This document shows positions 1 to 64,000 of a stretch of 64,000 nucleotides of DNA, in pieces. The notes under the pieces are model-generated. The model was not told where the DNA came from and did no database searches. It saw only the letters and a program-made list of their open reading frames with translations. A program made the translations under genes and the position numbers. Source of the stretch: Defluviimonas salinarum (lineage in GTDB: Bacteria > Pseudomonadota > Alphaproteobacteria > Rhodobacterales > Rhodobacteraceae); contig NZ_JAPDOG010000007.1 in NCBI RefSeq assembly GCF_026013545.1, forward strand, positions 62,001 to 126,000, given 5' to 3'. Every line of letters starts with the position of its first letter. The stretch's first letter is position 1.

Positions 1-1017
1 CCCGCCGCCGCCACTGCCCCGAAGGACTGGGTGCGCATCCTCGCCGCCTATCGCGATCCCGATCCGGTCCGCAGCGCCTTCGAGCTTGCCGTCAGCGTGA
101 TCCCCTTTCTCGGTCTCTGGGCCGTCGCCTGGTGGGCGCTCTCGATCAGCGGCTGGCTCGCGCTGGCCATCGCGGTGCTCAACGCCGGATTCCTCGTGCG
201 GCTCTTCATGATCCAGCACGACTGCGGCCACGGCGGCTATTTCCGCAGCCGCGCGCTCGCCGACTGGGCCGGGCGCGCGATCGGGGTCCTGACGCTGACG
301 CCCTACGACGTCTGGCGCAGCACCCATGCGATCCACCATTCCTCGCACGGCAATCTAGACCGCCGCGGCATCGGCGACATCCACACGATGACGGTGGAGG
401 AATACCGCGCGCTGTCGCCCTTGGGGAAGCTCGGCTACCGACTCTACCGCAATCCATTGGTCCTCTTCGGCCTCGGGCCGATCTACCTCTTCATCTTCCA
501 GAACCGGCTGCCGGTCGGGCTGATGCGGAGCGGCGCGAAATACTGGGTCAGCGCGATGGGCACCAATGCCGCGATCGCAGCGATCCTCGCCGGCTTCCTC
601 TATTTCGGCGGGGTGAAAGCGGTGGCGCTGATCTTCCTGCCGACGGTCCTGGTCGCGGCTTCGGCGGGGGTCTGGCTCTTCTTCGTCCAGCACCAGTTCG
701 AGGACACTCACTGGGACCGGGGCGAGGACTGGCAGCTCCACGACGCCGCCCTGCACGGCAGCTCGCATTACGACCTGCCGCCGGTGCTGCGCTGGCTGAC
801 CGGTAATATCGGCATCCACCACGTCCATCACCTGTACAGCCGGATCCCGTTCTACCGGCTGCCGGAAGTGCTGCGCGACCACAGCGTTCTCGCGACGACG
901 GCACGGCGGCTGACTTTGCGCGAAAGCCTCGCCTGCGCGCGGCTCCATCTCTGGGACGAGCGCGGCCGGCGGCTCCTGTCCTTCGCCGAGGCCCGGAAAC
1001 TGCCGGCGGCCGCGTAA
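1..1017 (+). CDS. Fatty acid desaturase family protein (5' end outside window)
   Basis: Membrane di-iron desaturase that would introduce a double bond into an acyl chain. Numbering from the GTG at 31, the three histidine boxes are HDCGH (63-67), HAIHHSSH (99-106) and HHVHH (263-267), separated by hydrophobic segments as usual for membrane FA desaturases. The reading frame is open from base 1 and reads PAAATAPKDW before the GTG. KDW is typical just inside the N-terminus of this family, so the true start probably lies left of the window and the GTG at 31 is not trusted. It is convergent with the cold-shock gene, with a hairpin between them. Substrate and regiospecificity cannot be read from the sequence. 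Confidence 0.88.
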   Translation, partial: PAAATAPKDWVRILAAYRDPDPVRSAFELAVSVIPFLGLWAVAWWALSISGWLALAIAVLNAGFLVRLFMIQHDCGHGGYFRSRALADWAGRAIGVLTLTPYDVWRSTHAIHHSSHGNLDRRGIGDIHTMTVEEYRALSPLGKLGYRLYRNPLVLFGLGPIYLFIFQNRLPVGLMRSGAKYWVSAMGTNAAIAAILAGFLYFGGVKAVALIFLPTVLVAASAGVWLFFVQHQFEDTHWDRGEDWQLHDAALHGSSHYDLPPVLRWLTGNIGIHHVHHLYSRIPFYRLPEVLRDHSVLATTARRLTLRESLACARLHLWDERGRRLLSFAEARKLPAAA

Positions 1018-1047
1018 GCGCCCGCCCGGCGCGGCGCCGGAATCGAA

Positions 1048-1073
1048 AAGGGCGGAGCTTTCGCCCCGCCCTT
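1048..1073 (-). terminator. Rho-independent terminator of the cold-shock gene
   Basis: An 8-bp G/C stem (AAGGGCGG paired with CCGCCCTT) encloses a short loop. Read on the minus strand it is followed by a T run (CCCTTTTCG). It lies between the stop codons of two convergent genes and best fits the minus-strand cold-shock transcript. Confidence 0.7.
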
Positions 1074-1098
1074 CCCGAAAGTCCGAACGTCGCTGAGC

Positions 1099-1305
1099 TC
1101 AGGCGAGCTGCAGGTTCGTCGCCGATTCGCGGCCATCGCGGCCGGCTTCGATGTCGAAGGTAACCTTCTGGCCGTCCTTCAGTTCGCGGATCCCGGCGCG
1201 CTCAACGGCCGAGATGTGGACGAACACGTCCTTCTTGCCGCCATCCGGCGCGATGAAGCCGAAACCTTTGGTCGCATTGAACCATTTCACGGAGCCCGTA
1301 GCCAT
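1099..1305 (-). CDS. Cold-shock protein, CspA family
   Basis: A 68-residue single cold-shock domain, a small nucleic-acid-binding OB-fold protein that acts as an RNA chaperone in the cytoplasm. The RNA-binding motifs are intact: KWFN, KGFGFI and DVFVHIS. I chose the ATG at 1305 because AGGAGA sits about 7 bases upstream. An in-frame ATG at 1323 would add MTGDIT, but the family starts at the [10 protein letters not shown] position. Single-domain length is normal. It is probably monocistronic, with its own terminator at 1048-1073. Confidence 0.96.
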
Positions 1306-1466
1306 CGTGATATCTCCTGTCATGATGCCGCCCGCGAAATGCAGCGGCCCGGCGCAGTCAGTCGCAATCGAAGTACTGAGGCCGAAGACGGAGACAGTGG
1401 TCGAAAGAGGTAACGTCGCGCCGGCACTATGAACGCGACGCCCCTTTTTCGCAAGCCCCGTGGCGA

Positions 1467-2987
1467 TCAGTTCGCGCCGAGCGTCCTGATCCGGCCCTCG
1501 ACCCCGACCTTGACGCCGCCCGCCGCCACGATGTGGTCGATCACGTCATTGGCCATCAGGTTGCCATTGCCGGCATTGACGATCACCTTGCCGCCGCCAA
1601 GCGCCGCATAGCCGTCGCCGCCGCCGAGCATGTAATCGTTGGTGGCCACGGAATAGACCTTGTCGGGATCGAGCGGCGCATCGCCGACCATCACCTCCGA
1701 CACCCGCGCCCCCGCCTCGGCCGAGGCGTCGAAGGCGAAGCTCATCCCCGAGACATGCGGGAACCGCCCCGCCCCCTTCTCGACCTGGCTCACCCCGTTC
1801 TCGAGCGCGGCGAGGATCTGCGACCCCGGAAGCTCGGTCACCACGGTGACATTGCCGAATGGCAGCTCGGTCAGGACGTCGCGGCGGGTCAGCACGGTGC
1901 CCGGATCGTAGGTCCGGTCGCCGCGGATGCCGCCGCCGTTGGTGAAGCCGATGTCGGCCCCGGTCGCGGCGCGGATCGCGTCGGCGATGACGTTGCCCAT
2001 CGCCGATTCCTCGGCCCGAATCACGTTGCGGCGGGAATCGAGCATGGTCTCGGTCGCGCCGATCTCGACGTTCAGGCTCTCGTCGAGCTTGGCGGTGAAG
2101 GCGTCCACCATCGCCTGGCTCTCGGGATCGGGCTCGACCATCGCAGTGTCGATGAAGCGGAAGGCCGGCACCCAGTCTATCGTGCGGTTGCCGTCGCCAT
2201 CCTGGCCGATCTCGACCGTGAGGTCGATGGGCGAGAGGAACTGGCCGTCGATCGAGGTCTCGACATAGGCCGTCACCCCGTCATAGGCGGTGGCATAGGA
2301 ATGGTCGTCGCCCGACATGATGACGTCGAAGGCATGGCTCGCAATCAGCGCGCGGTCATTGGTCATGTCGGTCTGCACCACGCCGACGACGATGTCGGCC
2401 CCGTCCTCGCGCGCCTGTTTCGCGGCGGCGATGGCGGTGTCGACGGTGGGCAGGAACTTCAGATCCCCGGTCGAGGAAACCTCGGGCGAGGTGTCCTGCG
2501 CCACCGGGATGAGCGCCACCTTGAGCCCCGCCACTTCCTTCACCATCACCCCGCCCAGACCCTCGATCGGCGAGCCGTCGGCATTGGTGATGTTGATCGC
2601 GGCCCAGGGATAGTCCGACGCCTTCATCTTCTCGATGAAGTTCTCCGGCCCGAAATCGAACTCGTGATTGCCCGGCACGGCGATGTCGAAGGGCACGAGA
2701 TTGGTCAGGTCGATCGTGTTCTGCCCCTTGTCGAAGCCCGAGAGCAGCGAGGGCGAGAGCATGTCGCCGTCGAAGACATAGAGCGTGTTCGGATTGGCGG
2801 CGCGCTCGGCCTTGGCGACCGCGTTCAGCCGCGCGAAGCCGCCGCGGCCGTCCTCCTCGGCGAAGTTGTAGGCGTCGCCGACGCCGAGGATCGTGAGCTT
2901 CACCGTCTCCGCCCCGGCCGGGACAGCGGCGGCGAGGATGCCGGCGGTCGACAGGAGCGCGGCAATACGGCTTGCGCGGATCGTCAT
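1467..2987 (-). CDS. Periplasmic 5'-nucleotidase / metallophosphoesterase family protein
   Basis: A 506-residue UshA-like protein with a Sec signal peptide (residues 1-26, ending AGA), an N-terminal metallophosphoesterase domain and a C-terminal 5'-nucleotidase domain (NGGGIR, PFGN and GGDGY motifs, ending near residue 500). The start at 2987 has GGGAGA upstream; a longer open frame to 3122 adds no plausible signal sequence. GD (74-75) and GNHEFD (106-111) are intact. However, the first motif, normally DxH, reads D38-A-Y40, the TH motif region reads VQTDMTND, and the GHDH/GHSQ-type motif reads SGDDHS. Several usual metal-binding histidines are therefore replaced, so it may have altered metal use or lack phosphoesterase activity. 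Confidence 0.85.
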
Positions 2988-3139
2988 GGTCAAATCTCCC
3001 GTTGGTGTTTTTATCCAGACAGACTGCGGGTTTGCCCCCCGCAAGTCAAAGCCCGTGATGCCTTTCCCGACGGCAGCCCGCCGCACCGCCATGACGGCAC
3101 GGGATTGACCGGTCGCACGCAAATGGGCATGAGAGCGCC

Positions 3140-3478
3140 ATGCTGGTCTTCAAGATCTTCCGCCGCCCCGAATGGGATGCCTTCCGCGCCGCCGGCGAGA
3201 CCGCCGGCGCGCCGGTCGACCGCGCCGACGGCTTCATCCATTTCTCGACCGCCGCGCAGGTGGCCGAGACCGCGGCGAAACACTTCGCCGAGGAAAGCGA
3301 CCTCGTCCTCGTGGCCTTCGAGGCCACGGCCCTCGGTCCGTCGCTGAAATGGGAAGCCTCGCGCGGCGGCGCGCTCTTTCCCCATCTCTACCGCCCGCTG
3401 ACCCTCGCCGAAGTGGTCTGGGACAAGTCCCTGCCGCTCGGCGCGACCGGCCATATCTTCCCCGAGGGGGTATTGTGA
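3140..3478 (+). CDS. DUF952 domain-containing protein
   Basis: A 112-residue single-domain protein matching the DUF952 pattern: a start like LVFKI, an internal DGFIHFST, then [10 protein letters not shown], and GHIFPEGVL at the end. Function is not established for this family. Its stop overlaps the start of pyrD by four bases (GTGA), so the two are translationally coupled and lead a three-gene run with an ArsC-family gene. A role near pyrimidine synthesis is only suggested by position. Confidence 0.85.
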
Positions 3479-4533
3479 ACCTCATCGAACGCGCCGGCCT
3501 CTGCGCGCTGCACCGGCTTGACCCCGAAACCGCGCACGGGCTCTCGCTGAAGGCGCTCGCCGCGGGCCTCGTGACGCTCCCCGGCCCCGTCACCTCGCCG
3601 CGCCTCGCCACCCGGCTCGCAGGCCTCGCGCTGCCGAATCCGGTGGGCCTCGCCGCCGGCTACGACAAGAACGCCGAGGCGGCCGCGGCGCTCACCCGCG
3701 CCGGCTTCGGCTTCATCGAGCTTGGCGCCGCCACCCCGCTGCCGCAGCCCGGCAACCCCAAGCCGCGGCTCTTCCGCCTGACCGAGGACCGCGCCGTCAT
3801 CAACCGCTTCGGCTTCAACAACGACGGCGCCGCGGCGATCGCGGCGCGGCTCGCCCGGCTCGACCGCAAGGTGCCGGTGGGCCTCAACCTCGGCGCCAAC
3901 AAGACCTCCGCCGACCGCGCCGCCGATTTCGCCCGCGTGCTCGCGACCTGCGGCGCCCATATCGACTTCGCCACCGTCAACGTCTCCTCGCCGAACACCG
4001 AGAAACTGCGCGACCTGCAGGGCAAGGCGGCGCTGACAGCACTCCTCGCGGGCGTCATCACGACCCGCGACGGCCTCGCGCGGAAGATCCCGGTCTTCCT
4101 CAAGATCGCCCCCGACCTCGCCGGGGCCGAACTTGCCGATGTCGCCGAGGTGGCGCTTCTCTCCGGCATCGACGGCGTGATCGCGACCAACACCACGCTC
4201 GGCCGCGACGGGCTCAGAAGCAGCCACCGGGCGGAAGCCGGCGGGCTCTCCGGCGCACCCCTCTTCGAGAAATCGACCCGCGTCCTCGCCCGCCTGTCCG
4301 ACCTCACGGACGGAAAGCTGCCGCTCATCGGCGTCGGCGGCATCGCCTCGGCCGAGGATGCCTGGCAGAAGATCCGCGCCGGCGCCTCGGCGGTGCAGAT
4401 CTATTCGGCGATGGTCTACCAGGGCCTCTCGCTCGTCTCGGAGATCGCGACGGGCCTCGATGCCCGCCTCGCAGCCGAGGGCTTTTCCACCCTCGCCGAG
4501 GCGGTCGGTAGCGGTCGGAGGGACTGGCTGTGA
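3475..4533 (+). CDS. pyrD: Dihydroorotate dehydrogenase (quinone), class 2
   Basis: Oxidises dihydroorotate to orotate with FMN and passes electrons to quinone, in de novo UMP synthesis at the inner membrane. The 352-residue length and the N-terminal amphipathic region (residues 1-40) mark class 2. Seen motifs are [24 protein letters not shown] (169-175, with Ser172 as the expected catalytic base), a KIAPDL lysine region, and ATNTT followed by GVGGI for phosphate binding. The start is a GTG at 3475 overlapping the DUF952 stop. The stop overlaps the next gene's GTG by four bases. Confidence 0.97.
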
Positions 4534-4871
4534 CCGAGATCTGGCACAATCCGCGCTGCTCGAAGTCGCGCCAGACCCTGTCGCTCCTTGAAACGCGAGG
4601 CATCGCCCCGCGCATCCGTCTCTACCAGGCCGACGCCCCGTCGGAGGCAGAGATCCGCGCCGCCCTCGCAGCACTCGGCCGCCCGGCGATCGACCTCGTC
4701 CGCAGCGGCGACGCGCTCTTCCGCGACCTCGGCCTCGCGAAGGACGCGGGCGAAGCCCAACTGATCGCCGCGATGGCCGCACACCCGGCACTCATCGAAC
4801 GCCCGCTCGTCCTCCACGACGGCCGCGCCGCTCTCGGCCGCCCGCCGGAAGCCGTCCTCGACCTCTTCTGA
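4530..4871 (+). CDS. ArsC family (arsenate reductase-like / Spx-YffB fold) protein
   Basis: A 113-residue thioredoxin-fold protein of the ArsC family. The family cysteine is Cys10 in NPRCSKSR, and the C-terminal RPLVL...[10 protein letters not shown] pattern is typical. Glutaredoxin-dependent arsenate reduction is the family activity. With no ars operon genes nearby, the physiological substrate is uncertain and a YfgD/YffB-like role is equally possible. It starts with GTG inside the pyrD stop (four-base overlap), so it is probably expressed from the same transcript. Confidence 0.87.
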
Positions 4872-4880
4872 TCTTCTTCT

Positions 4881-4920
4881 TTTCCCAAGTATCCCGGGGG
4901 TCCGGGGGCAGCGCCCCCGG
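4881..4920. repeat. Intergenic G/C hairpin repeat, copy a
   Basis: Follows the arsC-like gene. It carries the CCCAAGTATC - GGGGG - TCCGGGGG - loop - CCCCCGG pattern shared with copies at 6751, 56438, 59970 and 62890. The CCGGGGGC/GCCCCCGG arms form a strong hairpin, so it may act as a terminator between the convergent arsC-like and cytochrome genes. Confidence 0.7.
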
Positions 4921-4964
4921 CGCTCCCCTGTACGAGAAACCGGTCCCCGCCGCGCGGGACCGAC

Positions 4965-5372
4965 CTAGAAGATCCCGTTGGCCTTCTGCACCGCGCGCAC
5001 ATAGCCGGTAATCGCGGCGATGTCGGCATCGGTCAGCCCCTCGACCGGCGCCATGTCCCCGAAGCTCCAGTGATGCGCCCGCGCGCCCTGCCGCACGGCC
5101 CGGACGAAGGCCTCGTCGCCATGATGGCCCGGCTCGTAATAGGGATGCAGGAGCGGCGGCCCCTTGGCCTCGACCCCGGTCAGCGCCTCACCGTGGCAGG
5201 AGGCGCATTTCGCGGCGAACCCGCGCTGGCCCGCGACAAGCTCGCCCGCCAGGTCCGGCATCACGACCGCCTCTTGTCCGGCCGTCGCCCCCGTTTCGGA
5301 CGCGCTCCGGGTGAAGACCCAGTAGCCGAGCCCGACGGCAACCACCGCGCCGAGGATGATCAGGTTCCGCAT
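4965..5372 (-). CDS. Membrane-anchored c-type cytochrome
   Basis: A 135-residue protein with an uncleaved-looking N-terminal membrane helix (residues 3-20), a spacer, and a class I cytochrome c domain. The heme motif is CASCH (56-60), and GDMAPV supplies the probable axial methionine. It would sit in the inner membrane with heme in the periplasm and act as a small electron carrier. No oxidase or dehydrogenase partner is encoded nearby, so donor and acceptor are unknown. It is followed within 70 bases by an amidotransferase gene on the same strand, without clear coupling. Confidence 0.9.
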   Translation of the reverse strand: MRNLIILGAVVAVGLGYWVFTRSASETGATAGQEAVVMPDLAGELVAGQRGFAAKCASCHGEALTGVEAKGPPLLHPYYEPGHHGDEAFVRAVRQGARAHHWSFGDMAPVEGLTDADIAAITGYVRAVQKANGIF

Positions 5373-5435
5373 TTCGCACCTCCGGCCCGCTTATCGCCCT
5401 CCCCGGAGGCGGCGACAAGACCCGCGGCGCGGAGC

Positions 5436-6215
5436 TCATGCGGTCTTTAGTCGCTCCCCGGCCCCGGCGCGCCCGGCCCAGGCGCGCACTGCCGCGCCGA
5501 AGGCCTCGAAGATCGGCCGCGAGACCGGATCGCCGCCGGCATTCCATTCCGGATGCCACTGCACCGACAGCGTGAAACCCGGCGCGCCCTCGACATAGAT
5601 CGCCTCCGGCGTGCCATCCGGCGCCCGGCCATCTATCACGATCCGTCGCCCCGCCGCCTTGATGCCTTGGCCGTGCAGCGTGTTGGTCATGACCTCCGCC
5701 GCGCCGAGGAGCCGGTGGAACACGCCGCCCTCGGTGAACCGCACGACATGGCGCAGGGCGAACTTCTCCTCAAGCGTGCCGTCGGGCGGCATCCGGTGGT
5801 TCATCCGCCCCGGCAGCTCGCGGATCTCGGGATAAAGCGTGCCGCCCATCGCCACGTTGACCTCCTGGAACCCCCGGCAGACCCCGAGGAACGGCTGGCC
5901 GCGCTCGACGCAGGCCCGCACCAGCGGCAGCGTGATCGCGTCGCGGCAGCGGTCGAAATCGCCATGCGCCTCTGTAGGCGCCTCGCCGTATTCCTCGGGA
6001 TGGACGTTCGGCCGCCCGCCGGTCAGGAGGAACCCGTCACAGGCGGCGAGCAGTTCCTCGACGCTGACGAAACGCGGATCGGAGGGGATCAGGAGCGGCA
6101 TGCAGCCCGCCACCTGCGCCACCGCGGCCGAGTTCATCGTGCCGCCGGCATGGACCGGATACTCGTTGTTGATCAGGCTCATGTTGCCGATGATGCCGAC
6201 GATGGGCCGTGCCAT
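5436..6215 (-). CDS. Gamma-glutamyl-gamma-aminobutyrate hydrolase family (peptidase C26)
   Basis: A 259-residue class I glutamine-amidotransferase-like hydrolase of the PuuD type, acting on gamma-glutamyl amides in the cytoplasm. The nucleophile is Cys113 in GVCRGFQEVNV, and the His/Glu pair is in QWHPEW near residue 226. LLTGGRPNV precedes the nucleophile as in this family. The start at 6215 (MARPIVGIIGN) has a purine-rich GGAGGCGGAGAAGG upstream; extension to 6368 gives unlikely Arg-rich sequence. Whether GABA-putrescine is its substrate is unknown, since no puu genes are adjacent. Confidence 0.92.
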   Translation of the reverse strand: MARPIVGIIGNMSLINNEYPVHAGGTMNSAAVAQVAGCMPLLIPSDPRFVSVEELLAACDGFLLTGGRPNVHPEEYGEAPTEAHGDFDRCRDAITLPLVRACVERGQPFLGVCRGFQEVNVAMGGTLYPEIRELPGRMNHRMPPDGTLEEKFALRHVVRFTEGGVFHRLLGAAEVMTNTLHGQGIKAAGRRIVIDGRAPDGTPEAIYVEGAPGFTLSVQWHPEWNAGGDPVSRPIFEAFGAAVRAWAGRAGAGERLKTA

Positions 6216-6309
6216 GCCTTCTCCGCCTCCGCCCCCCGCGATCAGAATAGGCCGCGCCCCGCGGGAAAAAAAGCCCCGCGCGATGCACAGATCCCCTGCA
6301 CGGAAGCCC

Positions 6310-6732
6310 TCACGCCTCGGGCTGCAATCCCGCCGCGCGGATCCCGGCCTCGGCCGCGATCGCGTCATTGTCCGACGTGTCGCCGGTGACGCCGACCGCG
6401 CCCACGACCGCCCCCGATGCGTCGCGCACGAGGACGCCGCCCGGCACCGGCAGGATCCTACCCTCGAAGACGCCGGAGAGCGCGGCCATGAAATAGCCCT
6501 GCGCCTCGGCCCGCGCCATCTGTGCCCGCCCGCCCATCCCGAGCATCACCGCGCCATGCGCCTTGGCCCGCGCGATCTCGAACCGCCCCGGCGAGGCGCC
6601 GTCCGACCGCTCGAAGGCAAGCACATGCCCGCCTTGATCCAAAACCACCACCGACAGCGGCTTCATCCCCGCCGCCGCCCCCGCCTTCAACGCCTCGGTG
6701 ATGATCACCCGCGCCGCATCAATTCCCAGCAT
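6310..6732 (-). CDS. GlcG/HbpS family heme-degrading-domain protein
   Basis: A 140-residue GlcG/HbpS (DUF336) protein. Typical features are LDQGGHVLAFERSDGA, AKAKA-type helix residues (RAKAHGAV) and a Gly-rich C-terminal PVPGGVLVRD...GAVGVTGDTSDND. Members bind heme or corrinoids or accompany glycolate genes. It lies directly downstream of malate synthase G on the same strand, the arrangement that gave GlcG its name, so a link to glyoxylate metabolism is plausible. A G/C hairpin repeat separates the two. Confidence 0.9.
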   Translation of the reverse strand: MLGIDAARVIITEALKAGAAAGMKPLSVVVLDQGGHVLAFERSDGASPGRFEIARAKAHGAVMLGMGGRAQMARAEAQGYFMAALSGVFEGRILPVPGGVLVRDASGAVVGAVGVTGDTSDNDAIAAEAGIRAAGLQPEA

Positions 6733-6750
6733 CGAAACGCCCTTTCATCT

Positions 6751-6805
6751 TGCCCAAAATATCCCGGGGGAGAGGGCCTCCGGGGCCCTCGGGGGCAGCG
6801 CCCCC
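6751..6805. repeat. Intergenic G/C hairpin repeat, copy b
   Basis: Contains TGCCCAAAATATCCCGGGGG followed by two nested G/C palindromes (GAGGGCCTCC/GGGGCCCTC and GGGGGCAGCGCCCCC). It occupies the gap between the malate synthase stop and the GlcG start. Its orientation relative to the genes is opposite to copies a, c and d. Confidence 0.65.
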
Positions 6806-8949
6806 TACCCCGCCGCCTTCACCTCGGCCCGCCGCCGGTGCAGGACCGGCTCGGTATAGCCCGAGGGCTGTTCGCGGCCGAGGAACACGAGATCGCAGGC
6901 CGCCTGGAACGCGATCCCCTGGAAATCCGGCGCCATCGGCCGGTAGGCCGGATCGCCGGCATTCTGCCGATCCACGACCGCGGCCATCTTCTTCAAGGCC
7001 TCCATCACCTGGTCCTTCGTCACCACCCCGTGATGCAGCCAGTTCGCCACGTGCTGCGCCGATATCCGGCAGGTCGCGCGGTCCTCCATCAGCCCGACAT
7101 CGCCCAGGTCCGGCACCTTGGAACAGCCCACGCCCTGATCGACCCAGCGCACGACATAGCCGAGGATGCCCTGGGCATTGTTCTCGACCTCGCGCATGAT
7201 CTGCCCCGGCGTCCATTTCCGATAGGCGGCGAGCGGAATGTCGAGAAGCGTGTCGACATAGGCCCGCCGACCGCCCTTCTTCAGCTTCGCCTGGACGCCG
7301 AAGACATCGATCCTGTGGTAATGCAGCGCATGCAGCACCGCCGCCGTCGGCGAGGGCACCCAGGCGCAGTTCGCGCCCGCCTTCGGATGGTCGACCTTCT
7401 GCTCCAGCATCGCCGCCATCAGGTCGGGCATCGCCCACATGCCCTTGCCGATCTGCGCCCGCCCCGAGAGCCCGCATTCGAGGCCGATATCGACGTTCTG
7501 CGCCTCGTAGCCGGTGATCCAGGCCTTGCGCTTGATGAAGTCCTTGCGGCTGAACGGCCCCGCCTCCATCGAGGTGTGGATCTCGTCCCCCGTGCGGTCG
7601 AGAAAGCCGGTGTTGATGAAGCAGATCCGGTGGCGCGCGGCGCGGATGCATTCCTTGAGATTGACCGAGGTGCGCCGCTCCTCGTCCATGATGCCGATCT
7701 TCACGGTGTTTTGCGGCAGGCCCAGCGCCGCCTCGACGCGGGTGAAGGTCTCGTCGGCGAAGGCGACCTCCTCGGGCCCGTGCATCTTCGGCTTCACCAC
7801 ATAGACCGAGCCGCGATGCGAATTCCTCATGCCCCCGGTCTTCTTCAGGTCGTGGATCGCGATCAGCACCGTCACCATCGCGTCCATCAGCCCCTCGAAG
7901 ACCTCGCCGCCCCCGGCGTCGAGCACCGCCGGATTGGTCATCAGGTGGCCGACGTTCCGGACCAGCATCAGCGCCCGCCCCTTCAGCGCGAATTCCGACC
8001 CGTCTGGCGCGGTCCAGACCCGGTCGGGCTCAAGCCGCCGGCTGACCCGCCGCCCGCCCTTCTCGAAGGTCTCCTCCAGATCGCCCTTCATGAGGCCGAG
8101 CCAGTTCGAATAGGCCTGAACCTTGTCCTCGGCATCGACGCAGGCGACCGAATCCTCGCAATCCATGATCGCCGAGACCGCCGCCTCGAGCCGGACATCG
8201 GCAAGGCAGGCCTGGTCGCGGGCGCCGATGAAATGCGCCCGGTCGAAGATGAGCTCCACATGGAGCCCGTTGTTGCGCAGGAGCACCGCCTCCGGCGCGC
8301 GCGGGTTGCCGCGGTAGCCCGCGAACTTCTCCGGATGCACCAGCGGCATGTCGTCGATCAGCAGCACCCCCTCCTTGACGTGGTAGCGCCGCACATCGGC
8401 GTGGCTGGTGCCTTCGATCGGGAAGGCCTCGTCAAGAAAGACCCGCGCCCGCGCCACGACCCGCGCGCCGCGGCCGCGCTCGTAACCGCCCTTCGGCGGC
8501 AGCGACCCCATCGCGTCGGTGCCGTAGAGGCAGTCGTAAAGGCTGCCCCAGCGCGCATTGGCGGCGTTGAGCGCGTAGCGCGCATTGGTGATCGGCACCA
8601 CGAGCTGCGGCCCCGGCACGGTGGCGATCTCGGGGTCGGTATTGGCGGTGTCGATCTCGAACTCCGGCCCCTCGGGCAGGAGATAGCCGATCTCAGCGAG
8701 GAAGGCCTTGTAGGCCTCGTGGTCATGGGGTTGCCCGCGCCGCTCGACATGCCAGGCGTCGATCTGGGCCTGCAACGCGTCGCGCTGCGCCAGCAGCGCG
8801 CGGTTCTTCGGCCCGAGTTCGGCCACGATTCCCGCGAAGCCCGCCCAGAACGCATCCGCCTCGACGCCGGTCCCGGGCAGCGCGCGCCCCTCGATGAAGG
8901 TGGCCAGCTCCTCCGCCACCCGAAGCCCCTGCCGATCGACTCGCGCCAT
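6805..8949 (-). CDS. glcB: Malate synthase G
   Basis: Condenses glyoxylate with acetyl-CoA to give malate in the glyoxylate and glycolate pathways. The 714-residue length is that of the single-chain G isoform. Conserved blocks are [21 protein letters not shown] with [41 protein letters not shown], and [17 protein letters not shown]. The start at 8949 (MARVDRQG) has GGAGGGG upstream; the longer frame to 8991 runs through a palindromic promoter element. No isocitrate lyase is in the window. Confidence 0.97.
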
Positions 8950-8967
8950 TGCCGCCCCTCCGCTTCC

Positions 8968-8983
8968 GCATACGACAGTATGC
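8968..8983. promoter_or_regulatory. Palindrome upstream of glcB (candidate operator)
   Basis: GCATAC-N4-GTATGC is a perfect inverted repeat ending 18 bases upstream of the glcB start codon. ATAC/GTAT half-sites with a 4-base spacer are common for FCD-type GntR regulators. The regulator is not encoded next door, so the assignment is by form and position only. Confidence 0.5.
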
Positions 8984-9351
8984 ACTCGCATCCTTGCCGA
9001 CGCGGTGGGAAGGTCAAGCCGGAAACGACGGACGCGCAGCCGCCCGCGGGATCCGCGACGGAAGACTTGGGCCGAAGCAAAGGTTTGGGCGTGTCAGCAA
9101 ACCGTATTGGCCCGCTTCGGTACCAGCCAGAGGGTTCGGTCACAGCGCCGGGACTGGCGGCTTTACCGACCGGAAGGACATTCGCTGCACGCGCGAAATT
9201 CTTGCTCGCGTTCGCGGCAATGCCAGTGCATAGCACACAAGCTTCCGGATACTGACAGCTCGCCGTTTGCGCCAATTGAAACTCACACTCAACGGCGTGT
9301 CGGCAACTTTCACGTTGAATATCGGGTTCGCCCAACGTGTTGTTAGAATGA
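8984..9351. other. Non-coding stretch of lower GC between glcB and the LOTUS gene
   Basis: No convincing gene. Short frames on both strands lack family resemblance and ribosome binding sites. Base composition falls steadily toward the right, matching the next gene. It may hold decayed accessory DNA and the promoter of the LOTUS gene, but I recognise no specific site beyond the glcB palindrome. Confidence 0.5.
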
Positions 9352-10257
9352 GTGAATTGGAGATTGAGCCGCGCCGTGGAACCACCCGCTGACGACGAAC
9401 TTAAGAGGCTCCAGATCGAACTTGAGCATTTGCTGGGTCGATGTCTGCTGAAACTGCAACACTATGAAGGTCTGATCAAAGCAATCATCGCCGATCACAA
9501 GATCTCAGGGTCGGTTCATGACTTAGAGGCGATACGAGAGGAACGCGCAGGCGCCACCGCCCGCAAGACGCTCGGATCTTTGGTCGGCGACTTCCTTGGA
9601 TCATGTGTTGTTGCCAACGAGATCGACACTCCCACCGAGGCGACGGCTGATTCTTCTGAGGTCGCCAACTCGTTCAGTTCGTGGATCTACACCGAGTATT
9701 CGGACGCCGATTTCGCCCGGATACAAAGTGAAATGAAAGAGTTGGTGGATCTGAGGAACAACTTGGTCCACCATTTCATCGATCAACACAGCCTCGGAAC
9801 CTTGGACGGATGCCGTAGCGGGCGCGATGCCTTGGTTGCGGCCAACAGCCGGATCGACGAACACCTCAAACAACTCAAGAACTGGGCTGAAGAGTTCTTG
9901 CAAGTTCGTCGAATTCTCGCGGAATTCTTAGGGTCGGATGCGGCCACCGACTTCATCGTAAATGGCATTCGGCCGGATGGCACCGTGTGGTGGCCAGGTG
10001 CAGGCATTGTGTATGCATTGCGGGGGGCAGCCCGCAGGCTGGCTGTAGATGGATGGACATCTCTTGCGGCAGCCAGCAAGTGGATTGCCGAGGTGCAGCC
10101 CGAACAAATCCCGAAGAGATACGGATGCAGAAGTTGGCACCAGGTCGTGAACGAGGCGCGAGTGTTTGACCTCCGGTACTTTGAGGTGGATGGGCAGCGA
10201 GTTGCTTGCTATCGGGAAAGGACAAAGTGCACCGCGAACGGGAGCCTGCCGGCGTAG
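9352..10257 (+). CDS. OST-HTH/LOTUS domain protein with HEPN-like N-terminal region
   Basis: A 301-residue cytoplasmic protein. Residues 1-215 are mostly helical and carry an R-x4-H motif (Arg135-NNLV-His140, within DLRNNLVHHF), the signature of HEPN RNase-type folds. Residues about 225-290 (WTSLAAASKWI ... PKRYGCRSWHQVV ... FDLRY) match the OST-HTH/LOTUS fold, which binds RNA, notably G-quadruplex RNA in studied cases. Base composition is clearly lower than its neighbours: 24 G/C of 60 in 9721-9780. The start could be GTG 9352 or GTG 9376; a GGAGA at 9359 favours 9376. The function is unknown, and an RNA-targeting or defence role is inference. Confidence 0.75.
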   Translation: MNWRLSRAVEPPADDELKRLQIELEHLLGRCLLKLQHYEGLIKAIIADHKISGSVHDLEAIREERAGATARKTLGSLVGDFLGSCVVANEIDTPTEATADSSEVANSFSSWIYTEYSDADFARIQSEMKELVDLRNNLVHHFIDQHSLGTLDGCRSGRDALVAANSRIDEHLKQLKNWAEEFLQVRRILAEFLGSDAATDFIVNGIRPDGTVWWPGAGIVYALRGAARRLAVDGWTSLAAASKWIAEVQPEQIPKRYGCRSWHQVVNEARVFDLRYFEVDGQRVACYRERTKCTANGSLPA

Positions 10258-10319
10258 AAACTGCGAACGGCGGCAATGTATCGCAGAGCGGGCCGCCTTT
10301 GTTTGCGAACCCCAAAAAC

Positions 10320-10339
10320 ACTTAGGCACCTGCATAAGT
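10320..10339. promoter_or_regulatory. Upstream operator-like palindrome of the ArsR/SRPBCC operon
   Basis: ACTTA-N10-TAAGT, 20 bp. It matches the second site at 10370-10389 at 15 of 20 positions, and the two centres are 50 bp apart. Confidence 0.6.
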
Positions 10340-10367
10340 TTCTCTTGCGCGACTCGCGGGCCCGGAG

Positions 10368-10391
10368 ATACTTAGGTGCGTGACTAAGTAT
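10368..10391. promoter_or_regulatory. Proximal operator of the ArsR/SRPBCC operon
   Basis: ATACTTAG-N8-CTAAGTAT, a perfect 8-bp inverted repeat ending 10 bases before the ArsR-type regulator's ATG at 10402. Its form and place suit autorepression by the ArsR protein. A GGAGA just left of it is too far to serve as the ribosome binding site. Confidence 0.7.
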
Positions 10392-10401
10392 TAGGGCGCA
10401 G

Positions 10402-10749
10402 ATGAACCTCTCCCCGGGCCAGCTCGACCTTCTGTTCCAGGCGCTCGGCGACCCGACCCGCCGCGCGATCCTCGAACGGCTGGCGCGCGGCCCCGCCACC
10501 GTCACCGAGCTTGCCGCACCGTTCGACATGGCGCTGCCCTCGTTCCTCGGCCATGTCCGCAAGCTCGAAACTTCGGGCCTCGTCGAAACCGCGAAGCACG
10601 GCCGCAGCCGCACCGTGACCCTCGTCCCCGGCGCCTTCACGCCGGTGCGCTCGTGGCTCGACGAGCAGCGGGCGCTCTGGGAAGGCCGGCTCGACCGCTT
10701 CGATGCCTATGTCCAGACCCTCATGCAGGAAAAGCGCGATGAACCTTGA
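10402..10749 (+). CDS. ArsR-family winged-helix regulator of an SRPBCC operon
   Basis: A 115-residue metalloregulator-like protein with an ArsR HTH (ALGDPTRRAILERL, then TVTELAAPFDMALPSFLGHVRKLETSGLV) but no cysteine metal site in the recognition helix. This subtype typically pairs with SRPBCC genes rather than metal resistance. Its 3' end overlaps the following SRPBCC gene by 11 bases. Two matching palindromes at 10320 and 10368 are probable binding sites. The inducing ligand is unknown. Confidence 0.93.
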   Translation: MNLSPGQLDLLFQALGDPTRRAILERLARGPATVTELAAPFDMALPSFLGHVRKLETSGLVETAKHGRSRTVTLVPGAFTPVRSWLDEQRALWEGRLDRFDAYVQTLMQEKRDEP

Positions 10750-11215
10750 CCTCGATCCTGATCTCGACCTCGTCCTGACCCGCACACTCGCCGCCCCGCG
10801 CGAGCTTCTCTTCGAATGCTGGACCGAGGAGCGGCACCTGCCACATTTCTTCGTGCCGCGCCCGCATCGCGTCATCCGCTGCCGCCTCGACCCCCGCACC
10901 GGCGGCACTTTCGAGACGACCTTCGAGGTCGACGGGCAGGAGATGCAGAACAACGGCGTCTATCTCGAGGTGATCGAGAATGAAAAGCTCGTCTTCACGG
11001 ACGGCTACACCGAAGGCTGGAAGCCCGCGCCGGACCCGTTCATGACCGCCATCGTGCTTTTCGAGGACGCCGGCGACGGCCGCACGACCTACACCGCCAT
11101 CGCCCGCCACCGCTCGGCCGAGAAGGCCGAGGCGCACAATGCGATGGGCTTTCACGAGGGCTGGGGCACCGTCGCTGACCAGCTCGAAGCCTACGCGCAG
11201 GGGCTGATGACATGA
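10739..11215 (+). CDS. SRPBCC (AHSA1-like) domain protein
   Basis: A 158-residue START/Bet v1-like fold protein. Family features are RTLAAPRELLFECWTEERHLPHFF near the start, GGTFETTFEVDG, then NGVYLEVIENEKLVFTDGYTEGW and a C-terminal MGFHEGWGTVADQLEAYA. These small cytoplasmic proteins bind hydrophobic ligands; no reaction can be assigned. The ATG at 10739 lies inside the regulator gene, and its own end overlaps the next gene by ATGA, so the three genes form one operon. Confidence 0.92.
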   Translation: MNLDLDPDLDLVLTRTLAAPRELLFECWTEERHLPHFFVPRPHRVIRCRLDPRTGGTFETTFEVDGQEMQNNGVYLEVIENEKLVFTDGYTEGWKPAPDPFMTAIVLFEDAGDGRTTYTAIARHRSAEKAEAHNAMGFHEGWGTVADQLEAYAQGLMT

Positions 11216-12126
11216 CCGCCCCGGCCCGCTTTTCGACCCTTGCGTTCGAACGCAAGGTGGCCGCGCCGCCAGCCACGCTATGGCAGGCCTGGACCGACCC
11301 CTCCATGCGCGCCATGTGGGCCGCCCCGAGCGCGGAGGTGACCGTCGACTTCCTTCAGGCCGACACCCGCGTCGGCGGCCGCGAGATATCCCTCTGCCGC
11401 GCCAAAGGGCAGCCCGACATCCGCTGCGAGGTCGGCTGGCTCCTGCTCGCGCCGCCGCGCCACAGCGTCAACTACGAGGTCCTGCAATCCGGCGGTCACA
11501 CCCTCTCGACCGCGCTCGTCACGGCGGAAATCGCGCCCGAGGCTGACGGCAGCCGCCTTCGGGTGACGGTTCAGCTCTCCTCGGCGGCCGAGGACATGGA
11601 GACCGGCTACCGGCAGGGCTTCGGCGCCGGTCTCGACAACCTGGCACGGCTCTCCGGGCGCACGATGGTCCTCGAACGCGACATCGCAGCGCCCCTCGGC
11701 ACGGTCTGGGCCGCCTGGACCGATCCCGCGGCCCTGCCGGAATGGTGGGGGCCGAACGGCTTTTCCTGCCGCACCACGCGCATCGACCTCCGCGAGGGCG
11801 GCGAATGGGTCTTCGACATGATCGGGCCGGACGGCACCGTCTATCCCAACCACCACCGCTACACCCGCCACGTCCCCCTCGCCCGGATCGACTACACCTT
11901 GCACTGGGGCGAGAACGGCCCGAAACATGCCGACGCGAGCGTCCGGTTCGAGGATCACGGCGGCCGCACCACCGTCACGCTGACAATGATCTTCGCGACA
12001 GCGGCGGAATATGACGCGGCGAAGGGCTTCGGCGCGGTGGAGCTTGGTCAGGAGACGCTCGGAAAGCTCGCGGCCTACGTCGGGGCAAGCCGGGCACCGG
12101 TTGCGGCGCCCGAAGGGAAGGCCTAA
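11212..12126 (+). CDS. Double SRPBCC (AHSA1-like) domain protein
   Basis: A 304-residue protein made of two AHSA1-like modules in tandem (about residues 8-145 and 150-290). Each begins with the same pattern: ERKVAAPPATLWQAWTDP and ERDIAAPLGTVWAAWTDP. The second module is closer to the canonical family (LPEWWGP, GGEWVFDMIGPDG). The first has lost several of these positions (MRAMWAAPS). It overlaps the preceding gene by four bases. An internal duplication or fusion of two operon members is the simplest origin. Confidence 0.9.
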   Translation: MTAPARFSTLAFERKVAAPPATLWQAWTDPSMRAMWAAPSAEVTVDFLQADTRVGGREISLCRAKGQPDIRCEVGWLLLAPPRHSVNYEVLQSGGHTLSTALVTAEIAPEADGSRLRVTVQLSSAAEDMETGYRQGFGAGLDNLARLSGRTMVLERDIAAPLGTVWAAWTDPAALPEWWGPNGFSCRTTRIDLREGGEWVFDMIGPDGTVYPNHHRYTRHVPLARIDYTLHWGENGPKHADASVRFEDHGGRTTVTLTMIFATAAEYDAAKGFGAVELGQETLGKLAAYVGASRAPVAAPEGKA

Positions 12127-12156
12127 CGTCCGCGCAAAGTCCTGCCGGAGTGCCCC

Positions 12157-14727
12157 ATGAAAGACGCCGCGCCGCAGCCGACGCTGCTTGCCGAGTACCA
12201 GCCCTACCCCTTCACCGTGACCGGGGTCGAGCTGACCTTCCGCCTCGCGCCCGCGGCGACGCGCGTCATCGCGAAGATCGGCTTCGCGCCCAACCCTGAG
12301 CGCCCCGGCCGCCACGACCTGCGCCTCGACGGCGAGACGCTGACGCTGATCTCGGCCGCGGTCGACGGCCGCCCGCTCTCGCCCACGATCGACGGCGCGG
12401 GCCTCACGGTTCCCGCCGCCGCGCTGCCCCAGGGCCCCTTCACCTGGGAGGCCGAGGTCGAGATCGACCCCAAGGGTAACACCGCGCTCGAAGGGCTCTA
12501 CATGTCGGGCGGCATGTACTGCACCCAGTGCGAGGCCGAGGGTTTCCGCAAAATCACCTTCTACCCGGACCGCCCCGACGTGATGGCGCCCTTCAAGGTG
12601 CGGATCGAGTCGGACCTGCCGGTGCTTCTGTCGAACGGCAACCCGACCGCCGAGGGCGAGGGCTGGGCCGAGTGGACCGATCCGTGGCCGAAGCCCGCTT
12701 ATCTCTTCGCCCTCGTCGCGGGCGACCTCGCCGCGGTGCGCGACAGCTTCACCACGATGTCGGGCAGGAAGGTCGATCTCGCGATCTGGGTCCGCGACGG
12801 CGACCAGGACCGCTGCCCCTACGCGATGGACAGCCTGATCCGCTCGATGAAGTGGGACGAGGAGGCCTACGGGCGCGAATACGACCTCGACGTCTTCAAC
12901 ATCGTCGCCGTGGACGACTTCAACATGGGCGCGATGGAGAACAAGGGGTTGAACATTTTCAACTCGAAACTCGTTCTGGCGAGCCCGGAGACCGCCACAG
13001 ATGCAGATTTCGAACGTATCGAGGGGGTGATCGCCCACGAGTACTTCCACAACTGGACCGGCAACCGCATCACCTGTCGCGACTGGTTCCAGCTCTGCCT
13101 GAAGGAGGGTCTGACGGTCTTCCGCGACCAGGAGTTCACCTCCGACATGCGCTCCGCGCCGGTGAAGCGGATCGACGACGTGCTGACCTTGCGCGCCCGC
13201 CAGTTCCGCGAAGACATGGGCCCCCTTGCCCATCCGGTCCGTCCCGACAGCTATTTCGAGATCAACAATTTCTACACCGCGACCGTCTACGAGAAGGGCG
13301 CCGAGGTCATCGGCATGCTCAAGCGCCTCGTCGGCGAGGACGGATATCGCCGCGCGCTCGACCTCTATTTCGACCGCCATGACGGCGATGCCGCCACGAT
13401 CGAGGACTGGCTCAAGGTGTTCGAGGACGCGACCGGACGGGATCTTGCGCAGTTCAAGCGCTGGTACACCGATGCCGGCACCCCGCGGCTCGCGGTCACG
13501 GAGGACTGGCAGGACGGCGCCTACACGCTCACCTTCACCCAGAAAACAGCGCCGACGCCCGGCCAGGACGTCAAGGCGCCGCGCGTGATCCCGATCGCGG
13601 TCGGCCTTCTCAACCCCAACGGCGACGAGGTCGTGCCCACCACCGTGCTCGAGATGAGCAAGGCGACGCAGAGCTTCCGCTTCGACGGCCTCTCCGCGCG
13701 GCCCGTGCCCTCGCTCCTGCGCGGCTTCTCCGCCCCGGTAGTGCTCGACCGCGCGGTGGAACCGGCCGAGCGCGCCTTTCTCCTCGCCCATGACACCGAT
13801 CCCTTCAACCGGTGGGAGGCGGGCCGCGCGCTCGCCAAGGACGTGCTGATCACAATGATCGCCGACGGGACCGACCCCGACGGCGGCTTCATCGACGCCC
13901 TCGGCCGGCTTCTCGCCGATGAGACGCTCGACCCCGCCTTCCGCGCGCTCTGCCTGCGGCTGCCGTCCGAGGACGACCTCGCCCAGACGCTGCACGATGC
14001 CGGCCGCGCGCCCGATCCCGCCCATATCCACGGCCAACGCAAGCGCCTCGCCACCGCCATCGCCCGGCGGCTCGAAACCCCGCTCGCCGCGACCTACGCG
14101 GCGATGGCGACGCCCGGCGCCTTCTCGCCCGACGCCGCCTCGGCGGGCCGCCGGGCGCTCCGCCTCGCCTGCCTCGCGCTCCTGAACCGGATCGACGGCG
14201 GCGACCGCGCGGCGGCGCTCTACAACGACGCCGGCAACATGACCGAGAGTGCCGGCGCGCTCGCCTGCCTGATCGAGGCCGGGCGCGGCGAGGCGGCGAC
14301 AAACGCCTTCTACGAGCGCTGGCACGAAAACCGCCTCGTCATCGACAAGTGGTTCATGATCCAGCTCCTCCATGCCGCCCCTGACAAGACCGCCGCGACC
14401 GCCGAGCGGCTCGCCGCACATCCCGATTTCGACTGGAAAAACCCCAACCGGTTCCGCGCCCTGATGGGGGCGCTTTCGGCCAACCACGCGGGCTTCCACG
14501 ACGCCTCGGGTGCCGCCTACCGCTTCTATGCCGACTGGCTCCTGAAGCTCGACCCGGTCAATCCGCAGATCACCGCTCGCATGTCCACCGCCTTCGAGAC
14601 CTGGGCCCGCTACGACGCCGACCGAAAGGCGCTGATCCGGGCCGAGCTATCCCGCATCCTCCACCACCCGAGCCTGTCGCGCGACACCCGCGAGATGGTG
14701 ACCCGGATCCTCGGTGCCGATGCGTAA
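12157..14727 (+). CDS. pepN: Aminopeptidase N (M1 family)
   Basis: An 856-residue zinc aminopeptidase of the bacterial PepN type that trims N-terminal residues from cytoplasmic peptides. The exopeptidase motif GAMEN is at 258-262. The zinc site is HEYFH (294-298) with the third ligand Glu317 in LKEG. The N-terminal beta domain and a long helical C-terminal domain give the usual E. coli-like length. Its stop region overlaps the start of an SDR gene by 14 bases, implying co-transcription. Confidence 0.97.
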   Translation: MKDAAPQPTLLAEYQPYPFTVTGVELTFRLAPAATRVIAKIGFAPNPERPGRHDLRLDGETLTLISAAVDGRPLSPTIDGAGLTVPAAALPQGPFTWEAEVEIDPKGNTALEGLYMSGGMYCTQCEAEGFRKITFYPDRPDVMAPFKVRIESDLPVLLSNGNPTAEGEGWAEWTDPWPKPAYLFALVAGDLAAVRDSFTTMSGRKVDLAIWVRDGDQDRCPYAMDSLIRSMKWDEEAYGREYDLDVFNIVAVDDFNMGAMENKGLNIFNSKLVLASPETATDADFERIEGVIAHEYFHNWTGNRITCRDWFQLCLKEGLTVFRDQEFTSDMRSAPVKRIDDVLTLRARQFREDMGPLAHPVRPDSYFEINNFYTATVYEKGAEVIGMLKRLVGEDGYRRALDLYFDRHDGDAATIEDWLKVFEDATGRDLAQFKRWYTDAGTPRLAVTEDWQDGAYTLTFTQKTAPTPGQDVKAPRVIPIAVGLLNPNGDEVVPTTVLEMSKATQSFRFDGLSARPVPSLLRGFSAPVVLDRAVEPAERAFLLAHDTDPFNRWEAGRALAKDVLITMIADGTDPDGGFIDALGRLLADETLDPAFRALCLRLPSEDDLAQTLHDAGRAPDPAHIHGQRKRLATAIARRLETPLAATYAAMATPGAFSPDAASAGRRALRLACLALLNRIDGGDRAAALYNDAGNMTESAGALACLIEAGRGEAATNAFYERWHENRLVIDKWFMIQLLHAAPDKTAATAERLAAHPDFDWKNPNRFRALMGALSANHAGFHDASGAAYRFYADWLLKLDPVNPQITARMSTAFETWARYDADRKALIRAELSRILHHPSLSRDTREMVTRILGADA

Positions 14728-15430
14728 GGTCGCGCTGGTCACCGGCGCCGCGGACGGGATCGGGCAGGAAACCGCCCGGCTGATGGCGAAGGCGGGCTGG
14801 GACGTCGCGGTCCACTGCCACCGGAACCGCGCCGGTGCCGAGGCCACCGCCCGCGCCGTGGCTGAGGCCGGCGGCCGGGCTGAAGTTCTGCAGGCCGACC
14901 TCGCCGAACCGATGGCGCCGCAGGAGCTGATGGCAGCCTGCGGCGCGGCCTTCCCGCGCCTTGACGCGCTGGTCAACAATGCCGGCATCACCGATGCCGC
15001 CGCCCGCGTCGAGGAGATCACGCCCGCGCGGCTCACCCGCATGTTCGCCGTCAACCTCACCGCGCCCTTCCTGCTCGCGGGCCTCGCCGCGCGGTGCATG
15101 TCGACCCGGCATGGCGGCGAGGGCGGCGTTATCGTCAACGTCTCCTCGGTCGCCGCCCGGCACGGCGCGGCCGGGCACTATGTCGAGTACGCCTCGGCCA
15201 AGGCCGGGCTCGACATCCTGACGAAGGGCCTCGCCGAGGAGGTCGCGGCCGAGGGCATCCGCGTCGTCTCGATCCGCCCGGGAAGGGTCGAGTCCGGCGC
15301 CCCCGCCGAGACGGTCGCGGTGGACCGCCTCGGCCGGCCGGACGAGATCGCAAAGGCCATCGTCTGGCTCGCCTCGGACGAGGCCTCCCGGGTCACCGGA
15401 ACGGTGTTCGACATCAACGGCGGGCGCTGA
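14714..15430 (+). CDS. Short-chain dehydrogenase/reductase (3-ketoacyl-ACP reductase-like)
   Basis: A 238-residue classical SDR. The nucleotide-binding motif is TGAADGIGQ near residue 10, NNAG is at about 90, and the catalytic Ser and YxxxK are in SSVAARHG and YASAK (about 146-166). The closing TGTVFDINGG is typical of FabG-like enzymes using NAD(P)H. The start is GTG 14714 or ATG 14720, both inside pepN. Substrate is not determinable; similarity in form to FabG does not make it the essential one. Confidence 0.93.
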   Translation: MPMRKVALVTGAADGIGQETARLMAKAGWDVAVHCHRNRAGAEATARAVAEAGGRAEVLQADLAEPMAPQELMAACGAAFPRLDALVNNAGITDAAARVEEITPARLTRMFAVNLTAPFLLAGLAARCMSTRHGGEGGVIVNVSSVAARHGAAGHYVEYASAKAGLDILTKGLAEEVAAEGIRVVSIRPGRVESGAPAETVAVDRLGRPDEIAKAIVWLASDEASRVTGTVFDINGGR

Positions 15431-15627
15431 GCCGCGAATCGCGCGCGACGCGCGGCGGCCCGGTTCCGATTGGTGATGATTCCGGCGCCAATCCTGACCA
15501 GCAAATATTACTGTTTACGTCGCGGAATGTCGCAAAAGGTCAGGAATGCCGCCATACGCCACGCCCTTTCACTGTGATATGCTTGGTTCGTGGTGGGTGG
15601 AGTCTGACGTTGCCAATCGAGTACTTT

Positions 15628-16026
15628 ATGAAACGCAGCCAGGGGCGGCGCCCCCGGACTTATCTTGCGCTCGGCGTCGGCATGGCCGCGGCCTATGCGG
15701 CCGTGAAGTACGAGTTCGGCGCGCTGACCCTTGGTCTCGCAGCGGTGTATCTCGCGCTGGTCCTGCGCCGGTTGATCCTTAACCCGGCCACCGGATTCCG
15801 GCTCGGCCAGACCCGGATCGACTGGTTCACCGAGAGGGGTACCGAGAGCGCCGCGCTCACCGACCTCGTCGGCGTCACGATCTCGCGCAGCCCCGAGGGC
15901 CGCACGGTCTGCACCCTGACCCTGCGCGGCGGCCGCGCGATCACGCTTTCGGGGGTCGAGGATCTCGATCCGAAGCGGCTGATCCGCGAATTCATGCGCC
16001 GCGGCATTCCGACCGAGGCCTGCTGA
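15628..16026 (+). CDS. Small membrane protein with cytoplasmic C-terminal domain
   Basis: A 132-residue protein with two closely spaced hydrophobic helices (about residues 11-26 and 31-47), followed by a soluble domain of roughly 80 residues with alternating beta-like pattern (GQTRIDWF, LVGVTISR, RTVCTLTLRGGRAITL). That layout resembles small PH-like membrane proteins, but I do not recognise a named family. ATG 15628 is preferred; a TTG at 15610 is an alternative. The 197 bases upstream include a stretch of relatively low GC that probably holds its promoter. Confidence 0.7.
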   Translation: MKRSQGRRPRTYLALGVGMAAAYAAVKYEFGALTLGLAAVYLALVLRRLILNPATGFRLGQTRIDWFTERGTESAALTDLVGVTISRSPEGRTVCTLTLRGGRAITLSGVEDLDPKRLIREFMRRGIPTEAC

Positions 16027-16042
16027 CCGAGGTGCGTCCGCC

Positions 16043-16678
16043 TCAGGCGTCGGTATTCCCGCAATAGCTCTGCTGGCTGGTCCACTGCGCCATGTCGGCG
16101 CGTTTCGCGGCCGAGCGCATCGGCGCCCAGTCGCGCGCCACGCCGCGCCAGCCGCCGGTGCCGTCCGAGACGATGGCCCCGTCGCGCCCGACCTGGCGCG
16201 CCGCGATCTTGACCGCGCAGGCGAGGTTCGCACCGCCATCGGTCAGCCCGGCCGTATCGGCCGCGTCGCAGTCATAGGCCCGCGCGGTCTGCGGCGCGAT
16301 CTGCATCAGGCCGATCCACTGGCCGCCGCCGCCCTTGGCCTTGGGGTTCCAGGTGCTCTCATGCTTGGCCAGCGCCGAAAAGAGGCCGGCCCAGAACGCC
16401 CGACGCTCGGGCATCGTCGCCTCGACGTAGTTCGGGCAGAAGGTCTCGATATCGGCCGGTACCGTCGAGGCGAGAATCGCCCCCTCCGCCCTCAGCGCCT
16501 CGAGCGTCGCCGCGGTCCATTCCGCTGCCTCTGGCCGGTGGTCCCAGCGCATCGCCGGGAGGAACGCGGCCTGATCGACCGTGCCGCCGGACTCCACGCA
16601 GGCAGCCGGGAGCAGGGCGAGAACGAAGGCCAGCGGGCGGGCCAGGGGCGGGAACGATGCCATCGGATCGGCAGCCAT
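16043..16678 (-). CDS. Lytic transglycosylase (SLT-domain) lipoprotein
   Basis: A 211-residue exported protein with a lipobox (LPAAC, about residues 26-30), so probably outer-membrane anchored. The SLT-type domain shows the catalytic glutamate in AKHESTWNP and the GLMQIAPQTA motif, followed by a C-terminal YCG. It would cleave peptidoglycan between MurNAc and GlcNAc. The start is ATG 16678, with GAGGG upstream at a slightly long distance; ATG 16663 would still leave a lipoprotein signal. Confidence 0.88.
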   Translation of the reverse strand: MAADPMASFPPLARPLAFVLALLPAACVESGGTVDQAAFLPAMRWDHRPEAAEWTAATLEALRAEGAILASTVPADIETFCPNYVEATMPERRAFWAGLFSALAKHESTWNPKAKGGGGQWIGLMQIAPQTARAYDCDAADTAGLTDGGANLACAVKIAARQVGRDGAIVSDGTGGWRGVARDWAPMRSAAKRADMAQWTSQQSYCGNTDA

Positions 16679-17085
16679 GATGCACCGGACCCTCGCGCCG
16701 GCGCCGGGGAGAATGCCCGGATCGCCGGGCCGTGCAACCGCAGCGCATGAGCATCGGCGGATAACCGCCTGAATTCCCCTGCTTCGCCCGGCACCCCACT
16801 CCGCAGCCCTCCGTCGCGAAGGCGTATCCGGACCAAGCCTCATTGGGCTTTCCGCGCCTCCCGGCGCCGCCCGCGCCGTCCCGCGTAAAGGCCCCGCGCC
16901 ATCGCGGCGCCTGTGGATGCTTGCGCCCCGCACGCGGAGCGAAAGGCGCGCTCCGCCGTGCCGGCTTCTGCCAGCGCCGCGATTCTCCCCCTTCGAATCG
17001 GTCTCGGCGGGACCGGGCGCTCGCCGCAACGTGATCCCGCCGTGACCGCCACGGCGGCTATGGATAGGAGCCGAAAGGAGGCCCG
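16679..17085. other. 407-base gap without a recognisable gene
   Basis: Contains only Arg/Ala/Pro-rich random-looking frames. A purine-rich GAAAGGAGG before 17086 is the ribosome binding site of the next gene. I see no RNA gene or repeat of note. Confidence 0.5.
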
Positions 17086-17643
17086 ATGCGCCGCCCCGCC
17101 GCCGCCCTCGTCCTTGCGCTGCTCGCCGCCACGGCCGCAGCACAGGACCGCGCCGGCCGCAACACGCCGGGCGACTGGGTCGTCACCCACCACCGCCATT
17201 TCGGTCTCTGGGACTCGGTCTGCGACGAACGGCAGGAGGGCGCATCCATGCACCGGCGCTGTTACATCCGCTATGTGGAGGTCTTCTCGCACCGGCCCGC
17301 CTTCGCCGCGCATTTTCTCTTCGTGACACCCGAGGGCGCGGACCTGCGGATCGAATACGGCTCCGAGCCCGGCACCCGCTTCGCCAAGGACGGCCACCGC
17401 ATCGAGACCGGCGGCGCGACGGTCTGGACCGCGACCCGCGCCGGCTGCCTCGCGGGCGGGAACTGCATCTTCACCGGCGCCGAGGCGGCCGAACTCTACG
17501 CCCGCCTGCGCGCCGGCGGCACCTGGCGCTTCGACTTCGCCGACCGCCACGGCGCCTTCCGGCAACTCGCCTGGGATCTCGCGCCCTTCGCCGCGGCGGC
17601 GGCCGATTTCGAAGCCGAAGCCGCCGCCCGCGGCCTGCGCTAG
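17086..17643 (+). CDS. Hypothetical exported protein
   Basis: A 185-residue protein with a clear Sec signal peptide (residues 1-19, ending AAAQ). The mature part has GDWVVTHH, paired cysteines (SVCDERQEG ... RRCYIRY and GCLAGGNCIF) and an aromatic C-terminal region. The GDW start and Cys pairs recall the IalB family of periplasmic proteins, but the resemblance is weak. AAAGGAGG lies 6 bases before the ATG. It is convergent with the HxlR gene, overlapping by four bases at the stops. Confidence 0.75.
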   Translation: MRRPAAALVLALLAATAAAQDRAGRNTPGDWVVTHHRHFGLWDSVCDERQEGASMHRRCYIRYVEVFSHRPAFAAHFLFVTPEGADLRIEYGSEPGTRFAKDGHRIETGGATVWTATRAGCLAGGNCIFTGAEAAELYARLRAGGTWRFDFADRHGAFRQLAWDLAPFAAAAADFEAEAAARGLR

Positions 17644-17969
17644 CCGGAAACCACCGGCGGGGTATGGTCCTCGCCCCAGTCGTAGAGCGCCTGCATCACC
17701 GGCCCGAACGCCCGGCCCTTCTCGGTCAGCGCGTAGTCCGCGCGCGGCGGGTGCTGCGAATAGACCTCGCGCGCAACGAGCCCTGCCTCCTCGAGCTTCT
17801 TCAGCCGCGCCGAAAGCGTGTTGGGCGACAGGCCGAGCTCGGCCTGAAGGTCGGCAAAGCGCCGGTTTCCCTCGAGAAAGAACTCGCGGAGGATCAGGAG
17901 CGACCACTGGTCGCCGACGATGTTGGTGGCCCTGAGGATCGGGCAGTTGTCGCGTGCGGCTCGTTTCAT
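17640..17969 (-). CDS. HxlR-family transcriptional regulator
   Basis: A 109-residue winged-helix protein. The HxlR pattern is complete: CPILRATNIVGDQWSLLILREF, RRFADLQAELGLSPNTLSARLKKLEEAGLV, the wing PPRADYALTEKG, and a final dimer helix. It is divergent from the membrane protein at 18062, separated by an AT-rich promoter region holding a 17-bp palindrome. That arrangement makes the membrane protein its likely target. The only Cys is at position 9, where redox-sensing HxlR proteins often carry one. Confidence 0.94.
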   Translation of the reverse strand: MKRAARDNCPILRATNIVGDQWSLLILREFFLEGNRRFADLQAELGLSPNTLSARLKKLEEAGLVAREVYSQHPPRADYALTEKGRAFGPVMQALYDWGEDHTPPVVSG

Positions 17970-18016
17970 CGGCGGAGGATAACACTCTCGTTACGGATCC
18001 GGAATTTACTATTATT

Positions 18017-18033
18017 TATATAGTCACTATATA
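18017..18033. promoter_or_regulatory. AT-rich palindrome in the HxlR divergent promoter
   Basis: TATATAGT-C-ACTATATA is a perfect 17-bp inverted repeat in a strongly AT-rich island between the divergent HxlR and membrane-protein genes. It is a probable operator overlapping the promoter elements of one or both genes. Confidence 0.65.
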
Positions 18034-18061
18034 TTTTGTATTCAATCGAAAGGATCCCGCC

Positions 18062-18793
18062 ATGATCGACCTCATCCTCGACACCTATGTCCGCAGCTTC
18101 GCCGTCCTCCTGCCGGCGGCGGTGACTGCCTTCGTCTCGCTCCACGCCCATGAGGCCGGCCTGCCGCACGGCCGCGTCGTCGGCGCCGCCCTTGCCGTCG
18201 CCGTCGCGCTCGGTCTCTGGTCGGCCGGCGCTGCCCAGCTCGCCGCGAACGGCCTCCTCGACCCGCCCGCCACCGCCCTTGAACCGCCCTACATCCTGAT
18301 GATCCTCACGGGCGGCGCGCTCTTCCTCTGGGCGCTGGCGCGGGCGACGGCGACCGGGCGCCGGATCACCGACACGATGGGCCAGGAGGTCCTCATCGGC
18401 TTCCAGTCCTTCCGCGTGATGGGCGGGATCTTCCTTCTCGGCTGGGCCGCCGGCGTCATCCCGTGGCAATTCGCGCTGCCCGCCGGGCTCGGCGATATCT
18501 GGGCCGGGGTCGCCGGCTACCGGGCGATGCGCGCCGTGACCCGGGTCGAGGCGGATGCCCGCGCCAAGGTGATCCGCGCCAACGTCATCGGGCTTGCCGA
18601 TTTCGCCGTCGCCGTCCTGATGGGTGTCACCACCTCCGACGGCATGTTCCAGCTCTTCTCCCATAACGCGCCGAACATCATCAACGCCTGGCCGCTCGGC
18701 CTCTTCCCGGCCTTCTTCGTGCCGATCTTCATCGCCTTCCACCTCCTCTCGCTTGGCAAGCTGCGCGAGACCGACAAGGCGATCGCCGCCTGA
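18062..18793 (+). CDS. Multi-pass membrane protein of unknown function
   Basis: A 243-residue protein with about seven hydrophobic segments spread along its length, including [62 protein letters not shown] and [21 protein letters not shown] do not recognise a catalytic motif. AAAGGATC lies about 7 bases before the ATG. The divergent HxlR regulator and shared promoter palindrome suggest inducible expression, possibly to redox or electrophile stress as for other HxlR targets (inference). Confidence 0.8.
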
Positions 18794-18869
18794 CTCCGGC
18801 CACGCAAACCCTTGCCGGCCCCGGCCCGCTCCCTTAGAAAGCGGGCCGGACAGCCGAAGGACCAAGCCC

Positions 18870-20381
18870 ATGCTCGACCTGACCTTTGAGACCCCGAAAC
18901 CCAAGGTGATTTCCGGCGCCAAGGAGGACTGGGAGCTGGTGATCGGCCTCGAAGTCCACGCCCAGGTCTCCTCGAAGGCCAAGCTCTTCTCCGGCGCCTC
19001 GACCGAGTTCGGCGCCGAGCCGAACTCCAACGTCGCCTTCGTCGACGCCGCCATGCCCGGCATGCTGCCCGTCATCAACGAGTTCTGCGTCGCCCAGGCG
19101 GTCAAGACCGGCCTTGGCCTGAAGGCCGCGATCAACCTGCGTTCCGCCTTCGACCGCAAGAACTACTTCTACCCCGACCTGCCGCAGGGCTACCAGATTT
19201 CGCAGCTCTACCACCCGATCGTCGGCGAGGGCGAGGTGATCGTCGACATTGGGCCGGGGATCGCCCGCCGCGTCCGGATCGAGCGCATCCACCTCGAACA
19301 GGATGCCGGCAAGTCGATCCACGACCTTGACCCCACGATGTCCTTCGTCGACCTCAACCGCACCGGCGTGGCACTCATGGAGATCGTCTCGCGCCCCGAC
19401 ATCCGGGGGCCGGAGGAGGCGGCGGCCTACGTCGTCAAGCTCCGCCAGATCCTGCGCTACTTGGGCACCTGCGACGGCAACATGCAGAACGGCAACCTCC
19501 GGGCCGACGTCAACGTCTCGGTCTGCCGGCCGGGCGATTACGAGAAATACCAGGCGACGCAGGACTTCTCGCATCTCGGCACGCGCTGCGAGATCAAGAA
19601 CATGAACTCCATGAGGTTCATCCAGCAAGCCATTGAATTCGAAGCGAGACGCCAGATCGCTATCATCGAGGACGGCGGCAAGGTCGTGCAGGAAACCCGG
19701 CTCTACGACCCCGACAAGGGCGAGACCCGCTCGATGCGCTCGAAGGAAGAGGCGCATGACTACCGCTACTTCCCCTGCCCCGACCTCCTGCCGCTGGAGA
19801 TCGAGCAGGACTGGGTCGACGGTATCGCGAAGTCGATGCCGGAGCTTCCCGACGCCAAGAAGGCGCGGTTCGTGAATGACTACGGCATGACCGAATACGA
19901 CGCCAACGTGCTGACGGCGGAAGTCGAGAACGCCGCCTTCTTCGAGGCGGTGGCCAAGGGCCGCGACGGCAAGCAGGCCGCGAACTGGGTCATCAACGAG
20001 CTTTTCGGCCGCCTCAACAAGGAAGGCCACGCCATCGCCGAAAGCCCGATCTCGGCGGCCCAGCTCGGCGGCGTCCTCGACCTCATGGCCAAGGGCGAGA
20101 TCTCCGGCAAGATGGCCAAGGACCTCTTCGAGATCCTCTGGACCGAGGGCGGCGACCCCGCCGAGGTCGCGGCCAAGCACGGCATGAAGCAGGTCACCGA
20201 CACCGGCGCCATCGAGGCCGCCGTGGACGAGGTGATCGCCGCCAACCCCGCGCAGGTGGAAAAGGCGCGGGCCAACCCGAAGCTCGCCGGCTGGTTCGTC
20301 GGCCAGGTCCTGAAGGCCACCGGCGGCAAGGCCAACCCGGCCACGGTCAACGAGCTGGTGGCGAAGAAACTCGGGCTCTGA
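18870..20381 (+). CDS. gatB: Aspartyl/glutamyl-tRNA(Asn/Gln) amidotransferase subunit B
   Basis: Catalytic partner of the GatCAB complex, which converts Glu-tRNA(Gln) and Asp-tRNA(Asn) to the amidated forms. The 503-residue protein has [11 protein letters not shown], the [17 protein letters not shown] block, [35 protein letters not shown], and a C-terminal YqeY-like tail domain ending [13 protein letters not shown]. The ATG at 18870 is set by homology. gatA and gatC are not in the window, so the subunits are dispersed. Confidence 0.98.
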
Positions 20382-20416
20382 GCCCGAGCCAGCCCCCGCA
20401 TCCCGGCGACACTCCC

Positions 20417-21915
20417 CGTCAAGCCGGGCCGGATTTCCGGCCCGCGCGCCACACTTTCGCCGGCTCCTTCGGTCACAGAACGGGAACCGGACACCGGATC
20501 CGGCTGCGGGGAGAGTGACGATGACCGAGACCGTCTGGCTGAGCGTGGCGCCGCAGAAATCGCAGATAACCGCGTGGTTCGAGATGGAAGATCGCGTAGT
20601 CCCCGGATTACAGCGTTCGAACAACGCCATGTTCCACGGGGGAGGGGGGCATCTGGACCCCAACCTTCTGCCGCAGCGGGCGGTCGAAGATGTCGGCCGC
20701 AAGGTGACGCGGCTTCCGCACCTGTTCAAACTGAACGGCTTCCTCTGCGTGACCGAAAAGGCTGCGGCGGTGCTGCGCGCCCATGATCTGGGCGGCGGCG
20801 GGCTCTATCCACTGGAGCTGGTGCGGCGCGACGGGGTGACGCCGGTGCCGGGGCAGTTCTGGGCGCTGAATTTCGGCGCGAAGAAGAACGCGCTGAGTAT
20901 CGAGGAGAGCCGGAACATCCACGGCCATCCCCAGCATGGGTTCAGCCCCGAACTCTGGGCAAAGGACGATGACATCGCGGTCACTCCGAACGCGCTCGAA
21001 GGTGCCGATATCTGGGGCGACGAGCTGGTGGATACCGGCTTCTTCGTCAGCCCGAAACTCGGCGCCGCGCTTCACAAGGCCGGGCTCGCCAAGGCCTTTC
21101 ACCTGATGCGTTGCCGCATCGTCTGAGACGCGCGCCGCCTGCCCCCGTGACGTCCCCGCCCGAGACCCACGTCCGGCGCCGCCCCCTTACCCCAGCAGCA
21201 GAGCCCCCTCCCCGCCAAGCCGGGCCGGATTTCCGGCCCGCGTGCCACACTTTCGCCCGCTCCTTCGGTCACAGACCGGGAACCGGACACCGGATCCGGC
21301 ACCGGGAGAGTGACGATGACCGAGACCGTCTGGCTGAGCGTGGCGCCGCAGAAATCGCAGATCAGTTCCAAGTTCACGATGGAAGACCGGGTTGTTCCGG
21401 CAGCAGTGCGTGAGGACAATGCAATGGCCCATCGGGGAGGGGGGCATCTGACCCCCAACCTTCTGCCGCAGAAGGCCATCGAGCAAGTGGGCCACAAGAT
21501 CAAACGATTGCCCAATCTATTCAAGATCAACGGCTTTCTCTGCGTGACCGAAAAGGCAGCGGCGGTACTCAGGGCGCATGATCTGGGCGGCGGCGGGCTC
21601 TATCCGCTGGAGCTGGTGCGGCGCGACGGGGTGACGCCGGTGCCGGGGCAGTTCTGGGCGCTGAATTTCGGCGCGAAGAAGAACGCGCTGAGTATCGAGG
21701 AGAGCCGGAACATCCACGGCCATCCCCAGCATGGGTTCAGCCCCGAACTCTGGGCAAAGGACGATGACATCGCGGTCACTCCGAACGCGCTCGAAGGTGC
21801 CGATATCTGGGGCGATGAGAGTATCAGGGTCGGCTTCTTCGTCAGCCCGAACCTCGGCCGCGCGCTTCACAAGGCCGGGCTCGCCAAGGCTTTTCACCTG
21901 ATGCGCTGCCGCGTG
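20417..21915. repeat. Tandem segmental duplication, unit about 795 bp
   Basis: Two direct copies (about 20417-21120 and 21212-21915) contain the promoter region, ribosome binding site and coding sequence of paired paralogous genes. Both begin with the same CGGGCCGGA-TT-TCCGGCCCG palindrome. The offset is 795 bases through the coding region and 796 at the palindrome, so one upstream indel has occurred. The 5' flank and the 3' two-thirds of the genes are nearly identical, while an internal block is strongly diverged. Confidence 0.9.
20521..21126 (+). CDS. Imm11-like (DUF1629-like) protein, tandem copy 1
   Basis: A 201-residue cytoplasmic protein without signal or membrane segments. LFKLNGFLCVTEKAAAVLRAHDLGGGGLYPLELV, the FWALNFGAK stretch and the late GFFVSPKLGAALHKAGLAKAFHLMRC tail resemble the Imm11/DUF1629 layout, in which a family member neutralises a polymorphic toxin. 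The assignment rests on pattern memory only. ATG 20521 is preceded by GGGGAGAG. Copy 2 follows 189 bases downstream. No toxin gene is nearby. Confidence 0.65.
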   Translation: MTETVWLSVAPQKSQITAWFEMEDRVVPGLQRSNNAMFHGGGGHLDPNLLPQRAVEDVGRKVTRLPHLFKLNGFLCVTEKAAAVLRAHDLGGGGLYPLELVRRDGVTPVPGQFWALNFGAKKNALSIEESRNIHGHPQHGFSPELWAKDDDIAVTPNALEGADIWGDELVDTGFFVSPKLGAALHKAGLAKAFHLMRCRIV

Positions 21916-21945
21916 GTCGGCGACCGCCCCGGACAGCCGGAATGA
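21316..21945 (+). CDS. Imm11-like (DUF1629-like) protein, tandem copy 2
   Basis: A 209-residue paralogue of the preceding gene. The first 15 residues are identical, the block from about residue 16 to 68 differs at many positions (for example AVREDNAMAHR instead of GLQRSNNAMFHG), and from FLCVTEKAAAVLR onward the two are almost identical until the last residues. The C-terminus is extended by VGDRPGQPE. GGGAGAG precedes ATG 21316. The mosaic pattern suggests recent duplication or gene conversion together with selection on the N-terminal segment. Confidence 0.65.
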   Translation: MTETVWLSVAPQKSQISSKFTMEDRVVPAAVREDNAMAHRGGGHLTPNLLPQKAIEQVGHKIKRLPNLFKINGFLCVTEKAAAVLRAHDLGGGGLYPLELVRRDGVTPVPGQFWALNFGAKKNALSIEESRNIHGHPQHGFSPELWAKDDDIAVTPNALEGADIWGDESIRVGFFVSPNLGRALHKAGLAKAFHLMRCRVVGDRPGQPE

Positions 21946-22107
21946 CCCGGCCTCAGCGGCGCGACAGCGATTGTTTTCAGCCGGTTACCGGACTTTCCTG
22001 CGAGGATTTCCGCCGACCGCTCGAAGCCTGCCTCGCCGTCACCCTTGCCGAAATGCCCCGCTTCCGCTAATTGGCGCGGGTCCCGCCCGAGGTGCGAAGA
22101 GGCCCAG

Positions 22108-22464
22108 ATGCAGACTTTCGAATACAAGGTCGTCCCCGCTCCCAACCGGGGCGAGAAGGCGCCGGGGCTCAAGACGCCGGGCGACCGCTTCGCCCATGCG
22201 CTGGCGCAGCTGATGAACGACCTCGCCCGCGACGGCTGGGAATATGTCCGCGCCGACACGCTGCCGTCGGAGGAACGCGCCGGCATCACCCGCCGCACCA
22301 CGGTCTACCACTCGGTCCTCGTCTTCCGCCGCCCGCGCGGCGAAAAGCAAGCCGAGGAGGCGCCGCGCCGGCTTCTCGCGGTCGATGCCCCCACCGGCCG
22401 GGCGCCGCGCCTGCGCCACGAGGGCGAGGCGCGCGCGCCGGGCAGCGACGCCAAGCGCGACTGA
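22108..22464 (+). CDS. DUF4177 domain-containing protein
   Basis: A 118-residue protein whose first 75 residues fit DUF4177: MQTFEYKVVPAP, then LMNDLARDGWEYVRADTLP and a closing strand TTVYHSVLVFRRP. The last 40 residues are charged and probably disordered. The family is small, soluble and uncharacterised. ATG 22108 is supported by GAAGAGG upstream. No operon partner is evident; the next gene starts 70 bases downstream. Confidence 0.85.
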   Translation: MQTFEYKVVPAPNRGEKAPGLKTPGDRFAHALAQLMNDLARDGWEYVRADTLPSEERAGITRRTTVYHSVLVFRRPRGEKQAEEAPRRLLAVDAPTGRAPRLRHEGEARAPGSDAKRD

Positions 22465-22534
22465 CGCCACCCAAGCGATTGTGTCCGCGCCGTTTCACGG
22501 CGATACTCGCGCTCCACAGATGCTGGAGGCGCCC

Positions 22535-22936
22535 ATGATCGCGATCCTGAAGATCGTCCACCTGCTTGCGCTCTCGGTCGGGCTCGGCGGCGGAGTCGCC
22601 ACGCTGATCGTGCGCTGGACCGCCGCCAAGGCCGACCCCGCGCTCGGCGGCCGGATCGCGCTTCGGATCAGCCGCGCGGGCTTCCTCGCGATCCTCGTGC
22701 TCTGGGCCACCGGGATCGCGCTCGCCACCCGTGCGGAGGCTGCCGGCCAGACGTTCGGGCTCTTCTTCTGGCTCAAGATCGCCGCGGCGCTGGTCCTGAC
22801 CGGGGCGATGCTGACGTTTCAGGTCCGGGCGCTGAGACCCGGCCCCGAGGTCGCCGCCCTCGCCCGCCTGCTCTCGCCGCTGATGCTCGGCGCGTCGACG
22901 CTCGCAGTGGTCTTCGCCGTCCTCGCCTTCGGCTGA
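22535..22936 (+). CDS. Small four-helix integral membrane protein
   Basis: A 133-residue protein with four predicted membrane helices (about residues 3-23, 42-62, 73-93 and 110-131). Conserved-looking features are IVHLLALSVGLGGG in helix 1 and FFWLKIAAALVLTGAM in helix 3. This resembles the CopD/DUF2269-like arrangement seen in small membrane proteins, but no function can be named. GGAGG 7 bases before ATG 22535 sets the start; ATG 22520 is less likely. Confidence 0.75.
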   Translation: MIAILKIVHLLALSVGLGGGVATLIVRWTAAKADPALGGRIALRISRAGFLAILVLWATGIALATRAEAAGQTFGLFFWLKIAAALVLTGAMLTFQVRALRPGPEVAALARLLSPLMLGASTLAVVFAVLAFG

Positions 22937-22962
22937 ACCGACCCCGCCGGACCTTGGCACTT

Positions 22963-23025
22963 CCCTCCCCCTCGTGGGGAGGGGGGGCGCCCCCCACCCC
23001 CATCCCCTCCCCACGAGGGGGAGGG
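22963..23025. terminator. Perfect 22-bp inverted repeat between convergent genes
   Basis: Arms at 22963-22984 and 23004-23025 are exactly complementary (CCCTCCCCCTCGTGGGGAGG and onward), with a 19-base loop. It lies between the stops of the membrane-protein gene and the BolA gene and is a likely bidirectional transcription end. No T run is present, so it may equally be a mobile palindromic repeat. Confidence 0.65.
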
Positions 23026-23067
23026 GAGCCGTCCGTCCCCGGCGCCGCGCCTTTCGGTGAGGGCGGT

Positions 23068-23325
23068 CTAGCCCGCGACGTCGATCGCCAGCGCGTGAAT
23101 CCGGCCGACAAGTTCGGGCCCGATCGCGGCATGGACCGCCCGGTGCCGTGCGACCCGGCCCATGCCCTCGAAGGCCGGGGCGCGGATCACCACGCGGAAA
23201 TGGGTCTCGCCGCCCTCGCGCCAGCCGGCATGGCCGCGATGGCTCTCACTCTCGTCGATGACCTCGAGCCGCTCCGGCGCGAAGGCCGCCTCGAGCCGCG
23301 CGTGGATTTCCGCCCTAACCGCCAT
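23068..23325 (-). CDS. BolA-family protein
   Basis: An 85-residue BolA protein, a small partner of monothiol glutaredoxins in Fe-S handling. It has an ESESHRGHAGW segment, the FRVVIRAPAFEGMGRVARHRAV helix-turn-helix region and the conserved RHRAVHAAIG histidine. ATG 23325 has AGGT 7 bases upstream. It is divergent from the J-domain gene, with only 82 bases between start codons. No glutaredoxin gene is adjacent. Confidence 0.94.
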   Translation of the reverse strand: MAVRAEIHARLEAAFAPERLEVIDESESHRGHAGWREGGETHFRVVIRAPAFEGMGRVARHRAVHAAIGPELVGRIHALAIDVAG

Positions 23326-23407
23326 TTTTTTACCTGCCCCCTTCAAAGCGCCGCGAAATGTCCTAGAATTGGCACCCCGAGTCGGAAAGGCAATAGACGA
23401 AGACACC

Positions 23408-24037
23408 ATGACCAGACCCGACCCCTTCGGTTTCGACATTTCGGCCGCTTCCGACAAGAAGAAGCGCACCAAGGGCCGTCGCGGCATGTCCGGCGCCTTC
23501 GAGACCTCGAGCCGCGAATGCGAACATGCCGGCTGCACCGAAACCGGCCAGTACCGTGCGCCGAAGTCGCCCGACCAGCTCGACGACTATTTCTGGTTCT
23601 GCAAGGAACACATCCGCGAATACAATCTGAAGTGGAACTTCTTCCAGGGCACCACCGACGACGAGTTCCAGAAGTTCCTCGACAAGGACCGGGTCTGGGG
23701 CCGCGAGACCAAGCCCTTCGCCAAGAAGGGCACCGAGGACCGCGCGTGGGCACGGCTCGGCATCGAGGATCCGATGGAGATCCTCGGCGCCAATGCCACC
23801 CAGAACCCCGGCCGCGCCACGGTGGGCCGCAAGCTGCCGCCGACCGAGCGCAAGGCGCTCGAGATCCTCGAGGCCAAGGACAGCTGGACCAAGGTCGAGA
23901 TCCGCAAGCAGTACAAGAGCCTCGTAAAGGACCTGCATCCCGACATGAACGGCGGTGACCGCTCGGACGAGGATCGGCTGCAGGAGGTTGTCTGGGCCTG
24001 GGACCAGATCAAGGACAGCCGCAACTTCAAAGACTGA
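23408..24037 (+). CDS. J-domain (DnaJ-like) protein with C-terminal J domain
   Basis: A 209-residue co-chaperone-like protein in which the J domain is at the C-terminus (about 150-209), with the HPD motif in KDLHPDMNGGDR. The N-terminal part has CEHAGC and FWFCKEHI, a Cys/His arrangement that could bind metal. It should stimulate an Hsp70 ATPase, but its client is unknown. Divergent from bolA. A degraded copy of its 3' end lies at 26197-26325. Its stop overlaps the convergent DUF4166 gene by 11 bases. Confidence 0.92.
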   Translation: MTRPDPFGFDISAASDKKKRTKGRRGMSGAFETSSRECEHAGCTETGQYRAPKSPDQLDDYFWFCKEHIREYNLKWNFFQGTTDDEFQKFLDKDRVWGRETKPFAKKGTEDRAWARLGIEDPMEILGANATQNPGRATVGRKLPPTERKALEILEAKDSWTKVEIRKQYKSLVKDLHPDMNGGDRSDEDRLQEVVWAWDQIKDSRNFKD

Positions 24038-25694
24038 GCGGGTCGTCGTCCGGAACCAGCCAGCCGCGATAGCGCACGATCGGCCCGGAAAGCGGGTGCG
24101 ACAGGGCGACGTCGAAGGTGGCCCGGCCCTGCGCGTCGACGCCTTCCAGCGTCTCGCTCACCGGCAGCAGTAAGCGCGGGAGCGGGAGCCCGAGGATCCG
24201 CCCCGACAGCACCGGGTAGGCCAGCCAGCCCGCGTGTGCGGTCAGGCCGATATGGAACGACAGCGGCCCGAAGCGCTCGACGATCCCGCGGCCCTGTCCA
24301 CCGGCGGGCGTGAGATGCGAGCGGAAGCGCCGTCCGGCGAAGCTTCGCGTCCAGACTTCGCCCGCCCCCCGGCGCTGCATCTCGACGCTGACGGCGCAGT
24401 CCTGCGTCGCGGGCGGAAAGCCCATCGCCCATCCGATCAGCCGCGCAAGGCGGCCCTGCCCGCGCACCACTTCGGCGCGGCCCGCCCAGCGGCGCAGGTC
24501 GATCACCCGGTGCAGCGCCCGGATCGGCTCCGGCAGCGCCGCAAGGCTGCCGCCCAGCGCCTCCGCGAACAGCAGCGGGAAGCGCGCGCCCTCCTCCTCG
24601 AGCGTGATGTCGATCGACGACCGGGCCAGCTCGGCGGCGAATGCGGGCACCCCGAACTCGGCCAAGCAGGGCCGCGCGCCGGGGCGCGCCCCGCCGCCGA
24701 GCAGTTGCTGCAGCACGATCCGCGCCGGCAGCGTCGGCACCTGCGGCCCGTCGCCGGCACCGGCGCGCAATCGCCATTCGCGCTGGACGGCGTCGCCGCC
24801 GGGCATGATGCCGGCCACCACCACCTGCATCCCGCCCCGGTCGGAGCCGAACGGTTCGAGCCGCGCCGCGATCCAGCGCAGCGCCGCGCCAAGCGGCACG
24901 AGGTTTCGGACCAATCCGGCCCGGACCGGCAGTGACAGGAACCACAGCCCGCCGTGCATGAGCCGCAGCTCCAGCCCGGCCCGGAACACGACCGATCGGG
25001 CCCGGAACCGCTCCGGGAAAAGCAAGAGGTCCGGCGCGCCGATCAGGCTCGCCCAGCGGGCACGCTCGCCGGCAAAGAGCGCGATCCCGACCGGCTGGTC
25101 CCAGCCGCGGCCCTCGGTCCAGCGGCTGCCGCGCCACAACCTGATCCGCTGCCCGGCCTGCGCGAGGATCGCGCGCACGACCGAAACGCCCCGCGGCGCG
25201 CGGTTGCCGGGCAGGATGGCGATGTCGATCAGGTGCAGGTCGTCGATGCCCCGGCAGAGATGCTCCACCACCGCCGACGACAGCGCGGGCACGCTCGACA
25301 CCCCCGACAGGACCTGGACTCCCGCCGCGCGGGCCGGAACGTCGAGCGCACCGATTCCGGCGGTGAATGCGGCGTCGTCCGAGAGGTCGAGATAATGCGC
25401 CCCCGCCGCGACCGCCGCCCGCGCCAGCCGGTAGGGGTCGGCGCCATAGGCCTGGAACGGACCGGCCGCGTCGATCACCGCGACGGGGCGCAGCGCCGCG
25501 ATCCGCGCCTCGAGATCGGGCGCATCGCGGTCCAGCCGCTCCGCCCGTCCGCCGTGCCGCGCCGCGAACCGCTCCGCCGCCGCGCGGTCGCGCCCGGCGA
25601 CGATCACCTCGACCTGAGGCTCGCGGAGGAGCGCGATGCAGAGCCGCGAGCCGAAGACGCCGGTGCCGCCAATGACGAGGACCGGCCTAGTCAA
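24027..25694 (-). CDS. Saccharopine dehydrogenase-like protein with DUF4166 domain
   Basis: A 555-residue two-domain protein. Residues 1-200 form a Rossmann fold (VLVIGGTGVFGSRL, VIVAGRD, AVIDAAGPFQAYG, HYLDLSDD), as in saccharopine dehydrogenase-like enzymes. The C-terminal third is DUF4166, with RSFAGRRFRSHL, LSFHIGLTAHAG and LPLPRLLLPVSET. The reaction is not established for this architecture. The start overlaps the end of the upstream DCC gene by 8 bases, so the two are co-transcribed. Confidence 0.88.
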   Translation of the reverse strand: MTRPVLVIGGTGVFGSRLCIALLREPQVEVIVAGRDRAAAERFAARHGGRAERLDRDAPDLEARIAALRPVAVIDAAGPFQAYGADPYRLARAAVAAGAHYLDLSDDAAFTAGIGALDVPARAAGVQVLSGVSSVPALSSAVVEHLCRGIDDLHLIDIAILPGNRAPRGVSVVRAILAQAGQRIRLWRGSRWTEGRGWDQPVGIALFAGERARWASLIGAPDLLLFPERFRARSVVFRAGLELRLMHGGLWFLSLPVRAGLVRNLVPLGAALRWIAARLEPFGSDRGGMQVVVAGIMPGGDAVQREWRLRAGAGDGPQVPTLPARIVLQQLLGGGARPGARPCLAEFGVPAFAAELARSSIDITLEEEGARFPLLFAEALGGSLAALPEPIRALHRVIDLRRWAGRAEVVRGQGRLARLIGWAMGFPPATQDCAVSVEMQRRGAGEVWTRSFAGRRFRSHLTPAGGQGRGIVERFGPLSFHIGLTAHAGWLAYPVLSGRILGLPLPRLLLPVSETLEGVDAQGRATFDVALSHPLSGPIVRYRGWLVPDDDPLSL

Positions 25695-26085
25695 TCAGCC
25701 GCGCCCGCAATTCGGGGGGCGGCGCGGCGCAGGCGCGCCGGCCGGCGATGCGGTAGCGGTTCCGGGCGATCCGGTCGTAGATCCAGTCGCCCCCCGGCAG
25801 GTGGCGCGTCAGCGCCAGCCAGCGCCACGGCCGGCCGAGCGCCGCCATCGCCGCCGCGAAGGCCCGCATCTTCACATGCGCCCTGCCGTCGACGATCACG
25901 ATGTTGGTCGTCATCGCCACCGGATCGAGCCCGTGCCTCAGGTAGAGCGCCCGCCCGAGGTCCGATTGCGCGGTGACGAAGCGGAAGCGCCCGGCCCGGT
26001 CGTGACGGTGCATGAAGCGGGCGAAGCCCGAGCAGAAGACGCAGGTCGCATCGAAAACGATCAGATCCGCAAGGTCGTGCCGCAT
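25687..26085 (-). CDS. DCC-family thiol-disulfide oxidoreductase-like protein (DUF393)
   Basis: A 132-residue protein with the DCC family core: LIVFDATCVFCSGFARF (CxxC at about 15-18), RFVTAQSD, and IVIVDGRAHVKMRAF. The family's first motif usually reads DGxCxxC; here Gly is replaced by Ala (DATCVFC). Thiol-disulfide exchange is proposed for the family, not proven. It is the first gene of a two-gene unit with the DUF4166 protein. Confidence 0.9.
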   Translation of the reverse strand: MRHDLADLIVFDATCVFCSGFARFMHRHDRAGRFRFVTAQSDLGRALYLRHGLDPVAMTTNIVIVDGRAHVKMRAFAAAMAALGRPWRWLALTRHLPGGDWIYDRIARNRYRIAGRRACAAPPPELRARLID

Positions 26086-26153
26086 CGCATCCCCGCCCCC
26101 TATGTCCCGGTGCTAGCAGGAGAAAACACGCCCGGCAATGCGACGGATCGCCC

Positions 26154-26199
26154 TCAGGCGGGCCGGAACGTGAGCGCGAGCCCGTTCATGCACTAGCGC
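26154..26199 (-). pseudogene. 3' fragment of an msrB-like gene
   Basis: On the minus strand this encodes R-stop-CMNGLALTFRPA-stop, matching the last residues [14 protein letters not shown] of the intact msrB at 30090. The Tyr codon has become TAG. Only about 15 codons remain, abutting a dnaJ-like fragment of opposite polarity. Confidence 0.85.
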
Positions 26200-26325
26200 A
26201 AATAGTCCCTGGTCAGGAACCTGCATCCCGACATGAACGGCGGCAACCGCGACGACGAGGATCGGCTGCAGGAGGTTTTCTGGGCCTGGGACCAGATCAA
26301 GGACAGCCGCAACTTCAAGGACTGA
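26197..26325 (+). pseudogene. 3' fragment of the J-domain gene
   Basis: 43 codons encode RK-stop-SLVRNLHPDMNGGNRDDED and onward to DSRNFKD, aligning with the end of the J-domain protein at 23408-24037. It has an internal TAG, a loss of about two codons near it, and several substitutions. It has no start codon and is not expressed as a J protein. Confidence 0.9.
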
Positions 26326-26331
26326 CCGCCC

Positions 26332-27225
26332 TCAGCCGCGCAGCACGCGCCGCCGCGCCCTGAGCCGCCCGGCCGCCATCTTCATGAAGGCCGCGACGCG
26401 GGGCACGCGGCGCTTCTCCGGCGTCGTGATCAGCCAGAGATGACTGACCATCTCGGGCGGCGGGGGGAAGCATCGCTGAAGGTCGCGCTCGCCGTCGCCG
26501 TGAAAGCAGGGCAAGGCGCCGACCCCGACGCCCGCGCGCAGGACGCCCGTGAGGTTCATGATCGTGTTCGAGACCCCGGCGACCCGCACGGGATCGGCAT
26601 GGGCCATGAACCACAGCGAGCCCCGCCGTTCCGCCACCCGCCCGCCGACGGCCACGACGGCGTGGTTTGCAAGATCCGCAGCCGAAGCGGGAACGCCATT
26701 GCGGGCGGCATAGTCGTGGCTGCAATAGGCGGTCCAGCCGACATCGGCGACCCTGAAGCCCCAGAGCCTTTCGTCGATCCCGCCGTCCGATGCGCGGACG
26801 GCGACATCCGCCTCGCCGCGCAGAAGGTCGAGCACGTTTTCCGAACTGTCGTATTCGATCTTCACGTCGGGATGGTCGCGCCGGAACTCCGCGACGACCG
26901 GCGCGACGAGGTGGCTGAAGACGACCTCGGGCGCGGTGACGCGGATCTGCCCCGCAAGCGTCCGCTTCAACCCGCTCGCGAGCCGCGCGAGATCCTCGGC
27001 CTGGCTCCGCATCGGCTCCGCCGCCGCCGCAAGCAGACGCCCCTCCTCGGTCAGGCGGAAGCCCTGCGGCGTCCGCTCGAACAGCGCGAGCCCCAAAGCG
27101 TGCTCCAGAACGTCCATCCGCCGACTGACCGTGGTCTGGCTGAGGCGAAGTGCTGCCGCGGCGGCACGGGTAGATCCGGCCCCGGCCACGGCGAGAAACA
27201 GGCGGACGTCGTTCCAGTCGAACAT
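26332..27225 (-). CDS. LysR-family transcriptional regulator
   Basis: A 297-residue LTTR. The N-terminal HTH is FDWNDVRLFLAVAGAGSTRAAAAALRLSQTTVSRRMDVLE (residues 2-41), followed by a periplasmic-binding-like effector domain. The ATG at 27225 fits the MFDWNDVR start common in this subgroup. It is divergent from a sulfotransferase gene across 121 bases that hold TGCAGAA/TTCTGCA repeats, making the sulfotransferase its probable target. The effector is unknown. Confidence 0.93.
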   Translation of the reverse strand: MFDWNDVRLFLAVAGAGSTRAAAAALRLSQTTVSRRMDVLEHALGLALFERTPQGFRLTEEGRLLAAAAEPMRSQAEDLARLASGLKRTLAGQIRVTAPEVVFSHLVAPVVAEFRRDHPDVKIEYDSSENVLDLLRGEADVAVRASDGGIDERLWGFRVADVGWTAYCSHDYAARNGVPASAADLANHAVVAVGGRVAERRGSLWFMAHADPVRVAGVSNTIMNLTGVLRAGVGVGALPCFHGDGERDLQRCFPPPPEMVSHLWLITTPEKRRVPRVAAFMKMAAGRLRARRRVLRG

Positions 27226-27234
27226 GCCGGCCAC

Positions 27235-27283
27235 TGCAGAAATGCAGAACGGTTCATCATTATCCCGAATTCCCGATTCTGCA
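27235..27283. promoter_or_regulatory. Repeated TGCAGAA half-sites in the LysR/sulfotransferase promoter
   Basis: TGCAGAA occurs at 27235 and 27243 and its reverse complement TTCTGCA at 27277. The spacing gives one direct and two inverted pairings, as expected of an LTTR recognition plus activation site. The intervening stretch is AT-rich and likely contains the promoters. Confidence 0.55.
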
Positions 27284-27346
27284 CAGGCCCGGCAGAAAAC
27301 CTCTATCCGGCGCGGCCCGCGCCATCGCCCCGAGAGAGGACACACC

Positions 27347-28312
27347 GTGACCTACCACTTCCCCTATTACCCCGTGAAGACACGGGAAATGCACAATCAC
27401 CACATGGATTCGACGATCTGGAACGACTTCCGTTTCCGCGACGACGACATCGTCATCTCGACCTACGCCAAGTCCGGCACGACCTGGACGCAGAAAATCG
27501 TCAGCCAGTTGATCTTTGCGGGCGCCGAGGGGCTCGACGTGGCCGCCATGTCGCCGTGGCTCGACCTCCGCGTGCCCGCGCGGGCGGAGAAGCTCGCCGC
27601 GCTCGAGGCGCAGACCCACCGGCGCTTCATCAAGACCCACCTGCCGGTCGATGCGCTCGTCTTCTCGCCGCGCGCCAGGTACATCTATATCGGCCGCGAC
27701 GGGCGCGACGTCGCGTGGAGCATGTACAACCACCACGCCACTGCCAACGACTTCTGGTACGAGGTGCTGAACGACACGCCGGGCCGCGTCGGCCCCGCGA
27801 TCGGGCGCCCTCCCGCATCGGTCCGCGACTACTTCACCGACTGGATGCGGCGGGACGGTCATCCCTTCTGGCCCTACTGGGACAACATCCGGACCTGGTG
27901 GGCGGTGCGCCACCTGCCCAACGTGCATCTCACGCATTTCGAGGCGCTGAAGGCCGACATGCCGGGCGAAATCCGCAAGATCGCGGATTTCCTCGGGATC
28001 AGGATCGACCCCGCGAACTGGGATGCCATCCTCGAGCATTGCAGCTTCGACTACATGAAGGCCCATGCGCCATCCGTCGTGCCGCTCGGCGGCGCCTTCT
28101 GGGAGGGCGGCGCGCCGACCTTCATCAACAAGGGCACGAACGGACGCTGGCAGTCCGTCCTGAGCGCGGCGGAAAGCGCGCGCTACGAGGCCCGGGCGCT
28201 TCTGGAGCTCGGCCCGGACTGCGCGGCCTGGCTCAGCACCGGGCGCCGGAGCACGTCGAACGATGACCAGGACGCAAGCTCGCTGAAATACCTGACCCAC
28301 GATCGACGTTGA
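27347..28312 (+). CDS. Sulfotransferase (PAPS-dependent, cytosolic SULT-like)
   Basis: A 321-residue SULT-type enzyme transferring sulfate from PAPS to a hydroxyl or amine acceptor. The 5'-phosphosulfate loop is YAKSGTTWTQK (40-50), the catalytic-base region is KTHLP (96-100), and the 3'-phosphate motif is YIGRDGRDVAWSMYNHH (114-130, with Arg117 and Ser125). The C-terminal KGTNGRW motif is also present. The start is GTG 27347, with GAGAGAGGA upstream. The acceptor is unknown; control by the divergent LysR is likely. Confidence 0.93.
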   Translation: MTYHFPYYPVKTREMHNHHMDSTIWNDFRFRDDDIVISTYAKSGTTWTQKIVSQLIFAGAEGLDVAAMSPWLDLRVPARAEKLAALEAQTHRRFIKTHLPVDALVFSPRARYIYIGRDGRDVAWSMYNHHATANDFWYEVLNDTPGRVGPAIGRPPASVRDYFTDWMRRDGHPFWPYWDNIRTWWAVRHLPNVHLTHFEALKADMPGEIRKIADFLGIRIDPANWDAILEHCSFDYMKAHAPSVVPLGGAFWEGGAPTFINKGTNGRWQSVLSAAESARYEARALLELGPDCAAWLSTGRRSTSNDDQDASSLKYLTHDRR

Positions 28313-28489
28313 TCGTCCGGCTGTGGGCAGGGACAACTTTTGGCCTGCAGGGTCATCGGTGCGATCGTTCCACGGCGATCGTGCCGATGCCTTCGGGCGG
28401 CCCAGGCCACGCCGCTCTACCGCGACGCGCAATGGGGGTCCGACACGCGCCCACGTCAACCCTGCCAACCTCGTCGGCCCGGTCGCGGT

Positions 28490-28693
28490 TCAGGGCTGGT
28501 CGGCGGTCCCGATCAGGTTTGCGATCTGCTGCCGGTCCTCGACGCTCCAGGCCCCGGAATCCTCGCCGTGCGCGATGCGCGCATGGGTTTCGATCAGCGC
28601 CCAGACTTCGGCTTCGGTGGCGGCCGTCACCTTGCCGGGACAGGACTCCATCCCGGGATAATCCGCGCAGGCATAGCTGTAGGTCTTGGCCAT
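28490..28693 (-). CDS. DUF1059 domain-containing protein
   Basis: A 67-residue single-domain protein with the DUF1059 pattern: YSYACADYPGMESCPGKVTA, with two cysteines, then a helix AEVWALIETHARIAHGED. Zinc or other metal binding is possible but unproven. It starts 27 bases beyond the end of the GFA-family gene on the same strand, so the two probably form an operon. Confidence 0.88.
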   Translation of the reverse strand: MAKTYSYACADYPGMESCPGKVTAATEAEVWALIETHARIAHGEDSGAWSVEDRQQIANLIGTADQP

Positions 28694-28720
28694 GATGCGT
28701 CTCCTTCTTGGCGTGGCGTT

Positions 28721-29119
28721 TCAGGGGAACCGATCGAAAGCCTTCAGGCGCTTGTCCAGCGCGACCCAGGGCTGCCGGTGTGCCAGGTAGACGTTGGAGG
28801 TCGGCACGGCCGCCGCGGGATCGTCGAGCGTCGCGGACATGACCGCGGTGTCGGTCCAGTCCTCCCCGGCATAGGTCAGCGAGGTACCGCAACGGGAACA
28901 GAACCCCCGCTCGACACCGGGCGACGAGCGGTAGACCGTCAGCTCGCCGCGCGTGACCGCGAAGTTTTCCGGCGCGACCGCCGTGTAGGTCGCGACACCC
29001 GCCCCGACGGCGCGCTGGCACGACCGGCAGTGGCAATGGGCCGAATAGGTGAACGGCCCCGTCAGCCGGTACCGCACCGCTCCGCACATGCAGCCGCCCT
29101 CGTGGATCGTCCTAGCCAT
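28721..29119 (-). CDS. GFA family protein (glutathione-dependent formaldehyde-activating-like, zinc-binding)
   Basis: A 132-residue CENP-V/GFA domain. Zinc ligands are visible as GGCMCGAVRY, CHCRSCQR and FCSRCGTSL. The family includes the glutathione-dependent formaldehyde-activating enzyme, but most members have no tested activity. It is divergent from a LysR gene with 96 bases between starts, including a palindrome covering the LysR start codon. DUF1059 follows on the same strand. Confidence 0.92.
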   Translation of the reverse strand: MARTIHEGGCMCGAVRYRLTGPFTYSAHCHCRSCQRAVGAGVATYTAVAPENFAVTRGELTVYRSSPGVERGFCSRCGTSLTYAGEDWTDTAVMSATLDDPAAAVPTSNVYLAHRQPWVALDKRLKAFDRFP

Positions 29120-29192
29120 GTCCGCCTCCCCGGATCGGTTCCCCGGCCCATGCTTTCAGCGGCACGGTCAAAAAGCGATTCAGATCTTCTGC

Positions 29193-29219
29193 GCATCTGT
29201 TAGGATTTCTGACAGATGC
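29193..29219. promoter_or_regulatory. Palindrome overlapping the start codon of a LysR gene
   Basis: GCATCTGT-N11-ACAGATGC has perfect 8-bp arms and the T-N11-A form expected for LysR-type regulators. The right arm contains the ATG at 29216. Binding there would both autoregulate the LysR gene and affect the divergent GFA operon. Confidence 0.65.
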
Positions 29220-30103
29220 AATGGAGCGACCTGCCCCCTCTGAACAGCCTCAGGGCCTTCGCCGCGCTGGCCGAAGCGGGCAGTTTCGTCGCGGCCGGAC
29301 GCGCGCTCGGGGTGTCGCACGGGGCGGTGACCCAGCAGGTCCGCGCGCTCGAGGACCGGCTTGGCACGGCCCTGGTCGAGCGGCGCGGCCGCGGCGTCGG
29401 CCTGACCCCCGAGGGGGCCGATCTGGCCCGGTCGCTTGCCCAGGGCTTCGGCACCATTCACGCCGCCGTCTCCAGCCTCGCCGGGGCGGAGAGGCAGCGT
29501 CCGGTCGAGATCACGATGTCACCGGCCTTCGCGACCTGCTGGCTCATGCCCCGCCTCGCCGGGTTCCGCCGCCGCCATCCCGGCATCGCACTGACCCTGA
29601 TCCCGACCTCGGAGATCATCGAGCCGCGCCCCGGCGGCGTCGATGTCGCCATCCGCTACGCCGAGCGCGGAAGGGCGCCGCCGGATGCCACGGCGGTGCT
29701 CGTCGCCGACATGGCGGCCGTCGCCGCCCCTGCGCTCCTCGCCGGGCGCCGCATCGCGCGGCCCGAGGATCTCGGCGCGCTGCCATGGCTCGAGGAACTC
29801 GGCACCAGCGAGGTCCGGGACTGGATGAGCCGCAAGGGCGCCGGCGCCGCGCGCCCGCCGGTCTCGCAAATGCCGGGCAACCTGATCATCGAGGCGCTGC
29901 GCCGCGGCGAGGGCGTGACCTACACCGCCCTGCCCTTCGTCGCCGAGGAGATCCGCCGCGGCGCCCTGGTCTCGTTCTTTGCCGATCCCGGCTTCGGCAT
30001 CTACCACATCCGGACGGCGGAGGGCGCCGGCCGCGCGGCGTCGCGGACCTTCCTGCGCTGGCTGTGCCGCGAGACGGAACGCTCCCCGCTCACGCCGCCC
30101 TGA
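29216..30103 (+). CDS. LysR-family transcriptional regulator (GcvA-like)
   Basis: A 295-residue LTTR. The LPPLNSLRAFAALAEAGSFVAAGRALGVSHGAVTQQVRALED start is the GcvA/AmpR-like subgroup, followed by an effector domain. It is divergent from the GFA-DUF1059 pair, which it probably controls through the palindrome at 29193-29219. Its 3' end overlaps msrB, convergent, by 14 bases. Confidence 0.93.
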   Translation: MQWSDLPPLNSLRAFAALAEAGSFVAAGRALGVSHGAVTQQVRALEDRLGTALVERRGRGVGLTPEGADLARSLAQGFGTIHAAVSSLAGAERQRPVEITMSPAFATCWLMPRLAGFRRRHPGIALTLIPTSEIIEPRPGGVDVAIRYAERGRAPPDATAVLVADMAAVAAPALLAGRRIARPEDLGALPWLEELGTSEVRDWMSRKGAGAARPPVSQMPGNLIIEALRRGEGVTYTALPFVAEEIRRGALVSFFADPGFGIYHIRTAEGAGRAASRTFLRWLCRETERSPLTPP

Positions 30104-30563
30104 ACACCAGCGCCAGCCCGTTCATGCAGTAGCGCTTGCCGGTCGGTTTCGGCCCGTCGTCGAAGACATGGCCGAGATGGCCGCCGCAGCGGCGGCAATG
30201 GACCTCGGTCCGCCGGCCGAGGAGCCCCCAGTCCGGCTTCGTGCCGACCGCGTCCGGCAAGGGCTCCCAGAACGAGGGCCAGCCGGTGCCGCTGTCGTAT
30301 TTCGTCTCCGAGGAATAGAGCGCGAGGTCGCACCCCGCGCAGTGAAAGGTGCCCGCCCGCTTCTCGTCGTTGAGCGGGCTCGTATAGGCCCGCTCGGTCG
30401 CCTCCTCGCGCAAGACCCGGTACTGCGCCGGGGTCAGGAGCTTCCTCCACTCCGCCTCGCTGCGCGTGATCTCGAAGCTCTCGGCCGCCGTGATCCGCCC
30501 GGCACCGGCCCAGAAAGCCAGCCCCGCCGCGCCGAGTGCCAGCGCTCCCCTGCGTGTCGTCAT
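30090..30563 (-). CDS. msrB: Peptide-methionine (R)-S-oxide reductase, exported
   Basis: Reduces methionine-R-sulfoxide in proteins. The 157-residue protein has zinc cysteines CAGC and CRRC, the SGTGWPSFW substrate motif, [18 protein letters not shown], and the catalytic Cys in RYCMNG. An N-terminal signal begins [14 protein letters not shown], with twin arginines that suit Tat export, so it would protect periplasmic proteins. GAGGAGA precedes ATG 30563. A 3' fragment resembling this gene is found at 26154. Confidence 0.95.
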
Positions 30564-30769
30564 CGCATCTCTCCTCGGCCCTACTGCCCGGTCGCGGCCG
30601 ATCATGCCCCGAACGCCGGCCTCCCCGCGGTAAAACCTGCGCGAAACCCGGTCGCAATCGCGTGATGTCGCAATCGGACGCCCGGATTTCGCCGCCGCTC
30701 TTGCACGCCCGGACGTTATGCTCCATCAAAGCGCCGTGGCGCGTCCGGGGGCCGACGCGCGGTCAGGAC

Positions 30770-31756
30770 ATGGCGGACAAGATGCTCGACACGATAGCGA
30801 AACCCACCGAGGAAATCTCCGTCCGGGAGGTCTTCGGCATCGACACCGAGATGAAGGTCAAGGGCTTTACCGAGAAGACCGACCGCGTGCCGGAGATCGA
30901 CCCGACCTACAAGTTCGACCCCGACACCACGCTCGCGATCCTCGCGGGCTTCGCCTACAACCGGCGCGTCATGATCCAGGGCTATCACGGCACCGGCAAG
31001 TCGACCCATATCGAGCAGGTCGCCGCGCATCTGAACTGGCCCTGCGTGCGGGTCAACCTCGACAGCCACATCAGCCGGATCGACCTCATCGGCAAGGACG
31101 CGATCAAGCTCCGCGACGGCAAGCAGGTGACCGAGTTCCACGAGGGCATCCTGCCCTGGGCGCTCCGCAATCCCGTCGCCATCGTCTTCGACGAATACGA
31201 CGCCGGCCGCGCCGACGTGATGTTCGTGATCCAGCGGGTGCTGGAGCATGACGGCAAGCTGACGCTCCTCGACCAGAACGAGATCATCACGCCGCACCCC
31301 TCGTTCCGGCTCTTCGCGACCTCGAACACCGTGGGCCTCGGCGACACGACCGGACTCTACCACGGCGTCCAGCAGATCAACCAGGCGCAGATGGACCGCT
31401 GGTCGATGGTGGCGACGCTGAACTACCTCAGCCACGATGCCGAAAGCGCCATCGTTCTGGCCAAGAACCCGCATTACAACACCGAGAAGGGCCGCAAGAC
31501 GATCTCCCAGATGGTGACCGTCGCCGACCTCACCCGCACCGCCTTCATGAACGGCGACCTCTCGACCGTGATGAGCCCCCGGACGGTGATCAACTGGGCC
31601 CAGAACGCCGAGATCTTCCGCAACACCGGCTACGGCTTCCGCCTCACCTTCCTCAACAAGTGCGACGAGCTCGAACGCCAGACCGTGGCCGAGTTCTACC
31701 AGCGCTGCTTCGACGAGGAACTCCCCGAGAGCGCGGCGAGCCAGAGCATCCGGTGA
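30770..31756 (+). CDS. cobS: Cobaltochelatase subunit CobS (AAA+ ATPase)
   Basis: A 328-residue AAA+ motor of the aerobic CobNST cobaltochelatase, which inserts Co(II) into hydrogenobyrinic acid a,c-diamide in cobalamin synthesis. Walker A is GYHGTGKST (71-79) and Walker B is VAIVFDEYD (136-144). The N-terminal [16 protein letters not shown] is typical of CobS. ATG 30770 has AGGA upstream. Its stop (TGA) shares one base with the start of a small exported-protein gene that separates it from cobT. A direct repeat GTCGCAATCG lies at 30651 and 30667 upstream. Confidence 0.97.
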
Positions 31757-32199
31757 TGCGGCCGGGGCGTTCGCTCGGATTTTGGCTACCGGGACTGGCG
31801 GTCTCCCTCGTCGCTTCGGCTGCCGTGGCAGAGAAAACCAAACTCTCACCCATTGCACCAACCGAGGTTCAAGACGCGGTTCTTGATAATCGACAGCGAT
31901 GCGCCGTGTTCTTCGATGCGGTCGTCATGCAATACGAACTGCATCGGGATGGTCGTGTACCCGGCTTTAAACCCGGATATGAAACGCCATTTGCCTTCGC
32001 GTGGAGCGACGAGATCAGAAATTGGGTGGAGAGAAATCGCGCGCAGGAAAAAGCTGATGCGCAGCGTCTGTTTCAAGCTTACGCCGACAGCTTTGGCCCG
32101 ATCACTTTCCCCGAAGCTGTCTCGAACCGCGAGTTGTACCAGAGTGACAAGAGCTATTGCCTAGAACTGGTGGAGACGGACCGTGACGCAGCGGACTGA
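31756..32199 (+). CDS. Hypothetical exported protein inserted between cobS and cobT (1)
   Basis: A 147-residue protein with a Sec signal peptide (about residues 1-24, ending AVAE) and a charged mature domain with one or two cysteines (RQRCAVFF, KSYCLEL). I do not recognise a family. The start overlaps the cobS stop by one base, so translation is coupled to cobS. Its composition is less G/C-rich than cobS or cobT. It ends 17 bases inside the next small gene. Confidence 0.7.
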   Translation: MRPGRSLGFWLPGLAVSLVASAAVAEKTKLSPIAPTEVQDAVLDNRQRCAVFFDAVVMQYELHRDGRVPGFKPGYETPFAFAWSDEIRNWVERNRAQEKADAQRLFQAYADSFGPITFPEAVSNRELYQSDKSYCLELVETDRDAAD

Positions 32200-32656
32200 C
32201 ACCCCCGCCGATCCGTTCAAGAAGGCCCTGCTTGCGGTGGTTGGCTGTCTGACCCTGACGGGCGCAAACGTTGCCCATGGCGCTCCTTGCTGGGGCGGGA
32301 GCGTAACGAAACTTGAGCCCACGCCAGAACAGAAGACCCAGATCGCCCAGCGTTTCGCGTTGGTATGTCGAACGAGAACTCCCCAAACCGGCCAACCGAT
32401 AAGACTCTTCACACTGCCCGACCGTACCGCGATATATGACCCTGAACGCGCGCCAACCTATGTCGATCTCGTGGTGTCCGAAATCGTGCAGTCCGGACCC
32501 GACCAGTTCCTTGGCGGCGCCGTCGGTACGACGAACCGTTGCCCGGCACTGACTCGTGTCGAAACCGATGCCGATGGCAAGGAAGTCACGCTGAACCACT
32601 GGTATCTGCTCTCCGCCGACCTGTACTGCGAACTCAAGCAACCGGGTGAGGAATGA
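32183..32656 (+). CDS. Hypothetical exported protein inserted between cobS and cobT (2), with cobT-derived start
   Basis: A 157-residue protein starting with GTG 32183. Its first 16 residues, [16 protein letters not shown], match the start of CobT ([16 protein letters not shown]) at 13 of 16 positions, and 24 bases in this segment are identical. The sequence then continues as a signal-peptide-like [19 protein letters not shown] and an unrelated mature domain with four cysteines (CWGG, LVCRT, NRCPAL, LYCEL). No family is recognised. Its end overlaps the cobT start by four bases. Confidence 0.72.
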
Positions 32657-34521
32657 CCCACCGCTCCGACAACCCCGCCGATCCGTTCAAGAAGGCGCTG
32701 GCCGAGGCCACCAAGACGATGGCCGACGACCCGGACCTGACGGTCTCCTATTCCGTCGATCCGCCGGGCATGACCGCCGACACGATGCGGCTGCCGCAGG
32801 TCTCGCGCCGAATGACGCGCGAGGAAGTGCTGATCGCCCGCGGCACGGCGGACGCCTTCGCGCTCCGCCACCGCCACCACGACCTCAAGGTCGCCGCGAA
32901 ATACCTGCCCCAGGGCCAGATGGCGCGCGATCTCTACGAGGCGATGGAGACCGCCCGCTGCGAGGCGGTGGGCGCGCGGGCCATGCCCGGCACGCTCGGC
33001 AATATCGACGCCAAGATCGGCGCGGAGGCCGAGCGCAAGGGTTATTCCCAGATCCGCTCGGCGCAGGAGGCGCCCTTGGCGCAGGCCGCGGGCTATCTCG
33101 TCCGTCACCTCGCGACCGGGCGCAAGATGCCCGGCGGTGCCCAGAACGTGATGGAGCTCTGGCGCCCCTTCATCGAAGAGCAGGCCGGCGGCACGCTTGA
33201 GCATGTCGACGAGGTGCTGGCCGACCAGGCCGCCTTCGCCCGCCTCGCCCGGCAGGTGATCAAGGACCTCGGCTACGGCGACCAGCTCGGCGACGACCCG
33301 GACATGGAGGACGAATCCGAGGGCGACGAGGCCCAGCAGGAAGAGCAGGAAAGCCCCGAGAGCGAGGAAGGCGAGGACCAGTCCGAGGAATCCGAAGCCA
33401 GCCCCGAGCAGTCCCAGGACGAGCAGGACGACCAGTCCCAGGCCGAAGTCACCATGGACGACATGGCCGAGATGGAGGACGGCGACGAGGCCGAGATGCC
33501 CGAGGGCGAGGCGCCGCTGGAGCCGCCCCCGCCCCCGCCGCATTCCGACGCCGATCCGAACTATTCCGTCTACACCACGGATTTCGATGAGGAAATCAAG
33601 GCCGAGGACCTGGCCGAGCCGGCCGAGCTCGAACGCCTGCGCGCCTATCTCGACCAGCAGCTCGAACCCCTGAAAGGCGCGGTCTCGCGGCTCGCCAACA
33701 AGCTCCAGCGCCGGCTTCAGGCGCAGCAGAACCGGTCTTGGGAGTTCGACCGCGAGGAAGGCATCCTCGACGCCGGACGCCTCGCCCGCGTGGTCGCCAA
33801 CCCGACGACGCCGCTGTCGTTCAAGGTCGAGAAGGACACCGAGTTCCGCGACACCTGCGTGACGCTCCTGATCGACAATTCCGGTTCGATGCGGGGCCGG
33901 CCGATCTCGATCGCCGCGATCTGCGCCGACGTCCTCGCCCGCACGCTCGAACGCTGCCAGGTCAAGGTCGAGATCCTCGGCTTTACCACCCGCGCCTGGA
34001 AGGGCGGCCAGAACCGCGAACGCTGGCTCGCCGCCGGGCGTCCGGCGCAACCGGGGCGGCTCAACGATCTGCGCCACATCATCTACAAGCCCGCCGACGC
34101 GCCGTGGCGGCGGACCCGGCCCAACCTCGGGCTGATGATGAAGGAAGGGCTCCTGAAGGAGAACATCGACGGCGAGGCGCTGGAATGGGCGCACCGGCGG
34201 ATGATCGGGCGGCCCGAGCAGCGCAAGATCCTGATGGTGATCTCCGACGGCGCGCCGGTCGACGATTCGACGCTCTCGGTCAATCCCGCGAACTACCTCG
34301 AGAAGCACCTGCGCGACGTGATCGCGATGGTCGAGAAGCGCAAGGCGGTGGAGTTGATCGCCATCGGCATCGGCCATGACGTGACCCGCTACTACCAGCG
34401 CGCGGTGACGATCACCGATGTCGAGCAACTGGCGGGCGCGATGACCGAACAGCTCGCCGCGCTTTTCGACACCGACCCCAGGGCGCGGGCACGGGTGATG
34501 GGGATGAAGAAGGCGGGCTGA
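32653..34521 (+). CDS. cobT: Cobaltochelatase subunit CobT
   Basis: A 622-residue partner of CobS in the CobNST chelatase. The order is an N-terminal helical region, a very acidic Glu/Asp/Ser/Gln-rich linker (about residues 215-300), and a C-terminal von Willebrand A domain with the MIDAS motif DNSGSM (408-413). Length and layout are normal for CobT, so the gene is probably functional despite the upstream insertion. GTGAGG sits just before the ATG, within the end of the inserted gene. Confidence 0.97.
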
Positions 34522-34543
34522 ATCCCGCCCCTACCTCTCACGA

Positions 34544-34588
34544 GCGTCTGTACGAAAGCTGCACGCTTGCTGTACGGAAGACAGACGC
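34544..34588. repeat. Inverted repeat between cobT and the aminopeptidase gene
   Basis: GCGTCTGT and ACAGACGC arms, 29 bases apart, with inner GTAC tetramers in near-symmetric positions. A further CAGACGC follows at 34592. It may terminate the cob operon or be a regulator site; no T run is present. Confidence 0.45.
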
Positions 34589-34637
34589 AAATCAGACGCT
34601 TGCCGCCCCTGTCGGACGGCGCGGGGGGAGAATGCCC

Positions 34638-36446
34638 ATGTTCCAGAGCTTCAAGTCCACCGCCCGCCCGGAACAGGGCCCGCCCCGCCTCGCCGCCCTC
34701 CGCACGGTGATCGACGAGGCCGGTCTCGACGGCTACATCGTGCCGCGCGCGGATGCCCACCAGGGCGAATACGTCGCCCCCGCCGACGCCCGTCTCGCCT
34801 GGCTCACCGGCTTCACCGGCTCGGCCGGATTCTGCATCGCGCTGCGGAAAATCGCCGGGGTTTTCATCGACGGCCGCTACCGGACGCAGGTGAAATCGCA
34901 GGTCGATACCGGGGCCTTCACCCCGGTTCCCTGGCCCGAGGTGAAACCGGGCGCCTGGCTCAAGGACCAGATTCCCGACGGCGGCCGCATCGGCTTCGAC
35001 CCCTGGCTGCACACGAAAAAGGAGATCGACGAGATCGAGGCCGCACTCAAGGGCAGCGGCGTCGCGCTCTGTCCCGAGCGCAACTTCGTCGACCTGATCT
35101 GGGCCGACCGCCCCGCGCCGCCGCTCGGTCCGGTGGCGATCCAGCCCTTCGACCATGCTGGCGAGACGGCCGAGGCCAAGCGCATCCGGCTCGGCGCCGA
35201 ACTGGCCTCGGCGGGCCAGGAATCGGCGGTGCTGACGCTGCCGGATTCGATCTCCTGGCTTCTCAACATCCGCGGCTCCGACATCGAGCGGAACCCGGTC
35301 GTGCAGGCCTTCGCGATCCTGCACGCGACCGGCCGGCTCACGCTTTTCATCGCGCCCGAAAAGCTCTCCGACGCGGTCCGTGCCCATCTCGGCCCCGACG
35401 TCACGCTGCGCCCGCCCGCAGCCCTCGCCCCGGCGCTGCGCACCCTCACCGGGCCGGTCCGCCTCGACCGCGCCACCGCCCCCCTGCAGGTGGCGCTGGA
35501 ACTCGAGACCGCGGGTATCGAGATCGCCTGGGGCGCCGATCCCTGCCTGCTGCCGAAGGCAAAGAAGAACGCCGCCGAGATCGCCGGGATGGAGGAGGCG
35601 CATCTCAGGGACGGCGCGGCGATGGTCGAGTTCCTCGCCTGGCTCGACGCCGAGGCGCCGCAGGGCGGGCTGACCGAGATCGACGTGGTCCGGGCGCTCG
35701 AAGGATTCCGCCGAGCGACGAACGCGCTGAAGGAGATCAGCTTCGAGACGATCTGCGGCGCGGGCCCCAACGGCGCGATCATGCACTACCGGGTGACGGA
35801 GGAGACCAACCGGCCGCTGAAGCCGGGCGAGATCGTGGTGATCGATTCCGGAGGCCAGTATCTCGACGGCACGACCGACATCACCCGCACCGTCTCGGTG
35901 GGACCGGTGGACCCCGAGGCCAGGGCCGCCTTCACCCGCGTGCTGCAGGGCATGATCGCGATCTCGCGCCTGCGCTGGCCGAAGGGCGTGGCCGGTGCCC
36001 ATCTCGATTCCATCGCGCGCTACAACCTCTGGCTCGCCGGTCAGGACTTCGACCACGGTACCGGCCACGGCGTGGGCGCCTATCTCTCGGTCCACGAGGG
36101 GCCGCAGCGCCTGTCGCGAACCGGCGAGGTGCCGCTTGAGCCCGGCATGATCCTCTCGAACGAACCCGGTTACTACCGCGAGGGCGCCTTCGGCATCCGG
36201 ATCGAGAACCTGATCCTGGTTGAGGAGGCGCCGCCCCTGCCGGGTGGCGACGCCCATCGCAAGATGCTCACGTTCCGCACCTTGACCTTCGTGCCGATAG
36301 ATCTGCGCCTGATCGACGCCCAGGCCTTGACCGGGGCCGAACGGGCGTGGATCAATGCCTACCACGCGGAGGTCGCGGCCCGGATCGGTCCGCGAGTCTC
36401 GGCGCCCGCGCGCGACTGGCTCGCGACGGCGACGAAACCGGTCTGA
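34638..36446 (+). CDS. Xaa-Pro aminopeptidase (M24B family)
   Basis: A 602-residue aminopeptidase P with two N-terminal creatinase-like domains and a C-terminal pita-bread domain. Metal ligands are visible in VVIDSGGQYLDGTTDITRT (two Asp), GTGHGVGAYLSVHEGP (His), LSNEPGYY and IRIENLILV (two Glu). It removes N-terminal residues before proline. The three-domain length is as in the eukaryotic-type subgroup common in Rhodobacteraceae. ATG 34638 is better spaced from GGGGAG than ATG 34632. Confidence 0.95.
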   Translation: MFQSFKSTARPEQGPPRLAALRTVIDEAGLDGYIVPRADAHQGEYVAPADARLAWLTGFTGSAGFCIALRKIAGVFIDGRYRTQVKSQVDTGAFTPVPWPEVKPGAWLKDQIPDGGRIGFDPWLHTKKEIDEIEAALKGSGVALCPERNFVDLIWADRPAPPLGPVAIQPFDHAGETAEAKRIRLGAELASAGQESAVLTLPDSISWLLNIRGSDIERNPVVQAFAILHATGRLTLFIAPEKLSDAVRAHLGPDVTLRPPAALAPALRTLTGPVRLDRATAPLQVALELETAGIEIAWGADPCLLPKAKKNAAEIAGMEEAHLRDGAAMVEFLAWLDAEAPQGGLTEIDVVRALEGFRRATNALKEISFETICGAGPNGAIMHYRVTEETNRPLKPGEIVVIDSGGQYLDGTTDITRTVSVGPVDPEARAAFTRVLQGMIAISRLRWPKGVAGAHLDSIARYNLWLAGQDFDHGTGHGVGAYLSVHEGPQRLSRTGEVPLEPGMILSNEPGYYREGAFGIRIENLILVEEAPPLPGGDAHRKMLTFRTLTFVPIDLRLIDAQALTGAERAWINAYHAEVAARIGPRVSAPARDWLATATKPV

Positions 36447-36508
36447 CATATTCCTGAAGGACTGTTCGGCGAGAATTGGGCCCCGATCGGGCCAGATGGA
36501 GGTATGAG

Positions 36509-36850
36509 ATGACAGACCAGATGCGGATCTACATGGCGGAGGGCACCTGGGTCGTTCGAGCCGCCGGGGCGGTTATCGGCGAGAGCGCCCGCGCGCTCGA
36601 ACTCAGCGGTCCCGGCGGCGCGCCCGTGATCTACTTTCCGCGCGACGATATCGCCATGGCCTTCCTCGACCGCAGCGAAAAACAGACGGCCTCCCCCGTC
36701 CTAGGCACGGCGAGCCACTACACGATTGCCGCCAAGAGCGGCCCCATCGCCGACGCGGCGTGGAGCTACGAAACCCCGGCCGCCGGGATGGAGGCGATCG
36801 CCGGCCATCTCGCCTTTGCCCCCGACAAGGTCACGGTCGAGCGGCTCTGA
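36509..36850 (+). CDS. DUF427 domain-containing protein
   Basis: A 113-residue single-domain protein. DUF427 hallmarks are VRAAGAVIGESARALEL, IYFPRDDIAMAFL, SHYTIAAKSG and AWSYETP. The fold is a small beta-rich one, with function unknown. GGAGGTATG precedes the ATG by a few bases. It stands alone between the aminopeptidase gene and the convergent ClC gene. Confidence 0.9.
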   Translation: MTDQMRIYMAEGTWVVRAAGAVIGESARALELSGPGGAPVIYFPRDDIAMAFLDRSEKQTASPVLGTASHYTIAAKSGPIADAAWSYETPAAGMEAIAGHLAFAPDKVTVERL

Positions 36851-36907
36851 CCACGATTTTTCTGCGAAAAATCAACGAACTTTCGCAGAAAATTCGGGTT
36901 CACCCGA

Positions 36908-38593
36908 TCAGCTGTGCTCCTCGGCCGCGGTGTCGGCAAGCGCGGCCGCATAGGACCTGAGCGCGTCAGTCTGAAAGACCGCGCCGAGCAGCACAGGCTC
37001 GCCGGTCTCGGGATCCGGCTTCGTGATCGGCACGAAATCCGCCCCGGTCTTCTCGAAGAGCCGCAACGCCGTCTCGAGTGTCTGCGTCGCCCCAAGGACG
37101 ACGCCCTGCCCGATCAGGTCCCTGCAGGCCGCCTCCGGGGCCGCGCGGGCATGATCCACCGGGCGCAGGATCGTCGCGAGCCGGATCGTCTCGGCGAGAT
37201 AGGCTTGCGGACCGGCCGCGAGATGCACGCCGCGCCGTTCGAGCTGGGTCAGGAAGAAGGACCGGGCAACGAGCCGCGAGGCGAGCGCGGTCGACAGCGA
37301 TACCGCCGTCATCACCGCGAGCCCGGTCTGCCAGTCGCCGGTCAGCTCGAAGACGATCAGCGTGGTCGAGATCGGCGCCCCCAGCACCGCCGCCGCCACC
37401 GCGCCGGTGCCGGCGAGCGCGTAGACCGTCTCCGCCCCCGACACGTCCGGCAGGACGCCGGTCGCGATCAGGCCGAAGGCGAGCCCGGTCAACGCGCCCA
37501 CGACGAGTGCGGGCGAGAACATGCCGCCGCCCATCCGCCCGCCCATCGTTACCGCCACCGCGATGACCTTGACGATGGCGAAGATGATCGCGGTCGAAAG
37601 GCCGATCTGTCCGGTGAGCGCCGCCGCCGTCGTCTCGTAGCCGACCCCGATGATGTGGGGAAACGGGATCGCGATGGCGCCGAGGACCGCGCCCGCCAGC
37701 ATCGGCCGCAGGTAGCGCGGGAGCCCGGTCGCGGCCTGCACCCGGTTGCCGATGTCCTCGGCGAAGATCACCGAGCGCATGAGCACCGCCGCCACCAGCC
37801 CCGACACGAGGCCGAGGAGCAGGAAGGCCGGCAGTTCGACATAGAAGGCGAGCCCGCCCTCCTCCGGCAGCATGAACTCGGTGACGCCGCCGAATTCCAG
37901 CCGGTTGATCACCGTGCCCGCGACCGAGGCGATGGCGATCGGCGCGAAGGCATGGACGGCGAAGTGCCGAAGAACCACTTCGAGCGCAAAGATCGCCCCG
38001 GCGATTGGCGCGTTGAAGCTCGCCGAGACGGCGGCCGCCACCGCGCAGCCCAGAAGGTCGCGCCCGGTGATGCCGTTGGCGCCGATCCGGTTCGAGACCC
38101 AGGTCGAGATCACGGCGGCGAGGTGCACGACCGGCCCCTCGCGCCCCGACGAGCCGCCCGAGCCGAGCGTGATCAGCGAGGCCGCCGCCGAGGCGAGCCC
38201 CGCGCGCTGCTCGACCCGCCCCTCCTTCAGCGCCGCGCCCTCGATGACGTCGGCAACCGCCCTTACCCGCCCGTCCGGCGTGAACCGGTCGAGGATCAGC
38301 CCGACCACGAGCCCGCCGAGGATCGGCACCGTCAGCACCCACCACCACGGCAGCTCCCCCGCGACCGAGGCGAGGCGAACGTCATCGCTGCCGTAAAGGA
38401 AGGTCTGGAGCCAGCCGATCCCCTTGCGGAAGAAGAGCGCGGCGGTGCCGGCCGCGATCCCGATCGCCAGCGCGATGAACCAGAACTGGACCTGGCTCGG
38501 CCCCTTCGTCCGCATCACCGCGAGCCCCCGTGCCGCTTCGGCGCGGATCGCGGCGGCCTGGCGGCCGATCCAGTTCGGAGTATCGTCTTCCAC
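36908..38593 (-). CDS. ClC-family chloride channel/transporter with C-terminal CBS pair
   Basis: A 561-residue protein with the ClC membrane core (about 35-440) and two CBS-like segments after it. The gating glutamate is present in GSGGSSGREGP (144-154, Glu152). GGMFSPALVVG supplies the GxFxP motif. The internal proton glutamate position of exchangers (second Glu of IIEE in E. coli) is Val here, in GAIFALEVV, as in known ClC channels. The GSGIP anion motif is replaced by a diverged DGRVRAV segment. Transport mode is therefore open. Confidence 0.93.
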   Translation of the reverse strand: MEDDTPNWIGRQAAAIRAEAARGLAVMRTKGPSQVQFWFIALAIGIAAGTAALFFRKGIGWLQTFLYGSDDVRLASVAGELPWWWVLTVPILGGLVVGLILDRFTPDGRVRAVADVIEGAALKEGRVEQRAGLASAAASLITLGSGGSSGREGPVVHLAAVISTWVSNRIGANGITGRDLLGCAVAAAVSASFNAPIAGAIFALEVVLRHFAVHAFAPIAIASVAGTVINRLEFGGVTEFMLPEEGGLAFYVELPAFLLLGLVSGLVAAVLMRSVIFAEDIGNRVQAATGLPRYLRPMLAGAVLGAIAIPFPHIIGVGYETTAAALTGQIGLSTAIIFAIVKVIAVAVTMGGRMGGGMFSPALVVGALTGLAFGLIATGVLPDVSGAETVYALAGTGAVAAAVLGAPISTTLIVFELTGDWQTGLAVMTAVSLSTALASRLVARSFFLTQLERRGVHLAAGPQAYLAETIRLATILRPVDHARAAPEAACRDLIGQGVVLGATQTLETALRLFEKTGADFVPITKPDPETGEPVLLGAVFQTDALRSYAAALADTAAEEHS

Positions 38594-38680
38594 CCGGCAC
38601 TTTTCCGCGAGCCGTCCCCGTCAGGGCTTCCCCGGCCCGCCCGCTTGGCCTAGGGTCCCGGCGCCCGTCCCGAGGTCCAG

Positions 38681-40057
38681 ATGCCCCACGACACAGCACT
38701 TGCCGAACTTGCTTCCTTCTTAGGAGATCGCCTCGCGCGGTCCAAGCCCGAACGCGAAGCTCATGGCCGGAGCGAAACCTGGTTTCCCGAAACGCCGCCC
38801 GACGCGGTGGCTTACCCGGAGACGAGCGCGGAGGTCTCCCGTATCATATCCACCTGTGCGAGGCTCGGCTGCCCGGTCACCGCCTGGGGCACCGGCACCT
38901 CGCTCGAGGGCCACGCGCTCGCGGTCCGGGGCGGGGTCAGCCTCGACATGAGCCGCATGAACCGGGTCCTCGCGATCCGCGCCGAGGACATGCAGGCGAT
39001 CGTCCAGCCGGGGCTCACCCGCGAGGCGCTGAACTCCGATTTGCGCGCGACCGGGTTGATGTTCTCGGTCGATCCCGGCGCCGATGCCTCGCTCGGCGGC
39101 ATGGCCGCGACCCGCGCCTCCGGCACCACCTCGGTGCGCTACGGCACGATGCGCGACAATGTCATGGGGCTCGAGGTCGTGCTGGCCGATGGCCGCGTCA
39201 TCCGCACCGGCTCGGGCGCGCGCAAATCCTCCGCCGGCTATGACCTTACCGGGCTTTTCGTCGGCTCCGAGGGCACGCTCGGCATCATCACCGAACTGAC
39301 CCTGAAGCTCCACGGCCAGCCCGAGGCGATCTCGGCCGCCGTCTGCGCCTTCGACGATTTCGAGGCGGCGGTCCGGACCGTCATTGCGACGATCCAGATG
39401 GGCATCCCGATGGCCCGGATCGAGTTCGTGGACGAGACGGGTGCTGCCGTCTTCAACGCCGCGAATGGCACGGACCTGCCGGAAAAACCGCATCTGATGG
39501 TCGAGTTCCATGGCTCCGAGCTCTCTGCCGCCGAGGACGCGAAACGGTTCGGGGAGATCGTTGCAGAGATGGGCGGGGCGCATTTCGACTGGGCGACCAC
39601 GACCGAGGACCGGAACCGGCTCTGGAAGATGCGGCATGGCGCCTACCCGGCCTGCCTCGCCTTCCGTCCCGGTTCGATGGGCCTTGTCACCGACATCTGC
39701 GTGCCGATCTCGCGTCTCGCCGAGGCGGTGCGGGAAACGCGGGCGGATATCGCCGAGAGCGGCCTGACCGGGCCGATCATCGGCCATGTCGGGGACGGCA
39801 ATTTCCATTCCGTGCTGCTGATCGAGCGCGACAACGCGGCGGAACTGAAGGCCGCCAAGGCGCTCGCCCACCGGATGGCGGAACGGGCGCTGAGGCTCGG
39901 CGGCACGATCACCGGCGAACATGGCGTCGGCATGGGCAAGAAGGATCTGATGGAGATGGAGCATGGCGCGGCCTGGGAGGTCATGGCGCGGATCAAGCGG
40001 GCGTTGGACCCCGACGGCATCCTCAACCCCGGCAAGGTGGTCGAGGTGAGCCAATGA
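38681..40057 (+). CDS. FAD-linked oxidase, D-lactate dehydrogenase (cytochrome)/GlcD-like
   Basis: A 458-residue FAD-binding PCMH-type oxidase. N-terminal FAD contacts are AYPETSAEVS, TAWGTGTSLEGHA, and DPGADASLGGMAATRASGTTSVRYGTM. The C-terminal GHVGDGNFH and GEHGVGMGKK motifs are those of the GlcD/D-lactate dehydrogenase family. It probably oxidises D-lactate or a similar 2-hydroxy acid and passes electrons to cytochrome c or quinone. It overlaps the next gene by four bases. Confidence 0.93.
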   Translation: MPHDTALAELASFLGDRLARSKPEREAHGRSETWFPETPPDAVAYPETSAEVSRIISTCARLGCPVTAWGTGTSLEGHALAVRGGVSLDMSRMNRVLAIRAEDMQAIVQPGLTREALNSDLRATGLMFSVDPGADASLGGMAATRASGTTSVRYGTMRDNVMGLEVVLADGRVIRTGSGARKSSAGYDLTGLFVGSEGTLGIITELTLKLHGQPEAISAAVCAFDDFEAAVRTVIATIQMGIPMARIEFVDETGAAVFNAANGTDLPEKPHLMVEFHGSELSAAEDAKRFGEIVAEMGGAHFDWATTTEDRNRLWKMRHGAYPACLAFRPGSMGLVTDICVPISRLAEAVRETRADIAESGLTGPIIGHVGDGNFHSVLLIERDNAAELKAAKALAHRMAERALRLGGTITGEHGVGMGKKDLMEMEHGAAWEVMARIKRALDPDGILNPGKVVEVSQ

Positions 40058-40443
40058 CGCTGTCCGCCCCCGAAACCTTCGTCCGCGCCTTCGCCAATGC
40101 CTGGGCGGTGCGAGACGCGAAGGCCATCGCCGCGCTTTTCGCCGAGGACGCGGATTTCCTCACGCTGACCGGCCACTGGGCCGAGGGTCGCAAGGCCGTC
40201 GAAGAGACGCTCGCGGGCGAGATGGCCGGCGCGTTCGCGCGCGCGAAGCTGGTGACCGGACGCACCAAGCTGCGCACGGTCGCGCCGGGCGTGGCGCAGA
40301 TCATGCAGCGCTATGTGCTCTCGGGCATTCTCAATGCCGACGGCTCCGATGCGGGCCGGGTCGGCGCGATCCTCTCGGCGGTTCTGGTCGAGGGACCGCA
40401 GGGCTGGACGGTGGCGGCGGCGCAGTTCACGGCGGAAGGGTGA
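40054..40443 (+). CDS. SnoaL/NTF2-like family protein
   Basis: A 129-residue NTF2-fold protein of the SgcJ/DUF4440 kind: an N-terminal helix FVRAFANAWAVRDAKAIAALFAEDADFLTLTG and a C-terminal sheet ending GWTVAAAQFTAEG. It starts with ATG inside the end of the GlcD-like gene (ATGA overlap), so the two are coupled. The family is used as a small-molecule binding or enzyme scaffold, and no activity can be assigned. Confidence 0.85.
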   Translation: MTLSAPETFVRAFANAWAVRDAKAIAALFAEDADFLTLTGHWAEGRKAVEETLAGEMAGAFARAKLVTGRTKLRTVAPGVAQIMQRYVLSGILNADGSDAGRVGAILSAVLVEGPQGWTVAAAQFTAEG

Positions 40444-40448
40444 GCGGC

Positions 40449-40606
40449 GGTCGGGCCGCAGGGCCCGACCGATCGCTCCGGTGGAGCGATTGAAGCCGCG
40501 AACGCGCGCCGCGCAGGCGGCGGGCCGGGAGAGCGTGCCACATGCAACCGGCCCTTCGCTTGCGCTCCGGGCGTTCGGCGCCGACGATCTTCCACCGGAA
40601 GATCGT
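40449..40606. repeat. Cluster of three hairpin repeats
   Basis: Three short perfect palindromes lie between the NTF2-like gene and glyS: GGTCGGGCC/GGCCCGACC (40449-40470), ATCGCTCC/GGAGCGAT (40472-40490) and GACGATCTTCC/GGAAGATCGTC (40582-40606). Loops are only 3-4 bases. They resemble REP-type elements at gene ends and may stop transcription from both sides. Confidence 0.7.
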
Positions 40607-40617
40607 CCGGGCGCGCC

Positions 40618-42897
40618 TCACCCTTCCAGCTTTGTGAGATCCGCCACGCTGAGGCAGATCGTCCGGATCCGCGAGAGCAGGTTCAGCCGGTTCCGCCGCA
40701 CCACCTGATTGTCGGTATTGACCTGCACCGCCTCGAAGAAGGCGTCGATGGGGGCGCGCAAGGACGCCATCGCCGACATCGCGGCGGCGAAGTTCTCCGC
40801 CTCCATCGCCGGGGCGATGGCGGCCTCGGCCTTGTCGAGGGCGGCGAAGAGCGTGCGTTCGGTCTCGTCTTCCGCGAATTTCGGATCGGCGCCGAAGGAG
40901 TATTCGACCCCGTCCTTCTCCTCGGCTTGCGTGAGGATGTTGTTCGCCCGCTTGAAGCCCTGGATCAGGTTCTCGCCGTCATCGGTCTTGAGGAATTCGC
41001 TGAGCGCCTCGGCGCGCTTGACCAGAAGCGTAAGGTCGTCATTGCCGGGCATGGCGAGGCAGGCGTCGATGACGTCGTGGCGGATGCCCTCGTCGCGCAA
41101 GTGGACCTTAAGGCGGTCGTGGAAGAAGGCGAGGAGGTCGGATAGCTTTCGAGACACTTCCGACGAAAAACTAGGCCAGAAATCTTCATCAGCGTCTTCG
41201 TTATTACCCTTCGCGCCCGTTGCCTCGAGAGACGCAAAAACCTGCAACGCCTCATCAAATTCGTCATGATCCGATGAAATACGCGAAAGATGCTCTGCGA
41301 TCTTCCTCGAACTCGCTGTGAGGCGAGCCTCAACGGAACGCAGTTGCACGTTTTGGATCGACAACTCTGCGGCAAAAACTCCGCGCAGAAGCAGAGGAAA
41401 CAGTTCAAATCTTAACTCATTCCCCAGCACCAACCGGATCACCCCCAGAGCCGCCCGCCGCAGCGCGAAGGGATCTTTCGACCCCGTGGGCTTCTCGTCG
41501 ATCGCCCAGAAGCCCGTGAGCGTGTCGATCTTGTCGGCGAGGGCCACGGCGACGGAGACCGGCTCGATCGGCACGGCGTCCGAAGGGCCGAGCGGCTGGT
41601 AATGCGCCTTGCAGGCATCGGCCACCGCCTCGGGCAGGCCGGCGGCCTTGGCGTAATAGACGCCCATCGTGCCCTGAAGTTCGGGGAACTCGCCGACCAT
41701 CGCCGATTGCAGGTCGGCCTTGGCAACCCGCGCGGCTTCCGCCGCGAGGTCGGGCTTGGCGCCGACCAGGGGCGCGATCTCGCGCGCCAGCGCCTCGATC
41801 CGCCCGATGCGGTCCTTCTGCGACCCGAGCTTGTTGTGGAAGGTGACGTGGGCCAGCCCCTCGGCCATGCCTTCGAACCCCACATCACGAACCGTCCGCA
41901 AGTCGTTCTCCCAGAAGAACTTTGCGTCCGAGAGCCGGGCCGAGAGCACCTTCTGGTTGCCCTTCAGGATCGTCGCCCCGTGGTCCGCGGGGTCATTGTT
42001 GGCGACCGTGACGAAGCCCTCGATCCGCCCCGTCTTGGGGTTGCGGCAGGAGAAGAACTTCTGGTGCTCCTTCATCGAGGTCTGAAGCACTTCGGGCGGC
42101 AGGCCGAGGAACTCCTCGCCGATCCGGCCCATCAGCACCACCGGCCATTCGACGAGCCCCGCGACCTCGGTCAGGAGGCCACGATCCTCGACCACCTCGA
42201 GCCCCGCCGCGAAGGCGGCGTTGGTGGCGTCGTGCCAGATGTGACCGGCCCGCTCCTCGGGGTCGAGCATCACCTTCGCGCGCTTCAACTTCGCCGCATA
42301 ATCCTCGAAGGAGCTTACCGAAAATGCCTCCGGCGCGAGGAAGCGATGACCGCGCGTCGTATTGCCCGAGCGGATGCCGTCGATGTCGAGCGGCACGACC
42401 TCGGCCCCGCTTTCGTCGGAGAGAAGGCAGAGGATCGATTGCAGGGGCCTGACCCAGCGCAAGGCCCCCGTGCCCCAGCGCATCGACTTCGGCCAGGGGA
42501 AGTTGCGGACCGTCGCCTCCAGCACCTCGGCGACGATCTCCGCGGCTTTCCGCCCCGGCTTCTCGATCACCGCGAAATAGGCCTGGCCCTTGCCGGCGTC
42601 GCGCACCTCAAGCTGCTCCAGCGTCAGCCCGGTCGAGCGCAGGAAGCCCTGCACCGCCTGTTCGGGCGCGGTGGTCGCCGGGCCCTTGCGCTCCTCGCGC
42701 ACCGCACGGCTCTCCGCCGTCAGCCCGTCGATCGCCAGCACCAGCCGGCGCGGCGTCGAGAGCGCGTGCGCGCCCGCGTAGGTCAGCCCCGCCGCGACGA
42801 GCCCGTCGGTGACGAGCGTCTTCAGATCGGTCCGGGCCTTCGCCTGCATCCGGGCGGGAATTTCCTCGGAGAAGAGTTCGATGAGGAGATCGGGCAT
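40618..42897 (-). CDS. glyS: Glycine-tRNA ligase beta subunit
   Basis: Beta chain of the alpha2beta2 glycyl-tRNA synthetase, carrying tRNA recognition. The 759-residue protein begins MPDLLIELFSEEIPARMQ and has the HD-like and C-terminal anticodon-binding domains (KRANNILTQAEEKDGVEYSF). It is about 70 residues longer than E. coli GlyS. A stretch at about residues 490-582 (41150-41430) has much lower GC (58 of 120 in 41161-41280) and contains Ser/Asn-rich sequence. The start ATG directly follows the TAA of the DUF6446 gene. Confidence 0.95.
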   Translation of the reverse strand: MPDLLIELFSEEIPARMQAKARTDLKTLVTDGLVAAGLTYAGAHALSTPRRLVLAIDGLTAESRAVREERKGPATTAPEQAVQGFLRSTGLTLEQLEVRDAGKGQAYFAVIEKPGRKAAEIVAEVLEATVRNFPWPKSMRWGTGALRWVRPLQSILCLLSDESGAEVVPLDIDGIRSGNTTRGHRFLAPEAFSVSSFEDYAAKLKRAKVMLDPEERAGHIWHDATNAAFAAGLEVVEDRGLLTEVAGLVEWPVVLMGRIGEEFLGLPPEVLQTSMKEHQKFFSCRNPKTGRIEGFVTVANNDPADHGATILKGNQKVLSARLSDAKFFWENDLRTVRDVGFEGMAEGLAHVTFHNKLGSQKDRIGRIEALAREIAPLVGAKPDLAAEAARVAKADLQSAMVGEFPELQGTMGVYYAKAAGLPEAVADACKAHYQPLGPSDAVPIEPVSVAVALADKIDTLTGFWAIDEKPTGSKDPFALRRAALGVIRLVLGNELRFELFPLLLRGVFAAELSIQNVQLRSVEARLTASSRKIAEHLSRISSDHDEFDEALQVFASLEATGAKGNNEDADEDFWPSFSSEVSRKLSDLLAFFHDRLKVHLRDEGIRHDVIDACLAMPGNDDLTLLVKRAEALSEFLKTDDGENLIQGFKRANNILTQAEEKDGVEYSFGADPKFAEDETERTLFAALDKAEAAIAPAMEAENFAAAMSAMASLRAPIDAFFEAVQVNTDNQVVRRNRLNLLSRIRTICLSVADLTKLEG

Positions 42898-43371
42898 TTA
42901 CTTCTCCGCGCTTTCGTTCAGTTCGTGCCAGGCATAGGCCCGGCCATCGGCATAGACCGCGACGACGCGGTCGACACCGGGGTGGATGTTCTTTTCCGAC
43001 AGGAAGGCGAGCGCCGCGCCGGAGTTCAGGTCGGCGCCGATGCGCTCGGCGTCGAAGCAGGGGAACTGGCGCGGGCCGATCAGCGGCTCGGCGCCGGGGT
43101 AGTCCGCGAAGGTCTCGGTCAGCATGGCGAGCGACAGGGGCGTGTGGAAGCAGGCGCGGAAACGCAGGGGCGAGCTCTCGGCGTCGATCCCCTCGAAGGC
43201 GTCGGTCGGCAGGGCTTCCACCGCGCCCGAGAGCGCTGTCAGCCGGATCTCGGCCGCGGCCGAGGCGGGCTCGACCGGCGCGTAGAACGCGTATTCCTGC
43301 ATGTAGTAGAGGGCGATGCCCGCCAGAAGCGCCGTGACCACGATGAACCCCGCGACGATCTTTCCGTTCAC
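42898..43371 (-). CDS. DUF6446 family membrane-anchored protein
   Basis: A 157-residue protein with one N-terminal membrane helix ([19 protein letters not shown]) and a periplasmic domain with two cysteines (RACFHT, QFPCFD). It starts at GTG 43371, overlapping the glyQ stop by four bases, and ends directly before glyS. The protein is recognised mainly through this location between glyQ and glyS in Rhodobacteraceae. Its function is unknown, and nothing in the sequence points to tRNA charging. Confidence 0.8.
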
Positions 43372-44300
43372 GCCGCCCGGCCTTCCGAGGCGCCGCCCGC
43401 CTCGGTCGTGACGAAGGCATCGGCGCATTTCTTGGCGAGCGCGCGGACCCGGCCGATATAGGCCTGCCGCTCGGTCACCGAGATCACGCCGCGCGCGTCG
43501 AGGAGGTTGAAGAGGTGCGAAGCCTTGATGCACTGGTCATAGGCGGGATGCGCCATGACGATGCGGCGCCCGGCACCGTCGGTCTCCCCGGCGGCAAGGA
43601 TGCGCTCGCATTCGGCCTCGGCGTCCTTGAAGTGCTGGAGCAGCATCTCGGTATCGGCCTGGTCGAAGTTCCAGCGCGAGTATTCCTGCTCGGTCTGGCG
43701 GAAGATGTCGCCATATTTCAGCGGGATCGGGCTCGCCGGATCGTTGAACGGCATGTCCATCACATGGTCGATGCCAAGGACATACATCGCGAGACGCTCG
43801 AGCCCGTAGGTCAACTCGCCCGAGACCGGCTTGCAGTCATGGCCGCCGACCTGCTGGAAATAGGTGAACTGGCTGACTTCCATCCCGTCGCACCAGACCT
43901 CCCAGCCAAGCCCCCAGGCACCGAGGGTGGGGCTTTCCCAGTCGTCCTCGACAAAGCGTATGTCGTGCAGGCCCATGTCGATCCCGATCGCGGCAAGCGA
44001 GCCGAGATAGAGCTCCTGCAGGTTCGCGGGCGAGGGTTTAATCAGCACCTGGTACTGGTAATAATGCTGCAAACGGTTCGGGTTCTCGCCGTAGCGCCCG
44101 TCGGTCGGGCGGCGCGAGGGCTGGACATAGGCCGCGGCCCAGGGGCGCGAGCCGAGTGCGCGCAGCGTGGTGGCCGGATGGAAGGTGCCCGCGCCGACCT
44201 CCATGTCGTAGGGCTGCAGCACCGCGCAGCCCTTGCCGGCCCAGTAGGTTTGCAAGCGCAGGATGATTTCCTGGAAGGAACGGGGGGCGGTCGCGGTCAT
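43368..44300 (-). CDS. glyQ: Glycine-tRNA ligase alpha subunit
   Basis: Catalytic alpha chain of glycyl-tRNA synthetase (class II). The 310-residue protein has [59 protein letters not shown], and [16 protein letters not shown] 44300 has AGAAGG upstream; an in-frame extension to 44360 is unlikely. It heads the operon glyQ - DUF6446 - glyS. Confidence 0.98.
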
Positions 44301-44456
44301 GTCGGGCCTTCTCGGGCGTAAAAACGCGTTCTCAATAGGCAACAGCCGCGGGGCGGTCAATCGGCGCCGGGGCGATTGTGGCGTGACGCGGCGGGTGAGC
44401 CTGCTAGGTTCGGGGGCGGATTCGTTCCGATAAGAAACGTGGAAGGGGTTGAGCGC

Positions 44457-46178
44457 ATGCGTCTTGCGGGCTGGCTGGTGGGAATGGTGATCTGGTTCGC
44501 GGCGTCGGTCGCGGCCGTGGCGCAGGACGTCTGGGTCCAGATCGAGGCGCAGCCGACCAGGCAGGAGGGCGAGGAACGCGCCCGCGCCTATTCGGGGGTC
44601 TTCCCGAACGTCAATGGCTTCGCGCTGCCGACCGGCTGGTACGCGATCGCGCTCGGGCCGTTCGACGCCGCCGAGGCGGACCGCCAGCTCCGGCTTCTCA
44701 AGCAGGAGCGGCTGATCCCCGGTGACAGCTACATCGCCTTCAGCAACCGCTACCGCGAGCGGTTCTGGCCGACCGGTGCGGCGGCCCTCGCGCCCGCCGT
44801 GCCGACGGCGCCCTCCGCGGCCACCCCGGAGGCCCTGTCCGACGAAAGCCCGGCCGAGGCGCGCTATTCCGAATCCCTTCTCGCGCCCGAGGATCGCCAG
44901 CTGATCCAGGAGGCGCTCAAGTGGGAGGGCGTCTATGCCGGCGCGATCGACGGCGCCTTCGGTGCCGGCACCCGCAACTCGATGGCCGCCTGGCAGTCGG
45001 CGCAGGGCTACCAGCCGACTGGCATCCTAACCACCGCCCAGCGCGCCACGCTCATCGAGACCTTCCAGACCGAGCGCACCGCCCTCGGGCTCGAGGCGAT
45101 CCGTGAGGAGGAGGCCGGGATCGAAGTCACCCTGCCCGCCGCGCTGGTCGAGTTCGACCGCTACCAGCCGCCCTTCGTCCAGTACCGCGAGAAGGACGGA
45201 TCGGGCTTTCGCGCGCTCCTGATCTCGCAGCCCGGCGACGAGCGGTCGCTCGCGGGGCTCTACGACATGATGCAGACGCTCGAGGTCGTGCCCCTCGGCG
45301 GCGAGCGCCAGCTTGGCCGAACCTCCTTCGTGCTCACCGGCAAGAACGACAGGGTCGAGTCCTACACCCAGGCCGACCTTGCCGGCGGGGTGATCCGCGG
45401 CTTCACGCTGGCCTGGAAGCCCGAGGATGGCGCGCAAGCGGCGAAGGCGCTCGAGGCGATGAAGGCCTCGTTCCGGCCCTTCGGCAGCGCCACGCTCGAC
45501 GAGACGACGGGCGCGGGCCTTGCCGAGGACCATGCCGCCCTGATGGCCGGGCTCGAGGTCCGCAAGCCGATCCGCGCGCGCTCGGGCTTCTACGTCAGCG
45601 CCACCGGCCTTGTCGCGACTACAGACGAGGTTCTGGCCGAATGCGGCCGGGTCACGCTTGGCAGCGACAAGCCGGCCGAGACCGTGCTGCGCGATGCCGG
45701 GCTCGGGCTCGCGGTCCTCAAGCCGCGCGAGCCGCTGGCGCCGCGCGCCCATGCGCGCTTTGCCGACCGTCCGGCGCGGGTCGGGGCCGAGATCGCGGTG
45801 GCGGGCTATTCCTACGAGGGCGCGCTCGACGACGCGGTGCTGAGCTTCGGCACGCTCGCCGATCTCAGCGGCCTGCAGGGCGAGGCCACGAAGGCGCGGC
45901 TCTCGGTCACGACGCTTGCAGGCGACGCCGGCGGCCCGGTCCTCGACGCCACCGGCGGGGTGATCGGCATGCTCCTGCCGCGCGGCTCCGACGCCGGGCG
46001 GGTGCTGCCGGACGATGTCGGCATCGCGATCCGGGCCGAGGCGATCCGCAGCGCGCTGGCCGCGGCCGGGCTCGCGCCCGCCGAGCCCGCGGCAGCGGGC
46101 ACCCCGCCGGAACTCGCGCCCGAGGACCTGACGATGCTCGGCCGCGACATGACGGTGCTCGTCTCCTGCTGGCCCTGA
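44457..46178 (+). CDS. Exported SPOR-like/peptidoglycan-binding protein with degenerate trypsin-like domain
   Basis: A 573-residue protein with a Sec signal (1-23), a SPOR-like region (about 24-105), a Pro/Ala linker, a peptidoglycan-binding domain (about 140-205, [32 protein letters not shown]), and a C-terminal trypsin-like domain (about 370-550). In the protease domain the His motif reads VATTDEVL (388-392), the Asp motif reads GLAVLK, and the nucleophile motif reads GDAGGP (489-494) instead of GxSGGP. All three triad positions are lost, so it is probably a non-catalytic cell-wall-binding protein. Confidence 0.82.
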
Positions 46179-46181
46179 GCC

Positions 46182-47630
46182 TCAGATCCGCCAGAACCGC
46201 GGCAGGAACAGGACCAGCACCACAAGGAGTTCGAGCCGGCCGAGCAGCATCGTCACCGTCAGGATCCATTTCGCCACGTCGTTGATCGCGGCGAAATTGC
46301 CGGCCGGGCCGATGATCTCGCCGAGGCCCGGTCCGATATTGGCGATCGCGGTGGCCGCGCCAGAGACCGAGGTGATGAAGTCGAGCCCGGTCATGCCCAG
46401 CGCCACCGCGACCAGCCCGAGCGTGACCACGAAGAGCCCGAGAAAGGCCATGACCGAGGACAGAACCTCCTCGGTCACCGGCTGGCCGTTGTAGTGTGGC
46501 GTGAAGACCCCGTTCGGCGAGTGGATGCGGCGGATCTGCGCCTCGACCGCGGCGATGAGAAGCTGGTAGCGGAAGATCTTCACCGAGCAGCAGGTCGACC
46601 CCGCGCAGCCGCCGATGAGGCCGATGAAGAAGAACAGCGCGATCGGGAAATGGCCCCAGAGCTGGTAGTCGACGCTGGCATAGCCGGTGCCGGTGATGAT
46701 CGAGGTGACGTTGAACAGAGCCTCGCGGAAGGCATGCTCCAGCCCGTCGCCGCGGACGAAGACGCGATAGGACCAGATCACCGCGACGAGGGCCGCGAGC
46801 GTCCAGCCGAAGCCGCGCACCTGGGGATCGCGGAGAAGCGGCCGGGTGCTGCCGGCGACGAGCTGGATGTAGCGCACGAAGGGCAGGCTCGCGATGATCA
46901 TGAAGACCGAGGAGACGTATTCCGGCGCTCCCTGGAAAAGCCCGAACGAGGCATCCGAGGTCGAGAAGCCGCCGGTCGCGAGCGTCGTCATCGCGTGGTT
47001 GGCCGCCTCGAAGCCGGTCATCCCGACGCTGGCATAGGCAAGCCCGCAGGCCAGCGTCAGCGCGACGTAGATCGCCATGATCTGCGCCGCGATCTGCGCT
47101 GCCCGCGGCAGCACCTTGCCACCGGTGTCGAAGCCTTCGGAGCGGAAGATCTGCATGCCGCCGACCTTCAGCTCGGGCAGGAACACCATCGCGACGACGA
47201 TGATCCCGACGCCGCCGAACCACTGCAGCATGGAGCGCCAGAACAGGAGCCCCTCGGGAAAGTCGTCGAGCCCGACGAAGACCGTGGCCCCGGTCGTGGT
47301 CAGCCCCGACATCGCCTCGAAGACGGCATCGACCGGCCGCGCCCCGGTGGCGCCGAAGAGGAACGGCAGCGCCCCGAACAGCGGCAGCGCGACCCAGACC
47401 CCGGTGGCCAGGAGAAAGCTCTGCTGCAGCGTCAGCCGCGGGCCGACGCCGCTCGCGCAGGCGATCGCCAGCGCCGCACCGATGATGATCGTGATGATCG
47501 CGCTTTGCAGGAAAGCCTGCCAGTGGCCGTTGTCATAGGCCAGATCGACCGCCATAGGCACCGCCATCGTCGCCCCGAGAACGGCGGCAAGGAGGCCGAT
47601 GACATATCCCACGGGGCGCAGATCGTGCAT
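46182..47630 (-). CDS. TrkH-family potassium uptake protein (paralogue 1)
   Basis: A 482-residue membrane K+ translocating subunit of the Trk/Ktr type. Four pore-loop regions are visible: SGLTTTGATVF, TTLATGGFST, ITGTGYAS and AIANIGPGLG. The conserved linker reads GGCAGSTCCSVKIFR, retaining the Lys that follows GST. It starts with MHDLRPVGYVIG at 47630. The regulatory TrkA is not in the window. A second TrkH lies 47 bases upstream on the same strand. Confidence 0.93.
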   Translation of the reverse strand: MHDLRPVGYVIGLLAAVLGATMAVPMAVDLAYDNGHWQAFLQSAIITIIIGAALAIACASGVGPRLTLQQSFLLATGVWVALPLFGALPFLFGATGARPVDAVFEAMSGLTTTGATVFVGLDDFPEGLLFWRSMLQWFGGVGIIVVAMVFLPELKVGGMQIFRSEGFDTGGKVLPRAAQIAAQIMAIYVALTLACGLAYASVGMTGFEAANHAMTTLATGGFSTSDASFGLFQGAPEYVSSVFMIIASLPFVRYIQLVAGSTRPLLRDPQVRGFGWTLAALVAVIWSYRVFVRGDGLEHAFREALFNVTSIITGTGYASVDYQLWGHFPIALFFFIGLIGGCAGSTCCSVKIFRYQLLIAAVEAQIRRIHSPNGVFTPHYNGQPVTEEVLSSVMAFLGLFVVTLGLVAVALGMTGLDFITSVSGAATAIANIGPGLGEIIGPAGNFAAINDVAKWILTVTMLLGRLELLVVLVLFLPRFWRI

Positions 47631-47677
47631 GCCGGAGCCTTGGCCCGCCGCCCGGCGCCTGTCAAGCGGCGGCCCGC

Positions 47678-49126
47678 TCAGGCCTCCCAGAACCGCGGCA
47701 GCAGCACCACGAAGACCGACAGAAGCGACAGCCGCCCCATGATCATCGCGAGGATCATCAGCGCCTTGGCCGGGTCGGGGAAGTCGATGAAGGTGCCGGT
47801 CTCGGCCACCATCGGGCCGTAGCCGTAGCCGATGTTGCCGATCGAGGTCCAGGAGGCGAAGATCGCGGATTCGAAGTCGACCCCGGTCTGCATGATCAGC
47901 ACGGCGATGACCCCGAAGGTGATGATATAGGCGCCGAGATAGAGTATGATCGCGTCCATCGTGTCCTTCTCGACCGTCCGCCCCTCGTAGCGAACCGGCG
48001 CGATCCGATGCGGGGCATGAATGCGGGCGATCTCGGCCCGGAGTGCGGCGAGGATCACCTGCACGCGGAACACCGACAGCCCCGCGGCGCTCGCCCCCGA
48101 ACAGGCGCCGATGATGCCGATCCACATCGCCACGATCATCGCGAAACTGCCCCAGCCGACGAAGCTTCCCGAACCGAAGCCGGTCGAGGACATCACCGAG
48201 ATGAGGTTGAACAAGGCCTCGCGGAAGCTCGATTCGACCCCCTGGTCAGAGCTCGCCACCCGCCAGAGGGTGACCGCCCCCACGACCATCGCGATCCAGC
48301 GCAGATAGCCGCGCACCTGGGCGTCGCGCCAGAGCGGCGTGGCGCTGCCGCGCACCAGCTGGACGTAGCGGATATAGGGCAGGCTGCCGAGCACCATGTA
48401 GAGGGCCGCGGTATACTCCACCGCCGGCGGATAACCGACGAACGAGGCCGCGCGCGGCGAGAAGCCGCCCGTCGCGATCGTGGCGAGCGCGTGCAGGATC
48501 GCCTCGAACCAGACCATGCCGGCGAGGTGGTAGCTGAGCATGCAGGCGACCGTGAGGCCGGAGTAGACGAAGAAGAGCTGCCCCGCGATGTCGGTGGCGC
48601 GTGGCAGCACCTTGCCGAAGGTGTCGAAGCCCTCCGAGCGGAAGAACTGCATGCCCCCCACCCGCATCACCGGCAGGAAGATCATCGCGATGAAGGCGAT
48701 GCCGAGCCCGCCGAGCCAGTTCAGCATCGCCCGCCAGACCAGTACGCCCGCCGGCAGGTCGTCGACCCCGACGAAGACCGAGGCGCCGGTGGTGGTGATG
48801 CCCGAGACCGCCTCGAAATAGGCGTCGAGGAGGCTCACCTCGGGCGCGCCGATCATCAGCGGCAGGGCGGAGAAGAACGGCACCGCGAGCCAGATCCCGA
48901 CGGTGAGCAGGAAGCCCTGCCGCACCGACAGGCTCTGGCTCGCGTGGTTCTGGCAGGCCAGCGCCGTCAGCCCGCCGCAGATCAGGCAGGCCAGCGCGGC
49001 CGCGCTGAAGGCATGAGCATTGCCGTCGCCGAGATAGAAGTCGGTCAGGAACGGCACCACCATCGTCGCCCCGAGCGCGGTGACGATGAGTCCGAGCACA
49101 TAACCGACGGGGCGCAGATCGACCAT
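47678..49126 (-). CDS. TrkH-family potassium uptake protein (paralogue 2)
   Basis: 482 residues from ATG 49126 (MVDLRPVGYVLG), exactly the same length as paralogue 1, which supports this start over ATG 49141. The pore loops are SGITTTGASVF, ATIATGGFSP, MSSTGFGS and SIGNIGYGYG. The linker reads GACSGASAAGLSVFR, so the usual GSTAGGIK Lys is replaced. The pair probably arose by duplication. Selectivity or gating may differ between the two. Confidence 0.93.
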   Translation of the reverse strand: MVDLRPVGYVLGLIVTALGATMVVPFLTDFYLGDGNAHAFSAAALACLICGGLTALACQNHASQSLSVRQGFLLTVGIWLAVPFFSALPLMIGAPEVSLLDAYFEAVSGITTTGASVFVGVDDLPAGVLVWRAMLNWLGGLGIAFIAMIFLPVMRVGGMQFFRSEGFDTFGKVLPRATDIAGQLFFVYSGLTVACMLSYHLAGMVWFEAILHALATIATGGFSPRAASFVGYPPAVEYTAALYMVLGSLPYIRYVQLVRGSATPLWRDAQVRGYLRWIAMVVGAVTLWRVASSDQGVESSFREALFNLISVMSSTGFGSGSFVGWGSFAMIVAMWIGIIGACSGASAAGLSVFRVQVILAALRAEIARIHAPHRIAPVRYEGRTVEKDTMDAIILYLGAYIITFGVIAVLIMQTGVDFESAIFASWTSIGNIGYGYGPMVAETGTFIDFPDPAKALMILAMIMGRLSLLSVFVVLLPRFWEA

Positions 49127-49171
49127 GACGCGGCGAGCCATGAGCGCGCCGCGCCGAACTGTCAATATGCC

Positions 49172-50110
49172 TCAGGCGCGGGACCGGCCCGCCGCACGGT
49201 GGAAGACCACGGTACCGGCCGCGATCATCGTCGCGGCGGGCCAGAAGAAGGCGGGCAGACTCTCGGCCAGTGCCAGCACGGCGATCAGCGCGCCCGCCAC
49301 TGCCGCGACGGTGCCGATCTGGCTCATGTAGACCGGCCCGGCGGTTTGCTGGAGACGGAACTGGAGCAAGTATTGCGCGGCCACGGTGAGCGCCCCGGCA
49401 AGCGTGAGGAGGAGAAGGAACGGCTCTTGCCAGAGCCGGGCGAGTGCATTGCCCTCCGAGAAGGCGGCAGCGGGTACGACCAGTGCTGCGCCGAGCAGCA
49501 CCGACAAGGCCGCGAGCGTCAGCGGGGCTTCGCCCGCGGGCCAGTAGCGGCTGCGGAAGATGTTGCCGAGCGCGAGCGCGACCGGAATCGCCGAGGCGAG
49601 CGCCACCCAGACCGCGCCGCCATCCGGCCCACCGCTCCCGGCGAGCTTGCCCGAGGCCAGAAGCATACCGCCGGCGAGCCCGGCCAGCACCCCTACCCCC
49701 TGCCCCGGCCGCACGGCCTGCATCCTGAGTCCGCGCGCGATGAGCCAGGTGAAGAGCGCCGGGAAGGCGAAAGTGAGCGAGATGTATCCCGCGCCGACAT
49801 GGACGACCGAGAGATAGCCCATCGCACTCGGCAGGGCCATGAGCCCCCCCGCGCCGAACCCGTAGGGGACAAGCCGGCCGAGCCCCGAAACCCCGCGCCG
49901 GAGCGTCACCGGAACCGCGAGGATCAGCCCCGCCCCGAGCCAGACCGCCGCAAGATAGCCGAGCATCGGCGCCCCCGCTGCCGCCGCGAGCTTCGACAGC
50001 GCCACCGCGGTCGCGATGAGCGACCCGACCGCGACGAGAAGCGCCAGCACCGCAACGCCCGGCCCTTCGGCGCCGGGCATCGCGCCCGCGCCATGAACGG
50101 CATCCGCCAT
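49172..50110 (-). CDS. EamA/DMT-family transporter
   Basis: A 312-residue transporter of the drug/metabolite superfamily with ten hydrophobic segments in two five-helix repeats. The end RAAGRSRA is cytosolic. Substrate is unknown. The start is ATG 50110, with GGAG 9 bases upstream; ATG 50116 is too close. It is divergent from a MarR regulator gene, with a promoter palindrome between, suggesting efflux under MarR control. Confidence 0.88.
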   Translation of the reverse strand: MADAVHGAGAMPGAEGPGVAVLALLVAVGSLIATAVALSKLAAAAGAPMLGYLAAVWLGAGLILAVPVTLRRGVSGLGRLVPYGFGAGGLMALPSAMGYLSVVHVGAGYISLTFAFPALFTWLIARGLRMQAVRPGQGVGVLAGLAGGMLLASGKLAGSGGPDGGAVWVALASAIPVALALGNIFRSRYWPAGEAPLTLAALSVLLGAALVVPAAAFSEGNALARLWQEPFLLLLTLAGALTVAAQYLLQFRLQQTAGPVYMSQIGTVAAVAGALIAVLALAESLPAFFWPAATMIAAGTVVFHRAAGRSRA

Positions 50111-50167
50111 TTGCATCCACTCCGAGACAGGATAATATCTTTCCGCAGACAAACTCGACGAAAAGTA

Positions 50168-50181
50168 TCTTGATGTCAAGA
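50168..50181. promoter_or_regulatory. MarR-type palindrome overlapping the MarR start
   Basis: TCTTGA-TG-TCAAGA is a perfect inverted repeat between the divergent EamA and MarR genes. It contains the ATG at 50173, so binding would occlude initiation of the MarR gene and the promoter region. MarR proteins commonly use TCTTGA-like half-sites. Confidence 0.6.
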
Positions 50182-50679
50182 CAAATGGATCGCGCCGCCT
50201 TCGCGGTCTCGCAATGGGCGCGCGAAATGCCGGACCTCGACCTCCGGGCGATGGAGGTTCTCGGGCGGTTGTCGGAACTGGCGCTGGTGATCCGCCGCGA
50301 CCACCTCGTGCCGCTCTTCGCGGAGTTCGGGCTTCAGGACGGCGAGTTCGACGTTCTGGCCGCGCTCCGCAGGTCGGGCGCGCCCTTCGAGATGACGCCG
50401 ACCGAGCTCTACGGGGTGACGATGCTGTCGTCGGGCGGGATGACCGCGCGGCTCGACCGGCTGGAACGGTCGGGACTCGTCGTAAGACGGCCCAACCCGG
50501 CCGACCGGCGCGGTACCCTCGTTGCGCTGTCGGCCAAGGGGCGCGAGGTCATCGAACGCGCCCTGCCCGCCCACTCCGCCAACGAGACGCGCATCCTCGC
50601 GGCCCTGAGCCCCGGGGAACAGGAGCAGTTCGGCGCATTGATGGCGAAACTGCTGACCGGCCTGACGCCGCGCGGCTGA
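50173..50679 (+). CDS. MarR-family transcriptional regulator
   Basis: A 168-residue winged-helix regulator. The wHTH is FDVLAALRRSG, TPTELYGVTMLSSGGMTARLDRLERSGLVVRRPNPADRRGTLVALSAKG, with the DxR wing signature. It would repress the divergent EamA gene and itself via the palindrome at 50168. ATG 50173 lies in that palindrome and has no good ribosome binding site; ATG 50185 is an alternative. Ligand unknown. Confidence 0.92.
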   Translation: MSRQMDRAAFAVSQWAREMPDLDLRAMEVLGRLSELALVIRRDHLVPLFAEFGLQDGEFDVLAALRRSGAPFEMTPTELYGVTMLSSGGMTARLDRLERSGLVVRRPNPADRRGTLVALSAKGREVIERALPAHSANETRILAALSPGEQEQFGALMAKLLTGLTPRG

Positions 50680-50713
50680 TCTGGGGCTCGATTTTTCGCC
50701 GATAAAACGGGGG

Positions 50714-51811
50714 TCAGCCCGGCCTGTGCAGCGAGGCGAAGAGCCGCGGGTCGATGCTCTCGGCGACGAAGGTCGGCCCCTCGGTCAGGATCGAGACGGC
50801 GTCGTGCGAATGCAGGCTTTCCTGGTGGCTCGCCACCACGCGGAAGTCGCCGATCCGGTCGTCGGACAGCAGCCGCTCGGCGAAGCTGCGAGCCGCATCC
50901 TCGACGAAGATCGGGTTGGCGGCGTTGAGTTCCGCAAACGCCTGCTCGTCCTCGCGTTTCACCATCACCTGGGTCTCGGTCGGCACCGCCGCGCGGGCGA
51001 GGTCGATCAGGTCCTCGTACCAGAGCCGCTTGCCGCCCTCCTCCACCACCGAGAGCCGCGCCACCGAGCGCTGCGAATGCGGCGTGGCGAGCTGGCCGCG
51101 CGCCTGGCGGGCATGTTCGGAAAGCTCCAGCGAGCAGGGGCAGGTCGAGGAATAGACGTAGTCGAGATGGGTGATCCGCTTCTGCCGCCCCTCGCGCTCC
51201 ATCAGTTCCAGCGCGATGTCGTAATACTGCCAGCCGGTCAGCCCCGAGCGCAGCGACTGCACCCGCGCCGGGAAGGAGAACCGCATCATCAGCCGCGCGT
51301 CGACGCTGTCGTGGTCCTTCTTGTAATCCTCGAGCACGGCTGCGAGGACCGAGAAGGAGAAGGTCCGCTCGGCATGGGCATAGAAGGACCGCATGATGCG
51401 GCTCATGTTGATGCCCTTCTTCTCGCCGATCAGGGAGACGGTGCCGGTGACCGAGGTCTCCAGCGTGATATCGCCGCCGTCGCGGGTGTGGAACACGATC
51501 GGCAGCCGGAAGTTCGAGATGCCGACATGCTGGATCGGCGCCTGCGCCCCGACGATGAGGCTCGACGGTCCGTTCTGAAGGTCCGGCATCGAGGCGCGGT
51601 ACTCGGCATCGGGCGTGAAGCCGTCGGGATAGGTCCGCGACAGGTCAGGATAGTTGCCGACCTCGCGCCCCGGCAGAAGCCGCGCGATGGCGGGATCGAG
51701 CCGCGCCACTTCGGTCGGATCGGCACGCTCCGCCCAGGCGCGCAGCACCGCCAAGGCCCGTTCTGCCTCGGCCTTGTTCGGCTCCGGATTGATATCGCCC
51801 AGGAAATTCAT
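50714..51811 (-). CDS. folE2: GTP cyclohydrolase FolE2 (type IB)
   Basis: Converts GTP to 7,8-dihydroneopterin triphosphate, the first step to folate, with a metal-flexible active site instead of the Zn-dependent FolE. The 365-residue protein has NFLGDINPEP at the start, GISNFRLP, SRIMRSF, the catalytic-cysteine segment STCPCSLELSEHARQARG, and a C-terminal SHQESLHSHDA. GAGGAA precedes ATG 51811. No Zur-type operator is seen in the 104 bases upstream. Confidence 0.97.
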   Translation of the reverse strand: MNFLGDINPEPNKAEAERALAVLRAWAERADPTEVARLDPAIARLLPGREVGNYPDLSRTYPDGFTPDAEYRASMPDLQNGPSSLIVGAQAPIQHVGISNFRLPIVFHTRDGGDITLETSVTGTVSLIGEKKGINMSRIMRSFYAHAERTFSFSVLAAVLEDYKKDHDSVDARLMMRFSFPARVQSLRSGLTGWQYYDIALELMEREGRQKRITHLDYVYSSTCPCSLELSEHARQARGQLATPHSQRSVARLSVVEEGGKRLWYEDLIDLARAAVPTETQVMVKREDEQAFAELNAANPIFVEDAARSFAERLLSDDRIGDFRVVASHQESLHSHDAVSILTEGPTFVAESIDPRLFASLHRPG

Positions 51812-51915
51812 CGCACGTTCCTCAGACCCCCGGCCCCGCGCGGGATGGTCCATTATGCGGGATCACGCCGTCCCTTGTCCAATCCTACACGGTAACCCGT
51901 GACGTTTTCGCGACC

Positions 51916-53091
51916 TCAGACCGCGTCGAGCGCGCGGGTGAGGTCGGCCAGCAGGTCGCCGCCGTCCTCGATCCCGAGCGAGAGCCGCACCAGCCCCGGC
52001 GTGATGCCGAGAAGCACCTTCTGCTCGGCCGGCAGCCGCTGATGGGTGGTCGTGGCCGGATGGGTGATGATCGACTTCGCGTCGCCGAGGTTGTTGGAGA
52101 TCTTCACGATCTCCAGCGCGTTCAGGAACCGGAACGCCGCCGCCTGTCCGCCCTTCACCTCGATCGTCACCACGGTGCCGCCCGCGCCCATCTGCGCCAT
52201 CGCGAGATCGTGCTGGGCATGACCCTTCAGGCCCGGATAGATCACCCGCTCGAGCTTCGCGTGGCCCGAGAGCGCCTCGGCCACGGCGAGCGCATTGGCG
52301 GCCTGCGCCCGCACCCTGAGGTCGAGCGTCTCCAGCCCCTTCAGCATCACCCAGGCGTTGAACGGGCTCATCGCCGCGCCGGTATGCTTGAGATAGGGCT
52401 CAAGCACCTTGCGGATATAGGCCTCGGACCCGCAGACCACGCCGCCGAGGCAGCGGCCCGAGCCGTCGATATGCTTGGTCGCCGAATAGACGACGACATC
52501 GGCGCCGAGTTCCACCGCCTTCGAGAAGGTCGGCGTCGCGAAGACGTTGTCGACGACGACAGTCGCGCCGACCGCATGGGCGATCTCGCAGACCGATTTG
52601 ACGTCGATCACCTCGAGCGTCGGGTTCGACACGGATTCGAGGAACACCGCCTTGGTGCCCTCCCGCATCGCCGCCCGCCACTGGCCGAGATCGGTGCCAT
52701 CCACCAACGTCACCTCGACTCCGAAGCGACCGAGCGTCTCCAGCACATAAAGGCACGAGCCGAAGAGCGCCCGCGCCGCGACGACATGGTCGCCCGCCTT
52801 CAGCATCGCGGTCAGCGCCGCGTTGACCGCGGCCATGCCGGAGGCGGTGGCGAAGGCGTCCTCGGTGCCCTCGATCGCGGCCATGCGCTCCTCGAACATG
52901 CGCACGGTCGGGTTGCCGTAGCGGCCGTAGATGAACTCGTCCGGGCCGGTCTCGATGAAGCGGGCCTCGGCCTGCTCGGCGCTCGCGTAGACGAAGCCCT
53001 GGGTGAGGAAGATCGCCTCGGACATCTCGCCGTACTGGCTGCGGCGCGCGCCCGCATGGATCAGTTTCGTGCGTGTCTTCCAGTCGTCCAT
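51916..53091 (-). CDS. metZ: O-succinylhomoserine sulfhydrylase
   Basis: PLP enzyme making homocysteine from O-succinylhomoserine and sulfide in methionine synthesis. The 391-residue protein has FVYASAEQAEARF, YGRYGNPTVRMFEERMA, VVVDNVFATP, the PLP lysine in YSATKHIDGSGRCLGG, and ISNNLGDAKSIITHPATTTH. MDDWKTRT at 53091 is preceded by GGAGGAA. A SAM-II riboswitch and a terminator hairpin lie between promoter and start, so SAM represses it. Confidence 0.97.
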   Translation of the reverse strand: MDDWKTRTKLIHAGARRSQYGEMSEAIFLTQGFVYASAEQAEARFIETGPDEFIYGRYGNPTVRMFEERMAAIEGTEDAFATASGMAAVNAALTAMLKAGDHVVAARALFGSCLYVLETLGRFGVEVTLVDGTDLGQWRAAMREGTKAVFLESVSNPTLEVIDVKSVCEIAHAVGATVVVDNVFATPTFSKAVELGADVVVYSATKHIDGSGRCLGGVVCGSEAYIRKVLEPYLKHTGAAMSPFNAWVMLKGLETLDLRVRAQAANALAVAEALSGHAKLERVIYPGLKGHAQHDLAMAQMGAGGTVVTIEVKGGQAAAFRFLNALEIVKISNNLGDAKSIITHPATTTHQRLPAEQKVLLGITPGLVRLSLGIEDGGDLLADLTRALDAV

Positions 53092-53109
53092 GGCCGTTCC
53101 TCCGGCAAC

Positions 53110-53137
53110 AAAAAACCCCCACCGGAACAGGTGGGGG
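53110..53137 (-). terminator. Attenuator terminator in the metZ leader
   Basis: An 8-bp stem (53116-53123 with 53130-53137, GGTGGGGG on the minus strand) with a 6-base loop and a run of six U on the transcript. It is a textbook intrinsic terminator placed after the SAM-II aptamer and before the metZ ribosome binding site, so SAM binding would stop transcription. Confidence 0.9.
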
Positions 53138-53151
53138 CCGCGACCCTCCGA

Positions 53152-53206
53152 CCTCTTTAGCGGCATGTTTAACGTGGCCCGCAATCCGGTACAAATCGCC
53201 ACGCGC
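53152..53206 (-). promoter_or_regulatory. SAM-II riboswitch aptamer
   Basis: Read on the minus strand it runs CGCGTGGCGATTTG, then ACCGGATTGCGGGCCACG, then TTAAACATGCCGCTAAAG, AGG. These are the conserved pieces of the SAM-II pseudoknot: P1 pairing of GTGGC with GCCAC, the ATTTG segment, and the late GCTAAAGAGG. SAM-II is known from alphaproteobacterial methionine genes, and it lies directly upstream of metZ. Confidence 0.93.
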
Positions 53207-53313
53207 GCCCTTTACATCGAACCGCCGCCCGGGTCAACCGCGCCGCGCCCGCCTGACCGCTTGCGGCGCACGCCGGGTTGCGCTCAACTGTGCCCGAAGC
53301 CGGAGGATGACCG

Positions 53314-53586
53314 ATGCCGAAACCGACCGCCCGCCCCGCCGCGACCCTGCTTGCCATCGCGCTTGCCGCCTGCACCCCTGCCGAGCCCCCCTCCGAGGAG
53401 CTCCTTGGCGAGATCCGGATCGGGCCCGAGACCTATCCGATCCGGGCGCTCGACGCCTCCGGCACCCGCTGGAAGGTGATCGTCGATGGCCACCGGCTGA
53501 TCTGCACCGAGCCGACCGAAACCTCCTGCTACTGGAAGGTGCGCCATCATCTCGCCATGCTCGACCAGCTCAACGACTACAAGTGA
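53314..53586 (+). CDS. Small lipoprotein of unknown function
   Basis: A 90-residue protein with a lipoprotein signal ending LAAC (residues 17-20) and a small mature domain with two further cysteines (RLICTEPTETSCYW). No family is recognised. ATG 53314 is preceded by GGAGGAT about 6 bases away. It is divergent from metZ and probably has its own promoter. Confidence 0.7.
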   Translation: MPKPTARPAATLLAIALAACTPAEPPSEELLGEIRIGPETYPIRALDASGTRWKVIVDGHRLICTEPTETSCYWKVRHHLAMLDQLNDYK

Positions 53587-53676
53587 GGCGGTCTGTTTGC
53601 CGGCGCACATACCCCTTCGCGTTGATCGGCCTGGCGGCGCGGACCAGATAGAGTCCATCGGACCAAGGAACCGCGC

Positions 53677-54405
53677 ATGACCAGGGCTGTCGAGCTTTAC
53701 TACTGGACCACGCCGAACGGCCGGAAGATCACCATCGCCCTCGAGGAGATGGGCCTGCCCTACAACGTCACCCTCGTGAACATCGGCAAGGGCGACCAGT
53801 TCGCGCCGGAGTTTCTCGCGATCTCGCCCAATGGCCGGATCCCGGCGATCGTCGATCCGGACGGGCCCGACGGCGCCCCGGTCTCGGTCTTCGAATCCGG
53901 GGCGATCCTGATGTATCTCGCGCGCAAGACCGGCCGTTTCCTTGGCACGACCGCGCGCGAGCAGATCGCCGTCGAGGAATGGCTGATGTGGCAGATGGGC
54001 GGCCTCGGCCCGATGGCGGGCCAAGCGCATCATTTCCTCGGCTACGCGCCGAAGTTCGATCCGCCGCAGGTGCTGCCCTATGCCCAGGATCGCTACCGGC
54101 GCGAGGTGGCCCGGCTCTACGACGTGCTCGACCGCCAGCTCGGGCAGCACGAGTTCGTCGCCGGCGACTTCCTTTCGATCGCCGATTTCGCGATCTACCC
54201 TTGGGCCGCGCGCTGGGAATTCCAGCAGCAGGTGCTCGATGACAAGCCCGACATGCGGCGCTGGTTCGAGATGATGACCGCGCGCCCCGCCGTCCAGCGC
54301 GGCATGGCTGTGGCCGCCGACAAGCGGAGCGACCTGCAATCCGACCGCAAGGCCCAGGAAATCCTGTTTCAGCAGCCAGCCAGCCCTAAGGTTCGTCGGG
54401 TGTAG
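53677..54405 (+). CDS. Glutathione S-transferase family protein (Nu/YghU-like)
   Basis: A 242-residue GST. The N-terminal thioredoxin-like domain has LYYWTTPNGRKITIALEEMGLPY, KGDQFAPEFLAISPNGRIPAIVDPDG and FESGAILMYLA; the C-terminal helical domain has VEEWLMWQMGGLGPMAGQAHHF. These are Ure2p/YghU-type motifs that bind one or two glutathiones and act as disulfide-bond reductases in studied cases. Its last 20 bases overlap the convergent cytochrome gene. Confidence 0.93.
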   Translation: MTRAVELYYWTTPNGRKITIALEEMGLPYNVTLVNIGKGDQFAPEFLAISPNGRIPAIVDPDGPDGAPVSVFESGAILMYLARKTGRFLGTTAREQIAVEEWLMWQMGGLGPMAGQAHHFLGYAPKFDPPQVLPYAQDRYRREVARLYDVLDRQLGQHEFVAGDFLSIADFAIYPWAARWEFQQQVLDDKPDMRRWFEMMTARPAVQRGMAVAADKRSDLQSDRKAQEILFQQPASPKVRRV

Positions 54406-54718
54406 CCGGCGTTCGATTTGAAACAGGCAGCCTGGAAAAGAATTCGACGATAGCCGCCCGCCCCTCCTCGTCGGGCGCATGATGTTTCGCGAGGAAGCTC
54501 GTCAATTCGTCGTATCCGGCCTTTTCGACATACCGGTTGACGAACGCCATCATCAGGATCGGGCTGTGGCAGGCCACACAACGCGCCCGGATGACGCGCA
54601 CCGTGAAATCGTGGTCAAACAACGTACCGCTATCCTGGGCGCGCAGCGGCTGAAGCGCCGCAACGAGCCCCAGCAGAAGCGCTGCACCCACGTTGGGAAT
54701 GTGTCCGAGCTTCACCAT
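54386..54718 (-). CDS. SorB-like periplasmic c-type cytochrome, small
   Basis: A 110-residue exported protein with a signal peptide (about 1-27) and one heme motif CVACH (47-51). The following RYVEKAGYDELTSFLAKHHAPDEEGRAAIVEFFSRL pattern resembles SorB-type cytochromes of sulfite dehydrogenases. No methionine follows residue 57, so the usual distal Met ligand is not evident; the HH in LAKHHAP could act instead. No SorA or molybdoprotein is nearby. It overlaps the GST 3' end. Confidence 0.75.
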   Translation of the reverse strand: MVKLGHIPNVGAALLLGLVAALQPLRAQDSGTLFDHDFTVRVIRARCVACHSPILMMAFVNRYVEKAGYDELTSFLAKHHAPDEEGRAAIVEFFSRLPVSNRTPATPDEP

Positions 54719-54916
54719 TTGCTCGCTCCGGCAAGGGCGGCGCGGTTCGCGCGAACACCCGATTGCCTCTCAAAGACGACATCCTAGGCCGATTTTCGGC
54801 GGGGTCACTGAGCCTGATCAGTCATCTTCCGCTGTTTGGGCAGATGCGCAGATCTCTCAGACGGACCGGGCGGTCCGGAGCGACCGCGTGATGCACGCCC
54901 GCCGTGCGCGCCGATC

Positions 54917-55522
54917 TCATCGCCCGTCCTTCTCCTCGATCCCGTAGCGTTTGAAGACGCCGCCCTGTGCCATGAAGAAGAAGAAGATCGCCGCGGTGAG
55001 GCCGAAGGTCTTGAAGTTGACCCAGGCCGCGTCCGACATCGTGCGCCAGATCACCTCGTTGAGGACCGCGAGCCCGCCGAAGAAGGCGGTGAGCCGGCGG
55101 GTGAGGATCATCCAGCCCTCGTGTTCGAGCGGCATCGCCTCCTCGAGGACCAGCGCGAGATAGGACTGGCCGCGCATCAGTCCCCAGCCGAGGATTCCGG
55201 CGAAGAGGAGGTAGATCAGCGTCGGCTTCATCTTGAAGAAGCGCTCGTCGTTGAACCAGACCGAGAGCCCGCCGAAGACGACGACCAGCACCAAAGTCGC
55301 GACCTGCATCGGCGAGAGCCGCCCGGTCAGGCGCCAGAGGATCAGCGTGGTCAGGATGAGAAGCGGCACGAAGCCCGCGGTGGCGAGGATGAAGCCGCCG
55401 TATTCGGTCCCGCCGATCGTGACGGTCTGGTCCTTGAGCCGCGTGAAGGCGGCGAAGAAGGCGATGACCGGACCGATCTCGAGCCCGAGTTTCAGCCACG
55501 GATTGATCTTTCTGCCGGCCAT
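54917..55522 (-). CDS. Septation protein A / inner membrane protein YciB
   Basis: A 201-residue IspZ/YciB family protein with five membrane helices. Family features are KLGLEIGPVIAFFAAF, LSVWFNDERFFKMKPTLIYLLFAGILGWG and LNEVIWR. It influences cell-envelope synthesis and division in other bacteria; the exact role is unsettled. It starts 6 bases after an EamA gene stop and forms a run with EamA and ftsY. Confidence 0.93.
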   Translation of the reverse strand: MAGRKINPWLKLGLEIGPVIAFFAAFTRLKDQTVTIGGTEYGGFILATAGFVPLLILTTLILWRLTGRLSPMQVATLVLVVVFGGLSVWFNDERFFKMKPTLIYLLFAGILGWGLMRGQSYLALVLEEAMPLEHEGWMILTRRLTAFFGGLAVLNEVIWRTMSDAAWVNFKTFGLTAAIFFFFMAQGGVFKRYGIEEKDGR

Positions 55523-55527
55523 GCGCC

Positions 55528-56427
55528 CTATCCTGTCAGTTTCACGATCACCGCGCCCGCGGCGATCAAGGTCATCAATGCGAGCCGGCGCGGGCCGACC
55601 CGGTCGCCGAGCATCACCCAGGCGATGAGGGCGGCGAAGACCGTCGAGGTCTCGCGCAACACCGCCGCCTCGCCGACGCTGTCGATCCGCGTCGCGAGGA
55701 GAATCGCCCCGAAGCTGAAATAGGCGACGAAGGCGCCGATGACACCCCTTTGCAGAAGGGGGACGATTTCCGAGGTCGGCAGGTAGCGCCAGCGCCGCCA
55801 TGTATAGACCGGCATGAAGATGCCGTCGATCAGGAAGAACCAGGCGAGGAAGGTGAAGGGATCGGCGGTGGCGCGGATGCCGTAGGCGTCATAGGTCGTG
55901 TAGAGTGCGACAAAGCCGCCGGTCAGCACCGCGAGCCCGAGTGCGGGCACCATCGTCTCGCGGTCGACGGTGATGGTGCGGAGGTTATAGATGGCGAGCC
56001 CGAAGATCCCCGCCATCAGGACGCCGACGCCGGCCCATTGCCCGGCGGTGAAATGCTCGCCGAAGAGGAGGCCCGCGCCGATCACCGCGAAGAACGGGCC
56101 GGTGCCGCGCACCACCGGGTAGACGACCGCATAGGCGCCGCGGCTGTAGGTCATGGCCTGGGCGATCTTGTAGCCGACATGGATCACAAAGGCGCCGGCG
56201 AAGATCGGCCACATGTGCGGCTCCGGCCAGGGCACGACGAGAAACGCGAAGGGCGCGGCGATGATCGCGTAGCTCGCGTCGATCGCGGCGCGGGAGAGCC
56301 AGGGGTCGTGGCGGCCCTTTTGCAGGGCGCCGAAGAGCGCGTGCAGGAAGGCGGCCATGAGTGCGAGACCGAGCGCCACATTGTGCCCGGCCGGAGTGCC
56401 TTCGAGCGAGACGAGCCAGGCGCTCAT
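55528..56427 (-). CDS. EamA/DMT-family transporter
   Basis: A 299-residue ten-helix transporter of the drug/metabolite superfamily, with GTGPFFAVIGAGLLFGEHFT and a matching C-terminal FAALIAWVMLGDRVGPRRL. Substrate is unknown. It lies between ftsY and septation protein A on the same strand. A G/C hairpin repeat ends ftsY transcription just before its start. Confidence 0.9.
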   Translation of the reverse strand: MSAWLVSLEGTPAGHNVALGLALMAAFLHALFGALQKGRHDPWLSRAAIDASYAIIAAPFAFLVVPWPEPHMWPIFAGAFVIHVGYKIAQAMTYSRGAYAVVYPVVRGTGPFFAVIGAGLLFGEHFTAGQWAGVGVLMAGIFGLAIYNLRTITVDRETMVPALGLAVLTGGFVALYTTYDAYGIRATADPFTFLAWFFLIDGIFMPVYTWRRWRYLPTSEIVPLLQRGVIGAFVAYFSFGAILLATRIDSVGEAAVLRETSTVFAALIAWVMLGDRVGPRRLALMTLIAAGAVIVKLTG

Positions 56428-56437
56428 GCCCCGGAGA

Positions 56438-56484
56438 CCGGGGGTTTCACCCCCGGACCCCCAGGGTATTTGGGCAATGAAGAA
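56438..56484. repeat. Intergenic G/C hairpin repeat, copy c
   Basis: 47 bp identical to copy d at 59970-60016. On the minus strand it reads from TTCTTCATTGCCCAAATACC into GGGGGTCCGGGGG, loop, CCCCCGG. It sits right after the ftsY stop and is likely a terminator. Confidence 0.85.
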
Positions 56485-56506
56485 ACCGGGAGGGTCATCG
56501 GGCAGG

Positions 56507-57751
56507 TCAGGCCTCGACACCCACGAGCGCGCGGGCGAAGTCCTCGGGATCGAAGGGCGCGAGGTCGTCGATCTTCTCGCCGACGCCGATCGCGTGTATT
56601 GGCAGGCCGAAGCGGTCGGCGAGGGCCACGAGGACGCCGCCCTTCGCGGTGCCGTCGAGCTTGGTCATGACGAGACCCGAGACGTCGGCAAGCTTGCGGA
56701 AGGTCTCGACCTGAGAAAGCGCGTTCTGCCCCGTCGTCGCGTCGAGCACGAGAAGCGTGTTGTGCGGCGCCGCCGGGTCCTTCTTGCGGATCACGCGGAC
56801 GATCTTGGCCAGCTCCTCCATCAGGTCCTGGCGGTTCTGCAAGCGCCCCGCCGTGTCGATCATCAGGAGGTCGGCGCCCTCTTCCTGCGCCCGTGTCATC
56901 GCGTCGAAGGCGAGGCTCGCGGGGTCGGAGCCCTCGGGCGCGGTCATCACCGGGACGCCGGCGCGCGTCCCCCAGACCTGGAGCTGCTCGACGGCGGCGG
57001 CGCGGAAGGTGTCGCCGGCGGCGATCACCACCTTTTTGCCGGCGGCGCGGAACTGGCTCGCGAGCTTGCCGATCGTCGTGGTCTTGCCCGAGCCGTTCAC
57101 GCCGACGACCAGCACCACTTGCGGCGTCGTCGCGTAGAGCGGCATCGGCCTGGCCACCGGCTCCATGATCCGGGCGATCTCGGATGCGAGCAGCGTCTTG
57201 ATCTCGGCGACCGAGAGCTTGCGGCCCATGCGGCCCTCGGCGAGGTTCGCGGCGACGCGGAGCGCGGTCTCGACCCCCATGTCGGACTGGATCAGCAGCT
57301 CCTCGAGGCTCTCGAGCATCGCGTCGTCGAGCACGCGGCGCGGAGCCGCAGGCGTGCCGCGGCCGAGAATGCGACCGAGGAATCCTGGCCGTGCGGCCGG
57401 CGCCGTCACGGCGATGCCGGCGAGGCTCTCGGGCAGTTCGGGCGGTGTGGGTCCGGGGATCTCGCCCGGTGCCGGGTCCGGGATCTCGGAGGGCGGCACC
57501 GGGGATTCGTCGGGCGGAGCGGACGGGGTCTCGGGACCGGGCTGCGGGATCTCGTGCGGTGTTGGGTCGGGGGCGGGTGGCAGGTCGGGTTCGGGCACGA
57601 TCTCGGGGAAGGGGTCCGGCTGCGGCTCCGGCGTCTGCGCGGGGTCGGACCGGGAGGGTTCGGCGGCTTCGGCAATGATCGCGTCCAGCCCCTCTTCGAG
57701 CTTCGAGGAGGATTTGAAGAGCTTGTCCTTGAGCTTGTTGAAGAATGACAT
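56507..57751 (-). CDS. ftsY: Signal recognition particle receptor FtsY
   Basis: A 414-residue SRP GTPase receptor directing ribosome-nascent-chain complexes to the inner membrane. Residues 30-110 are a Pro/Glu/Asp-rich acidic region with repeated EIP/PDP units. The NG domain follows, with GVNGSGKTTTIGKLA (G1), DTFRAAAVEQL, IDTAGRLQNR (G3), TKLDGTAKGG (G4) and GVGEKIDDLAPF. Length and start are normal for FtsY. Confidence 0.97.
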   Translation of the reverse strand: MSFFNKLKDKLFKSSSKLEEGLDAIIAEAAEPSRSDPAQTPEPQPDPFPEIVPEPDLPPAPDPTPHEIPQPGPETPSAPPDESPVPPSEIPDPAPGEIPGPTPPELPESLAGIAVTAPAARPGFLGRILGRGTPAAPRRVLDDAMLESLEELLIQSDMGVETALRVAANLAEGRMGRKLSVAEIKTLLASEIARIMEPVARPMPLYATTPQVVLVVGVNGSGKTTTIGKLASQFRAAGKKVVIAAGDTFRAAAVEQLQVWGTRAGVPVMTAPEGSDPASLAFDAMTRAQEEGADLLMIDTAGRLQNRQDLMEELAKIVRVIRKKDPAAPHNTLLVLDATTGQNALSQVETFRKLADVSGLVMTKLDGTAKGGVLVALADRFGLPIHAIGVGEKIDDLAPFDPEDFARALVGVEA

Positions 57752-57954
57752 CGGCAGCCCCGGCTGATCTTACGCTGCCCCCCACCTAGTGCTTTCGGGC
57801 ACGCGATGGAAGGGTCAGCTGCCGCACGGCCGCCAAGACGGCATTTCGAACGGCGCGGAACACGCCTGCCGTCGGCAGGGAAGCGGGGGCGAAATCGCGC
57901 GAATGTGTCGCGGCCGCCAAGATTTTGCCAAGAATTTCCCGTATTCAGGCCCAG

Positions 57955-59451
57955 ATGAAACATCTGGTCCGCTTTCCCTGGCCGCGACGCCACAGAAACG
58001 CTCCGGGAGTCGGACCTTCGACGCCTGGAGCCGGCCCGGCTCTGGCGGGCCTTGCCGCCGGGCCGGACGAGGCGCACGACGATGCAGCGACGATGGAGGC
58101 CGTGCTCTCGGCGCTGACGGGCGAGGCGGAACCCGTTCGAGCCGGAACCACATTGGAAACGGACAGCGAAGACGCACCGGCCGTGACGGTGAAGCTTCCG
58201 GACCGCATGCCGCGGGAAAAACCAGACGGCGCGGAGGGCGCGGCGGCCGGCAGCGACGCTTCGGGCCCGGCTGAGGCCCGGGGGAGCTCCGCCACTGCGC
58301 TGGATGAGGCGATCGCCGCGACAGTGGCGGGCGCCCCGACCGGGACCGCACCTGTTGGCGCGGCGGCAACGCTTGCCGGGCGGGTCCGCGCCGCCTGGGC
58401 GCCGTGGCGACCGCTGCGGCCGTTCCTCTTGGCGACGCTGGCGCCGGTTCCGGTGCTCGTCCTCGCCGGGTTTTTCGGGGGGCTCTGGAGTCTTGCCGCG
58501 TTGCTCTGCATGACGGGCCTGCTCCATGCGATCGACGCCGTGGCGCTGCGGCGCGGGCTTTCCGCGCCCGGACAGGTGCCTGCGAGGATGGCCGACCGGC
58601 TGTCGCTGCTGCTCGCGGGGTTGCATTTCCTGCTCCTGCCCTTCGCGGTCTGGGTGCTGACCGGGGCGACGGGGCTCGGATTTCTCGACGGGATGGCGAC
58701 CCTGCTCGCCTTCGGGCTCTGGTTCGGGCAGGTTTCCAACTCGAACGCGCACGAACTGATCCACCGCGCCGAGCGGCGGCTCTTCCGGACCGGGATGTGG
58801 GTCTATATCTCGCTGCTCTTTGGCCATCACACCTCGGCCCACCGGCTGGTCCACCACCGGTTCGTGGCCACGACCGACGATCCCAACACCGCGGCGGCGG
58901 GCGAGAGCTTCTATCTCTTCGCCGCCCGCGCCTGGCCCGGCGCCTTCGTCGCCGGATACGAGATGGAGGCGCATCGCCGGGTGGCGCGCCAGGGCCGGAG
59001 CCTCTTCGATCCGCATCCCTACGCGGTCTACGTCGCCGGTGGCACCCTCTGGGTCGTCGCGATCCTCGCCGCCTTCGGCCTCGACGGGCTGCTGGCCTAC
59101 CTGCTGCTTTGCGCCCATGCGCAGGTCCAGCTCCTGCTTTCGGACTATGTGCAGCACTACGGGCTCCTGCGCCGCGAATTGCCGTCCGGCGCGCTTGAAC
59201 CGGCCGGCATCCGGCACAGCTGGGACGCGCCGCATCCGGTCTCTGGGCTGATGATGCTGAACGCGCCGCGCCATGCCGATCACCATTCCCACCCGGCACG
59301 GCGCTATCCGGACCTCAGGCTGTCGGCCGGCGGGCAGGCGCCGCTCCTGCCCTATTCGCTGCCGGTAATGGCGACGATCGCGCTCGTGCCGCCGCTGTGG
59401 CACCGGATCATGGACCGGCGGCTTGCGCGGCTCGGCCTTGCCGGCGACTGA
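57955..59451 (+). CDS. AlkB-like alkane 1-monooxygenase family protein with long N-terminal extension
   Basis: A 498-residue membrane di-iron hydroxylase-like protein. The histidine boxes are HELIH (266-270), HHTSAHRLVHH (291-301) and HADHHSH (440-446), with NAPRHADHHSHPARRYP as in AlkB. DYVQHYGLLR matches the NYxxHYGL family signature. AlkB oxidises medium-chain alkanes with rubredoxin electrons. Residues about 1-140 are a low-complexity Ala/Pro/Asp/Glu-rich extension, not part of the usual 400-residue enzyme. No rubredoxin gene is nearby. The ATG at 57955 is tentative. Confidence 0.85.
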   Translation: MKHLVRFPWPRRHRNAPGVGPSTPGAGPALAGLAAGPDEAHDDAATMEAVLSALTGEAEPVRAGTTLETDSEDAPAVTVKLPDRMPREKPDGAEGAAAGSDASGPAEARGSSATALDEAIAATVAGAPTGTAPVGAAATLAGRVRAAWAPWRPLRPFLLATLAPVPVLVLAGFFGGLWSLAALLCMTGLLHAIDAVALRRGLSAPGQVPARMADRLSLLLAGLHFLLLPFAVWVLTGATGLGFLDGMATLLAFGLWFGQVSNSNAHELIHRAERRLFRTGMWVYISLLFGHHTSAHRLVHHRFVATTDDPNTAAAGESFYLFAARAWPGAFVAGYEMEAHRRVARQGRSLFDPHPYAVYVAGGTLWVVAILAAFGLDGLLAYLLLCAHAQVQLLLSDYVQHYGLLRRELPSGALEPAGIRHSWDAPHPVSGLMMLNAPRHADHHSHPARRYPDLRLSAGGQAPLLPYSLPVMATIALVPPLWHRIMDRRLARLGLAGD

Positions 59452-59524
59452 GCTCCGGGGGCTGGCCGGTGGCGCCGGCATCTGCCATTCTGAACGGGCA
59501 CTGCCCCGGTCGAGGAGGCTTGCC

Positions 59525-59932
59525 ATGCGCTGGGCCGCCCTGCTTCTTGCGATCTCGTTCGCCACGGCGCCCGCCGTCGCGGCCGAGCCCGGCGCGCCGC
59601 TCGATGCGGCCGGGTTCGACGCGCTCACGGTGGGGCGGACGCTCTACTACAATTCCGGCGGCCAGCCCTATGGCGTCGAGCAGTATCTGCCGGGCCGCAA
59701 GGTGGTCTGGGCGTTTCTCGGCGACGATTGCCGCAAGGGCGAGTGGTACGAGGAAGGGGGCTTCATCTGCTTCGTCTACGAGGACAATCCCTCGCCGCAA
59801 TGCTGGACCTTCTGGGACAGCGACGAAGGCCTCGTGGCGCGGTTTCGCGGCGATCCGGAGGGGCTGCCGCTGATCGCGGTCGAACAGAGCCCCGAGCCGA
59901 TGCAGTGCCTCGGGCCGAATGTCGGGGTGTGA
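59525..59932 (+). CDS. Hypothetical exported protein
   Basis: A 135-residue protein with a Sec signal (residues 1-20, ending VAAEPG) and a mature domain carrying three cysteines (DDCRKGE, GFICFVY, SPQCWTFW) plus a fourth near the end (MQCLGP). The pattern GRTLYYNSGGQPYGVEQYLPGRKVVW has the look of small Rhodobacteraceae periplasmic proteins; I do not recognise a family. Start ATG 59525 is chosen for the signal peptide. Confidence 0.75.
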   Translation: MRWAALLLAISFATAPAVAAEPGAPLDAAGFDALTVGRTLYYNSGGQPYGVEQYLPGRKVVWAFLGDDCRKGEWYEEGGFICFVYEDNPSPQCWTFWDSDEGLVARFRGDPEGLPLIAVEQSPEPMQCLGPNVGV

Positions 59933-59969
59933 GCGGGGTTTCGGCCTCGGCTCTGCCGCGGCCGACCCG

Positions 59970-60016
59970 CCGGGGGTTTCACCCCCGGACCCCCAGGGTA
60001 TTTGGGCAATGAAGAA
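59970..60016. repeat. Intergenic G/C hairpin repeat, copy d
   Basis: 47 bp identical to copy c at 56438-56484. It lies between the stop codons of the convergent exported-protein gene and xseA, and on the minus strand follows xseA. The left flank (59945-59969) also resembles the left flank of copy e. Confidence 0.85.
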
Positions 60017-60025
60017 GCCTCAGGG

Positions 60026-61525
60026 TCAGAACAGGCTGCCCTGATCGGGCGGCTCGGATTTCGCGCGCTTCGGTTTCGGCGCGGATCCGGCGAGGACCGG
60101 CAGGCGTCCGTCCTGGAACTCGATCTCGAGCTGGGCGGCGGTTTCGGCGGCCTGCCGCGTGGTGACGACGGCGCCTTCGGCGCGGATCACCGCGTAGCCG
60201 CGTTTCAGCGTCTCGGTGTAGCCAAGTGTCTGGCGCATGCGGTCGGCGGTGGCCAGCCGTTCCGCGAGCCCGTCGAGCCGCAGGCGTTCGGCGGTGGCGA
60301 GTCGCCGCGCGAGCGTGACGAGATCGGCGCGGCGGCGGCTGTTTTCACGGGCCGCATCGCGCCTGAGGCGGGCGAGTGCGGGCGCGAGGCGCTCGGCGAA
60401 GGTGGCGAAATGGCGCCGTTCACGGGCGATGAGGCCGGCGAGGATGCCGGGATGGAGGCGGCCGGCGACCGAGTTGAAGCCGGCGCGCTTGCGGGTGGCG
60501 GCGGCGTGGAGCGCGGGGCCGAGCCGGTCGGACCAGAGGTCGAGGCCCTGCCGCGCGGGATCGAGCAGCGTCTCGGGCCGGCCGAGTGCGCGGGAAAGGT
60601 CGGCGAGGCGCTGGCGGCGCTGGTCGAGGCGCTGGGTCAGCGCGCGCGAGAGCCGGGCGCCCTGGTCGGCGGTCCAGCTCAGGAGCTCCAGGCGGACCGG
60701 CACCGCCATCTCGGCCGCCGCCGTGGGCGTCGGCGCGCGGCGGTCGGCGGCGTGGTCGATGAGCGTGGTGTCGGTCTCGTGGCCAACGGCGGAAATCAGC
60801 GGGATCCGGCTTTCGGCGGTGGCGCGGACCACGATCTCCTCGTTGAAGCCCCAGAGGTCCTCGAGCGAGCCGCCGCCGCGGGCGACGATCAGGAGATCGG
60901 GGCGCGGGATCGCGCCGCCGGGGGTGAGCGCATTGAAACCGCGGATCGCGGCGGCGACCTCGGGGGCGCATTTCTCGCCCTGCACCGCCACCGGCCAGAT
61001 CAGCACCTTGCGGGGAAAGCGGTCGCGCAGGCGGTGGAGGATGTCGCGGATGACGGCACCCGAGGGCGAGGTGACGACGCCGATGACCTCGGGCAGGTAG
61101 GGAATCGGCTGCTTCCGTTCGGGCGCGAAGAGGCCCTCGGCCGTGAGCGCCGCTTTGCGCTTTTCCAGCATCAGCATCAGGGCGCCCATGCCCGCGGGCG
61201 CGATATCCTCGACGATGAGCTGGTATTTCGACTGGCCGGGGAAGGTGGTGAGGCGGCCGGTGGCGATGACCTCCATCCCCTCCTCGGGTCGGACCGAAAG
61301 CCGGGCGGCCTGGCCCTTCCAAGAGACCGCGGCGATCACCGCGCGGTCGTCCTTGAGGTCGAAATAGACATGGCCCGACGACGGCCGCGAGACGCGGCCG
61401 ATCTCGCCGCGGACCCGGACATGGCCGAACTCGCCCTCGATCACGCGCTTCACGGCGCCGGAGATTTCCGAGACGGTGAATTCGGGGGCGTTGCCGCCCT
61501 GTTCGTCGTTTTCGAAGATGTCCAT
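60026..61525 (-). CDS. xseA: Exodeoxyribonuclease VII large subunit
   Basis: Catalytic subunit of exonuclease VII, degrading single-stranded DNA. The 499-residue protein begins with an OB-fold (ISGAVKRVIEGEFGHVRVRGEIGRVSRPSSGHVYFDLKD), followed by the catalytic Pfam XseA region with GVVTSPSGAVIRDI, RGGGSLEDLWGFN and SAVGHETDTTLIDHAADRRAPTPTAAAE, and a coiled-coil, Arg-rich C-terminal section. XseB is not in the window. Confidence 0.97.
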   Translation of the reverse strand: MDIFENDEQGGNAPEFTVSEISGAVKRVIEGEFGHVRVRGEIGRVSRPSSGHVYFDLKDDRAVIAAVSWKGQAARLSVRPEEGMEVIATGRLTTFPGQSKYQLIVEDIAPAGMGALMLMLEKRKAALTAEGLFAPERKQPIPYLPEVIGVVTSPSGAVIRDILHRLRDRFPRKVLIWPVAVQGEKCAPEVAAAIRGFNALTPGGAIPRPDLLIVARGGGSLEDLWGFNEEIVVRATAESRIPLISAVGHETDTTLIDHAADRRAPTPTAAAEMAVPVRLELLSWTADQGARLSRALTQRLDQRRQRLADLSRALGRPETLLDPARQGLDLWSDRLGPALHAAATRKRAGFNSVAGRLHPGILAGLIARERRHFATFAERLAPALARLRRDAARENSRRRADLVTLARRLATAERLRLDGLAERLATADRMRQTLGYTETLKRGYAVIRAEGAVVTTRQAAETAAQLEIEFQDGRLPVLAGSAPKPKRAKSEPPDQGSLF

Positions 61526-61593
61526 GGGTCCGCTTGTATCCTCTGCGGGGCGACCTTAGAACGCCCGGCAGGCAAGGCCAAGCGGGGGCGGAC

Positions 61594-62856
61594 ATGAACA
61601 TTCTCATTCTCGGCGGCGGCGGGCGGGAACACAGCCTGGCCTGGGCAGTCAAGCAGAACCCGAAATGCGACCGGCTCATCGTGGCGCCGGGCAATGCCGG
61701 GACCGCGATGCTGGCCGAATGCGCCGATCTCGACATTCTCGACGGCGCGGCGGTGGTCACCTTCGCCGAGGAGAACGCGGTCGATTTCGTCATCGTCGGG
61801 CCCGAGGCGCCGCTGGCGGCCGGGGTGGCGGATGCGCTGCGCGCCGCGGGGATCCTGACCTTCGGGCCGTCCGCGGCGGCGGCGCGGCTCGAGGCTTCGA
61901 AGGGCTTCACCAAGGAGATCTGCGACGCTTCCGGTGCGCCTACAGCGGGCTACGCGCGCTTCACCGACCGCGCGGCGGCCGAGGATTACATCCGGGTCCA
62001 GGGGGCGCCGATCGTGGTGAAGGCCGACGGGCTCGCCGCCGGCAAGGGCGTGATCGTGGCGATGACCGAGGCGGAGGCGCTGGCCGCCGTCGCCGACATG
62101 TTCGGCGGCGAGTTCGGGGAAGCCGGCGCCGAGGTGGTGATCGAGGAGTTCATGGACGGCGAGGAGGCCTCGCTCTTCGTTCTCTGCGACGGCAAGGACG
62201 TGCTCGCGGTGGGGACCGCGCAGGATCACAAGCGGGTGGGCGACGGCGACACCGGGCCCAATACCGGCGGCATGGGCGCCTATTCGCCGGCGCCAGTCCT
62301 GTCGGAGGCGGTCCTCGATCAGGCGATGGCGGAGATCGTGCGCCCCACCGTCGCCGAGATGGCGCGGCGCGGCACGCCGTTCCAGGGCGTTCTCTATGCC
62401 GGCCTCATGATCGAGGACGGGCGGGCGCGGCTCGTCGAGTACAACGTGCGCTTCGGCGATCCGGAGTGCCAGGTGCTGATGATGCGATTGGGTGCACAGG
62501 CCTTCGATCTCATTCATGCCTGCGCCGAGGGGCGGCTGGGCGAGATGCAGGTGACCTGGGCCTCGGATCACGCGCTGACGGTGGTGATGGCGGCGGCAGG
62601 CTATCCCGGCGCCTATGGCAAGGGGTCGCAGATCCGCGGGCTCGAGGAGTTGCCGGAGGATTCGAGCCACATGGTCTTTCATGCCGGGACGGCGGGGCGC
62701 GACGGTTCGGTCGTGGCCTCGGGCGGGCGGGTGCTGAACGTCACCGCGCGGGGCGCGACCCTGGCCGAGGCACGGGACCGGGCCTACGGGATGGTCGATG
62801 CGATCGACTGGCCGGGCGGGTTCTGCCGGCGCGATATCGGCTGGCGGGCGCTTTAG
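61594..62856 (+). CDS. purD: Phosphoribosylamine-glycine ligase
   Basis: ATP-grasp enzyme joining phosphoribosylamine and glycine in de novo purine synthesis. The 420-residue protein begins MNILILGGGGREHSLAWAV and has KADGLAAGKGV, AQDHKRVGDGDTGPNTGGMGAYSPAP, and LVEYNVRFGDPECQ. It is divergent from xseA with 68 bases between starts. Standard length and full motif set. Confidence 0.98.
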   Translation: MNILILGGGGREHSLAWAVKQNPKCDRLIVAPGNAGTAMLAECADLDILDGAAVVTFAEENAVDFVIVGPEAPLAAGVADALRAAGILTFGPSAAAARLEASKGFTKEICDASGAPTAGYARFTDRAAAEDYIRVQGAPIVVKADGLAAGKGVIVAMTEAEALAAVADMFGGEFGEAGAEVVIEEFMDGEEASLFVLCDGKDVLAVGTAQDHKRVGDGDTGPNTGGMGAYSPAPVLSEAVLDQAMAEIVRPTVAEMARRGTPFQGVLYAGLMIEDGRARLVEYNVRFGDPECQVLMMRLGAQAFDLIHACAEGRLGEMQVTWASDHALTVVMAAAGYPGAYGKGSQIRGLEELPEDSSHMVFHAGTAGRDGSVVASGGRVLNVTARGATLAEARDRAYGMVDAIDWPGGFCRRDIGWRAL

Positions 62857-62889
62857 GATTTCGACCTCGGCTGTGCCTCGGCCGACCCG

Positions 62890-62940
62890 CCGGGGAGGCG
62901 CTGCCTCCCCGGACCCCTCCGGAGTATTTTCGGACAGAAA
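62890..62940. repeat. Intergenic G/C hairpin repeat, copy e
   Basis: CCGGGGAGG-CGCTG-CCTCCCCGG hairpin followed by CCCCTCCGGAGTATTTT. It lies between convergent purD and the FG-GAP gene. Its left flank (CGGCCGACCCGCC) matches that of copy d, so the shared unit is longer than the hairpin. Confidence 0.7.
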
Positions 62941-62952
62941 GTGAAGCTGCGG

Positions 62953-63704
62953 TCAGTCGCAGCCGGCAACCCGGTCGAAGCTCGACGGGTCCCTGTAGGG
63001 GCCGAGATCGCGGATGGCGAGCTGGCCTTCGGCGAGCGTGGTGCCGATGATCCGGCTCCAGCCGGCATCGGCGGTCAGAACCGTCGGGCGGCCGCCGCAG
63101 CTGGCGATGCGGCCCTGGATGAACGGGTCGCCGATCCTGTGGTTGGTCAGCCCTCTGGCCGCGGCGACCGGGGCGAGGCGGTCGCCGTCCAGCCGGACGA
63201 TCTTCAGGATCTTGCCGAGATGCGGGGTCTCGACATAGGCGATCTCGGTCTTGCCATCGCCGTCGAGATCGGCGGCGCCGACGGGGGCGAGCCAGCGGTG
63301 GCGCCGCCCGATGAAGGGGGTCGCGGCATAGGGGCTGCCGTCGAGACCCGCGGCCAGGAGCCGCGCCCCCTTCCGGTGGTCGGTCTGGACGACGATCAGC
63401 TCGGGCCGTCCGTCGCCGTCGACGTCGGCGACCCGCGGCGCTGTGTCCTCGAAGAGCGTGCCGTCGGGCGTCTCGAATTCGAGCGTCCCGCCCCGGCGAA
63501 GCGCGCGGAGGCCGCGCGGCCCGAGCGTCACCCGGATCCGTGACCATTCAGGCGTTGCACCGAGGATGTCGTGGCCGTAAAGGCCGCTGCTGCGCGGCTC
63601 CTCGTAGCAGGCCCGGCGCACCCAGTCGCCGTCGCCCTCGGTGCAGCGCGCCGCGAGCGGTGATGCGGCGAGGGCGACGAGAAGCGCCAGCGCCGCGCGC
63701 AGCA

Positions 63705-63705
<1 letters not shown>
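62953..63705 (-). CDS. Exported FG-GAP/VCBS-repeat-like protein
   Basis: A 250-residue protein with a signal peptide (about 1-18, ending LAA) and two or more FG-GAP-like calcium-binding units: DVDGDGRPELIVV and DLDGDGKTEIAYV, each of the DxDGDG type. Six or so cysteines are distributed at both ends. It would act in the periplasm or outside; ligand unknown. Its ATG overlaps the ferredoxin stop (TGATG), so the two are coupled. Confidence 0.85.

Positions 63706-64000
<295 letters not shown>

Follow-up and report, generated by a model that had tools for sequence, protein, structure and literature searches.

How does a gene come to begin with the start of the gene that follows it? In the cobalamin operon of Defluviimonas salinarum, two small genes, here called A and B, lie between the cobaltochelatase genes cobS and cobT, and gene B opens with a near copy of the first codons of cobT. 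We examined this locus in the window (the whole stretch of DNA that was analysed, 64,000 nucleotides) and compared it with genomes of the same genus, whose named members are Defluviimonas and Albidovulum, and of the wider Rhodobacteraceae.

Gene layout and the copied cobT start

The four genes overlap throughout (Table 1). The ATG of gene A sits within the cobS stop codon (TGATG), the GTG of gene B lies 17 nt inside the 3′ end of gene A, and the gene B stop overlaps the cobT start in an ATGA at 32653-32656. GC content is 0.55–0.61 in 300-bp steps within A and B and 0.63–0.76 in the steps outside, and GC3 is 0.60 for gene A and 0.67 for gene B versus 0.95 for cobS and 0.91 for cobT. The original prediction, made from the DNA letters alone, had described two coupled, lower-GC genes at this position, and the overlaps and composition bear it out. 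The N-termini of A and B were both signal-peptide-like when judged by eye.

Table 1. Features of the cobS-cobT locus, in window coordinates
Feature	Coordinates	Strand	Remarks
cobS, cobaltochelatase AAA+ subunit	30770..31756	+	TIGR01650, E 1.6e-177, above cut-off; intact; left flank of variable interval
Gene A, 147 aa, signal-peptide-like N-terminus	31756..32199	+	without Pfam family; relatives at the equivalent junction in L027 and L108
Gene B, 157-aa orphan	32183..32656	+	cobT-like leader, then hydrophobic signal-peptide-like stretch
Copied cobT start, first 16 codons of gene B	32183..32230	+	13/16 residues as in CobT; start codon GTG, not ATG
Identical 24-mer, copy 1 (within gene B)	32203..32226	+	
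cobT, cobaltochelatase VWA subunit	32653..34521	+	TIGR01651, E 2.7e-251, above cut-off; intact; right flank
Identical 24-mer, copy 2 (within cobT)	32673..32696	+	

That gene B begins with a copy of the cobT start, sharing 13 of 16 residues and 24 identical bases, had also been predicted and was confirmed against the genome's own cobT. When the 5.0-Mb assembly was searched with the 22-base core, allowing up to three mismatches, just two sites were found, which are the two copies of the 24-mer; a reversed-pattern control gave none. Upstream of the 24-mer, 14 of the first 21 nt of copy 1 equal those of cobT, a level reached by 41 of 5323 background start-codon positions (0.8 %). In the window's own gap, the best copy of bases 19–48 of cobT has 2 mismatches in 30, compared with 10–18 in 30 for the same comparison in 141 other cobS-cobT gaps, none of which holds a similar copy (four of 146 gaps were too short to test); an earlier scan of a first set of 74 gave 9–17 mismatches of 30. 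Among 179 other N-termini of genes carried in such gaps, the next best match to the first 16 residues of CobT is 5/16. The copied start is therefore real and statistically secure, and it lies at a naturally variable place, as described below; it is a single event, ordinary in kind.

As start codon position and frame coincide in the two, we regard all 16 codons as copied, and copy 1 as derived from a related, non-identical cobT. The MTQR with which copy 1 begins is that of other Defluviimonas-type CobT proteins (MTQRSDNP, 11 of 146 intervals), whereas the CobT of this genome begins MTHR. The two copies differ at 7 of the first 21 nt and at none of the next 24. One possibility is that the 5′ end of cobT was first doubled in tandem and that the body of gene B was later inserted between the copies, which would yield the observed order of copy, B body and intact cobT and agree with the start codon position and frame kept in both copies. 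However, such a local duplication requires two events, only about 43 bp of the duplicate are recognizable, and both the seven early differences and the MTQR fit poorly with an origin from the genome's own gene, making it rather unlikely.

The sequence that was copied is widely conserved, as an exact 20-mer of the core recurs in 48 of 146 intervals and CobT residues 8–16 are strongly conserved in 122. Given the latter, gene B might have been selected to keep the CobT N-terminus in order to bind a partner of CobT, acting perhaps as a decoy or as a partner of the chelatase. Yet the signal-peptide-like hydrophobic stretch directly follows the leader, which would place the leader in the part that is cleaved, and no other B-like protein keeps it; we regard selection for binding as very improbable.

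The exact 24-base direct repeat flanking a 470-bp segment also raises the question of site-specific integration, with the 24-mer as a duplicated attachment site and the piece between the copies as the integrated element. This candidate was rejected as extremely unlikely, since the segment consists of gene B and a new cobT start alone, with no recombinase, and the repeat is absent from the 141 other tested gaps despite the wide conservation of its core. Nor do a mobile element or an integron-like cassette fit, as the interval contains no recombinase and the repeat is missing from the 141 other tested gaps. The suggestion that a cassette carries the cobT-start duplication with it is thus not supported, and the locus has the appearance of a scar left by recombination at a site prone to change, not of a new mobile element.

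The cobS-cobT interval across Rhodobacteraceae

We collected cobS-cobT intervals from 22 genomes of the genus (18 regions fetched), from the best 80 of 491 loci by cobT similarity and from 80 of 377 genomes with a cobT match, taken from the top of the similarity list, so that the sample leans to close relatives. Of 180 loci, 34 were removed because they lacked an upstream cobS (7) or were duplicates (27), which left 146 distinct intervals. The gap ranges from 5 to 4138 bp, with a median of 698 bp; it is 30 bp or less in 4 intervals, 31–200 bp in 38 and above 200 bp in 104. The expectation that cobS and cobT are normally adjacent is not borne out, as the two genes are usually apart in Rhodobacteraceae. 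This corrects the view of them as tight neighbors in this family and points to uncharacterized secreted families between them. In a literature search of titles and the starts of abstracts, whose scope left out most subscription journals, no item treated the cobS-cobT interval.

For comparison, gaps between sucC and sucD in Rhodobacteraceae range from 10 to 2946 bp and exceed 200 bp in 35 of 56 pairs, whereas a second control pair, which we take to be mtkA-mtkB-like, has gaps of 14–41 bp in 15 of 15 cases and above 200 bp in none. The sucC-sucD comparison started from 75 sucC rows, one of which had no pair; three were left out (G098, on a contig different from that of its sucD; G074:C99, partial; and G022:C6, below cut-off). 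Partner genes with variable gaps are thus likewise found at sucC-sucD, a likeness in gap lengths, and the idea that the cobS-cobT gap is a unique hot spot was dropped. The window's own genome has one sucC and one sucD match (G000:C10:29586-31654), both of the mtkA-mtkB-like type; the other sucC/sucD type, present in the congener G020, was not found there, possibly through a missing contig.

What the intervals carry varies as well. Clustering of 181 cargo genes, chosen by a GC3 rule, gave as its largest groups a secreted family of about 130 aa without a Pfam match, which we label CAGR (35 genes in 30 intervals), an Asp/Glu racemase (24 intervals) and an NADPH-dependent FMN reductase on the opposite strand (24 intervals). 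Smaller clusters included MKMKIG (7), transposase-like (4), F31 (4), F110 (4) and further small groups, along with 51 singletons; because of the picking rule, certain cargo genes escaped, the L168 racemase among them, and a number of the singletons are spurious. Pfam families among the cargo representatives were PF01177, PF03358, PF00565 (SNase), PF15919 (HicB), PF01755, PF13350, PF00291 and PF01638, and a transposase match fell below its cut-off. In line with the original prediction, different species thus have different cargo at the same spot, ranging from racemases and FMN reductases to secreted proteins, orphans and a HicB antitoxin.

Some of this cargo is coupled to its neighbors. An ORF of at least 80 aa starts at the cobS stop in 46 of 146 intervals, as counted by a mechanical rule that admits a few clearly antisense frames. 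Sixteen of the 46 also end in the cobT ATGA, or 15 when L106, which is antisense to a reductase, is set aside. These 15 single genes comprise four racemases, three proteins of F110 type, one of A type, one of F31 type, one glycosyltransferase-25-like protein and five without a Pfam family. As they span at least 10 unrelated groups, each coupled to both cobS and cobT, coupled single cargos are exchanged at the cobS-cobT junction. The window has the same coupling at its outer ends, spread over two genes.

Several individual gaps merit mention. Transposase-like proteins of the IS200/Y1 type, below the Pfam cut-off, lie in the gaps of L038, L041, L081 and L202, and in L038 they are accompanied at both ends by inverted repeats of the GTAGG..GGGCAATATTGCCC type. 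A HicB antitoxin is encoded on the opposite strand in L083 (PF15919) and L169 (by similarity), followed in L083 by a small frame that looks HicA-like by eye. The 82–85-bp gaps of three congeners (L030, L032 and L036) contain two successive palindromes, which are similar among the three.

Gene A, gene B and slot-bound secreted families

As predicted, neither protein belongs to a recognized family: A and B have no significant match in Pfam or NCBIfam, including, for gene B, the CobT families (TIGR01651 and PF06213). For gene A, PHROGs, PADLOC and PDB sequences yielded nothing usable and no relatives were found among plasmids or viral contigs. Its predicted structure is helical (pLDDT 62.8), and Foldseek gave no match at E 0.001 or better. 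For gene B, PADLOC gave no match, the best in PHROGs was at E 0.018, PDB sequences yielded nothing usable, plasmids and viral contigs contained no match, and one phage match was at E 0.7. A phage, plasmid or defense origin for either gene thus finds no counterpart in the phage, plasmid, viral and defense collections.

Relatives of gene A do occur at the same place. A search of 394 genomes of the family recovered, besides the window's own genome, G262 (E 2.5e-5) and weak matches in G027 (E 0.0036) and G063 (E 0.0075), neither of which is near cobS or cobT. In G262 (locus L027), the relative lies directly 3′ of cobS, with its start inside the cobS stop; in a phmmer search of ORFs from the intervals, it matches gene A at E 6.4e-7. 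The interval search alone revealed another relative in Octadecabacter ascidiaceicola (L108; E 0.17 with a single query and 9.5e-4 with a two-sequence profile), which fills the cobS-cobT gap and overlaps both neighbors. The alignment of the three proteins has 14 invariant columns, two of which are cysteines, and a three-sequence profile run against the 394 genomes found G262 again and a weak match in G161 (E 0.005). Shared sequence and a place directly after cobS thus unite gene A with L027 and L108, which both belong to other genera. As these relatives sit at the cobS junction without gene B, gene A is more plausibly an uncommon resident of the junction, from a probably rare family, than one half of a two-gene A-B cassette, and the proposal of a single two-gene cassette is not supported. 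The gap of G262 contains three successive genes for secreted proteins (L027, 1243-2718): the relative of A, one of F31 type and one of CAGR type.

Searches of 61 relatives, 394 family genomes, 86 class genomes and the 146 intervals yielded no convincing relative of gene B. The 61 relatives gave one weak match (G005; E 2.1e-4, 27 %, two internal stops). A search with the B body gave, besides its own genome, 21 of the 394 at E 0.0018–0.05, with matches that are partial and often contain internal stops; none of those whose loci were fetched is near cobS or cobT. The 85 other genomes of the class draw had none at 1e-3. Because likeness to CobT is confined to the 16-residue leader, gene B does not qualify as a CobT fragment or paralogue. 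The circumstances that were expected to undo the original prediction, relatives sharing both genes in a stable arrangement or a leader that is a conserved domain of both proteins, were not found; taken together with the points above, its interpretation is partly supported.

Could gene B be untranslated, its open frame and its match to cobT being the remains of a broken insertion? The lack of a relative, a GC3 far below that of the genome's own genes and a structure prediction that is uninformative (pLDDT 37.6) would all fit. Against this stand 157 stop-free codons, overlapping starts and stops on both sides and a GC2 that is the lowest of the three codon positions, as in coding DNA, and we consider an untranslated gene B improbable. 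As far as sequence comparison goes, gene B is best read as a foreign or very fast-evolving orphan.

The CAGR family is tied to the same place. A search of 61 genomes gave 15 matches in 14 genomes, of which 14, in 13 genomes (G069, G066, G023, G100, G026, G091, G068, G097, G070, G086, G085, G071 and G083), lie 159–2562 nt downstream of cobS on the same strand, and one weak match lies elsewhere; L027 and loci of L069 type are examples. That CAGR proteins are found almost only after cobS suggests more than a neutral gap. It is conceivable, if doubtful, that selection has made the junction a docking site for genes of small exported proteins. Families nearly confined to it, such as CAGR and the A family, would then have their translation coordinated with that of the chelatase and would act in cobalt or cobalamin handling at the cell envelope. 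Newcomers such as gene B would be recruited through capture of the cobT start, from which they would obtain their initiation region as well as the n-region of a hybrid signal peptide.

We also considered whether all secreted proteins in these gaps, gene A included, form one superfamily with a C-A-x-x-F-like motif, and rejected this because profile tests were weak: F31 matched CAGR members at E 0.0012–0.5, and gene A matched others at 0.0056 at best (L173). Against the CAGR, F31 and F110 groups, gene A had no profile match better than E 1.2, and profile-profile comparison did not exceed a probability of 20 %.

Origin of the junction

The reading we favor, with a probability of roughly 0.55, is that the cobalamin operon of Rhodobacteraceae has a variable slot between cobS and cobT and that homology-assisted illegitimate recombination joined a gene for a secreted protein to a cobT start. 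Signal peptides often begin M(K)KKALL. The body of gene B may have been joined in frame to the cobT start at a short sequence common to cobT (TTC AAG AAG GCx CTG, encoding FKKAL) and to the start of an earlier, MKKALL-like signal peptide of gene B. At one end, incoming DNA would have paired with homologous sequence in one of the conserved flanks (cobS or cobT); at the other, where the junction lies at AAGAAGGC, it would have been joined through microhomology. Thereafter, gene B would be read from the captured start, overlapping gene A and cobT, and its product would presumably be exported with a hybrid signal peptide.

Such an event could have had either of two polarities. A resident cobS-A-cobT arrangement may have gained gene B together with a second cobT start. 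Alternatively, cobS-A-cobT′ DNA of a relative may have entered a resident cobS-B-cobT arrangement, so that gene B came to be fused to the first 16 codons of cobT′. Copy 1 is the more diverged, which mildly favors entry of gene A with a foreign cobT start beside a resident gene B.

In favor of recombination, we count the uniqueness of the copy both in the genome and among the tested gaps, the high variability of gap size and cargo, the low GC3 of A and B, and the A relatives directly after cobS in G262 and between cobS and cobT in L108. Against it, we count that the copied start is present in one genome only, that, if it was copied whole from the genome's own cobT, later change was oddly uneven (7/21, then 0/24), that the L108 relative was found only inside the intervals and that the weak A matches in G027 and G063 are away from cobS. 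Sliding identity of cobS and cobT versus 17 congeners gave no clear recombination tract, and the proposed earlier start of gene B was not seen in any relative.

If recombination at a variable slot is correct, the locus would hold a readable footprint of the one-step incorporation of an orphan gene into a conserved operon, since a start and leader borrowed from the downstream gene would place the newcomer in frame and couple it at once. Homology-assisted illegitimate recombination has been proposed for small variable segments (PMC2884548), and homology-facilitated illegitimate recombination was suggested by the authors for the way in which type VI effector modules of Vibrio cholerae have displaced one another in sequence (PMC5361080). 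The loci of the first paper have short segments that differ at a single site flanked by conserved genes and that lack an integrase or transposase; one end is attributed to homology and the other to illegitimate joining, the explanation we propose for cobS-cobT. Those loci are compared between strains of one species, whereas we compare species and genera; the cobS-cobT site also differs in lying inside an operon, in cargos that overlap both neighbors and in having a copied gene start at one junction. The V. cholerae loci of the second paper likewise gained new genes at a single site and retain traces of what was displaced, but their cargos are effector-immunity modules beside a secretion cluster, whereas the cobalamin operon carries unrelated small genes and the window has no sign of effector-immunity pairs.

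As a separate observation, the window's genome contains a second CobT-like stretch at G000:C6:107666-108214 (L025), with 46 % identity to CobT residues 395–576.
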